Source of the DNA: a virus
Reading direction: 5' to 3' (one strand)
Virus record (IMG/VR): IMGVR_UViG_3300048065_000294
Span: 1 to 27,030 of that record
DNA: 27,030 bases
The translations under genes and the position numbers were made by a program. This document shows positions 1 to 27,030 of the stretch, in pieces. A model generated the notes under the pieces. That model was given only the letters and a program-made list of their open reading frames with translations, searched no databases and was not told where the DNA came from. Positions within the stretch are counted from its first letter, which is position 1. The number at the start of each line of letters is the position of its first letter.

Positions 1-105
1 TTCTTCTTGATTATCTTGATCACCTGAATCAGCTACAACAGCCTCTTCTTGATCATCTTCGGCCTCGATAATCTCGAGTTCTTCCTTTTCCGCTGCTTCT
101 GCCAT
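1..105 (-). CDS. N-terminus of an acidic protein, possibly scaffold or head-assembly (partial)
   Basis: An open frame runs from an ATG at 105 off the left end of the window, so only 35 residues are visible. They are strongly acidic and alanine-rich, with many Glu and Asp and no Cys, Trp or aromatic core. It is the next gene in the leftward late operon, starting one base after the co-chaperonin gene ends. Acidic, disordered N-termini in this position, after the portal and before the expected capsid gene, are common in phage scaffolding proteins, but that role is inferred from position only. Nothing catalytic can be seen in the visible part. Confidence 0.5.
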   Translation of the reverse strand, partial: MAEAAEKEELEIIEAEDDQEEAVVADSGDQDNQEE

Positions 106-106
106 A

Positions 107-541
107 CTAAGCTCCGTATGTCTTTATATCATCGGGGTCGATGATTGTTGCAATGACCTCATCGTCATTGATGATACGAACCTCGCCGCCTTCGATGTTG
201 AAGCGAGATCCAGCGTAGCGACCAATACATACCCAATCGCCTTCCTTGCACCACGGCTCGGCACCGGGTCCAAACTTGTCTGGGTCTTGATATGCTAGGG
301 GTCCAAGTTTCACGACATACGCTACGGTTGTCGCTCGGCTTTCTTTCTCACGAGTAGCGTCCGGGATGAAAATGCCGCTATTCGTTTTCTCCTTACCCAT
401 GTAAGGCATAACAAGAAGCCGCCAACCTGTGGGCTGCGGTACTCGTTCTGCGATGGATTTGGATTTTGCTTGTTCGGCTGCTTTCTTAGCTGCCTCGCGT
501 TGTGCGATAATGTAATCAGGTACTATCAGAGTCTTCGTCAT
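107..541 (-). CDS. GroES-like co-chaperonin (Cpn10)
   Basis: The 144-residue product resembles Cpn10/GroES, the lid of the GroEL folding chamber. Residues 36-140 follow the family order: a first strand (WRLLVMPY), a mobile-loop-like stretch at about 51-66 containing SGIFIP, which takes the place of the IVL tripeptide that docks on GroEL, then VVKLG, a GDWVCIG strand and a closing EVIATI strand. An N-terminal extension of about 35 residues, rich in Ala and Lys, is extra to ordinary GroES. I place the start at the internal ATG at 541 because AAGGCGA lies upstream of it; a longer reading from 574 is possible. No GroEL gene is visible, so it probably works with the host chaperonin, most likely to fold capsid proteins as T4 gp31 does. 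Confidence 0.8.
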   Translation of the reverse strand: MTKTLIVPDYIIAQREAAKKAAEQAKSKSIAERVPQPTGWRLLVMPYMGKEKTNSGIFIPDATREKESRATTVAYVVKLGPLAYQDPDKFGPGAEPWCKEGDWVCIGRYAGSRFNIEGGEVRIINDDEVIATIIDPDDIKTYGA

Positions 542-725
542 AGTTCGCCTTTTGTAGCAGGGTTTGGAGTTCATCTAATGCATAGGTGAGTCCCTGAATC
601 TCACCTACAGATGCGCGGTAGCTTTCCATGTTTGGAACGCCGCCGCTCGTTACAGAGACACTAATGTCTTCTATACGATTATTCAAGGCCCTTCTATATC
701 TCGATACAAAATTTACGATGTCCAT
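516..725 (-). CDS. small conserved phage protein of unknown function
   Basis: This 69-residue protein is mostly helical by eye, with amphipathic segments at both ends around a short Ser/Gly/Val linker (SVTSGGVPN), and an acidic C-terminal tail. Its outline (NF.SRYRRAL..RIEDI, then YR..VGEIQGL) looks like short proteins I associate with structural operons of many tailed phages, but I cannot name a family. It overlaps the start of the co-chaperonin gene by 26 bases and follows the Cys-rich gene with a 3-base gap, so it is translated as part of the late operon. A connector or assembly role is possible; the sequence does not show it. Confidence 0.7.
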   Translation of the reverse strand: MDIVNFVSRYRRALNNRIEDISVSVTSGGVPNMESYRASVGEIQGLTYALDELQTLLQKANYDEDSDST

Positions 726-728
726 AAG

Positions 729-1112
729 TTACTCGTTACAGTTGCAATCACCTTCGCAGTCACAAGGCATGTCGCTCATCGGACCGCCTTCTTCCCACTC
801 TGTACAACTGTTGGTAGCACTACACATGAACTTTAGCAACTGACAATAGCCAATCTGGTTGGTTTCGTCCTTCATGCACTGCTGCATATGCTGTGTGATA
901 TTGAACACACTACAAACAGCACAGCTTTCTTCTGGGTTTACAGCAGGGCCGTACTGATGTTCTTTGACAGCAAGACGTTTGTTTTCTTCGTTTGTCTCGA
1001 GATCCTGTGTGGCAATAGGACAAGCATCCTGCATCTTATCAACAGGCATGCCGTCTTGGATTTCTTTTGAAAGATCCATCCCATCGGGGATCAGTTTGAT
1101 TTCAATCTTCAT
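729..1112 (-). CDS. Cys-rich protein resembling a high-potential iron-sulfur protein
   Basis: The product has 127 residues with eleven cysteines. Cys64-x2-Cys67, then Cys90 followed by QLL, then Cys103 followed by TEW roughly reproduce the four-cysteine signature of HiPIP ferredoxins (C-x2-C, a C-Q-L-F segment, and a last Cys followed two residues later by Trp). Cys79 and Cys97 are extra, and a second cluster at the C-terminus (Cys117, 119, 123, 125, alternating with acidic residues) looks metal-binding too. No signal peptide is present. AGGATAA precedes the start codon. It sits between a Gly-rich structural gene and small assembly genes, so a virion-associated metalloprotein is plausible. 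The HiPIP match is by eye; zinc binding or disulfide-rich structure are alternatives. Confidence 0.6.
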   Translation of the reverse strand: MKIEIKLIPDGMDLSKEIQDGMPVDKMQDACPIATQDLETNEENKRLAVKEHQYGPAVNPEESCAVCSVFNITQHMQQCMKDETNQIGYCQLLKFMCSATNSCTEWEEGGPMSDMPCDCEGDCNCNE

Positions 1113-1116
1113 TTTA

Positions 1117-2409
1117 TTATCCTGTTACATAGCCGTAAAGTTTATCTAGTGCTTCTTGGGCTGTTGTTCCAAATTTATCAAAGAACGGCTTGTCTTGTTG
1201 TCCACCATAATAGGTTTGGCCTTTGCCGCCCGGGCTATATATACCACCCTGACCCTGATAACCAGACTGATAAGTTCTGCCACCAGAACCAGCTACATCA
1301 AAGGAACCTGCTGGCAGACCCGAAACAGGGCCGAGATTGCGGTTATAGTCCTGATCGAATACCCCGGGTATGTCTGTGCCATACATATTCTCATTACCCG
1401 GCTGCACAAACGGGTCACCTTTTTCAATTAGGCCTCTGAGTTCATCATAAACTTGCTGCGAGTATCCGCTTTCCAAGCCTTTGAAACCCATAGCTAGTTG
1501 TTCACCAGCAGAAGGCGAAAGCGATGTTGTTCTTTGAATGTTCGCGGCTGGTGGAGCAAACCCTCTTTTACTGGTTCTGGCTGCAATATCAGCGCGAGTT
1601 TCATAGCTGGCCGGGGTCAGAGATTCTATGCCCACTTTAGTCGGCGCTGCTACCGGGGCTGAAAAGAACTCAGTCATAGCTTCTTTAGCTTGCGTTGGGT
1701 TTAGGCCACCAAGCATAGTGCTAAGAATGCCGCCGCTTTGACGTGGATTGTTAGGGTCGAATGAGTCAAAGCCGGGCTGGCCCGGAAGGCCATATTCTTG
1801 TGTACCCAGCATAGCAGCAATTGGGCCGAGTGGCGTAAGACCAAACAAACCACGAGCAATCATCTCACCAGTGGATTGTTTGCGGGCCTGACCCATAACA
1901 TCACCAAACTGAGTCTTATACCCTGCGGATTGTGCGCCAGCGCGAAGCTGACCCTCTCCTGCTGTTGGGAAATCAGGGTTGTATCCAACCATGCCCGGCT
2001 TGTTCTGCGGGTTCATAAACTTAGAAAACTGATTGTTGGCAATAGAAATACGGTTTGAACGACTGATGTTATCAGTGTAATCTATGTTCTTGGGATCAAT
2101 GCCCAAATATTTTGTAAATATGTTGTCGCTACCGAATGGATTTGTGTCTGTGATTCCTCGGCTACGATTAAATGTTTCCTGTGCCTGCATTATGTCTTGG
2201 ATTTGAGAAACACGATTAAAGTCTGGTGTATAGTCGTTACTTAGAAAACCACCACTGCCATCATTACCGCCGCCGGGATCAACATCCCTGCCACTAGCCA
2301 TAGCACTGGTAGCCGCATCTTGACGCCCACCAGCAATATCTGATGAAGACAAGCCTTCGTTTCCACGAGCTTCTTGTGCTGTTGTTTCCCCGCCAAAACC
2401 TCTAGCCAT
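1117..2409 (-). CDS. Gly-rich low-complexity virion-type protein
   Basis: This 430-residue protein is unusually rich in Gly, Ser, Pro, Asn and Gln, with long stretches likely to be disordered (residues 1-60 and about 330-410). The only clear hydrophobic segment, at about 184-202 (GLFGLTPLGPIAAMLG), could insert in a membrane. A short amphipathic helix closes the protein. I do not recognise a family. The composition, one membrane-active segment and position between portal-side genes and the co-chaperonin resemble internal (ejection) proteins of podoviruses, but this is inference. CCGGAG lies upstream of the ATG, which overlaps the stop of the upstream gene by one base. Confidence 0.75.
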   Translation of the reverse strand: MARGFGGETTAQEARGNEGLSSSDIAGGRQDAATSAMASGRDVDPGGGNDGSGGFLSNDYTPDFNRVSQIQDIMQAQETFNRSRGITDTNPFGSDNIFTKYLGIDPKNIDYTDNISRSNRISIANNQFSKFMNPQNKPGMVGYNPDFPTAGEGQLRAGAQSAGYKTQFGDVMGQARKQSTGEMIARGLFGLTPLGPIAAMLGTQEYGLPGQPGFDSFDPNNPRQSGGILSTMLGGLNPTQAKEAMTEFFSAPVAAPTKVGIESLTPASYETRADIAARTSKRGFAPPAANIQRTTSLSPSAGEQLAMGFKGLESGYSQQVYDELRGLIEKGDPFVQPGNENMYGTDIPGVFDQDYNRNLGPVSGLPAGSFDVAGSGGRTYQSGYQGQGGIYSPGGKGQTYYGGQQDKPFFDKFGTTAQEALDKLYGYVTG

Positions 2410-2750
2410 TACTTAACTCCGGTAAACTTCGTACCTTGAATTGCTTTACCGTAGCCGCCACAAGCCATGTGCTTCACGCCGCCACACTTACGACCTTCTG
2501 CTTCCATCTCTTCTTTTTGCTTCTTACGAAGATGCGCTGCCCGTGCTTCTTTGAACCGCATGTTATACTCGGTGTCATCTTTACCTGAACGGGTCTTTGG
2601 TTTTGGGCCTTTGTACTTATTAGGCATGTGTTTCTCCAGTGTCTCTGACCCACCGTCCTTGCGACCACGGGCTTTCTTCATGAGTTTTTGTGCGGCAGAT
2701 CTACTAACACCGAGATCGTCTGCAAACTGATTTATTCTTGGTCCGGCCAT
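2409..2750 (-). CDS. small basic protein with an HTH-like N-terminus and a Gly-Lys tail
   Basis: The 113-residue product opens with a probable helix-turn-helix (residues 6-27, FADDLGVSRSAAQKLMKKA), followed by a basic, lysine-rich linker, a helical EARAAHLRKKQKEEMEAEG segment and a C-terminal tail with two CGG motifs and ending GTKFTGVK. Similar glycine-lysine tails occur on two other proteins of this operon. The HTH suggests DNA binding and the overall charge fits contact with packaged DNA, but no family is recognised. The start overlaps the end of the DUF1289 gene by 19 bases. A transcription regulator is an alternative, though the place among virion genes argues for a structural role. Confidence 0.7.
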   Translation of the reverse strand: MAGPRINQFADDLGVSRSAAQKLMKKARGRKDGGSETLEKHMPNKYKGPKPKTRSGKDDTEYNMRFKEARAAHLRKKQKEEMEAEGRKCGGVKHMACGGYGKAIQGTKFTGVK

Positions 2751-2863
2751 TTCTTACCCCAGTTTATAATCTCATCAATGGTACGACCACAGCCAATACA
2801 TCTTACACGTTCTTCGTCCAAGACACAAACACCTACGCACGGGCTAATCTTTTTTGTGTTCAT
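2732..2863 (-). CDS. DUF1289-like mini-protein
   Basis: A 43-residue frame starts at the ATG at 2863 and stops at 2732. Its sequence follows the DUF1289 pattern closely: SPCVGVC, then a short acidic link, then CIGCGRTIDEI and a Trp. The four cysteines (C9, C13, C22, C25) can form a small metal site. DUF1289 proteins are frequent in Proteobacteria and have no established function. Here the protein is reduced to the core motif. It overlaps the membrane-protein gene upstream by 20 bases and the HTH-like gene downstream by 19 bases, as expected for a translated member of the late operon. Confidence 0.75.
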   Translation of the reverse strand: MNTKKISPCVGVCVLDEERVRCIGCGRTIDEIINWGKKWPDQE

Positions 2864-3047
2864 GACCCATCCAAATCCCAAAGACGCCAGTCATGACGCC
2901 CATAACTACAGATACAAAAGCTGACTGCTGTGAGCTAGGCTCCGGCAAAGCCATAAACCACTCAGCACAGCGCCACGACATTAACGTACTCATCAGCATC
3001 ATAAAGCGCGGCAGAATCTTCCACTTGAGGAAAGTCTCTACGCTCAT
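2844..3047 (-). CDS. two-TM small membrane protein, holin candidate
   Basis: The product has 67 residues with two hydrophobic segments, about 11-32 and 42-60, joined by a short loop containing PEPSSQQS, and a charged tail GHEHKKD. Size, two membrane passes and charged C-terminus fit a class II-type holin or related lysis or membrane protein. The loop pattern (FMALPEP..QQSA.VSVV.G..TG.F..WMG) is one I associate with short proteins in marine phage late operons, usually left unnamed. GGGTGGG precedes the start. Another holin-type gene (3500-3895) lies two genes away, so one of the pair could act as antiholin or spanin helper; no endolysin is visible in this window. Confidence 0.65.
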   Translation of the reverse strand: MSVETFLKWKILPRFMMLMSTLMSWRCAEWFMALPEPSSQQSAFVSVVMGVMTGVFGIWMGHEHKKD

Positions 3048-3481
3048 TTCTTTCTATACCCACCCCGCCGGTACGCCGGAGTAGATTCAAATGCAGATAA
3101 AAAAGCACCAAGCACAGGAACTGAACGAAGCCCCACTCTTTTCGCTATGTCTTTCGCGGTGCTTTTCGCGGCACCCTTAATGACGTTTTTCTGTTCTTGT
3201 ATAAGCGCCTTTCGTTCTAGCTTATTACGGTCGCTTAAATTGGAAGGCTTAATATTCTGTAGTCTTTCCAGCTTGTTTTTTGCAGCAACCGTGTTAGCTT
3301 GATTCCGGGTAGAAACAGTTTTGTCTTTTCTAGCCTGTACTCGCGCTTTTTCTTTTTTCTGAAGTGCTGCACTTCGCCGCTGTCTAGGCGACTTTTTAGC
3401 CGACAAAGCGGCGGCACCTGCGGCTGTCGCCGCTGTACCAGCGGCCATAGCCGCGCCAGATTTGTTGTTTTCGTTTGCCAT
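3044..3481 (-). CDS. basic Ala/Lys-rich internal virion-type protein
   Basis: The 145-residue product begins with an Ala/Gly/Thr-rich segment (residues 8-28) that is mildly hydrophobic. A long, strongly basic, probably helical region follows (29-115), then a short hydrophobic patch (SVPVLGAFLSAF, about 120-131) and the tail RRGGYRKK. No enzyme motif is visible. Such composition suits a DNA-contacting or membrane-contacting virion protein. The operon position, directly after the 3-TM holin gene, is compatible with a late structural role. TAGGAG is well placed upstream of the ATG. Function is not recognised. Confidence 0.7.
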   Translation of the reverse strand: MANENNKSGAAMAAGTAATAAGAAALSAKKSPRQRRSAALQKKEKARVQARKDKTVSTRNQANTVAAKNKLERLQNIKPSNLSDRNKLERKALIQEQKNVIKGAAKSTAKDIAKRVGLRSVPVLGAFLSAFESTPAYRRGGYRKK

Positions 3482-3499
3482 TGTTTTCTCCTACAGCAC

Positions 3500-3895
3500 C
3501 TACTTTGTTAAGCCCTTGGCCTTTTCGAAGCTACGCATTCCACCAAGCCCAAGCATACCAAGTAAGACAGTCATTAAGCTGTCCATATCAAACTGAGGGT
3601 AGGCTACCGGCGCAACACCCATATAGGCAGTCACTACATCCATAGTAGGGAAGACCAAAAAGTGAGCGAACAAGGCCAAACTACAGCACCAGCCAACACT
3701 TGGTCGCCAACCCGCCACAAACAAGTTCCGTGACTTGGCTTCTTCAGCATTGATAGCCAACTGCCCTTTAGCAAGTTCCTGTGCATGCCGCTCCGCCATA
3801 GTGGCAATCTCATGCGCCAGCTTGTTCTTCTGGTCTTTGTCCTCGACAAACTTACCGATCAACTCGGTCGCTGGACCTATCAGTGCTTGAATCAT
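3500..3895 (-). CDS. holin of the 3-TM (GTA-type) family
   Basis: This 131-residue protein matches the outline of the Holin_3TMs family, known from gene transfer agents and alphaproteobacterial phages. It has an amphipathic N-terminal helix, a charged helical stretch (about 18-55), the AGWRP motif (61-65) directly before a membrane segment (66-84), a polar loop with aromatic residues, and a last hydrophobic segment (104-120) ending GMRSFEKAKG. Holins of this kind permeabilise the inner membrane at the end of infection. The third membrane pass is weak in this copy. The start codon follows GGAG at a slightly long spacing and overlaps a possible 19-residue mini-gene. Confidence 0.8.
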   Translation of the reverse strand: MIQALIGPATELIGKFVEDKDQKNKLAHEIATMAERHAQELAKGQLAINAEEAKSRNLFVAGWRPSVGWCCSLALFAHFLVFPTMDVVTAYMGVAPVAYPQFDMDSLMTVLLGMLGLGGMRSFEKAKGLTK

Positions 3896-3951
3896 TTCTT
3901 ACGATTCTCCTTGGCCTGCTTCTTAGTGGTGCGGTTGTGCATGTCCCACAT
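3892..3951 (-). CDS. possible 19-residue basic mini-gene
   Basis: Between the portal stop (3954) and the holin start there is a 20-codon frame beginning with ATG at 3951 and ending with TGA at 3892, overlapping the holin ATG. The predicted peptide is very basic, with a run of Lys, Arg and Gln. The spacing fits translational coupling from the portal gene. It may equally be just the leader for the holin gene, since peptides this short cannot be judged by sequence alone. Confidence 0.25.
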   Translation of the reverse strand: MWDMHNRTTKKQAKENRKK

Positions 3952-3953
3952 AA

Positions 3954-6350
3954 TCACTGCCCTCGGTTCCTTGCTAAACTGGCCTGCGTATTGATACGGA
4001 AGATATTCACATCATTCCGGTCATTGGCAATACCCTGCTGCAAACGCATGCGCTCAAGGGCAAGGTCTGCGGCCTGCTGCATCTTGGCCTGATCCATCTG
4101 GAAGTCCATCGTATCGTTCTGCATCTTACGCTGAATTTCCATCTGGTCGTTCTGCAACTCCTGCTGACGGATAGATACAAGCGGGTCAGGCTGCTGTGGT
4201 GGGATCAAAAGCGGTGCCAACTGCTCAAGTGTCTCAGAAATCTGCTGCGCGACCATAGCCTCAACTACGTTCGGATCAACCTGCGGAATTGGCTCACCCG
4301 CCGCCTGTGCCTGCTCAATGGCCTGACGGAATACTTCCTGCACAATATCACGAGCAAACATAGCAACGTGATCCTGAACGTGCGCCTGTAGCGCTAGAAA
4401 GGCCTGTGGGTTCGCTTGAATAGCCGGAGACTGAATCATAGCTGCATGCACCCGAATGTGCGCCCTGTGGTCTTGTTGAGCGAATACCTGCGGCATACCA
4501 CCCTTCAGGGCAGTCGAGTTCTCTGTGGCCGGATCCATTGGCTGTGGTGGCTGTGGTGCTGGCAGAATCGCATCGATGTTCTTAATATCCAGCGCATCGT
4601 ACATACGGCGATAAGCCTCGTACATATTATGCATCTGCGGTGCAGCCTGTGCCATCTGCAACTGTGTCTGCGCCAACGACATACGCTGTGCCATCGAGAA
4701 GATGTTCGGATCAGATACAGGTAAGATGTCAATCCGCCCATCAAAGTCCTGCTGCATAATCTCTGGCGGAATGTTCTGCCCAACAAAATACGGATACGGC
4801 ACTGGATTATCAGCAAAGATCTCAGCCAGCATGCGGAACTCAGCTTTCTGTGAGTAATGCAAGCGCTTATGAATGCTAGAGATAACCTTCGAACCCTGCT
4901 CGATCAACGCAACAGTCGTACCCACAGGGGCATTGCTGTTCACATCGCTGATCTTCGCATCCGAGACTTGTGCAAACCTACGACCAGAATCAACCACAAC
5001 ACCCAGAAGCTGGGCCAAAGTACCTGACGGCTCTTTGTAAGGCAGTGGGATAATCGAGTTCTTCAGATCACCACCCGGCGCATCAATGTCACGGAACTCA
5101 CCCGGCGACAACGGCTCATCGTCATTACGAATACGCACACCACGAGCTTTAAATCCAGCCGGAAGGTTCGACAGAGTCCCCGCATCAATAAGCTGGCGAA
5201 GAATCGAGGTAGCCGCACGAGACAATCCACCGATTGTATGCAGCAAACCAAAGCCGTAGAAACCAAAACCCGGCAAAAACTTGTAGTGTGTGAAATACTG
5301 ACGCCGCCGTCTTAGCGGATCCGCCTCACGATAGCTTCTAACAATGCTAAGAACTTCTCCAGAGGCTTCATCAAGAGTAACAATATAAGGCAACTTAATG
5401 CCCGTATCTCCCCCATCAGGTCCCACGTCTTCAAAACCTTCCAGATCGAGATCAACGTGGATTTCATATATTGTATAAACATCGTCACCGTAACTAGGAC
5501 GAATGCCTGTAAGCTCGTTAGTGCGCCCTTGAATAGTTCCTTCATCTTCGGACTCATCGCTTGCAGATAATTCAACATCTCTATACACCCCTGCTACTTG
5601 CATCTTGCGGATTTCATTCTCCGTCATCCGCACAATATGTGTTACACGCTCCGCTGTCCGTAGATCAGAAGCTGTGTAAGGCACAATCAGATCTTCAGCC
5701 GGAACAAACTTGGATACAGCCCGCTGCCTAGTCGGGTCAAAATAAATCTTCTTAAACGTAGAACCAGTAATCGGTAGATAATACAACATCTGATCCGTGT
5801 CTGGATCAAACTCTTCCATCACCTCAGTGATCTGGTAATTCATAAAGTCTTCTACACGCTGGGCCTGATCTTCCGTCTCTTTGGTCGGCGCACCTAAGAT
5901 CTGGGTCTTTACAGGACCACCAGATGGTAACATCTCTTTATAAGCCTGCGCTTGAAACTGAGTAACGGCCTCACTCAACAATGGATGATGAACGCCGCTG
6001 GCACCCAAGAACGGAGCAGAACGCTCCTCGTAATTGATACCAAGTAACCCCAAACCCTTTGCAATGGCCTCTTCCCAATCAGAACGCGACTCCATGTCAT
6101 CCTGAATCTTGTCACGAAGATCCGAGGACAACGAACCAAGAACCGAAGGATCAATGATCTCGGCTAAGTTTGCATTGTGGTCGTACTCTTCAGCAACAAC
6201 CTCAAGCGTCTGCTCTTCACCAGCAAGCTCAATGCCCGGTGGTAGTTCGTCCTCGAAACCCGGTACTTCGACCTGCAACTCTTCAGGCATAAGATCAGCC
6301 GGGCCACCCGGACCCATAGCCATGTCAACCATCTGTGGAGGTAGTGCCAT
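3954..6350 (-). CDS. portal protein (podovirus-type, long)
   Basis: At 798 residues this is long for a portal, as in several marine podoviruses. After an acidic N-terminus (1-60) comes the clip and stem region with the pattern LGLLGINYEERSAPF and a conserved-looking segment at 113-143 (LGASGVHHPLLSEAVTQFQAQAYKEMLP). The middle is alpha/beta, and the C-terminal third is Gln-, Met- and Pro-rich and helical (about 560-798), probably the barrel that projects into the capsid. Portals form the dodecameric ring through which the terminase pumps DNA. The gene lies two genes after the large terminase, as expected. AAAGGAAC precedes the ATG. Identification rests on size, position and remembered similarity to marine phage portals. 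Confidence 0.85.
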   Translation of the reverse strand: MALPPQMVDMAMGPGGPADLMPEELQVEVPGFEDELPPGIELAGEEQTLEVVAEEYDHNANLAEIIDPSVLGSLSSDLRDKIQDDMESRSDWEEAIAKGLGLLGINYEERSAPFLGASGVHHPLLSEAVTQFQAQAYKEMLPSGGPVKTQILGAPTKETEDQAQRVEDFMNYQITEVMEEFDPDTDQMLYYLPITGSTFKKIYFDPTRQRAVSKFVPAEDLIVPYTASDLRTAERVTHIVRMTENEIRKMQVAGVYRDVELSASDESEDEGTIQGRTNELTGIRPSYGDDVYTIYEIHVDLDLEGFEDVGPDGGDTGIKLPYIVTLDEASGEVLSIVRSYREADPLRRRRQYFTHYKFLPGFGFYGFGLLHTIGGLSRAATSILRQLIDAGTLSNLPAGFKARGVRIRNDDEPLSPGEFRDIDAPGGDLKNSIIPLPYKEPSGTLAQLLGVVVDSGRRFAQVSDAKISDVNSNAPVGTTVALIEQGSKVISSIHKRLHYSQKAEFRMLAEIFADNPVPYPYFVGQNIPPEIMQQDFDGRIDILPVSDPNIFSMAQRMSLAQTQLQMAQAAPQMHNMYEAYRRMYDALDIKNIDAILPAPQPPQPMDPATENSTALKGGMPQVFAQQDHRAHIRVHAAMIQSPAIQANPQAFLALQAHVQDHVAMFARDIVQEVFRQAIEQAQAAGEPIPQVDPNVVEAMVAQQISETLEQLAPLLIPPQQPDPLVSIRQQELQNDQMEIQRKMQNDTMDFQMDQAKMQQAADLALERMRLQQGIANDRNDVNIFRINTQASLARNRGQ

Positions 6351-6539
6351 TTAAAATGTTCCTTTAAATCTCTGTGGTCTCGCAATAGGGCTGAAACCTT
6401 TTACCATACCGCCCTTGGCTTTCTTCACAGGCTGTGTAGAACGCTCAAGCTGTATCTCTTTATAGCGATCATACTCGCTGTCGGTAAGACTACGAATGTC
6501 TCGCTGTGCCGCTGCCATGATCTGTCTATCTGTTCGCAT
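6351..6539 (-). CDS. small protein with a Gly-Lys virion-type tail
   Basis: I place the start at the ATG at 6539, right after the upstream stop (6541-6543); the longer frame would run into that gene. The 62-residue product is helical and charged at first (residues 1-35), then has the basic tail KKAKGGMVKGFSPIARPQRFKGTF split by prolines. This tail resembles the ends of the 113-residue protein at 2409-2750 and of the 830-residue protein upstream. Its place between the polyvalent-type gene and the portal gene suggests a virion or assembly role. No family is recognised. Confidence 0.65.
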   Translation of the reverse strand: MRTDRQIMAAAQRDIRSLTDSEYDRYKEIQLERSTQPVKKAKGGMVKGFSPIARPQRFKGTF

Positions 6540-6540
6540 C

Positions 6541-9033
6541 TTATGAATATAGCTTAAATGTAGAACCAATACCAGCGCGTAAGTCAACCCCTCCGCCGTC
6601 TTTGTACTTACGCACAGCGTAGTTTTTGCCTTGCAGCGGGGTCAAGTCGATATAGCGCATTGGTTGAGTGGCCTTCAGCGCCGTGATGCTGCTGTCACCT
6701 ATATTACCAAAGTCCGCTGGATTTACAACGCCAACCTCAAGGTCAGGGTATATAGCCTTCAGTTCTTTTATAACCTTGTTCGGCACGTCCTTGTAGGTGG
6801 TCTTAAAGTCTTTTGCGGTCCCATCGCGTAGCTTGGCTATGTCCGTGTAGTCAGGGAAATAGTAACGAGATGATCCGTCCTGCGCGGCCTTCTTAATAGC
6901 TTGGTGAAGCTGGTATCTCGAAGCTTGGCTCTGGGTCTTGAAAGGGCTGTTCGGCACAAACTCGATATCGTCACCACGCGGCGCGGTACCAGACTTACCT
7001 GTCTCGTATCTATACTGCTCGTATGCAGCCCTATCGTTGCCAGCTATTCTATCTAAAGCTCCACCAACAATCTCAGTGCGCTCATCGCTAATCTTTCTTG
7101 CGGCTGCGTCAACTTTGATACGCTCTGTGCGGAGTCTCCGTGTTTCCGTAGTCATATCAGCGTACTCATCATAATCTTTGCGGATGTTTGATATATTAAT
7201 GTCTTTTAAAGCATCTGGCACAACATCCGCGATTGTCTGAAGGAACTTAGGGTTGCTTATAGCAGGAGTCACTAACTCGTCCTTCGCCCTATTAGCCATC
7301 GTCAAAGCTAATTCAGCTACAGTGTCAAACTTTTCTTTATTGACTGCAAGGCTGGCTGCCTCACTAGCGTCCAGTCTCAGTACATTGGGATCTCCAATGA
7401 CCCTCGCGTCAGGACGTATACCAGCCAGTTCCTTAAAGAACGCCTCATTGTTCTTCTTAAAATCATCAAACGATGGACCCAGATCTTTGGTCACACCCTT
7501 CTTTACACCAAACTCGGTTATAGCTTTAATAGCGTCATCACTCAATCCAGAGTCTCTTAACAGGCGCATTTGCATAAACAACTCGCCTTTAACAGCGTTT
7601 TTTGTCATATCTGTAAGCGCGTACTTAGCCACCAATCTATCTGTTGGTGACACGCGCTCATCCATCATATCTATAACAGCCTTGTCTATTCTGGCGGTAT
7701 CCCCCAGAGTCAGATACCGCGCTCTTTTCGCTGTCGTTAAACGGCGCTTGTCATCAACGTCAGCCTGTATGCTTCGAGCCTTGGTCTGCTGCTCAAGTAA
7801 GCGCCGGTTAATATCCGGAAGTGTCTTTACCTGCGCGTCAGCCTCGAAAGCCTCTTCGTACTTATTGAACTTATTAACAAGCTGCGGCGATAACTCAACA
7901 AAGTCTCTGCCAAAACTGTCCCCCGCAGCCTCGGCGCGTTCTTTACGCGACAGCACTGACAGCAAGTCCTGCTGGTTTTCTTCACCAATGGTTGACGGCT
8001 TTCCACCATTCAAGGGATCTTCAAAATATGACTGACGTATGTGACCAACCGAGCCTTCAATGTCCGTGTGATGCGTTGCTTCATGCTGCCGCGCCGGGGC
8101 CAAGGCCGGATTGGTGGTTACCTTTTCATCATAAAACACAAGCTCTTCATAACTCTGCATACCCGGAGGCATGTTATTCACCCGCTGAGTGTCGGCATAC
8201 CGACCACCCTCCGCCTCAACCATGCGAATACGAGGACTGTTTGCTTCCAACTGCGCCGCTACTTGCTCAAGCGGGATCTTGCGAGTCTTGTTCTCCGTCA
8301 AGAACGAAGCCAACCCACTCACCTCTAACTCAGTCTTAGTTACCGAAGGCTGATTCTGTAGCCGCGCTAAATACTGCTCACCAGTCAAACCCTTCTTACC
8401 AGCGCCAACCTTGTTCTCCAGCAAAACATTCTCCAGCGGAGAATAGTCAGAACCAAAAATACCAAGAGTCTCACTTACCGGAGGGTTCACACCATAAGGC
8501 TGAAGGTCCGAGGTCCGAGCTTCACCGACCTTCTTCTCAAGCGGCACAAAACCATCTGACCCAGCTTCACGAACCATAGGTCCAAGGTCCGAGGACGGAG
8601 CTTCTACGTTCAATGATGGCGTTTCTAGTTCAGCGGCTCCAGATCCTTTGACCTCGATCCCCGAACCTCGGGTCTTGGTAGTCTGGGCAAACTTCATACC
8701 AATACCTGCGGCCAGTAACCCCGGGTCAAGGGCAGCGCCACCAATTAACCGCCCAGCAGTTTCTGCGGTACTACCTGTAGGACGATCATAGTTAACGCCA
8801 ACCGCCTCACCTAAGTCAGCGTATTTATCAATTAAGTATTCCGACCCAAGAAAGGGCTTGGTTCCCCCGGCTCCACCCATCAGAAGATTGGCGATGTCTA
8901 CAGGCGCACCTAAAAGATCAAACGGAGCGTACTTGGCACCACGAACAAATTCACCAGCCTGCTTGGGGTCAGTGCTGGTGCGGGGCATCGCAAAGTCAAA
9001 TGCTTCTGGATCGAAGTCAGAACGGTCAGCCAT
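6541..9033 (-). CDS. large polyvalent-type phage protein, probably injected or virion-associated
   Basis: The 830-residue product lies between terminase and portal. N-terminal residues 1-115 hold short hydrophobic Gly/Ala segments. Residues 218-365 match, by eye, a module of phage polyvalent proteins: VTKTELEVSGLASFL, later YEELVF, then GSVGHIRQSYF and GEENQQDLLS, equivalent to the ELEWLGL, HVRF and EEIQSDW landmarks of that module. A long helical, charged region follows (365-640). Near 690-740 the stretch SRYQLHQAIKKAAQDGSSRYYFPD resembles the alpha/beta module that ends many polyvalent proteins. The tail DGGGVDLRAGIGSTFKLYS matches other tails in this operon. Polyvalent proteins are thought to travel with the DNA into the host; the exact activity is unknown. 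A 9-residue repeat lies near 145 and 172. Confidence 0.75.
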   Translation of the reverse strand: MADRSDFDPEAFDFAMPRTSTDPKQAGEFVRGAKYAPFDLLGAPVDIANLLMGGAGGTKPFLGSEYLIDKYADLGEAVGVNYDRPTGSTAETAGRLIGGAALDPGLLAAGIGMKFAQTTKTRGSGIEVKGSGAAELETPSLNVEAPSSDLGPMVREAGSDGFVPLEKKVGEARTSDLQPYGVNPPVSETLGIFGSDYSPLENVLLENKVGAGKKGLTGEQYLARLQNQPSVTKTELEVSGLASFLTENKTRKIPLEQVAAQLEANSPRIRMVEAEGGRYADTQRVNNMPPGMQSYEELVFYDEKVTTNPALAPARQHEATHHTDIEGSVGHIRQSYFEDPLNGGKPSTIGEENQQDLLSVLSRKERAEAAGDSFGRDFVELSPQLVNKFNKYEEAFEADAQVKTLPDINRRLLEQQTKARSIQADVDDKRRLTTAKRARYLTLGDTARIDKAVIDMMDERVSPTDRLVAKYALTDMTKNAVKGELFMQMRLLRDSGLSDDAIKAITEFGVKKGVTKDLGPSFDDFKKNNEAFFKELAGIRPDARVIGDPNVLRLDASEAASLAVNKEKFDTVAELALTMANRAKDELVTPAISNPKFLQTIADVVPDALKDINISNIRKDYDEYADMTTETRRLRTERIKVDAAARKISDERTEIVGGALDRIAGNDRAAYEQYRYETGKSGTAPRGDDIEFVPNSPFKTQSQASRYQLHQAIKKAAQDGSSRYYFPDYTDIAKLRDGTAKDFKTTYKDVPNKVIKELKAIYPDLEVGVVNPADFGNIGDSSITALKATQPMRYIDLTPLQGKNYAVRKYKDGGGVDLRAGIGSTFKLYS

Positions 9034-10514
9034 TAATAATACTCTCTCACACGCGGTGGACCCCAGTCCTCGACTTCTTCACCGTCTAAAGTAATAAAAC
9101 CACCCTGCCTAAAACGCATTAGGGCCATAGTCATACTATCACAAAAGTCATCGTGTTCGCCATTAGGAAATGACGCTACTTCTTCTTTCACATCGTCCGC
9201 GAATTTTTCGTCCGGAGACCAGATTTTTCCAGATTCAAACAAGGGGGACACCATATGCATGCGGGTGGTCTTGTCCATTCCACCCCCACCCTTGCGCCGC
9301 CCGGGTGAATATGTACCCACAGGGAGGTTCAGTAACCGGAGTTCATCAGCCAAGGGCGTACCAGAAGCTTTCGCCTCGATCAGAATCAAATCAGGTTCCC
9401 AGTATTCGTTTTCTTCTATGGCTACGCTTTTTAATTCTGGAAAATTCCAGCGATCTTTCTTCGCATCAAGCAAAATCAAATGCTGATCACCGTCCTCGTG
9501 CGGCTGGAACACGCCCCACGTTGTAATCGCCGTGTAGTCAGCAGTCTCTTTTTTACTGTACGCCGTGTCGTAAGACTGGATTATATACTCCAAACGAGGG
9601 ATTTCTTCCTTTTCCCACGTCTGCCACCACTCTCGCTTGACCATAGCAACGTCATCGGACGTTGGATCCTGCTGCCACTGAGCATTCCATTTGCCCGGGG
9701 ACAGCGAAGCCTTTACCTTTAGAAGTTCGTCCTTGGCCCAGAATTCAGGCCACAATGGTTCCCCCGAAGGCATAATCGCCGGAAATTCTACCACTTCCCA
9801 CTGATCAGCCATCATATCCTTGGCTTGAGCTTGCAGTAACCGGCCCGTAATATCCTTCTTAGACCAGCGGGTCTGGACAATAATGATGGTTCCCCCCGGC
9901 TGAAGACGCTGGCGTGGCCCAGATGTGTACCACTCATAAGCATTATCATAAGCAGTAGACGACAAAGCGTCCTGCTCCGAGTGCGGATCGTCAATGATCA
10001 GCAAGTCAGCGCCACGACCAGTCATTGCAGCGCCCACCCCAGCCGCAAAGTATTCCCCGCCAGCGCTAGTCTCCCAGCGACCTGCTGCTTGGCTATCCGG
10101 TTTCAAGTCTGTGTTCGGAAACACATCCTTATATATCGGATCGGCAATCAAGTCACGAACCTTCCTACCGAAACGAACAGCAAGTTCCGTGTTCATAGTG
10201 GCCTGAATGATCTTTAACTTAGGATTTCGGCCCAAGAACCAAGACGGCATCAAGAAAGATGCAAATTCAGACTTAGAATGCCGGGGCGGCATGTTCACAA
10301 TCAGGCGTTTTAATTCACCACTAGCTATCCGCTCGAGCTTTTCAGCAATGATTCTATGATGGCGACCTTCGATAAAGCCGTCATAGACGTGCTTGACGTA
10401 GGGCAGGAAATACTTCTGGGCCTGTTCGCGGGTCTCCAACCTCTGTTTCTGCTCTTCCAGTAACAGGAGTTCTTTTAATACCTCGTCAGGCAATCCGTCT
10501 AAGTTATCTAACAT
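9033..10514 (-). CDS. terL: terminase large subunit
   Basis: The 493-residue product is the packaging motor. The ATPase half shows a Walker A variant PPRHSKSE (76-83), Walker B LLIIDD (171-176) and the QTRWS coupling motif (214-218). The nuclease half shows the RNase H-like acidic residues SYD316, LIE380 and DDFCD (455-459). It would cut concatemers and drive DNA through the portal. This is the first gene of the leftward late operon, and its stop overlaps the next start by one base. No Shine-Dalgarno sequence precedes the ATG, and a promoter-like pair upstream would place transcription start at the ATG. Unusually, the small-subunit candidate is 2.3 kb away beyond a block of opposite-strand genes. 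Confidence 0.95.
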   Translation of the reverse strand: MLDNLDGLPDEVLKELLLLEEQKQRLETREQAQKYFLPYVKHVYDGFIEGRHHRIIAEKLERIASGELKRLIVNMPPRHSKSEFASFLMPSWFLGRNPKLKIIQATMNTELAVRFGRKVRDLIADPIYKDVFPNTDLKPDSQAAGRWETSAGGEYFAAGVGAAMTGRGADLLIIDDPHSEQDALSSTAYDNAYEWYTSGPRQRLQPGGTIIIVQTRWSKKDITGRLLQAQAKDMMADQWEVVEFPAIMPSGEPLWPEFWAKDELLKVKASLSPGKWNAQWQQDPTSDDVAMVKREWWQTWEKEEIPRLEYIIQSYDTAYSKKETADYTAITTWGVFQPHEDGDQHLILLDAKKDRWNFPELKSVAIEENEYWEPDLILIEAKASGTPLADELRLLNLPVGTYSPGRRKGGGGMDKTTRMHMVSPLFESGKIWSPDEKFADDVKEEVASFPNGEHDDFCDSMTMALMRFRQGGFITLDGEEVEDWGPPRVREYY

Positions 10515-10520
10515 GACCGA

Positions 10521-10549
10521 ATGATAATACTTTCAAATGAATTTATCAA
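10521..10549 (-). promoter_or_regulatory. candidate late promoter for the terminase operon
   Basis: Read on the minus strand, TTGATA (10549-10544) and TATCAT (10526-10521) are separated by exactly 17 bases, a good sigma-70-type arrangement. The expected transcription start falls at or next to the A of the terminase ATG (10514), which has no ribosome binding site, so the message may be leaderless. Confidence 0.5.
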
Positions 10550-10579
10550 CCTAACTACTACAGGGCGCATGCCTAGTAA

Positions 10580-10603
10580 CCACCCCCCGAATATTGGGGG
10601 TGG
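10580..10603. repeat. GC-rich inverted repeat
   Basis: Arms CCACCCCC and GGGGGTGG form an 8-bp perfect stem around an 8-base loop in the divergent control region. No T-run follows on either strand, so a terminator is unlikely. A protein-binding site or a structured leader is possible. Confidence 0.45.
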
Positions 10604-10725
10604 GGGGTCGAGCAAGCCCGAACCTGCCTGACTATCTGAGCCAGTAACCCCAGCCTAGCATGTCTTATTTTATTCTGTAAAGCATTTTTTTATCATTTAT
10701 TGTCTTTTATTGTCTTATTTAATTG

Positions 10726-10755
10726 TTGACAGTCCTATAACCCGTATGGTCATAT
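10726..10755 (+). promoter_or_regulatory. candidate early promoter
   Basis: TTGACA at 10726 is a perfect -35 hexamer. The best -10 at 17-19 bases is poor (TCATAT near 10750), so either a non-standard promoter or an operator is involved. The same TTGACAGTC word recurs at 20532. Confidence 0.3.
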
Positions 10756-10788
10756 GGATTATAGCTTTTGAGCGAGAAAGGAAACGCT

Positions 10789-11040
10789 ATGACATTAAGA
10801 GACACAATCACCGAACAACTTAAGGGTCGTATCTTTAAGGCAACATTCACCAAGGCGGACGGTTCAACCCGTCAAGCTTATGGGCAGGTTGTTGTTGATG
10901 AAAGATTGACCGAAGATCACCCGACCATTGTCGCCTATTCCGATTTCACGGTTGGCGGCATCCGGCGGATGAAGCTCGAGCCAGATACAATCTGGACAAT
11001 CAAATCAGGTAAAACAATTATTAAGAGTGAGGCAGTATAA
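10789..11040 (+). CDS. small SH3/WYL_2-like protein
   Basis: The product has 83 residues, taking the ATG at 10789, which has AAGGA six bases upstream; a start at 10768 is possible but lacks such a site. After a short helix the sequence is mostly beta (FKATFTKADGSTRQAYGQVVVD, then KLEPDTIWTIKSGKTII), with the pattern of short SH3-like barrels such as the WYL_2 (DUF2693) group of phage proteins, in which a K-DG-x-R turn is typical. That assignment is tentative. It is the first gene of the rightward early block, a usual place for host takeover or regulatory proteins. Its stop overlaps the next ATG. Confidence 0.65.
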   Translation: MTLRDTITEQLKGRIFKATFTKADGSTRQAYGQVVVDERLTEDHPTIVAYSDFTVGGIRRMKLEPDTIWTIKSGKTIIKSEAV

Positions 11041-11465
11041 TGAAAAACGTAAACCTAACACATTTGTTCCTTGGCTTCGATGGCATCACCAAAGTTGAGT
11101 ATGAAGTAGACGGCACCGGTCGCGGCACCATGTACCTATGGCAAAGGGACGACAACGGCCATAGTGAAATAGTCATGTCAATTGGCTTGAACGAAGCCAG
11201 CAACGAGCGGGTCGAATTCAAGATCGAAGAACCGGCGGCGGCGGAGCCAGTCTATAGGGGCAAGCTTCGCCAGTTTGCACCGACAACACTAGCGGCAGCG
11301 GAACGGCGCTTGCGGCGCGGATGGTCGAGCAATGCAAGCTTGCGCCGCGTTACTGGCTTGGCGTACTCGAGCATTCCCGCAATGCTAACTGATCTACGCC
11401 GGTCGGGCGTAAAGATCGAGCGGCGGCGCGGGGTTGTTGGTCAATGGCGTGTCGCCAATGTTTAA
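11040..11465 (+). CDS. protein with a winged-helix-like C-terminus
   Basis: The 141-residue product appears to have two parts. Residues 1-62 are beta-rich (VEYEVDGTGRGTMYLWQ, HSEIVMSIGL). After an Ala/Glu/Pro linker (about 63-72), the C-terminal half is very basic and helical, with ASLRRVTGLAYSSIPAMLTDLRRSGVKIERR followed by a short strand, the profile of a winged-helix DNA-binding domain. The 3' half is notably GC-rich and Arg-rich against its neighbours. The gene is coupled to the upstream one by a TAATG overlap. A transcription regulator of the early region is a reasonable guess, not shown. Confidence 0.65.
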   Translation: MKNVNLTHLFLGFDGITKVEYEVDGTGRGTMYLWQRDDNGHSEIVMSIGLNEASNERVEFKIEEPAAAEPVYRGKLRQFAPTTLAAAERRLRRGWSSNASLRRVTGLAYSSIPAMLTDLRRSGVKIERRRGVVGQWRVANV

Positions 11466-11634
11466 GGCAGCGCGGATAGTGTTGGGGATAGCGGGCGCGA
11501 GCTTGCTATTCTCCGCCCTTGCTATCGAGCCAAGCGGGTCGGATGGCAGGTTCGTTGCTGAATTGTTCTTGCAATGCATGCTGATCGCCATTGGCATGAT
11601 GGTTCTAGCGACTATGTTTTGTTGGCGTCCATAA
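11458..11634 (+). CDS. 58-residue protein with two membrane segments
   Basis: The ATG at 11458 overlaps the stop of the preceding gene and gives a 58-residue product; a longer reading from 11434 is possible. Two hydrophobic segments are clear, about residues 5-23 (ARIVLGIAGASLLFSALAI) and 36-54 (LFLQCMLIAIGMMVLATMF), split by a polar turn with PSGSDGR. It is the last gene before a good terminator. Small membrane proteins in early phage regions often act in superinfection exclusion or membrane takeover; a holin-like protein is another option. No family is recognised. Confidence 0.6.
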   Translation: MFKAARIVLGIAGASLLFSALAIEPSGSDGRFVAELFLQCMLIAIGMMVLATMFCWRP

Positions 11635-11638
11635 ACTG

Positions 11639-11674
11639 AAACCCGCAGGTCGCAGGATTTGCGGGTTTTCTCTT
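11639..11674 (+). terminator. rho-independent terminator of the first early block
   Basis: AAACCCGCA (11639-11647) pairs with TGCGGGTTT (11660-11668), a 9-bp stem followed by a T-rich run. The loop contains the 12-mer CGCAGGTCGCAG, which recurs downstream of the GP88 gene. Confidence 0.75.
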
Positions 11675-11686
11675 ATCTTTATTTAT

Positions 11687-11714
11687 TTGATTATCTTATT
11701 TTTTTCTTTATAAT
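11687..11714 (+). promoter_or_regulatory. strong sigma-70-like promoter of the GP88 gene
   Basis: TTGATT (11687-11692) and a perfect TATAAT (11709-11714) are 16 bases apart, in a T-rich stretch directly after the preceding terminator and 36 bases before the GP88 start codon. Confidence 0.7.
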
Positions 11715-11749
11715 CTTTCCTATTAACAACCTGCAACGGAGTGAGAACC

Positions 11750-12367
11750 ATGCAACAAGTAAAAGACGACAAGCGAATGCTTTCCAACGTATCAAAAATG
11801 CCCGGGCATTCGATCAGCAGATCAGCCCGGCTTTGCCATGTCGGCCAGAAATTACGCAAGATCAAAGGCAGTACCTGCGAAAAATGTTATGCGCTCAAGG
11901 GCATGTATAACATGCCGAACGTAAAGGCAGCTATGGAACGGCGCGAGGATTTTTTCCACTCGATCGATTTTGTGCCTCGTATGGTCGCTGTATTAAACGC
12001 ATTACGCAAACCAGAATTTCGTTGGTTTGATAGTGGTGACGTGGATAGTGTCGCAATGGGGCATAACATTCTGGACGTATGCGAGGCGACACCGGACAAA
12101 ATGCATTGGATACCGTCACGAGAATATAAGATCTGGACGGCAGTTTTACGCACGCGAAACCTGCCTGCAAACGTCACGTTGCGAATGTCCGCCCATATGA
12201 TAGACGATGCACCGGCCAAAGCTTGGCAGAACACAAGCACCGTTGCCAGTCACGGCGGAAATATTACCGGCCACCTATGCCCCGCACCAACGCAGCAAGG
12301 CAAATGCGGGGATTGCCGCGCTTGCTGGTCGCGCTCGGTCGCCAACGTCACATATTATCAGCACTAG
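11750..12367 (+). CDS. GP88-family phage protein, Cys-rich
   Basis: The product has 205 residues from the ATG at 11750, chosen because CGGAG lies eight bases upstream; a GTG at 11741 is in frame. The pattern follows the phage family named after gene product 88: SKMPGHSISRSARLC, VGQKLRKIKGSTCEKCYALKGMY, then FRWFDSGDVDS, HWIPSREYKIW, and LRMSAHMIDD. Cysteines at 29, 43, 46, 177, 186, 189 and 192 suggest a metal site or Fe-S cluster, and the strand-helix alternation suggests an alpha/beta barrel. The biochemical role is unknown. It has its own promoter and terminator, so it is a self-contained transcription unit, like a moron gene. Confidence 0.85.
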   Translation: MQQVKDDKRMLSNVSKMPGHSISRSARLCHVGQKLRKIKGSTCEKCYALKGMYNMPNVKAAMERREDFFHSIDFVPRMVAVLNALRKPEFRWFDSGDVDSVAMGHNILDVCEATPDKMHWIPSREYKIWTAVLRTRNLPANVTLRMSAHMIDDAPAKAWQNTSTVASHGGNITGHLCPAPTQQGKCGDCRACWSRSVANVTYYQH

Positions 12368-12395
12368 GCCATTGACCAATCCACCACAACACGAT

Positions 12396-12409
12396 AGAAC
12401 CTAGGTTCT
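12396..12409. repeat. 14-base perfect palindrome
   Basis: AGAACCTAGGTTCT reads the same on both strands, just upstream of the GP88 terminator. It could be an operator or a leftover of recombination; chance is possible. Confidence 0.3.
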
Positions 12410-12416
12410 CGCTCCG

Positions 12417-12452
12417 CACCGGAGGCCGCAAGGCCTCCGGTGTTTGTGTCTT
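12417..12452 (+). terminator. rho-independent terminator of the GP88 gene
   Basis: CACCGGAGGCC (12417-12427) and GGCCTCCGGTG (12432-12442) form a perfect 11-bp stem with a GCAA tetraloop, followed by TTTGTGTCTT. Confidence 0.85.
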
Positions 12453-12463
12453 AGATCCAAGGG

Positions 12464-12583
12464 CGCAGGTCGCAGGTCGCAGACTCACGCAATAAAGCCC
12501 GCAGCCCACCCAGCCAAGGCGCAGGCGCGCAAGGCGCAGCACAATCCCTTCATCGATCCCACATACAAGGACGCAGGTCGCAG
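12464..12583. repeat. CGCAGGTCGCAG direct repeats downstream of GP88
   Basis: The 12-mer CGCAGGTCGCAG occurs at 12464-12475, where it continues as a third CGCAG unit to 12482, and at 12572-12583. A further copy at 11644-11655 lies upstream of the GP88 promoter, so copies flank the GP88 unit. Confidence 0.6.
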
Positions 12584-12904
12584 ATCCTCGATCCTCGAAC
12601 CTTGGATTTCCAGCACTTTACCGCCGTCAAATAAAAATACATCGCCGGTCAAGGGGTCGTGGAGCAAGAAAAAAGAAACGCCGTTGCAACGGTTATGCGC
12701 CAAATGCCACGCGATTTGAGACTTATTAACCGAAACTCGGTTACTTTTTATTATTTTCAACTCCAGCCAGACAGGCACACCATCCAAGCACAGATAAACG
12801 TCAGGCATGCCCTCGCCAGCGCGGTTCTCAATCCTCTGGTGATGTGTCCTTTTCGGTAAACTCTGCTTCAATAACGTCCACAGGCTTTTCTCTGTCTTTG
12901 GCAT
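12485..12904 (-). CDS. VRR-NUC/Holliday-resolvase-like nuclease
   Basis: The product has 139 residues from the ATG at 12904, which has AAGGG upstream. It shows the PD-(D/E)XK arrangement of VRR-NUC nucleases: E26, then GEGMPD35 on the first strand, then VWLE48-L-K50 on the next, and a later helix with SQIAWHLAH that often carries the supporting Gln. Such enzymes cut branched or structured DNA; in phages they resolve replication intermediates before packaging. It overlaps the terminase small-subunit candidate by 77 bases. The last 35 residues are low-complexity and coded by the CGCAGGTCGCAG repeat region, so the gene may have gained a new 3' end there. Confidence 0.8.
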   Translation of the reverse strand: MPKTEKSLWTLLKQSLPKRTHHQRIENRAGEGMPDVYLCLDGVPVWLELKIIKSNRVSVNKSQIAWHLAHNRCNGVSFFLLHDPLTGDVFLFDGGKVLEIQGSRIEDLRPASLYVGSMKGLCCALRACALAGWAAGFIA

Positions 12905-13394
12905 CTTCAACCCTTTTCATATCATCAAAGGCAGCCGGATACTGCTTGCGGATAGCAGCCAGCCTAGCAGTGATTTCATCGCGGCTTAGTTTATCTAGCT
13001 GGTGAATGTGGTTGGCCTCGCGGCGGTCGATTGTCAGGCCACCAAGGGCAGACCGGATCTTTTCCGCATTGATGGCAGCAGAAAACTGACCAGCCTCCTC
13101 CGCGCTGCGTGACAGTTCATCCAGCCGCTTTAGCTGACCAGTCAGGCTGATCGAGTACCGGCGTTCTCTGGCCTCGCGTAGTTCTTTTATCAGGGCAACA
13201 CAGTCAGGGAAATCACGACCGTTCAGCAGCTTCGAAGCTTGGACGTTCGCGCTGTCTTCCGAATAGCCCGCCTTCCTCGCACACTCCGCATTAGAATAGA
13301 CGCCCTCGACAATATATTTGGCAAACTCACGCTGCCTGTTAGTCAGTCCAGCAGGCCTGCCGCCCTTGCTTTTTACAGTGTTTTCTTTTTCCAT
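12828..13394 (-). CDS. terS: terminase small subunit (probable)
   Basis: The 188-residue protein has a helix-turn-helix N-terminus (LTNRQREFAKYIVEGVYSNAECARKAGYSEDSANVQASKLL, residues 17-57, quoted here only by its two halves NAECARKAGYS and ANVQASKLL). A central helical region for oligomerisation (62-118) and an acidic C-terminal tail follow. This is the usual outline of Terminase_2-type small subunits, which bind the packaging site and hand DNA to the large subunit. It is paired with a nuclease rather than with the large terminase. The ATG is preceded by GGTGAG, and that site lies inside one arm of a 17-bp inverted repeat. A general DNA-binding regulator is the alternative. Confidence 0.75.
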   Translation of the reverse strand: MEKENTVKSKGGRPAGLTNRQREFAKYIVEGVYSNAECARKAGYSEDSANVQASKLLNGRDFPDCVALIKELREARERRYSISLTGQLKRLDELSRSAEEAGQFSAAINAEKIRSALGGLTIDRREANHIHQLDKLSRDEITARLAAIRKQYPAAFDDMKRVEDAKDREKPVDVIEAEFTEKDTSPED

Positions 13395-13398
13395 AAGA

Positions 13399-13603
13399 GT
13401 TTTCTCACCATTTTTTAGTAACAGGAAAATCCAAAATAAAACCTCGAAAGGGCTGATAGAAAGTAATTTGTAACGTTTAGCTGTTACAAATCAACATCAC
13501 CGTTACAGCTACAACCCTTACTCACCTTGACTTGTAACACTTGTAACGCTGTAACAGCAAATTTCAAAAAAAAATAAATATTTTTCAAAAATGGTGAGAA
13601 AAC
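13399..13603. repeat. 17-bp inverted repeat with a 171-base interior
   Basis: GTTTTCTCACCATTTTT at 13399-13415 is the exact reverse complement of 13587-13603. The left arm covers the ribosome binding site of the minus-strand small-terminase gene. Confidence 0.85.
13466..13555. repeat. TGTAAC repeat cluster (iteron-like)
   Basis: TGTAAC lies at 13469, 13533, 13542 and 13550, and its complement GTTACA at 13483 and 13502. ATTTGTAAC (13466-13474) forms an inverted pair with 13483-13491 around 8 bases, and ACTTGTAAC is repeated in tandem at 13530 and 13539. Confidence 0.8.
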
Positions 13604-13747
13604 ACTATAGGCCAAATTAGTCTCAAAAACTGCACTTTTTAATCCGAGTCTTTTTTTATCTTTTTTTATACAAAAACATTTGACCATCAATTAAATCCGT
13701 GCAACAGTCCCTTATAAGATAACTGACTATAGCATAGGAGCAAAGAT

Positions 13748-13915
13748 ATGCAACAGCACCGAGGTTCGAGGTCGGAGGTTCAAGAGCCGATCACTATTGG
13801 TTTACGCAAGCCGACACTAGGTGCGCGGATCTTGCACCTGAGTATCAACAATCGTGCTTGGTTGAAGGCTGCGATGTCTAAGCGAATTGCTTATGGGGGT
13901 AAGAAGAATGGATAA
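13748..13915 (+). CDS. 55-residue basic protein, first of the mini-gene operon
   Basis: An ATG at 13748 with TAGGAG seven bases upstream opens a 55-codon frame. The product is basic (Arg and Lys spread along it), has a Pro/Thr/Gly centre (PITIGLRKPTLGARI) and a helical end. No family is recognised. Its 5' part is coded by the dispersed word GAGGTTCGAGGTCGGAGGTT. It is the leader of the rightward mini-gene series and overlaps the next gene by 8 bases, which supports it being translated. Confidence 0.6.
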   Translation: MQQHRGSRSEVQEPITIGLRKPTLGARILHLSINNRAWLKAAMSKRIAYGGKKNG

Positions 13916-14099
13916 GTTTATCGAAGCTGAAGATGTTTTGTTTCGGCAGGTTTACGATGAGTTGTGTTCTAACCCGCCGCGTCCGCCAGTTAGTGCGGGC
14001 ATTGAAGATCAATATGATTATCAGGATTGGTTAGATTTCGAGGCTTTGCGTATTACAAACGAGCGGCTTGAAGCGGCAAATAAAATGGGGGCGGAGTAA
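13908..14099 (+). CDS. 63-residue acidic protein, unknown
   Basis: The ATG at 13908 overlaps the stop of the previous gene, with purine-rich GGGGGTAAGAAGA upstream. The 63-residue product is acidic and helical, with a Pro-rich hinge (NPPRPPVSAG) and a YDYQDWLDFEAL helix. No motif of known function is visible. Coupling on both sides (its TAA overlaps the next ATG) supports a real gene. Confidence 0.6.
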   Translation: MDKFIEAEDVLFRQVYDELCSNPPRPPVSAGIEDQYDYQDWLDFEALRITNERLEAANKMGAE

Positions 14100-14296
14100 T
14101 GTATCACGAGGATTTTGCAGATTATGTGGTGGGCGATGACAATCGTTTGCTGGATGTGAATGTTGAATGTCAGTTGGCATATCGTGCGCTGCGCGATGCT
14201 GAGTGGGATGGGATGGATACGACTGCGTTGGAGCGGCGGTATCGTTCATTGACTGACAAGCTTTTGATGGGGGTGACTTATGAGCCACGTTTCTGA
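14099..14296 (+). CDS. 65-residue acidic helical protein, unknown
   Basis: Translation starts at the ATG overlapping the previous stop, with GGCGGAG upstream. The 65 residues are rich in Asp, Glu and Arg and look helical (LAYRALRDAEWDG, then LERRYRSLTDKLL). No family is recognised. The 3' end overlaps the next gene by 17 bases. Confidence 0.6.
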   Translation: MYHEDFADYVVGDDNRLLDVNVECQLAYRALRDAEWDGMDTTALERRYRSLTDKLLMGVTYEPRF

Positions 14297-14489
14297 TTAC
14301 AGGTTCGAGAACCACGGTTCGATATTTTTGTGCCAGCCGTTGAATGCCGATGCCAAAGACAATCTGGATCAGGCTTGTGAAGGCACAGAGGATTTTCATA
14401 TTCGTTGGGGTGATGCGTTGGTCATTGACCATCGGTTTGCCAATGACATTGCGTTGCAGTTAAGAGATGAAGGGTGGGTAATAGAATGA
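14280..14489 (+). CDS. conserved short phage/plasmid protein (FENHGSI type)
   Basis: The 69-residue product has the outline of a widespread short mobile-element protein of unknown role: YRFENHGSIFLCQPL, a helix with ADAKDNLDQ, then WGDALVIDHRFANDIALQL and a final GWVIE strand. By eye this is a small alpha/beta fold. GGGGGTGA precedes the ATG. It overlaps genes on both sides. Because this type is common on phages and plasmids, a role in element-host interaction is plausible, but none is established that I know of. Confidence 0.7.
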   Translation: MSHVSDYRFENHGSIFLCQPLNADAKDNLDQACEGTEDFHIRWGDALVIDHRFANDIALQLRDEGWVIE

Positions 14490-14701
14490 AGATGTATGAT
14501 GTTGAGGTTGAGGCGGTGATCCGGAAAAAGATCCTTGTCACGGCGGAGTCCAGCGAAGAGGCAGAAGAGATGGCTCATAATCTTTTTAATGTGGACGCGG
14601 ATGGTTCTCCGGAGCGGTATGACCAACAGACCAAAACGATCAGGGTGGTGTGTGACGAGGATCGTCCTGAAAAGCCAGCTTGGGAAAAGGGGGATAAGTG
14701 A
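14486..14701 (+). CDS. DpnD/PcfM-like small protein
   Basis: I take the ATG at 14486, which overlaps the preceding TGA and has AGGGTGGG upstream. The 71-residue product opens with a strand-strand-helix unit (YDVEVEAVIRKKILVTAESSEEAEEMAHNLF) typical of DpnD/PcfM-type C-terminal domains, in which V.A.S.EEA leads the helix; the quoted unit is best described by its key part TAESSEEAEEMA. The rest is polar with a charged tail. The gene at 17250 encodes a second protein with the same unit. Function of this fold in phages is unknown. Confidence 0.65.
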   Translation: MKMYDVEVEAVIRKKILVTAESSEEAEEMAHNLFNVDADGSPERYDQQTKTIRVVCDEDRPEKPAWEKGDK

Positions 14702-15108
14702 TGAGTATTGATGCAGAAGTTCAAATGGGTTGCGCGGGTATGCCGACAATTCATCTGGTGTACGCACCAACGAAGGAAGAGTGGTTCGAGATTGCCGAAT
14801 GCATTTGGATTGGTGCGCTCGAGGGTGGCAGCAACCACTGGATCGAGTACGTCCACACTGGTGACAACGATCTGAAGTCTGGTAAGGAAATTGTCGAAAA
14901 GAATTTCGAGATCATTATGCACGTTGATGACGGTGAGCCGCAGCCCACACGTTGGTACAGGAATTCTTTTGATGTGATTGTCGATGGCATTGCATTGCTT
15001 GACGACCATCGCAGGGGCTTGGTGTTCAGCGACCTTGGTCAACTGGATGCCTATGATTATGACCTGATCATTCAACTAGGTACATTTGGTAAGGAGGTAT
15101 TTTGCTGA
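14701..15108 (+). CDS. conserved phage protein of 135 residues, unknown
   Basis: The ATG at 14701 overlaps the previous TGA and follows AAGGGGG. The product is mixed alpha/beta, with a WIGALEGGSNHWIEYVH centre, RWY, and an end resembling a signature I associate with many phage and plasmid proteins (FSDLGQLDAYDYDLIIQLGTFG, that is, a helix around D-x-D leading to a hydrophobic QLGTFGKEV). The pairing of a GG.NYW-like motif with such a C-terminus is common in mobile-element proteins of unknown function. This is the largest product of the mini-gene series. Confidence 0.7.
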   Translation: MSIDAEVQMGCAGMPTIHLVYAPTKEEWFEIAECIWIGALEGGSNHWIEYVHTGDNDLKSGKEIVEKNFEIIMHVDDGEPQPTRWYRNSFDVIVDGIALLDDHRRGLVFSDLGQLDAYDYDLIIQLGTFGKEVFC

Positions 15109-15437
15109 TGAAATATTATGTTGGAAACATAGACGAGCAGTATGGTGAGTTCGAGGTTGAGCAAACCATCTTGTTCGCAACCGCCGGTGATCCTGATAAA
15201 TTGATGGAAGAGATTGCCAAAGATTGGTATGGGCTAGATCACCACGACTCAGACGGTTTGCGGGAAGGTATGTACTGGAATGATGGTATGGCCTATGGGG
15301 CTGGTTATCACTACGAGGTGACCAAGGCCACCTATGATGAACTGAAAGACAAACGTGTCTTTACTGAGTTGTTTGCTGATGATGAACGCAAGTGGGACAG
15401 AACCCCCAAGGCTTTTGAGGAGGGCAGTGATGACTGA
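15108..15437 (+). CDS. 109-residue conserved phage-type protein, unknown
   Basis: A full AAGGAGGT lies nine bases before the ATG at 15108; the nearer TTG at 15102 is too close to that site. The acidic product starts with a strand (MKYYVGNI), followed by a VEQTILFATAG strand, a helix KLMEEIAKDWYG, and an aromatic, glycine-rich centre (MYWNDGMAYGAGYHYEVTK). Such small proteins occur on plasmids and phages without assigned function. It overlaps its neighbours by one and eight bases. Confidence 0.65.
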   Translation: MKYYVGNIDEQYGEFEVEQTILFATAGDPDKLMEEIAKDWYGLDHHDSDGLREGMYWNDGMAYGAGYHYEVTKATYDELKDKRVFTELFADDERKWDRTPKAFEEGSDD

Positions 15438-15573
15438 AGATGAGTTGTTCCGGCAAATCCGGATACTGGTCGCTGGCACTGATGTCACCTACAAACAGGT
15501 GGACAGTGATCTGGATGAAGAGGGTGACGTGACTATTTTCTTTTCTAACTTGGAGATAAAAAACGATGAGTAA
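15430..15573 (+). CDS. 47-residue acidic protein, unknown
   Basis: Taking the ATG at 15430, with GAGGAGGG upstream, gives a 47-residue product: an N-terminal helix (EDELFRQIRILVAG) and then two strands with acidic residues between them. Longer readings from further upstream would overlap the previous gene deeply and lack a ribosome site. Nothing is recognised. A highly acidic miniature protein may act as a DNA mimic, but that is conjecture. Confidence 0.55.
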   Translation: MTEDELFRQIRILVAGTDVTYKQVDSDLDEEGDVTIFFSNLEIKNDE

Positions 15574-15844
15574 TTTACCAGAAGGTTTTAACGGTTGGAC
15601 GTTGGATCAGAAGTCGAAGTATTGGGACAAGCAGCGTGATAAGGATCGTGCGTGTCGCCAGAAGGGCATCGACAAACTGTCGCAAGAGCAGCGCGATGCG
15701 GTGAAGGAAGCCTATGATGCAATCTCTACTGCAATGCAAAGCCTGCATGAATGTCAGGATTTGTGGATGTCTGATGTAAAAAATCTGGATGACAGCATGT
15801 GGCAGCTACGCCGTCAGTTTAATCTGGGGGGTAAAGATGACTGA
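15566..15844 (+). CDS. 92-residue helical protein, unknown
   Basis: TGGAGAT lies upstream of the ATG. The product is almost entirely helical and charged: a Trp/Lys-rich start (GWTLDQKSKYWDKQRDKDR), then LSQEQRDAVKEAYDAISTAMQ and a third helix with DDSMWQLRRQF, probably a three-helix bundle or coiled coil. No family is recognised. It overlaps the preceding gene by 8 and the next by 8 bases. Confidence 0.6.
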   Translation: MSNLPEGFNGWTLDQKSKYWDKQRDKDRACRQKGIDKLSQEQRDAVKEAYDAISTAMQSLHECQDLWMSDVKNLDDSMWQLRRQFNLGGKDD

Positions 15845-15980
15845 TCAAGAAGAGCCTTGGTGCGTCTGTGTGTACTGTCAAATCACCTACCATGTAGACG
15901 CAGACACAGATGGTGGTGACTGCCCTGACTGCGGTGAGTGGCACGGTGTTATACATGCAGGGGGCTGGTATGACGATTAA
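15837..15980 (+). CDS. 47-residue zinc-ribbon mini-protein
   Basis: The ATG at 15837 overlaps the previous stop region and gives 47 residues. CVYC (residues 11-14) and CPDC (29-32), each able to supply two ligands, sit on either side of a short beta hairpin, a minimal zinc ribbon; Cys9 is extra. The remainder is acidic with Trp and His near the end. Such ribbons bind DNA, RNA or proteins. It lies directly before a second zinc-ribbon gene, and no more specific role can be read from it. Confidence 0.6.
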   Translation: MTDQEEPWCVCVYCQITYHVDADTDGGDCPDCGEWHGVIHAGGWYDD

Positions 15981-16185
15981 ATGTGGTCACAAGTCCAGTC
16001 AGGTTTTGGACAGCAGACTAAAACACACACCCTATCTGGGCTGGCATAAGCATAGGCGCAGGCAGTGTGATGATTGTGGTGCTAAGTTTTCGACCAAAGA
16101 GGTCAGGTCTAATTTGTATGATCAACTGAAGAAAAACCAGCGGTGCGCTTTAACCAGCACCGCCGCCGATAGGAGGGCAAGATGA
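15970..16185 (+). CDS. NrdR-like zinc-ribbon protein (short)
   Basis: The product has 71 residues from the ATG at 15970. It resembles the N-terminal zinc ribbon of NrdR, the ribonucleotide reductase repressor: KCGHKSSQVLDSR, then HRRRQCDDCGAKFSTKEV. The first CxxC is reduced to a Cys and a His, while the second (C33, C36) is intact. The ATP-cone domain of NrdR is absent, so nucleotide sensing is not expected. Stand-alone ribbons of this type are found in phages. Possible roles are regulation of dNTP supply genes or simple nucleic acid binding. Confidence 0.65.
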   Translation: MTIKCGHKSSQVLDSRLKHTPYLGWHKHRRRQCDDCGAKFSTKEVRSNLYDQLKKNQRCALTSTAADRRAR

Positions 16186-16415
16186 CTAAATCATTTGTGT
16201 TAACCGCACTAAACACACATTCCTTTAAGCCGGAAGGCCAGATGTTTTTCACTGGCACATCATTCACAGTGTACAGTCAGGTGCGTAGGATCGGGAACAT
16301 CGAGCGTGAGGTCACGCGGATTCATGATGGTCACCACAACAACGGTGGCTGGTGGGTCGAAGGTTCGGTGTCCGAGGTCATGGAAACAATTATGAGGGGG
16401 CAAGACAATGGGTAA
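16182..16415 (+). CDS. 77-residue beta-rich protein, unknown
   Basis: AGGAGGG precedes the ATG at a short spacing. The product is predicted by eye to be mostly strands: FVLTALNTHSF, MFFTGTSFTVYSQVRRI, EREVTRIHDG, with a central HHNNGGWWVEG motif before a short helix. No membrane segment or cysteine is present. The family is not recognised. It overlaps the previous gene by 4 and the next by 8 bases. Confidence 0.6.
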   Translation: MTKSFVLTALNTHSFKPEGQMFFTGTSFTVYSQVRRIGNIEREVTRIHDGHHNNGGWWVEGSVSEVMETIMRGQDNG

Positions 16416-16575
16416 GGTCAAGGGCTTGATGATGCAGATGGAAGAAGATGCATGTTGGATGGCTAAAGAAGCTTGGATCTATTTGTATGGTGAGTCGTAT
16501 GAAAAGCTTTATGACGATGTTCATCGCAACATCAAGCAAGAGAACATGATGCAGGAGTATGACAATGCTGTCTGA
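16408..16575 (+). CDS. 55-residue helical protein, unknown
   Basis: The ATG at 16408 has GAGGGGG seven bases before it, and the frame runs 55 codons to TGA at 16573-16575. The product is one or two amphipathic helices rich in Met, Glu, Tyr and Trp (GLMMQMEEDACWMAKEAW, then ESYEKLYDDVHRNI). It looks like short phage proteins seen elsewhere but without a name. It overlaps both neighbouring genes, filling a gap that would otherwise be empty in a tightly packed operon. Confidence 0.6.
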   Translation: MGKVKGLMMQMEEDACWMAKEAWIYLYGESYEKLYDDVHRNIKQENMMQEYDNAV

Positions 16576-16768
16576 TAAGCAAGTGAAGGCTTTGCTTCAA
16601 GTACCTGAGATTGTGCCGCCCAAGCGGCGCAATCACACCAGAGGCGACATTCAAACGCCAGCCCAGATCGCCAACCGTAACAGGATAAGGATGAATATCC
16701 ATACCTCACTGTACGGCGGGAACCCGTACACATATAACCCAAAGAAGGGGGGCAACAATGCAAAGTGA
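16565..16768 (+). CDS. 67-residue basic protein, unknown
   Basis: I prefer the ATG at 16565, since CAGGAG sits at a proper distance from it and too near to the other ATG at 16559. The product is basic, with a helical start (DKQVKALLQ), a Pro/Lys/Arg segment (VPPKRRNHTRGD) and a Tyr/Asn/Gly-rich end (SLYGGNPYTYNPKKGG). A nucleic-acid-binding role would fit the charge, but no motif is recognised. Confidence 0.6.
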   Translation: MLSDKQVKALLQVPEIVPPKRRNHTRGDIQTPAQIANRNRIRMNIHTSLYGGNPYTYNPKKGGNNAK

Positions 16769-17045
16769 TGAAGTCATTCCGAACATATCTGATTTCTTGG
16801 TCGGCGCTAAGACTGCCGTCTATGAAGAGGAAAAGAGGGCGGGCTGTTTCCTTGTTACCTTTCGTGTGCAGTACACAAGAAGTTATAAGATCAGGGCAAA
16901 AACCAAGGGCATGGCAACCAGTATCGGTAGGAACAGAGCAAATCGGACACTGAAGAATTTAAGCACACATCACAAGATGCGGATCGAGCAGGTTGAATTG
17001 TTGCGGACAGTTAACATGACTCCAGTGCGGAAAAGGAATAAATAG
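16758..17045 (+). CDS. 95-residue basic protein, unknown
   Basis: A G-run five bases before the ATG at 16758 serves as ribosome site. The product has a neutral N-terminal third and a strongly basic remainder with two strands (CFLVTFRVQYTRSYKIRAK) and a helix (GRNRANRTLKNLS), ending PVRKRNK. This layout is compatible with RNA or DNA binding. No family is recognised. It overlaps the gene before by 11 bases and is separated by 2 bases from the one after. Confidence 0.6.
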   Translation: MQSDEVIPNISDFLVGAKTAVYEEEKRAGCFLVTFRVQYTRSYKIRAKTKGMATSIGRNRANRTLKNLSTHHKMRIEQVELLRTVNMTPVRKRNK

Positions 17046-17047
17046 TT

Positions 17048-17257
17048 ATGGGTTTCGAAGATGATCCAAGAGCCGAGGTCGAAGACACGACAGGCTATAT
17101 TCGCAAGCGGGAGACCGACTTGATTGCAACCAAGATGGGTGGTGCTTCATCCTTGAACCTTGGGCATGCGGCGATGACGAAATCGCAGCGCGAATACAAG
17201 CAAAAGATGGAAAAGATGAGTGTTCACAATCGGGAAGAGGGTGTAAAGAATGGCTGA
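17048..17257 (+). CDS. 69-residue charged protein, unknown
   Basis: The ATG at 17048 has AAGGAA upstream. The product is hydrophilic and helical (GYIRKRETDLIATKMGG, then SQREYKQKMEKMSVHNREEG) with an acidic start; no cysteines and no membrane segment. It overlaps the start of the DpnD/PcfM-like zinc-ribbon gene by 8 bases. No function can be suggested. Confidence 0.55.
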   Translation: MGFEDDPRAEVEDTTGYIRKRETDLIATKMGGASSLNLGHAAMTKSQREYKQKMEKMSVHNREEGVKNG

Positions 17258-17567
17258 TTATTTGATCAATGTTCGAGTCGAGGTCGAGCGTGAGGTTTGG
17301 GTTGAGGCGGACAGCCAAGACGAGGCCGAAGCCAAGGCGGCGACTGAGGTGGTTGCTTTGACCGGGGGTTATTATCCAGAAATTTTGTGGGTCGAGCGTC
17401 CGGACGCAGGTTCCAAGCCCTCGATACAAACAGGTGACGGCTCGATGCAGAAGCGGTTGGACGCAGGTCAATGCCCCAAGTGCGGCACTGCCCTGTCATA
17501 TCAGTTGGTTCCAGACACAGGCTGGCAGAATTGTAGCACCTGCGGGCTACAGGTATCACAGCAATAG
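17250..17567 (+). CDS. DpnD/PcfM-like domain joined to a zinc ribbon
   Basis: The 105-residue product has two parts. Residues 4-36 form the same strand-strand-helix unit as the protein at 14486 (VRVEVEREVWVEADSQDEA), typical of DpnD/PcfM-like domains. After a polar linker, residues 73-105 make a zinc ribbon with CPKC and CSTC pairs about 18 residues apart. The combination in one chain is not one I know. GAGGGTG lies upstream of the ATG. The two related genes in the cluster suggest a local duplication followed by ribbon gain, or independent capture. Confidence 0.65.
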   Translation: MADYLINVRVEVEREVWVEADSQDEAEAKAATEVVALTGGYYPEILWVERPDAGSKPSIQTGDGSMQKRLDAGQCPKCGTALSYQLVPDTGWQNCSTCGLQVSQQ

Positions 17568-17577
17568 ACAAACGATC

Positions 17578-17606
17578 TTGGCTTATGCTAGGGTTTATTT
17601 GATAAC
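17578..17606 (+). promoter_or_regulatory. weak promoter-like pair inside the mini-gene cluster
   Basis: TTGGCT (17578-17583) and GATAAC (17601-17606) are 17 bases apart in the only real gap of the mini-gene series. Each hexamer matches four of six consensus bases, so an internal promoter is possible but not certain. Confidence 0.25.
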
Positions 17607-17624
17607 ATGGAAGGTGATAAGATC

Positions 17625-17849
17625 ATGTGGGAATATATTATAATAACGTGTATGGTTACCCACTTTGGTGGTGAGCCTGTGAATAAATGCTTCTCGTCAG
17701 TGAGTGAAAAGAAATATCCTGACGTGCAGATCTGCAAGGCGGCGGCGAAGGCCGAAGACTTCAGAATTTATTACACGATGCGTGGCACCGATGCAGGCCT
17801 ACCTGTTATCAAGACTGTGTGTGGTGAAGTCAAAGACAAGAATGTGTAA
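17625..17849 (+). CDS. 74-residue protein with a hydrophobic start
   Basis: The ATG at 17625 is chosen because AAGGTGA lies eight bases upstream; an in-frame ATG at 17607 lacks a ribosome site. The product opens with a short hydrophobic stretch (YIIITCMVTHF), then a Cys/Ser-rich segment (VNKCFSSVSEKK) and a mixed alpha/beta rest with Cys at three more places. The opening could be a short membrane anchor or a poor signal peptide, which would point to an envelope location. No family is recognised. Confidence 0.55.
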   Translation: MWEYIIITCMVTHFGGEPVNKCFSSVSEKKYPDVQICKAAAKAEDFRIYYTMRGTDAGLPVIKTVCGEVKDKNV

Positions 17850-17860
17850 GGGGATTTGTA

Positions 17861-18052
17861 ATGGCTAACGAAACGAAACTAATGCCGAGTGAAGAAGAAA
17901 TCTGTGACGCTGTAGGCAAGGTCGAATGGTCTGATGCGGTGGCGATTGTTGAAGTCGAGATCGTCAACATCTGCGAACAGTACGCCAGAGATGGTGAGGG
18001 TGAAGTTGCACAGAAGATTGAGCAGGCATGGTTAAGAATACTTCGGGGGTAG
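17861..18052 (+). CDS. 63-residue acidic helical protein, unknown
   Basis: AAGGGGAT precedes the ATG at 17861. The product is acidic and helical (SEEEICDAVGKVEWSDAVAIVE, VNICEQYARDG, VAQKIEQAWLRIL in order, each shorter than a domain), suggesting a small helical bundle. No known family. It overlaps the next small gene by 25 bases. Confidence 0.55.
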   Translation: MANETKLMPSEEEICDAVGKVEWSDAVAIVEVEIVNICEQYARDGEGEVAQKIEQAWLRILRG

Positions 18053-18192
18053 ACAGCGTCATACGTTGGTATCTACAAAAGGAAGTGGAGTTCGCAGAAC
18101 GCGAGGACTTCCTTCAGTTGAACAGGTGTGTCGAGAACAGACAGTTTTACGAGGCACTGAAAACCAAGATAGAAAGAGATATCAATGACTGA
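18028..18192 (+). CDS. 54-residue helical protein, unknown
   Basis: The stretch between two mapped genes holds a 54-codon frame from ATG at 18028 to TGA at 18190-18192. The product is helical and charged (SVIRWYLQKEVEFAERED, then NRQFYEALKTKIERD). The ribosome site is weak (AGCAGG), so translation probably depends on coupling to the upstream gene, which it overlaps by 25 bases; it also overlaps the next ATG by 8. No function is recognised. Confidence 0.5.
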   Translation: MVKNTSGVDSVIRWYLQKEVEFAEREDFLQLNRCVENRQFYEALKTKIERDIND

Positions 18193-18409
18193 CAATGTTG
18201 TACAGTTTCACAAGGTCAAGCGAACAAGGGATCCAGTACCGGTGATCTGTGAGTTGGCTGGCGAGAACTTTAAAAACGTCATCATCATGGGCGAGAACCA
18301 CGATGGTGACATCCAGATGGTTACGACAGTCAGTGATCCAGCCGAAGTCTTATGGTACATGGAGGCTGCACGGTTCGGTATTATGACAGGGAACATGGAA
18401 GATGAATGA
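18185..18409 (+). CDS. 74-residue conserved phage-type protein, unknown
   Basis: AAGAGAT precedes the ATG at 18185. The product begins with a short strand (NVVQFHKV), a basic turn, then the pattern ENFKNVIIMGENHDGDIQMVTTVSDPAEVLWYMEAARF, described by its parts: a strand KNVIIMG, a strand IQMVTTV, and a helix AEVLWYMEAARF. This two-strand and one-helix pattern occurs in short phage proteins that I recall without a function. It overlaps the next gene by 8 bases. Confidence 0.6.
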   Translation: MTDNVVQFHKVKRTRDPVPVICELAGENFKNVIIMGENHDGDIQMVTTVSDPAEVLWYMEAARFGIMTGNMEDE

Positions 18410-18668
18410 TCCTGATGTAGACGACCTGCTTACGATCAGTGAGTTGTACACCAGCGGCGAGATCCACTTGGAAGAAGCAATGCTGGCGATGTCTAGCTAC
18501 ATGAGCGGTGATGATGCGTTCACGCTGCTGACCAGCTTGACCAGAGACAATGTGATCAAGTTCCCAGAACCAAGGTTCGAGGACGTAGAAGTGTTAACCG
18601 AAAATGAGTTAACCGATGACGTGACGTTTACGTTTACACCGGAGTTTGATTTAGACGATCCAGCATAA
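18402..18668 (+). CDS. 88-residue very acidic protein, last of the mini-gene series
   Basis: The product carries a long run of Asp and Glu, with helices at 5-35 (DDLLTISELYTSGEIHLEE) and a strongly acidic, Thr/Phe-rich C-terminal third (NELTDDVTFTFTPEFDLDD). Such acidity and small size resemble DNA-mimic inhibitors used by phages against host enzymes, which is only a possibility. The ATG lies eight bases inside the preceding gene. A bulged hairpin begins at its stop codon, just before the helicase gene. Confidence 0.6.
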   Translation: MNDPDVDDLLTISELYTSGEIHLEEAMLAMSSYMSGDDAFTLLTSLTRDNVIKFPEPRFEDVEVLTENELTDDVTFTFTPEFDLDDPA

Positions 18669-18700
18669 CGGTGTACAAGTAGGGGCTTGACTTACACCGT
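18668..18700 (+). promoter_or_regulatory. bulged hairpin directly upstream of the helicase ribosome site
   Basis: ACGGTGTA plus CAAG (18668-18679) pairs with CTTG plus TACACCGT (18686-18700) around loop TAGGGG, with a three-base bulge ACT. The GGAGG of the helicase gene starts at the next base, 18701. It could tune translation or protect a processed RNA end. Confidence 0.5.
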
Positions 18701-18710
18701 GGAGGAAATC

Positions 18711-20168
18711 ATGAAATTTAATTACAAGACAAAGCCCTATGCACATCAGCATGAGGCACTGGTTCGTAGTCACAACAAGGTGGACTACGGTTACTTTATG
18801 GAGATGGGCTGTGGCAAATCAAAGGTACTCATCGACAACATCGCATGGCTACATTCACAAGGTAAGATCGACACGGCCATCATCGTTGCGCCCAAGGGTG
18901 TCTACCGCAACTGGGAGATATCTGAAATACCTGCTCATCTACCAGAGGACATTGAACACGAGGTTTATGTTTGGAATCCGAACCCAAACAAGGGTCAGAA
19001 AGAACACCTCTTGGAAGGTATTCAAAAGCGTGAAAAGCTGCGCCTGTTCCTTGTCAATGTCGAGGGTTTCGCAACGGCTAAAGTACGAGCGTACTTGGAG
19101 AAGTTTGTTCGCGGATCGGCGTTTCTACTTGCGGTTGATGAGTCAACAACTATTAAGAACCCAAAAGCCAAGAGGACTAAAGCTCTGGTGGAAATTGGTA
19201 AGAGTGCATCGTTTCGCCGTATCCTCACCGGATCGCCCGTTACGAAATCGCCGATGGATCTTTACGCGCAATGTGGATTTATGGATAAACGACTGCTTGG
19301 ATTCGATTCTTTTTATTCGTTCCAAGGGCGGTACGCCATCACAAGAACTCAGCGGATGGGCGGTCACAGTTTTCAGCAGATCGTGGGATACAGAAATCTT
19401 GATGAGTTATCCGACAGGCTACAGACTTTTTCATACCGTGTCACAAAGGATGATGCGCTGGATTTACCAGACAAGGTCTACACTATTCGGAACGTAGGCC
19501 TGACTGACAAGCAGCACGAGCATTACATGATGCTGAAGAACAACGCTATAGCGTTGTTGGATGATGGCGAACTGGTGTCTGCCCCAGCGGTGATGACCCA
19601 ATTGCTGCGGCTTCAGCAGGTGCTGTGCGGCCACTTGATGACGGACGATGGTGAGCTAGTCGAGTTCCCGACAAAGCGGATAGACGCGCTCATGGACACG
19701 ATTGACGAGATGGCTGGCAAGGTAATCATCTGGTCACGGTTCCGGTATGACATCAAGAACATCGAGGCCAAGATAGCCAAGGTTCACGGTGCGAGTTCGG
19801 TAGTATCATACTTCGGGGACACTTCAGACGAGGACAGGCAAACGGCAGTTCGCAGGTTCCAGTTCGAAGATGCACGGTTCTTTGTTGCCAACCCACAGAC
19901 AGCGGGCTACGGCCTGACGCTGACGGCAGCGACCAACGTCATCTATTATGCGAACGACTTCAACCTCGAGACTCGGGTGCAGTCAGAGGACAGAGCGCAC
20001 AGGATCGGGCAGAAGAACAGCGTGACTTACGTTGACTTCGTCTCGAAGGGTACGGTCGATGAGCATATCGTCAAGACGCTTCGTTCGAAGATTGATCTAT
20101 CAGCGAAGACGCTGGGCGAAGAAGCCCGCCAATGGTTGGAACTTTCCCCCCGCCGTGCTGACGATTAG
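18711..20168 (+). CDS. SNF2-type DEAD/DEAH-like helicase
   Basis: The 485-residue protein is a superfamily 2 ATPase of SNF2 type. Motifs in order: AHQHEAL (11-17), Walker A variant EMGCGKS (31-37), DEST (143-146) where DEAH is usual, LTGSPV (172-177), a C-terminal lobe with YGLTLTAAT and the diagnostic QSEDRAHRIGQ. Proteins of this kind move on double-stranded DNA and remodel bound proteins; phage copies may help replication or recombination. I use the ATG at 18711 because GGAGG lies five bases before it, although a TTG 24 bases upstream is in frame. Its last 98 bases overlap a convergent nuclease gene. Confidence 0.9.
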   Translation: MKFNYKTKPYAHQHEALVRSHNKVDYGYFMEMGCGKSKVLIDNIAWLHSQGKIDTAIIVAPKGVYRNWEISEIPAHLPEDIEHEVYVWNPNPNKGQKEHLLEGIQKREKLRLFLVNVEGFATAKVRAYLEKFVRGSAFLLAVDESTTIKNPKAKRTKALVEIGKSASFRRILTGSPVTKSPMDLYAQCGFMDKRLLGFDSFYSFQGRYAITRTQRMGGHSFQQIVGYRNLDELSDRLQTFSYRVTKDDALDLPDKVYTIRNVGLTDKQHEHYMMLKNNAIALLDDGELVSAPAVMTQLLRLQQVLCGHLMTDDGELVEFPTKRIDALMDTIDEMAGKVIIWSRFRYDIKNIEAKIAKVHGASSVVSYFGDTSDEDRQTAVRRFQFEDARFFVANPQTAGYGLTLTAATNVIYYANDFNLETRVQSEDRAHRIGQKNSVTYVDFVSKGTVDEHIVKTLRSKIDLSAKTLGEEARQWLELSPRRADD

Positions 20169-20493
20169 AAGCATTCTGAACAGACACTGGTGAAGGATTA
20201 AATTGATGCGGGTAAAGGTGACATTCGTGAGTAATGAGATCGACATACAGAAGTCGGACGCCGAGGTCTTGCTGCTTCTGTTTCAGAGTGCGGCTTATAA
20301 TGGTGCCATCTTCCCGCCGCGATACAGTCTTCACATCGAAGAGCAGGATTTCGCCTTTCGGAGACAGGGCTATAATATCAATCGGCCCTTGCTCGAGAAC
20401 ATGCATATAGACATGACAGCCCTGCGCGAAAAGCCAGTCGGAAGCTAGTAGTTCGGATCTTTTACCGTCCGCGTTTTTTTGATTTGGTTGCAT
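20071..20493 (-). CDS. PD-(D/E)XK endonuclease-like protein
   Basis: The 140-residue protein has the core of restriction-like nucleases: helix GKRSELLASDWLFAQG with Glu14, strand GPIDIIAL with Asp39, strand LLFDVKT with Asp53 and Lys55, and a later KQKQQDLG segment that can supply the supporting Gln. It resembles small Holliday-junction-resolvase-like or archaeal-type nucleases. The C-terminal 40 residues, polar and low in complexity, are coded by the antisense of the helicase gene end. It is the only minus-strand gene between 13.4 and 27 kb. It starts just before a 17-base repeat also found after the neighbouring ribbon-helix-helix gene. Confidence 0.8.
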   Translation of the reverse strand: MQPNQKNADGKRSELLASDWLFAQGCHVYMHVLEQGPIDIIALSPKGEILLFDVKTVSRREDGTIISRTLKQKQQDLGVRLLYVDLITHECHLYPHQFNPSPVSVQNASNRQHGGGKVPTIGGLLRPASSLIDQSSNEAS

Positions 20494-20500
20494 CTGTTAC

Positions 20501-20529
20501 TTGACTACCTACAAATAATTAAATACTAT
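20501..20529 (+). promoter_or_regulatory. sigma-70-like promoter of the replication module
   Basis: TTGACT (20501-20506) and TACTAT (20524-20529) are exactly 17 bases apart, about 40 bases before the ribbon-helix-helix start codon. The -35 hexamer lies within the upstream copy of the 17-base repeat, so a repressor bound there would block it. Confidence 0.6.
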
Positions 20530-20567
20530 CATTGACAGTCTTACATATAGGCACGGGAGTTACAATA

Positions 20568-20708
20568 ATGAATCTAAAGAAATGGAAATCAATCGCAGTC
20601 ACCATCGATGTGTACGATATCTTAAAGCGTATCGCCGATGAAAACGAGCGTAGTGTGAGTCGCCAGTTGGCTCATATGCTCAAAGCTATTGACGAAGAAA
20701 AGCGATAG
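20568..20708 (+). CDS. ribbon-helix-helix mini-protein, likely regulator
   Basis: An ATG at 20568, with GGGAG upstream, opens a 46-residue frame. The sequence fits the Arc/MetJ-type ribbon-helix-helix: a strand (KSIAVTID, 7-14), helix one (VYDILKRIADEN), a turn and helix two (SVSRQLAHMLKAID). Such proteins dimerise, insert the strand in the major groove and often repress their own promoter. The flanking 17-base repeats, one covering the -35 hexamer, are natural operator candidates. It is the first gene of the replication module. Confidence 0.75.
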   Translation: MNLKKWKSIAVTIDVYDILKRIADENERSVSRQLAHMLKAIDEEKR

Positions 20709-20723
20709 CTGCTACTTGACTAC

Positions 20724-20749
20724 CTCGTGTCTGCTGGTGTAGACACGAG
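20724..20749 (+). terminator. hairpin after the ribbon-helix-helix gene, attenuator candidate
   Basis: CTCGTGTCT (20724-20732) pairs perfectly with AGACACGAG (20741-20749) around an 8-base loop. Only three T follow, so it is a weak terminator at most; partial termination or RNA stabilisation before the 188-residue gene is more likely. Confidence 0.45.
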
Positions 20750-20795
20750 TTTCACACCCGAAGGGGTTAAACTTTGTACCGAAAAGGAGAATGGT

Positions 20796-21362
20796 ATGAG
20801 CGATGTGTTTTCGCTATTTGAAGAAGGAACAGTCGATGCTGATAAGTTCGACACTGTTGAGAAGGAAGGTGCTTCGCGCCTATCCAACCTCATTCGTCAG
20901 TCACTTGACCTCGATAAACAAATTGCCGATGCAGAGCAATTCGTCAAGGATCTGAAATTCAAAAAAAGAAAAGTGAACGAAGAAGATATTCCTATGCTCA
21001 TGGAAGAGATGGGCGTGGATAGTCTTACTGTCGATGGGCATAAGGTTAGTGTCGCTAACTTTGTTCACGCAAGGATATCCGATGACAAGAAGGCGGAAGC
21101 GTTTGCTTACCTGCGTTCCATCGGTGAGGCGGACATCATCAAGAATGATGTGACCGTATCGTTCTCGTCAGGGCAAGACAACATGGCTGGTTCGGTGGTC
21201 GAAGACCTACGCAATCAGGGTTTTGATCCTGCTCAGAAAACTCACATCCATCCGGGGACACTGAAGGCTTGGGTCAAGAATCGCATTGAATCAGGTAAAG
21301 ACCTCGACTTTGAAACCTTCGGCGTTTTTGTCGGAACAGAAGCTAAAATCAAACGGAGCTAG
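20796..21362 (+). CDS. conserved 188-residue protein of the replication module, unknown
   Basis: I place the start at 20796, where AAGGAGA lies five bases upstream; the frame is open further back to 20727. After an acidic N-terminus (1-25) comes a coiled-coil-like stretch (about 30-60, LDKQIADAEQFVKDLKFKKRK), then a beta-rich middle (SLTVDGHKVSVANFVHARIS) and an alpha/beta C-terminal half with HPGTLKAWVKNRIESG. I recognise the overall pattern from phage genomes next to SSB-like genes, but not a named function. The charged coiled coil and the context suggest a replication or recombination accessory factor. Confidence 0.7.
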   Translation: MSDVFSLFEEGTVDADKFDTVEKEGASRLSNLIRQSLDLDKQIADAEQFVKDLKFKKRKVNEEDIPMLMEEMGVDSLTVDGHKVSVANFVHARISDDKKAEAFAYLRSIGEADIIKNDVTVSFSSGQDNMAGSVVEDLRNQGFDPAQKTHIHPGTLKAWVKNRIESGKDLDFETFGVFVGTEAKIKRS

Positions 21363-21364
21363 AC

Positions 21365-22168
21365 ATGGCTGATACAGCAATCGAAACAAAGAATACCAAC
21401 ACACTTCCCGCAACTCTTATGGCTGACTTCTCTGATCACGCCGGTGCTGGCATGGATGCCATCGGCACAGAAGATATGCAGATCCCATTCCTGCGTATCT
21501 TACAGCCGCTGTCACCGCAGCTAAACAAGAACGATGCATCACACATCAAAGGTGCGTCATCAGGTGACCTGTTCAATACAGTGACTGGTCAGTTCTGGGA
21601 AGGCGAGTCAGGGGTGTACGTTATCCCATGCGGGTACACCGTTAAGTACCTCGAGTTCCAGCTACGCATCAACGGTGGTGGCTTTGCTGGTGAGCTTGAT
21701 CCAAACGATCCAGACCTGAAGCGCACTACACGCGAAGGTGCATCTGAGGTTCTGCCGTCAGGTAACGAAGTTATCCGTTCAGCGCAGCATCTTGTTATGA
21801 TCGTTGATCCAAAGACAGGCATGACCCAGTCAGCTATCTGTGACATGAAGAAGACCCAGTTGAAGGTGTCTCGTAAGTGGAATACACAGATGCGTATGGT
21901 TCAGTACCAAGGTCCGAAGGGTATGTTCAACCCACCTATGTGGGGTACTATCTGGAAGCTGACCACGGTTCAAGAATCGAATGACCAAGGTTCGTGGAAC
22001 AACTACGCAGTTGAGCGCATCGAGCCAACCGAGGTTCCACAAGAAGCGTTCCTTGCAGCTAAGTCTTTCTTCGAGTCCTTCTCGAAGGGTGAGATCAAGA
22101 CTGCCGCAGGCACAACAGATGAGCAGGCTGCGCCGAAGCAGGCTGCACCGGAAGACGTTCCTTTCTAG
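21365..22168 (+). CDS. probable single-stranded DNA-binding protein
   Basis: The 267-residue product is beta-rich in its centre, with many aromatic and basic residues (VYVIPCGYTVKYLEFQLR, QLKVSRKWNTQMRM, GTIWKLTTVQ). It ends in an acidic tail closed by EDVPF, close to the DDIPF tip with which bacterial SSB proteins recruit partners. Gene order (before primase, helicase and polymerase) fits an SSB. The OB fold is not provable by eye, and a different ssDNA-associated protein is possible. ACGGAG precedes the ATG; a 2-base gap separates it from the upstream gene. Confidence 0.7.
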   Translation: MADTAIETKNTNTLPATLMADFSDHAGAGMDAIGTEDMQIPFLRILQPLSPQLNKNDASHIKGASSGDLFNTVTGQFWEGESGVYVIPCGYTVKYLEFQLRINGGGFAGELDPNDPDLKRTTREGASEVLPSGNEVIRSAQHLVMIVDPKTGMTQSAICDMKKTQLKVSRKWNTQMRMVQYQGPKGMFNPPMWGTIWKLTTVQESNDQGSWNNYAVERIEPTEVPQEAFLAAKSFFESFSKGEIKTAAGTTDEQAAPKQAAPEDVPF

Positions 22169-22318
22169 GCGGGGGAGTTCCTAACGCTGCCGGGGGGCAG
22201 CGGTCAAGATTGATTCGGCCCCGCCCGTGAACAAGTACTCAGGCCTATTGAGATCCAGTAGGTTTTGTTCTAGGACACCGATCAATCATCCCCCCATACT
22301 TTTACTTAGGAGCAGTAA
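22168..22318 (+). other. structured intergenic region between SSB-like and primase genes
   Basis: This 150-base gap holds a 7-bp hairpin with GGGG loop (22185-22202) nested inside a longer pairing of GGCGGGG (22168-22174) with CCCCGCC (22219-22225). No T-run follows. The primase ribosome site TAGGAG (22308-22313) lies near the end. Confidence 0.5.
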
Positions 22319-23848
22319 ATGTCAGCAACAGAAAAATTTATGGCAGCCTTCGAAGGTTTTGGTCAGGCTCATGGTCAGACACAGATCTCTGAAGAGCGCC
22401 GCGAGGGTAAGCAGAAGGCCAAGTCCTTCATCGTGCGTAAGCCTTTAACACTAGAACTTATCAACGGCCACCTGTCGGGCAGGAACGGCGTGGGTTCTAT
22501 CCCTATCAACGAAGATAACAAGTGCAGGTTCGGTGCGCTGGACATTGACCAGTACCCGCTTGATCTGGTTGCACTCGACAAGAAGGTCCGCGACATGGGC
22601 ATCAAGTCTATTGTGTGCCGGTCGAAGTCGGGCGGAGCGCATGTATTCTTTTTCTTTACGGAGTGGATCAGTGCCGGAGATTTTAAAGACAAAGCTGCCG
22701 AAGTATCTGCCGCACTTGGTTATGGCGGCTGTGAAGTGTTCCCAAAGCAAGAACAGGTTCTTGTCGAGCGTGGTGATGTCGGTAATTTTATTAACCTGCC
22801 GTATTTTGATGCAGAGCAAACAATGCGACCAGCCATTAAAGAAGACGGAGACGATGCCACATTAGAAGAGTTCCTCGACCTGATCGAAGAACGCCGCATC
22901 ACACCTAACGAGTTCTTGTCGCTGAAGCTTGGTGGTACATCAGACCAGTTCAAAGGTTGGCCGCCCTGCCTCAAGACGATGCTCGAGCAAGGTATCCCCG
23001 AAGGTGGGCGTAATACAACTATGTTTGCTGTGGCTGTGGCCTGCAAGCGCGTGGATCCAGACAACTGGAAATCCTTGCATGAGCAGATCAACATGAACTA
23101 CTGCCAGCCACCGCTAGGCGCATCAGAGATCGTCCAGATTCAGCAGCAGCTAGAGCGGAAGGAATATTTCTATCCGTGTGATCAGCAGCCGCTGGCCTCG
23201 TTCTGTAACAAGACACTGTGCCGCCGCCAGAAGTACGGCATTGGCAAGGAAGTTGTCGAGGCTGATATCAGTGGTCTGTCTGTTGTGTTATCTGAGCCGC
23301 GTGTATGGTTCTGTGATATCAACGGTCGGCGTCTGGAACTAAGCACCGAGGAGCTACAGCTTCCGATGAAGTTCCAACGCGCCTGTATGGAGCATCTTCA
23401 GTACATGCCCCCGACTATGAAGAACGCTGACTGGCAGCTAGTGGTTAACGGTCTGATGGAGAACGTCAACGAGATCGAAGTACCGGAAGAGCTAACCTAT
23501 CGCGGGCAGTTCCTCGATCACTTGGAAAGCTTCTGCACTGGTCGTGTGCAAGCACAGTCTGCGGAAGAACTGGTTCTTGGTAAGCCATACACAGAAGAAG
23601 GCCGCACATTCTTCAAGCTGGACTCACTGATGAACTATCTTCAGAACAAGAAGTTTGCCGAGTACAACCGTGGTCAGATTCAAGAGCGCTTGAAAGAACT
23701 GAACGGTGCGGAAGACGCGCATGGTATTAAGAGGTTCAAGACAAACAAGGGTGAATCTAAAGTGGTTCGTGTTTGGTGGGTGCCTGAGTATAGTTCCGAG
23801 GTTCAAGTACCGGATGCCTATGTCCAGACCAATGAGGTTCCGTTCTAA
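22319..23848 (+). CDS. archaeo-eukaryotic-type primase (AEP, TOTE-like)
   Basis: The 509-residue protein shows the AEP signature: FGALDID with catalytic Asp75 and Asp77, SKSGGAHVFFF with His108, a third motif near VFPKQ (141-144) and the following GNFINLPYF typical of TOTE-type primases. It would make primers, perhaps long ones, for the phage polymerase. The remainder (about 170-509) contains a Cys-bearing segment FCNKTLCRRQKYG (near 290-305) and helical regions of unknown role. It ends in TNEVPF, like the SSB-like protein. No TOPRIM primase or DnaB-type helicase is visible, so priming seems to rest on this protein. Its TAA overlaps the next ATG. Confidence 0.85.
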   Translation: MSATEKFMAAFEGFGQAHGQTQISEERREGKQKAKSFIVRKPLTLELINGHLSGRNGVGSIPINEDNKCRFGALDIDQYPLDLVALDKKVRDMGIKSIVCRSKSGGAHVFFFFTEWISAGDFKDKAAEVSAALGYGGCEVFPKQEQVLVERGDVGNFINLPYFDAEQTMRPAIKEDGDDATLEEFLDLIEERRITPNEFLSLKLGGTSDQFKGWPPCLKTMLEQGIPEGGRNTTMFAVAVACKRVDPDNWKSLHEQINMNYCQPPLGASEIVQIQQQLERKEYFYPCDQQPLASFCNKTLCRRQKYGIGKEVVEADISGLSVVLSEPRVWFCDINGRRLELSTEELQLPMKFQRACMEHLQYMPPTMKNADWQLVVNGLMENVNEIEVPEELTYRGQFLDHLESFCTGRVQAQSAEELVLGKPYTEEGRTFFKLDSLMNYLQNKKFAEYNRGQIQERLKELNGAEDAHGIKRFKTNKGESKVVRVWWVPEYSSEVQVPDAYVQTNEVPF

Positions 23849-25359
23849 TGGAAACAACAATCTTTGGGCCGCCGGGGACAGGCAAGACAACCAAGCTGAT
23901 TTCGATTGTCGAGCAGGCGTTGGAGTCTGGTATGCCGCCGGATCGCATAGCCTTTGTTTCTTTCAGTCGTAAGGCAGCGGAAGAAGCCCGTGACCGCGCA
24001 CTGGAGAAGCTAAACATAGGCACCGGAGATTTAGAATGGTTCCGCACTCTACACTCACTGGCCTTTCAGTGCCTTGGTCTCAGCCGTAAGCAGGTCATGC
24101 ATAAGCTGGACTATGAAAAGCTGGGTGATTATGTGGGCATGGATCTATCACCTCGTGGATCTATTGATGATGCTGGCACCTTCATCCCTTCGGCAACGAT
24201 TGGGGACAGGTACTTAAACATCGCCGCCTTCGCTCGTTCTATGAAGATCAGTCTCGAGCAAGCCTTTGATATCAAGGGCGATGACAATATGTATTTTCAG
24301 CAGCTCCGGATTATCAACAACGCCCTCTATTCGTACAAGAAAGGCAACGACAAGCTGGACTTTACTGACATGATCGAGCAGTTCAACCTCCAGCGTATGT
24401 CGCCTGAGTTTGATTTGCTGATTGTTGACGAAGCCCAAGACCTTGTGCCGCTGCAATGGCAGATGGTGAAAGAGGTCCTAGTTCCGAGGTCGAAGAAGGT
24501 ATATTACGCGGGCGATGATGATCAGTGCATTTACGCTTGGATGGGTGTTAAGGTCAGGGATTTCTTGATGGCCTCAGACGAGAAGATAATCCTCGATAAA
24601 TCGTACCGTGTACCAAACCAGATCCACAAGGTAGCCAACAACCTTGTCAAGCGATTAGGTGTGCGCCAAGAAAAAAACTGGGTTCCTGCCGAAAGAGACG
24701 GGAAAGTAACTTGGCATCGTGATATACTTGATGTGGACCTAACCACTGGCGAATGGTTGATACTTGCTAGAACGAACCACATTGCAAATATGGTTGCTAG
24801 AAAACTTTACGACCAAGGATACCTTTACTGGTTCCAAGGCCGTGGTTGGTCCATCTCCCCAAGTGTTTTATCTGGTATCGAGGTGTGGCTAAGACTATGC
24901 AAAGGACAGTATCTTTCAGCAGCAGAACTAAAAACCTTTTCGAAGATCCTTTCAGAAAAGGCAGCAACCCCAGTTCAGCGAAGAACTTTAGAAACTTTAG
25001 ACCCAGAGCATACATACGGCCTAGACGAAGTCCTCCAGCAGTTAAGCTCGAGCATAACACCCCAAACCCCGTGGCACGAAGTGATCAAGGTGAGCGACAG
25101 GGAACTCATCTACATTTCATCAGTACGCCGTATGGGCGAGTCTATTTTGACGGGGAAGCCGAGGATACGGATCTCAACGATCCATAAAGCCAAGGGTGGC
25201 GAAGCCGACAATGTTGCCTTGCTACTAGACTCTTCTCGTGCATGCACAGAATCTGACGATCAGGACTCCGAGACTCGGACGTTCTACGTTGGGATAACTC
25301 GCGCTCGTAATGAGCTTCACATTATTGAATCACAAAACAGATATGGATTTCAGCTATGA
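23848..25359 (+). CDS. UvrD/Rep-like superfamily 1 DNA helicase
   Basis: The 503-residue protein has all main SF1A motifs: Walker A GPPGTGKTT (7-15), motif Ia FVSFSRKAA (36-44), Ib TLHSLAF (67-73), II VDEAQD (193-198), III GDDDQCIYAW (222-231), V STIHKAKGGEADNV (443-456) and VI YVGITRAR (480-487). It is shorter than bacterial UvrD (about 720), lacking parts of the 1B and 2B insertions. Proteins of this class unwind DNA 3' to 5'. As the only processive-type helicase beside primase and polymerase, it may act at the fork. Translation is coupled to the primase gene. Confidence 0.92.
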   Translation: METTIFGPPGTGKTTKLISIVEQALESGMPPDRIAFVSFSRKAAEEARDRALEKLNIGTGDLEWFRTLHSLAFQCLGLSRKQVMHKLDYEKLGDYVGMDLSPRGSIDDAGTFIPSATIGDRYLNIAAFARSMKISLEQAFDIKGDDNMYFQQLRIINNALYSYKKGNDKLDFTDMIEQFNLQRMSPEFDLLIVDEAQDLVPLQWQMVKEVLVPRSKKVYYAGDDDQCIYAWMGVKVRDFLMASDEKIILDKSYRVPNQIHKVANNLVKRLGVRQEKNWVPAERDGKVTWHRDILDVDLTTGEWLILARTNHIANMVARKLYDQGYLYWFQGRGWSISPSVLSGIEVWLRLCKGQYLSAAELKTFSKILSEKAATPVQRRTLETLDPEHTYGLDEVLQQLSSSITPQTPWHEVIKVSDRELIYISSVRRMGESILTGKPRIRISTIHKAKGGEADNVALLLDSSRACTESDDQDSETRTFYVGITRARNELHIIESQNRYGFQL

Positions 25360-25634
25360 AAAGAGCAGACATTTTAGACACAGCCAAGGGCTATGTAACT
25401 CAGGATCGAGCAGCGCAGCACGGCAACATGGAGGATAACTTCACGAACATCGAGACTGTTTGGTACTGGTGGGATAGCATCAAGCCGGATGATCTGCCCC
25501 CGGGGGCAGACTGCGCTGTTAAGATGACGCTGCTCAAGATCGCCCGCATTGCATCCAACCCACAACACGCCGACAACTGGGTTGACGGTTGCGGCTACAT
25601 GGCATGCGGCGGTGAGGTATCTACCAATGAGTGA
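25356..25634 (+). CDS. DUF6378-type phage protein
   Basis: The 92-residue product follows the DUF6378 pattern: RAAQHGNMEDNFTNIETVW, then the acidic turn DLPPGADCAVKMTLLKIARI and the end NPQHADNWVDGCGYMACGGE. These small helical proteins are common in phages of Gram-negative bacteria and have no firm function that I know. The regular H, N, D and E positions suggest a nucleotide- or metal-binding helical fold of the MazG type, which is conjecture. The ATG lies inside the last codons of the helicase gene, and the end overlaps the next gene by 8 bases. Confidence 0.75.
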   Translation: MKRADILDTAKGYVTQDRAAQHGNMEDNFTNIETVWYWWDSIKPDDLPPGADCAVKMTLLKIARIASNPQHADNWVDGCGYMACGGEVSTNE

Positions 25635-25911
25635 TGAGGTTAATGTCGTGCGGCTAGTGGGGTTTGATGACGCCATCATAGGTATGGCAGCGCGTAAGGG
25701 GCAGGATGATGTTCTGGCCTATGACGTACAAAAGATGATCAACATCCTGATGAACGACAATGAGTGGGATGAAGACGAAGCAATCGAATACTTCTACTAC
25801 AATATCTACGATGCTTGGATGGGTGATGGCACACCTGTGTTAATTACCGTCAACAACAAAGTTATTGAGGATTATATTAATGACCAAAACGCATCAGTAC
25901 AGCTTCATTGA
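25627..25911 (+). CDS. 94-residue conserved phage-type protein, unknown
   Basis: I place the start at the ATG at 25627, which overlaps the stop of the DUF6378 gene; a longer reading from 25549 lies inside that gene. The product has a short strand start (NVVRLVGFDDAIIGMAAR), then a helix DVQKMINILMNDN and the pattern DEDEAIEYFYYNIYDAWMGDGTPV, seen in small phage and archaeal-virus-like proteins, where W-x-G-x-GTP closes a helical domain. No activity is known to me. It lies directly before the polymerase, whose ATG is 31 bases inside it. Confidence 0.7.
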   Translation: MSDEVNVVRLVGFDDAIIGMAARKGQDDVLAYDVQKMINILMNDNEWDEDEAIEYFYYNIYDAWMGDGTPVLITVNNKVIEDYINDQNASVQLH

Positions 25912-27030
25912 AGATCCCAGAAACAGAGATGAGTTCCCAGTTATGCGCCATAGTACAGACATCCAAGACCAAGAAGAGATAAAGCAGCAAGCTGCTAGTC
26001 CCCTACCACAAGACTGGCAACCACCTTCGCAGCTTCCAGATCTGACTGGATATGAGCGCATTGCTGTTGACTTGGAAACTCGTGATCCAAACCTGATGAC
26101 ACTCGGACCGGGGTGGGTTCGCAAGGACGGATACATCATCGGCATAGCTGTGGCTGCCGGGGGTAGCTCTTGGTACTTCCCAATTAAGCACGAAGGCGGC
26201 GGCAACATGCCTCGTACTGCGGTGATGGGTTGGTTTAAGAAGCAGATGCAAACCCCTAATATTGAAAAGATTTTTCACAATGCGATGTACGATCTGGGCT
26301 GGCTTCGGGCAGAAGGGATCGAGGTCCAAGGACGGATAATCGACACGATGATTGCCGCGCCGCTGCTGGACGAGAACCGCCGGTACTACAATCTTAACTC
26401 ACTGGCAGGCGAGTGGCTGGGTGAATACAAGAACGAGAAGCTGCTGAAGCAGGCAGCACAGTTCTTTGGTGTGGATCCGAAGGGTGGCATGTGGCGTTTA
26501 CCATCTACCTTTGTTGGTGCATACGCCGAACAGGACGCGGCTGTTACCCTGCGCTTGTGGGATCGGCTGCGTACCGAGATTCAGAAGGACGAAGTTTCGA
26601 GCATCTTCGACCTTGAAACTAGCTTGCTGCCCTGCCTGCTTGAGATGAAAACAAAGGGTGTGCGGGTAGACACAGACGCTGCTGAACGTGCGCGGAAGCT
26701 ATTGCAGTCACGCGAGGTGCAGTTACTTAAAGAAATAAAGGAAGACACTGGCGTCAGTATCGAGCCGTGGGTTGCTACATCTATTGCAAAGGCGTTCGAT
26801 GCCCTTGGGCTTGAATACCATCGGACAGAAAGCTCGGGTGCGCCGTCCTTTACAAAGCAGTTTCTGTCTAACCACCCGCATCCAGTGGCGCAGAAGATCG
26901 TAAAGCTTCGTGAGTTTAACAAAGCCAACACTACGTTTATCGAAACAATTCTTGAGCATTCTCATAACGGTCGTATCCATTGTGACTTTAACCCCTTGCG
27001 GTCTGATGATGGTGGTACTGTAACGGGGCG
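25880..27030 (+). CDS. polA: family A DNA polymerase with 3'-5' exonuclease domain (partial)
   Basis: The frame starts at ATG 25880, with TGAGGA eight bases upstream, and runs off the window after 383 codons. The exonuclease domain is intact by eye: ExoI AVDLETRD (Asp64, Glu66), ExoII FHNAMYDLGW (Asp138), ExoIII YAEQDAAVTL (Tyr215, Asp219). A helical linker follows, and the visible part ends at the GTVTGR segment just before polymerase motif A. The 5'-3' exonuclease domain of bacterial PolI is absent, as in T7-like phage polymerases. It would replicate the phage genome with the upstream primase and helicase. The catalytic palm lies outside the window. Confidence 0.93.
   Translation, partial: MTKTHQYSFIEDPRNRDEFPVMRHSTDIQDQEEIKQQAASPLPQDWQPPSQLPDLTGYERIAVDLETRDPNLMTLGPGWVRKDGYIIGIAVAAGGSSWYFPIKHEGGGNMPRTAVMGWFKKQMQTPNIEKIFHNAMYDLGWLRAEGIEVQGRIIDTMIAAPLLDENRRYYNLNSLAGEWLGEYKNEKLLKQAAQFFGVDPKGGMWRLPSTFVGAYAEQDAAVTLRLWDRLRTEIQKDEVSSIFDLETSLLPCLLEMKTKGVRVDTDAAERARKLLQSREVQLLKEIKEDTGVSIEPWVATSIAKAFDALGLEYHRTESSGAPSFTKQFLSNHPHPVAQKIVKLREFNKANTTFIETILEHSHNGRIHCDFNPLRSDDGGTVTG

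Follow-up and report, generated by a model that had tools for sequence, protein, structure and literature searches.

Organization of the site

The window analysed here, a 27,030-nucleotide stretch of viral DNA (IMG/VR record IMGVR_UViG_3300048065_000294), carries a site of about 220 bp (13396–13613) in the divergent gap that has the small terminase gene (terS) on one side and the early genes, from 13748 onward, on the other (Table 1). From arm to arm, such a site comprises an A/T tract, three 9-bp units, a spacer and then two or three inverted units (V copies). In the window there are three tandem words, two inverted words and one extra word in tandem orientation, and there is no recognisable counterpart of the middle V copy that most relatives have. 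Clustered short direct and inverted repeats and an A/T-rich stretch adjoining them, both features of iteron-type origins, are present.

A preliminary description had drawn attention to six TGTAAC/GTTACA words here, and all six positions are exact: TGTAAC starts at 13469, 13533, 13542 and 13550 and GTTACA at 13483 and 13502, so that the words are packed into 13469–13555. The 9-bp inverted pair (13466–13474 and 13483–13491), the tandem ACTTGTAAC (13530–13547) and the A/T-rich tract directly beside the words, which it also reported, are present as well. The repeat unit is 9 bp long and extends beyond the hexamer recognised there, and the whole cluster is enclosed by inverted 20-nt arms (13396–13415 and 13587–13606) that are 95% complementary. 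The words also stand out from background: six fall in one 90-bp stretch of the window, whereas the most crowded 90 bp of 2000 windows simulated with a first-order Markov model held no more than three, and none of the window's other hexamers occurs five or more times in such a stretch. Counted across the full window, the word shows no enrichment, with 14 sites against 10.6 expected, but six of these sites make up the cluster.

Table 1. Features in and around the site (positions in the window; a point marks a feature given no strand).
Feature	Position	Strand	Evidence or comparison
terS, small terminase, flanking gene	12828..13394	-	phrog_51, E 1e-15; PF03592, E 2e-7
Left (terS-side) inverted arm, AGAGTTTTCTCACCATTTTT	13396..13415	.	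Counterparts in relatives and satellite-like elements
Sixth TGTAAC copy, tandem-unit orientation	13469..13474	+	Also in L203, with letters changed
Inverted word (V copy)	13483..13488	-	Word positions
Inverted word (V copy)	13502..13507	-	Word positions; comparison with relatives
Spacer between the two arrays	13508..13531	.	Identical in L203
Tandem array of three 9-bp units, minus-strand reading CTGTTACAG, GCGTTACAA, GTGTTACAA	13532..13557	-	Same array in 98 non-redundant phage loci
A/T-rich tract adjoining the tandem array	13556..13590	.	Position conserved in relatives
Right (early-gene-side) inverted arm, AAAAATGGTGAGAAAACACTATAGGCC	13587..13613	.	Inverted-repeat and motif comparison
First gene of the divergent early cluster, 55 aa	13748..13915	+	Conserved in relatives

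The repeat words change in concert among related phages

Relatives were collected with a TerS search, which gave 80 viral contigs, and with searches for the gp34-like protein and the SNF2 helicase, which gave more. In front of terS they share one layout, in which an A/T tract, three tandem 9-bp units, a spacer of about 25–35 bp and inverted units all lie inside the arms. A site detector that requires tandem 9-bp units and inverted copies called sites in 129 of the 251 sequences; removal of duplicates left 98 phage loci, among which 80 sequences are distinct. Since repeats are required, these counts measure recurrence and not the frequency with which the site is absent. Called units follow the consensus RYGNNNYRA, in which the invariant G at position 3 is partly the detector's own definition, and positions 4–6 vary, with 17 four-letter cores represented. 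The repeats, which the preliminary description had proposed to look for at the same place in related phages, are conserved there in layout but not in the literal word TGTAAC.

Within a phage the variable letters agree. Inverted copies show 0.49 mismatches to the tandem words of their own phage, compared with 1.38±0.05 when V regions are permuted; kinship among the phages inflates such a test, so that comparisons of close pairs are the weightier evidence. Between the window and L203, its closest relative, all six words differ, while the flanks are near-identical and the spacer and the word pattern are the same. The core letters change together within a phage while the layout persists. No conserved second word cluster was found elsewhere in the phage genomes, and a DNA-level search of annotated phages gave no match to the site.

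The conserved phage proteins tested do not track the words

We screened 18 window proteins across the phage loci for covariation with the words, and none qualified as their reader. The TerS, phrog_2165, SNF2 helicase, gp33-like, gp34-like, primase, TerL and portal proteins and a polymerase piece are each identical in some pair of phages with different words. The clearest case is TerS, which is identical in G001, G002 and L041, whose units are CGTTACAAA, GTGTCTCAA and GCGTAACAA respectively, and likewise in the different-word pairs L074/L079 and L059/L062. TerS therefore does not read the variable letters, and we rejected it as their reader. Nor is the site tied to terS, since in L304 a distance of 4.3 kb separates the two: this gene has moved next to terL (4348–6304 relative to the array), and the site still adjoins a phrog_2165-type gene. 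UvrD differs at only three of 503 residues in a different-word pair, and neither a sliding-window test nor these three changes gave support for it as the reader. The genes that differ in eight close pairs belong to no common family and include no obvious DNA-binding protein, and a search for a guide RNA for the words found no long shared words. Some different-word pairs show recombination next to the site (L132/L144 versus G009/L137), and single different-word contigs may be assembly chimeras. As judged from these sequence comparisons, the conserved proteins tested do not read the variable letters in any simple way; no cognate initiator that tracks the repeats was found among them, and small mosaic genes or unsampled regions may encode one.

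Two differences were seen elsewhere in these genomes. At the late-gene end, a late virion protein of about 1230–1440 aa is 47% identical between L132 and G009, and its neighbours are 96–100% identical. The large internal virion protein, which is hypervariable, was considered as a reader and rejected, as it matches a virion structural family. The near-identical G001 and G002 are distinguished chiefly by putative tail genes and by the words, so that host range may change along with the words.

Copies of the site in SAR116-order chromosomes

A pattern scan of bacterial genomes identified a SAR116 contig (Puniceispirillum, L297/L362) with a full site, preceded in order by a tRNA-Ser gene, a tyrosine integrase and an AlpA-like ORF. 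A search with the integrase gave matches in 50 of 136 SAR116-order genomes, and 15 elements, including L362, were examined with extended flanks. In 13 of the 15 a tRNA-Ser gene lies just upstream of int, and the remaining two begin at a contig edge. The integrase carries PF00589/PF22022/PF13356 domains, and the AlpA-like protein scores 20.7 bits to PF05930, just below the cut-off of 21; with this sub-cut-off score, the elements have the combination of integrase and AlpA-type regulator that is characteristic of phage satellites of the PICI/PICMI type.

Eight of the 15 elements have a site that is 77–94% identical to phage sites, with word sets that are also known from phages. The site, 208–309 bp in either orientation, is the sole DNA that these eight share with the phage contigs. 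Arrays are diverged in L403–L407, and L408 and L409 have no clear array. The match between element L397 and phage L054 (94% identity) reaches into the start of terS, which suggests capture from a phage, and the differences between element L400 and phage L195 (93% identity) are concentrated in the words. In L398, L401 and L402 an apparently chromosomal gene comes next, about 0.1–0.3 kb past the site, which would make these elements about 2 kb long; this size is an estimate, because a search for an attR copy did not find one. No replication gene of their own, such as a primase, was seen in the ORFs between int and the next gene of the short elements. Several of the matching integrases contain stop codons, which indicates decaying copies. 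Beyond the SAR116 order, a class-wide AlpA search uncovered no elements with arrays, and an integrase search of IMG/VR gave two distant matches, neither with the site. In the literature covered we found no report of SAR116 satellites, though one may exist outside it. The elements look like very small phage satellites that borrow a cis-acting site of their helper.

Longer int-alpA elements (L403, L404, L406 and L409) carry variable cargo past the site, in which ORFs resembling DNA cytosine methyltransferases were recognised by eye and are possible defence genes. Apart from the site, the window has G-rich word-like repeats (CGCAGGTCGCAG, GATCCTCGATCCTCGAACCTTGG) at 12460–12640, after the phrog_2165 gene, and similar repeats (CCAAGGGCCAAGGGCC, GGTTCAAGGTCCGCGG) occur just past the site in the satellite-like L362, L401 and L407; they are perhaps a shared host signature.

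Function of the site

Since the site is the only phage DNA that the satellite-like elements keep, it would have to recruit a helper function, whether replication, packaging or both. The iteron-like arrays at an A/T tract, their independence from terS and the indifference to orientation together favour an origin, and with moderate confidence we take the site to be an iteron-like replication origin that satellites mimic; a double role as origin and packaging start is possible. A factor would bind the 9-bp units cooperatively, after which the A/T tract would melt and the phage replisome would load. Satellites of the SAR116 order, whose members would be the hosts of these phages, would have captured the site from arm to arm and so be replicated by the helper phage, which perhaps also packages them as concatemers. 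Cumulative GC skew in four large contigs reaches its minimum 0.1–3.7 kb from the site, which is weak support for an origin because transcription diverges at the site and confounds the skew, and the maximum, at about -14.4 kb, does not lie opposite. In unrelated elements, similar GTAACA arrays are located about 75 bp downstream of primase-type genes and are suggestive with respect to an origin.

GTAACA-type tandem arrays with inverted copies were also seen by replication-type genes of unrelated bacteria and phages (L302, L296 from Alistipes, L311, L321, L334, L356 and L329).

The preliminary description had offered an iteron origin and a packaging site side by side. An iteron-like cis-acting site fits the six units in both orientations, the A/T tract, the layout in about 100 relatives and the presence of the site alone in satellite-like elements; packaging through TerS reading the words does not agree with the several phage pairs in which TerS is identical and the words differ, nor with the distance from terS in L304. 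The site could nevertheless be a packaging start of the pac or cos kind, with the two arrays flanking a cleavage region and satellites carrying it in order to be packaged. In the pac sites of P1 and SPP1, short repeats in two groups flank a spacer close to the gene for the small terminase, and the site described here is like them in its two repeat groups and spacer and, in most phages, in its place beside terS. Packaging would account for the satellite-like elements, which lack terS and as satellites would need packaging, as well as an origin would. Unlike those pac sites, however, this one changes its repeats while TerS stays constant and can be remote from terS, and near-complete contigs run through it, so that we regard a packaging start as rather unlikely. 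The position in a divergent intergenic region, with arms that read outward on both sides, would also suit a bidirectional control region, the arms and words serving as operators or promoter elements for the early and terS transcripts; but in the satellite-like elements the site is retained whole, in one orientation or the other, and adjoins neither gene set, and no regulator was found that tracks the words, which makes such a region improbable. The arms were rejected as promoters for a phage RNA polymerase, as their motif was found in the phage genomes at this site only.

In the satellite-like elements the site comes after int and alpA, the integrase includes a domain that binds arm DNA (PF13356), and one unrelated array (L326) adjoins an integrase, all of which would be expected if the words were arm-type sites of a phage integrase (attP). 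The phages, however, share the site but not int or alpA, and no integrase was seen in the site-carrying phage contigs; attP is accordingly very improbable. On a separate 119-kb contig (L363, G027:C1 42000–58000), three copies of GCGTAACAA lie beside a 567-aa integrase-like ORF, and that array is possibly a set of attP arm sites rather than an origin. We give hardly any credence to the idea that the words are not read at all and change in concert as a mutational by-product (repeat homogenisation) or as part of a folded RNA or DNA hairpin. Words do change without a change in any conserved protein, but copy number and spacing hold, and the spacings of the two arrays (9/9 versus 8/11) make simple conversion between them unlikely. 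Inverted copies are often non-complementary to their partner unit, for which reason a simple hairpin between tandem and inverted units was rejected, and the site has no match in Rfam.

If the site is an iteron-like origin, it has partial counterparts among known systems. The iteron origins of P4 and the SaPIs have short repeats in both orientations and an A/T stretch, as this site does; unlike in those elements, no initiator of their type was found in the window, whose primase is of the AEP type (PF22548) and does not track the words.

The origin of the PLE satellites combines RepA iterons with an origin-directed nuclease, Odn, and its iterons are three semi-palindromes of about 30 bp that covary with the RepA_N domain (PMC8263062). 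There, as probably here, the origin repeats vary among elements and are swapped as a module, and the conflict is centred on the origin (PMC8263062); in contrast, the present units are 9 bp long and occur in phage and parasite both, and no covarying protein was found. By analogy, the concerted change of the words suggests conflict with satellites. It is conceivable, if unlikely, that the words act as a barcode in this conflict, a word cassette of about 100 bp being swapped to shed satellites while the conserved proteins stay unchanged, with a reader outside them (a host factor, an unsampled variable gene or an RNA). The nearest described satellites are the PICMIs of Vibrionaceae, small marine islands with integrase and AlpA that parasitise virulent phages; PICMI115, of 6.1 kb, lies beside fis and has its own primase, which is active in replication (PMC10803314). 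The SAR116 elements are likewise small marine islands with an integrase and an AlpA-like protein, but they adjoin tRNA-Ser, apparently extend for about 2 kb in some cases, showed no primase, and carry a copy of the phage site.

If these interpretations are correct, the cis-acting site of an abundant and mostly uncultured group of marine phages has been narrowed to about 220 bp, and this by nature, because the satellite-like elements carry only that piece. The candidate SAR116 satellites, made up of an integrase, an AlpA-like protein and a helper site only, would be smaller than any described satellite that we found. Finally, recognition words that are replaced in concert while conserved phage proteins remain fixed would allow the co-evolution of a site and its reader under parasitism to be tested directly.

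Follow-up and report, generated by a model that had tools for sequence, protein, structure and literature searches.

A conserved phage gene module with an AEP primase, a UvrD-like SF1A helicase and PolA, lacking a recognisable ring helicase and carrying paired SSB-type tips

The window analysed here is a linear viral fragment of 27 kb (27,030 nucleotides) whose replication genes all lie on the + strand, from position 18687 to the window end. They are ordered SNF2-like SF2 helicase, DUF7307, Pam3_Gp34 family protein (gp34), AEP primase, UvrD-like SF1A helicase, DUF6378 and PolA (Table 1). This gene set is a real, conserved module, found in a large family of podo- and siphophages without a recognisable ring helicase of their own, and two of its products, gp34 and the primase, end in the same short tail. 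Almost every double-stranded DNA phage that has been studied well relies on a hexameric ring helicase, either its own or a borrowed one. The reading we prefer, at roughly even odds (about 0.5), is that these genes form the replication module of ring-helicase-free phages and that the tails of gp34 and the primase share one docking site. The families are already annotated gene by gene in known phages, and such gene sets are annotated in phages of Pelagibacter, Roseobacter, Acinetobacter and cyanobacteria; the arrangement is common and not peculiar to the source phage. The initial annotation gave the order SSB-like protein, AEP primase, SF1A helicase and PolA, which was confirmed by the open reading frames and domain matches. 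The genes it named are real, but its list omitted three conserved members (SNF2-like, DUF7307 and DUF6378).

Table 1. Replication genes and C-terminal tips in the window
Feature	Coordinates	Strand	Matches and remarks
SNF2-like SF2 helicase/translocase, 493 aa	18687..20168	+	PF00176 72.1 bits, PF00271 48.4 bits, phrog_62 E 5.9e-110
DUF7307 / Pam3 gp33-like protein	20727..21362	+	PF23984 E 6e-26; GTG start, later start possible
Pam3_Gp34 family protein, probable single-strand DNA-binding protein	21365..22168	+	PF23977 E 1.7e-63
gp34 C-terminal tip EDVPF, then stop	22151..22165	+	
AEP primase, 509 aa	22319..23848	+	PF22548 AEP-TOTE 58.4 bits; phrog_21866 'primase' E 1e-86
Primase C-terminal tip EVPF (...NEVPF), then stop	23834..23845	+	
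UvrD/PcrA/Rep-like SF1A helicase, 503 aa	23848..25359	+	PF00580 87.7 bits, PF13361 52.7 bits
DUF6378 small protein	25356..25634	+	PF19905 E 2.5e-22
PolA: exonuclease domain and start of polymerase domain	about 25943..27028	+	PF01612, PF00476, phrog_17; start codon uncertain

The initial annotation had proposed a search for the same gene order in metagenomic contigs, and the order was found to be conserved over 95 IMG/VR loci; there are at least several hundred more viral matches. IMG/VR contigs are fragments and each count covers only the loci with enough flanking sequence. The SF1A gene lies 3' of the primase in 74 of the 74 loci with room, PolA lies downstream of the primase in 33/33 loci with at least 6.5 kb of downstream sequence, and gp34 lies upstream in 71/71 loci with room. 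The DUF7307 gene was found in all 71 loci with at least 1.8 kb upstream of the primase and the SNF2-like gene in all 45 with at least 5 kb upstream, and DUF6378 is located between the helicase and PolA in many relatives. These counts put the conserved order well outside anything that chance would give. The orientation of the SNF2-like gene varies (primase strand in 21 of the 45 loci, divergent in 24). It is distant from the primase in some records and was not found in the stretches examined of HTVC023P-type records.

Both gp34 (...EDVPF) and the primase (...NEVPF) end in an acidic-PF tip of the bacterial SSB type. Among homologues with a complete 3' end, 89/101 gp34 and 95/108 primase proteins end in -PF, and the P and F of the gp34 tip are invariant in the 41 sequences of one alignment (A3). 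No PF end occurs in four other proteins of the module (SF1 0/99, PolA 0/65, gp33 0/90, SNF2 0/70). The last two residues of gp34 and the primase match in 99 of 120 loci against a shuffled mean of 77.9, and none of 20000 shuffles reached 99; below 70% identity the match is 39/55 against 25.3 by shuffling, and below 40% it is about 5.3 against 1.25, values that correct only partly for shared ancestry. The same comparison between primase and SF1 tails gave 0/118. Tips other than PF are also paired within a genome (PY/PY, IV/IV and II/II for gp34/primase), and among deduplicated non-PF/PF pairs the match is exact in 5/21 where 1.4 was expected, a value reached by 321 of 50000 shuffles. Nanhaivirus tips are unmatched (0/3), as are those of HTVC023P, PSA28 and PMBT28. 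The two tips of one genome tend to be of one type, with departures in several lineages.

Since gp34 and the primase end in the same short tail, their sequences suggest that both dock on one shared partner. The tips of SAR11 host SSBs are kept as DDDIPF/DDEIPF in 4/4, but phages in two of those cells have PY/PY tails, and therefore a phage-encoded receptor is favoured. The presence of the tip on both gp34 and the primase is a new observation; the module genes themselves were already annotated. No report of an SSB-type tail on an AEP primase, and no paper combining a phage-encoded AEP primase, a helicase and TOTE, was found in the literature searched, which lay mostly outside subscription journals. 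In their accessible parts, publications that mention DDDIPF together with primase concern SSB partners, DnaG or inhibitors. The E. coli SSB tip DDDIPF binds DnaG, chi, PriA and ExoI according to the accessible text of PMC5872125.

Gp34 is probably a single-strand DNA-binding protein, judging from its predicted structure and its tip. The name SSB-like in the initial annotation agrees with the SSB-type tip and with weak OB-type structural matches, but no SSB family of Pfam or PHROGs matches gp34. No PDB sequence match was found either. The AlphaFold2 model (pLDDT 84.9) is beta-rich and appears OB-like. Its structural matches are weak and include the phiC31 RDF (Z 8.1), a BRCA2 OB domain (Z 6.6) and the T4 gp32 core (Z 6.2); OB proteins (BRCA2, gp32, RPA and SSB) fill much of the match list, with Z no higher than 8.1 and a best Foldseek E of 0.086.

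In the mechanism that we propose, gp34 would coat single-stranded DNA, the AEP primase would make primers and PolA would extend them. The UvrD-like SF1A motor, presumed to move 3'-to-5' like its family, would open the fork or at least assist. The tails of gp34 and the primase would alternate in a single common pocket. This pocket would probably belong to a phage protein, for example PolA or either helicase, and the primase would in this way take over the docking site occupied by the SSB. A more far-reaching version, which we regard as unlikely, is a fork without any ring helicase in which a 3'-to-5' SF1A enzyme on the leading-strand template works with the AEP primase and a gp32-like SSB. The identical tails of the primase and the SSB would then be in competition for a single pocket that a phage protein provides and that co-evolves with them, and SSB release and primase loading would be one exchange step.

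The absence of a ring helicase was searched for in 14 annotated phage records, 13 of which have a full-length primase (12 of the 13 are labelled complete), and in related contigs. As the initial annotation had stated, no TOPRIM primase or DnaB/gp4-type helicase was seen in the window, itself a fragment (no match to PF00772, PF03796, phrog_19 or Toprim_2). It had named a DnaB- or gp4-like gene elsewhere in the same genome as evidence against its reading, and none was found in the 13 named records or 50 IMG/VR contigs. DnaB_C and phrog_19 gave 0/13 in the named records with full-length primase, phrog_19 gave 0/50 in the largest related IMG/VR contigs, and PF03796 gave 0/15 in IMG/VR contigs. The PF00772 search covered the window only, and T7 served as positive control for PF03796 only (E 6.8e-20). 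Toprim_2 (PF13155) was found in 0/23 records, with 14 cellular genomes as control. AAA_25 (PF13481) gave sub-threshold matches in 10/23 records and none above the cut-off; several fall on the P-loop of the SF1 gene and others on other ATPases. DUF5906 (PF19263) gave two sub-threshold matches among 24 records (Pan1 and R26L) and, as expected, nothing in T7. In a P-loop scan of open reading frames of at least 150 aa from three complete records, the known ATPase families were SF1 in all three, SNF2 and TerL each in two, and thymidylate kinase in one, the rest being structural or unrelated. Within the families searched (PF00772 in the window, PF03796, phrog_19, AAA_25, Toprim_2 and DUF5906), a ring helicase hidden elsewhere in these genomes found no support.

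The SF1A helicase gene starts with a one-base overlap with the primase stop. Its PF00580 score of 87.7 bits exceeds the gathering cut-off of 23, the helicase motifs are kept in 52/52 relatives (with T484 changed to S in 4), and the nearest solved structures are PcrA/UvrD/Rep. The protein falls under the NCBIfam equivalog cut-offs for PcrA (89.6/911.2 bits), Rep (80.4/951.45) and UvrD (73.3/1144.45). We infer that the UvrD-like enzyme may drive the fork. The suggestion that the fork differs from the gp4 type of podoviruses held in so far as no gp4-like gene was found, but the fork role of the UvrD-like helicase is putative and the arrangement is common.

The main rival to a fork role for SF1A is host DnaB. 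Host DnaB would open the fork, with primase, SSB and polymerase coming from the phage. Its two motors, SF1A and SNF2-like, would then have accessory tasks in recombination, obstacle clearing or restart, like T4 Dda and UvsW, and the SSB-type tails would recruit host proteins that interact with SSB (PriA, Pol III chi, DnaG). We take this to be a serious possibility at somewhat less than even odds. Most phage tails resemble the host SSB tip DDDIPF. In five records from the Acinetobacter/enterobacterial group, another small protein ending in a DDDIPF/DDDLPF tip is encoded next to PolA; its copy in Acinetobacter phage Barton hits a PHROG whose name is single strand DNA binding protein. UvrD/SNF2-type helicases are assigned recombination roles in jumbo phages, according to the accessible part of PMC7824862. 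However, the linkage of SF1A to the primase is strict (74/74 loci), tighter than an optional accessory should show, none of the genes as annotated stood out as a phage helicase loader, and the tails of phages drift in step with each other in SAR11 cells where the host SSB tips are constant (4/4).

It is improbable that the SNF2-like SF2 enzyme is the fork motor, or that replication is primed by recombination without a dedicated fork helicase. The gene is present in 45/45 IMG/VR loci with room, but it is divergent in 24 of them and in some records distant from the primase, and SNF2 enzymes are usually dsDNA translocases.

The primase scores 58.4 bits against PF22548 (gathering cut-off 27), which upholds its description as a TOTE-type AEP primase. 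It consists of a CAPP-like catalytic core (about 1-204), a helical/Cys region (about 205-301), a winged-helix-like part (390-492) and a low-confidence tail. D75, D77, H108 and E139 are invariant in 18/18 and 54/54 primases in alignments of relatives, so that the dead catalytic residues named in the initial annotation as a second argument against its reading were not seen. We take these residues to be the DxD (D75/D77), sxH (H108) and third acidic (E139) motifs; the assignment of E139 is made from its position. C217, C287, C296 and C301 are equally invariant (18/18 and 54/54). A PriL-type Fe-S cluster at these four cysteines was considered and set aside as no more than a possibility; no PriL C-terminal domain is among the fold matches listed. 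A Pfam search of the window primase gave neither a TPR nor an RT nor a fused helicase domain. The closest solved structure to the AEP core is CAPP (Z 21.1, rmsd 3.0, 189 aligned), and the score for CAPP type A1 (NF040561) is 46.2 bits against an equivalog cut-off of 200. In TOTE conflict systems an AEP lies inside a locus of companion conflict-system domains; the locus in the window is a phage replication module. That the enzyme is a repair or defence-type prim-pol and not a replicative primase is very improbable: its closest solved structure is CRISPR-associated and its Pfam domain is named after TOTE systems, but wherever a locus leaves room the gene sits among the replication genes, the Toprim_2 search brought up no primase (0/23 records) and the CAPP score is far under the cut-off.

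PolA is cut by the window end. The remaining part matches the PF01612 exonuclease (E 2.9e-18), PF00476 (E 3.3e-6) and phrog_17 (E 1.9e-49), and its best NCBIfam match is the aminoadenine polymerase DpoZ (NF038380, 176.4 bits against a cut-off of 500). Motif A is often DYSxQEPR in relatives, and 29/67 relatives fit neither of two motif A patterns.

Pelagibacter phages HTVC023P and HTVC027P, Dinoroseobacter phage R5C, Pseudanabaena phage Pan1 (Nanhaivirus) and DSL-LC04 have the same families: gp33, gp34, AEP primase, SF1A and, where the stretch reaches it, PolA. Their genes are annotated singly as primase, helicase and DNA polymerase, and primase identity is 21-40%. They differ from the window in tail type, which is IV/IV in HTVC027P, and the R5C and Pan1 primases are without PF. 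Acinetobacter phages Barton and DMU1, Salmonella PMBT28, Pseudomonas PSA28 and Providencia Kokobel2 share the AEP primase, SNF2-like gene, gp34, SF1A and PolA and have no DnaB, but their genes are scattered across about 10 kb, their primases end in SEF/AEF and the small protein beside PolA (tip DDDIPF/DDDLPF) is an extra SSB-like one. Three of these records have an adenylosuccinate synthetase-like gene near PolA.

The T7 replisome likewise has a family A polymerase and an acidic C-terminal tail on its priming protein; T7 gp2.5 has a similar acidic tail. It is through its acidic C-terminal tails that T7 gp4 attaches to gp5, the family A polymerase, as the accessible text of PMC12593628 states, and by analogy shared docking would work like gp4 tails on gp5, with unrelated priming and unwinding enzymes. 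In T7, Toprim priming is fused to a ring helicase, whereas here the AEP primase and the monomer-type SF1A are separate genes; PF03796 and Toprim_2 are absent from the window (a fragment) and the 13 records, and T7 matches PF03796. In HSV-1 UL5/UL52 an AEP-type primase is paired with an SF1 helicase, and UL5 belongs to SF1B, has 5'-to-3' polarity and sits in a heterotrimer that includes UL8 (accessible part of PMC12695949). The best families and structures of the window helicase are UvrD/PcrA/Rep and not of the HSV SF1B type. CAPP and the AEP-DUF5906 fusion primases share the AEP catalytic core with the window primase, which differs in its winged-helix-like C-terminal part and separate SF1A gene. 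Loci L139 and L145 encode AEP-TOTE, PriCT_1 and DUF5906 fusions, and some large AEP proteins end in DEDIPF/DEDLPF (L139, L142 and L152). Other phages have bifunctional prim-pols that, from the accessible parts of PMC10149686 and PMC11288001, are not relevant to the window primase family.

In a widespread phage group that encodes an AEP primase together with an SF1A helicase, and in which no ring helicase is recognised, the idea that a monomer-type motor can drive a phage fork becomes testable. The paired tails are a concrete, easily mutated handle on the coupling of priming and strand coating.

The part of this analysis that is new is the pairing and co-variation of the C-terminal tails of gp34, a Pam3_Gp34 family protein, and the primase; the gene set that encodes them is known. 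ORFs and domain matches confirmed the gene order proposed in the initial annotation, SSB-like protein, AEP primase, SF1A helicase and family A polymerase (PolA), but SNF2-like, DUF7307 and DUF6378 members had been overlooked. One base is shared by the primase stop and the helicase start. The window record is a linear IMG/VR virus and probably a fragment, and a tailed phage source is fitting because of the terminase, portal and holin genes on the minus strand. A GroES gene is also present in HTVC023P. The family of the small protein labelled DNA helicase is annotated VRR-NUC, by homology, in one relative's record, and the protein is probably a nuclease and not a helicase.

Features of the window, in plus-strand order for the replication set, and of related records
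Feature	Position	Strand	Remark
SNF2-like SF2 helicase	starts 18687	+	first of set
DUF7307 protein	20727-21362	+	
gp34	21365-22168	+	
AEP primase	22319-23848	+	
UvrD-like SF1A helicase	23848-25359	+	
DUF6378 protein		+	
PolA	25943-27028	+	last of set, cut by window end
GroES-like co-chaperonin	107-574	-	phrog_3188, E 1.4e-16
Small protein	12485-12910	-	phrog_2165 (labelled DNA helicase), E 3.2e-20
Large terminase, portal, small terminase, holin		-	
Small SSB-like family adjoining PolA (two more members elsewhere)	L018:30725-31048, L027:18979-19338, L028:19950-20276		
gp34-like ORF, record L016 (ct3Et533)	13686-14594		ends IPFA
Primase-like ORF, record L016	14688-16214		ends PPFV

Searching IMG/VR with the window primase gave 15 loci and an 18-sequence profile gave at least 80 more; these counts set only a minimum for the number of relatives. 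The same gene order was found in these metagenomic contigs. Among the matches listed that had enough flanking sequence, the SF1A gene is 3' of the primase in 74/74 loci, PolA is downstream in 33/33, gp34 and DUF7307 are upstream in 71/71, and the SNF2-like gene was found in 45/45. Among annotated phages, 25 records had a primase match (tblastn); 14 were fetched, of which 13 have a full-length primase, and gp34 and the SF1A gene accompany it in every one. PolA is present in 12 of the 13 within the stretch examined, that of R26L stopping before any PolA. The sources are Pelagibacter, Dinoroseobacter, Pseudanabaena, Acinetobacter, Salmonella and Providencia phages and uncultured phages. The primase, helicase and PolA appear among the shared or annotated genes of such phages, and the fork is not discussed in the available portions of these papers (PMC9599517, PMC10611076). 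The gene set is a widespread known combination that those portions do not single out.

The window gp34 has EDVPF at its C-terminus and the primase has NEVPF, compared with DDDIPF for the bacterial SSB tip (excerpt of PMC5872125). Among homologues with a complete 3' end, PF terminates 89/101 gp34 proteins and 95/108 primases, and none of the SF1A (0/99), PolA (0/65), DUF7307 (0/90) or SNF2-like (0/70) proteins. PF ends 212 of 4629 complete ORFs of at least 100 aa, and all but 11 of them are gp34 or primase. The small SSB-like family of Acinetobacter/enterobacterial-type phages accounts for five of the 11, and its representative in Barton matches a PHROG with the name single strand DNA binding protein. 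All five carry a canonical DDDIPF/DDDLPF tip, and in those records neither gp34 nor the primase ends in PF. In L016 both proteins run one residue beyond PF. Part of its gp34 stretch is annotated as a minus-strand hypothetical gene, probably wrongly, since the gp34-like ORF occupies the same stretch.

Departures from PF are sometimes joint (gp34/primase): IV/IV in HTVC027P, II/II in the SAR11 cell contig L141 and PY/PY in other SAR11 contigs. The last two residues of gp34 and primase match in 99/120 loci, a count that 0/20000 shuffles reach (shuffled mean 77.9); the shuffles do not model ancestry. With the same limit, the match at primase identity below 70% is 39/55 against 25.3 (0/20000), and below 40% it averages 5.3/12 against 1.25, the fraction of shuffles equalling or exceeding the observed value being 0.002 on average and 0.095 in the worst of 200 samplings. 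For deduplicated not-PF/PF pairs the match is only 5/21 against 1.4 expected, and 321/50000 shuffles reach 5. The two tails differ in Nanhaivirus (0/3 matching), in HTVC023P and in the PSA28/PMBT28 pair. Primase and SF1A tails, compared likewise, match in 0/118.

What do the tails bind? Host SSBs have a DDDIPF or DDEIPF tip in four SAR11 genomes, single-cell or assembled, that contain phage contigs of this kind. The phage tails (gp34/primase) are PY/PY in two and VPY/DAF in one, and gp34 was not found in the phage contig of the fourth. Since the gp34 and primase tails have shifted jointly in two cases under a constant host tip, these sequences favour a phage-encoded receptor, from a small sample of four genomes in which a sorted phage contig may be foreign to the cell.

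The label SSB-like for gp34 stands on its tip and on weak OB-type fold matches; no search of domain families, PHROGs or PDB sequences assigned it to an SSB family. Re-examined Foldseek matches of the gp34 model (pLDDT 84.9) were the phiC31 RDF (Z 8.1), BRCA2 OB domains (6.6) and T4/RB69 gp32 cores (6.2), with RPA and SSBs ranking lower. The modelled fold is suggestive only, and the C-terminal tip is the stronger evidence.

The primase and the SF1 helicase look active from their conserved residues. Dead catalytic residues in most primase relatives, a possibility raised initially, were not found: D75, D77, H108, E139 and four cysteines are invariant in 18/18 diverse and 54/54 closer sequences. 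The primase model (pLDDT 86.3) matches the prim-pol core of CAPP, a CRISPR-associated primase-polymerase (Z 21.1, rmsd 3.0, 189 residues), also the sole clear PDB family by sequence. Its residues 390-492 resemble winged-helix proteins (Z <7), which may be merely a common arrangement. SF1 motifs are preserved in 52/52 helicases (T484 is S in 4), and the helicase is taken as SF1A because its nearest families are PcrA/UvrD/Rep. Among NCBIfam models the truncated PolA scores best with DpoZ, the aminoadenine-incorporating polymerase, at 176.4 bits against a cut-off of 500. PolA motif A in relatives is DYSxQEPR or similar in 36/67, DWSQIEYR in 2/67 and neither in 29/67. An adenylosuccinate synthetase-like gene adjoins PolA in related Acinetobacter/Salmonella/Pseudomonas records; none was recognised among the window ORFs.

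The initial observation that a TOPRIM primase or DnaB/gp4-type helicase is not seen holds for the window, the 13 full-length-primase records and the related contigs searched. PF03796 and phrog_19 had no match in the window or those records, PF03796 none in 15 large IMG/VR contigs (T7 positive control, E 6.8e-20), phrog_19 none in the 50 largest related contigs and Toprim_2 none in 23 records. MW202803, a distant partial primase relative only (29% of the query matched by tblastn) with no SF1A, gp34 or PolA match in its stretch, carries a DnaB-like gene (E 1e-13 in the phrog_19/PF03796-type search of fetched records), so the search can detect such genes. Three complete records were also scanned for Walker A motifs independently of annotation (ORFs of 150 aa upwards), and the recognisable ATPases were SF1A (3/3), SNF2-like (2/3), large terminase (2/3) and thymidylate kinase (1/3). 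Together these searches are strong evidence, but not proof, that a ring helicase is absent.

Some AEP proteins elsewhere have related features. An AEP-TOTE domain is fused to DUF5906, an SF3-type helicase domain, in contigs L139 and L145. Large AEP-primase-domain proteins (782-927 aa) in bacterial contigs L139, L142 and L152 end DEDIPF/DEDLPF, and from these three the SSB-type tip on AEP proteins may be older than the replication module.

The different fork envisaged initially is partly supported. The gene set, its conservation, the lack of any ring helicase match and the tails are observed; we infer every biochemical role, the polarity and the receptor. The nearest working analogy is the T7 replisome, in which gp4 binds the family A polymerase through its acidic C-terminal tails (PMC12593628, in part). 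The HSV-1 helicase-primase likewise joins an AEP primase to an SF1 helicase, but its helicase is SF1B (PMC12695949, in part). In the proposed replisome gp34 would coat ssDNA, the AEP primase would lay primers that PolA extends, the SF1A motor would open the fork or help to open it, and gp34 and the primase would swap on one docking site.
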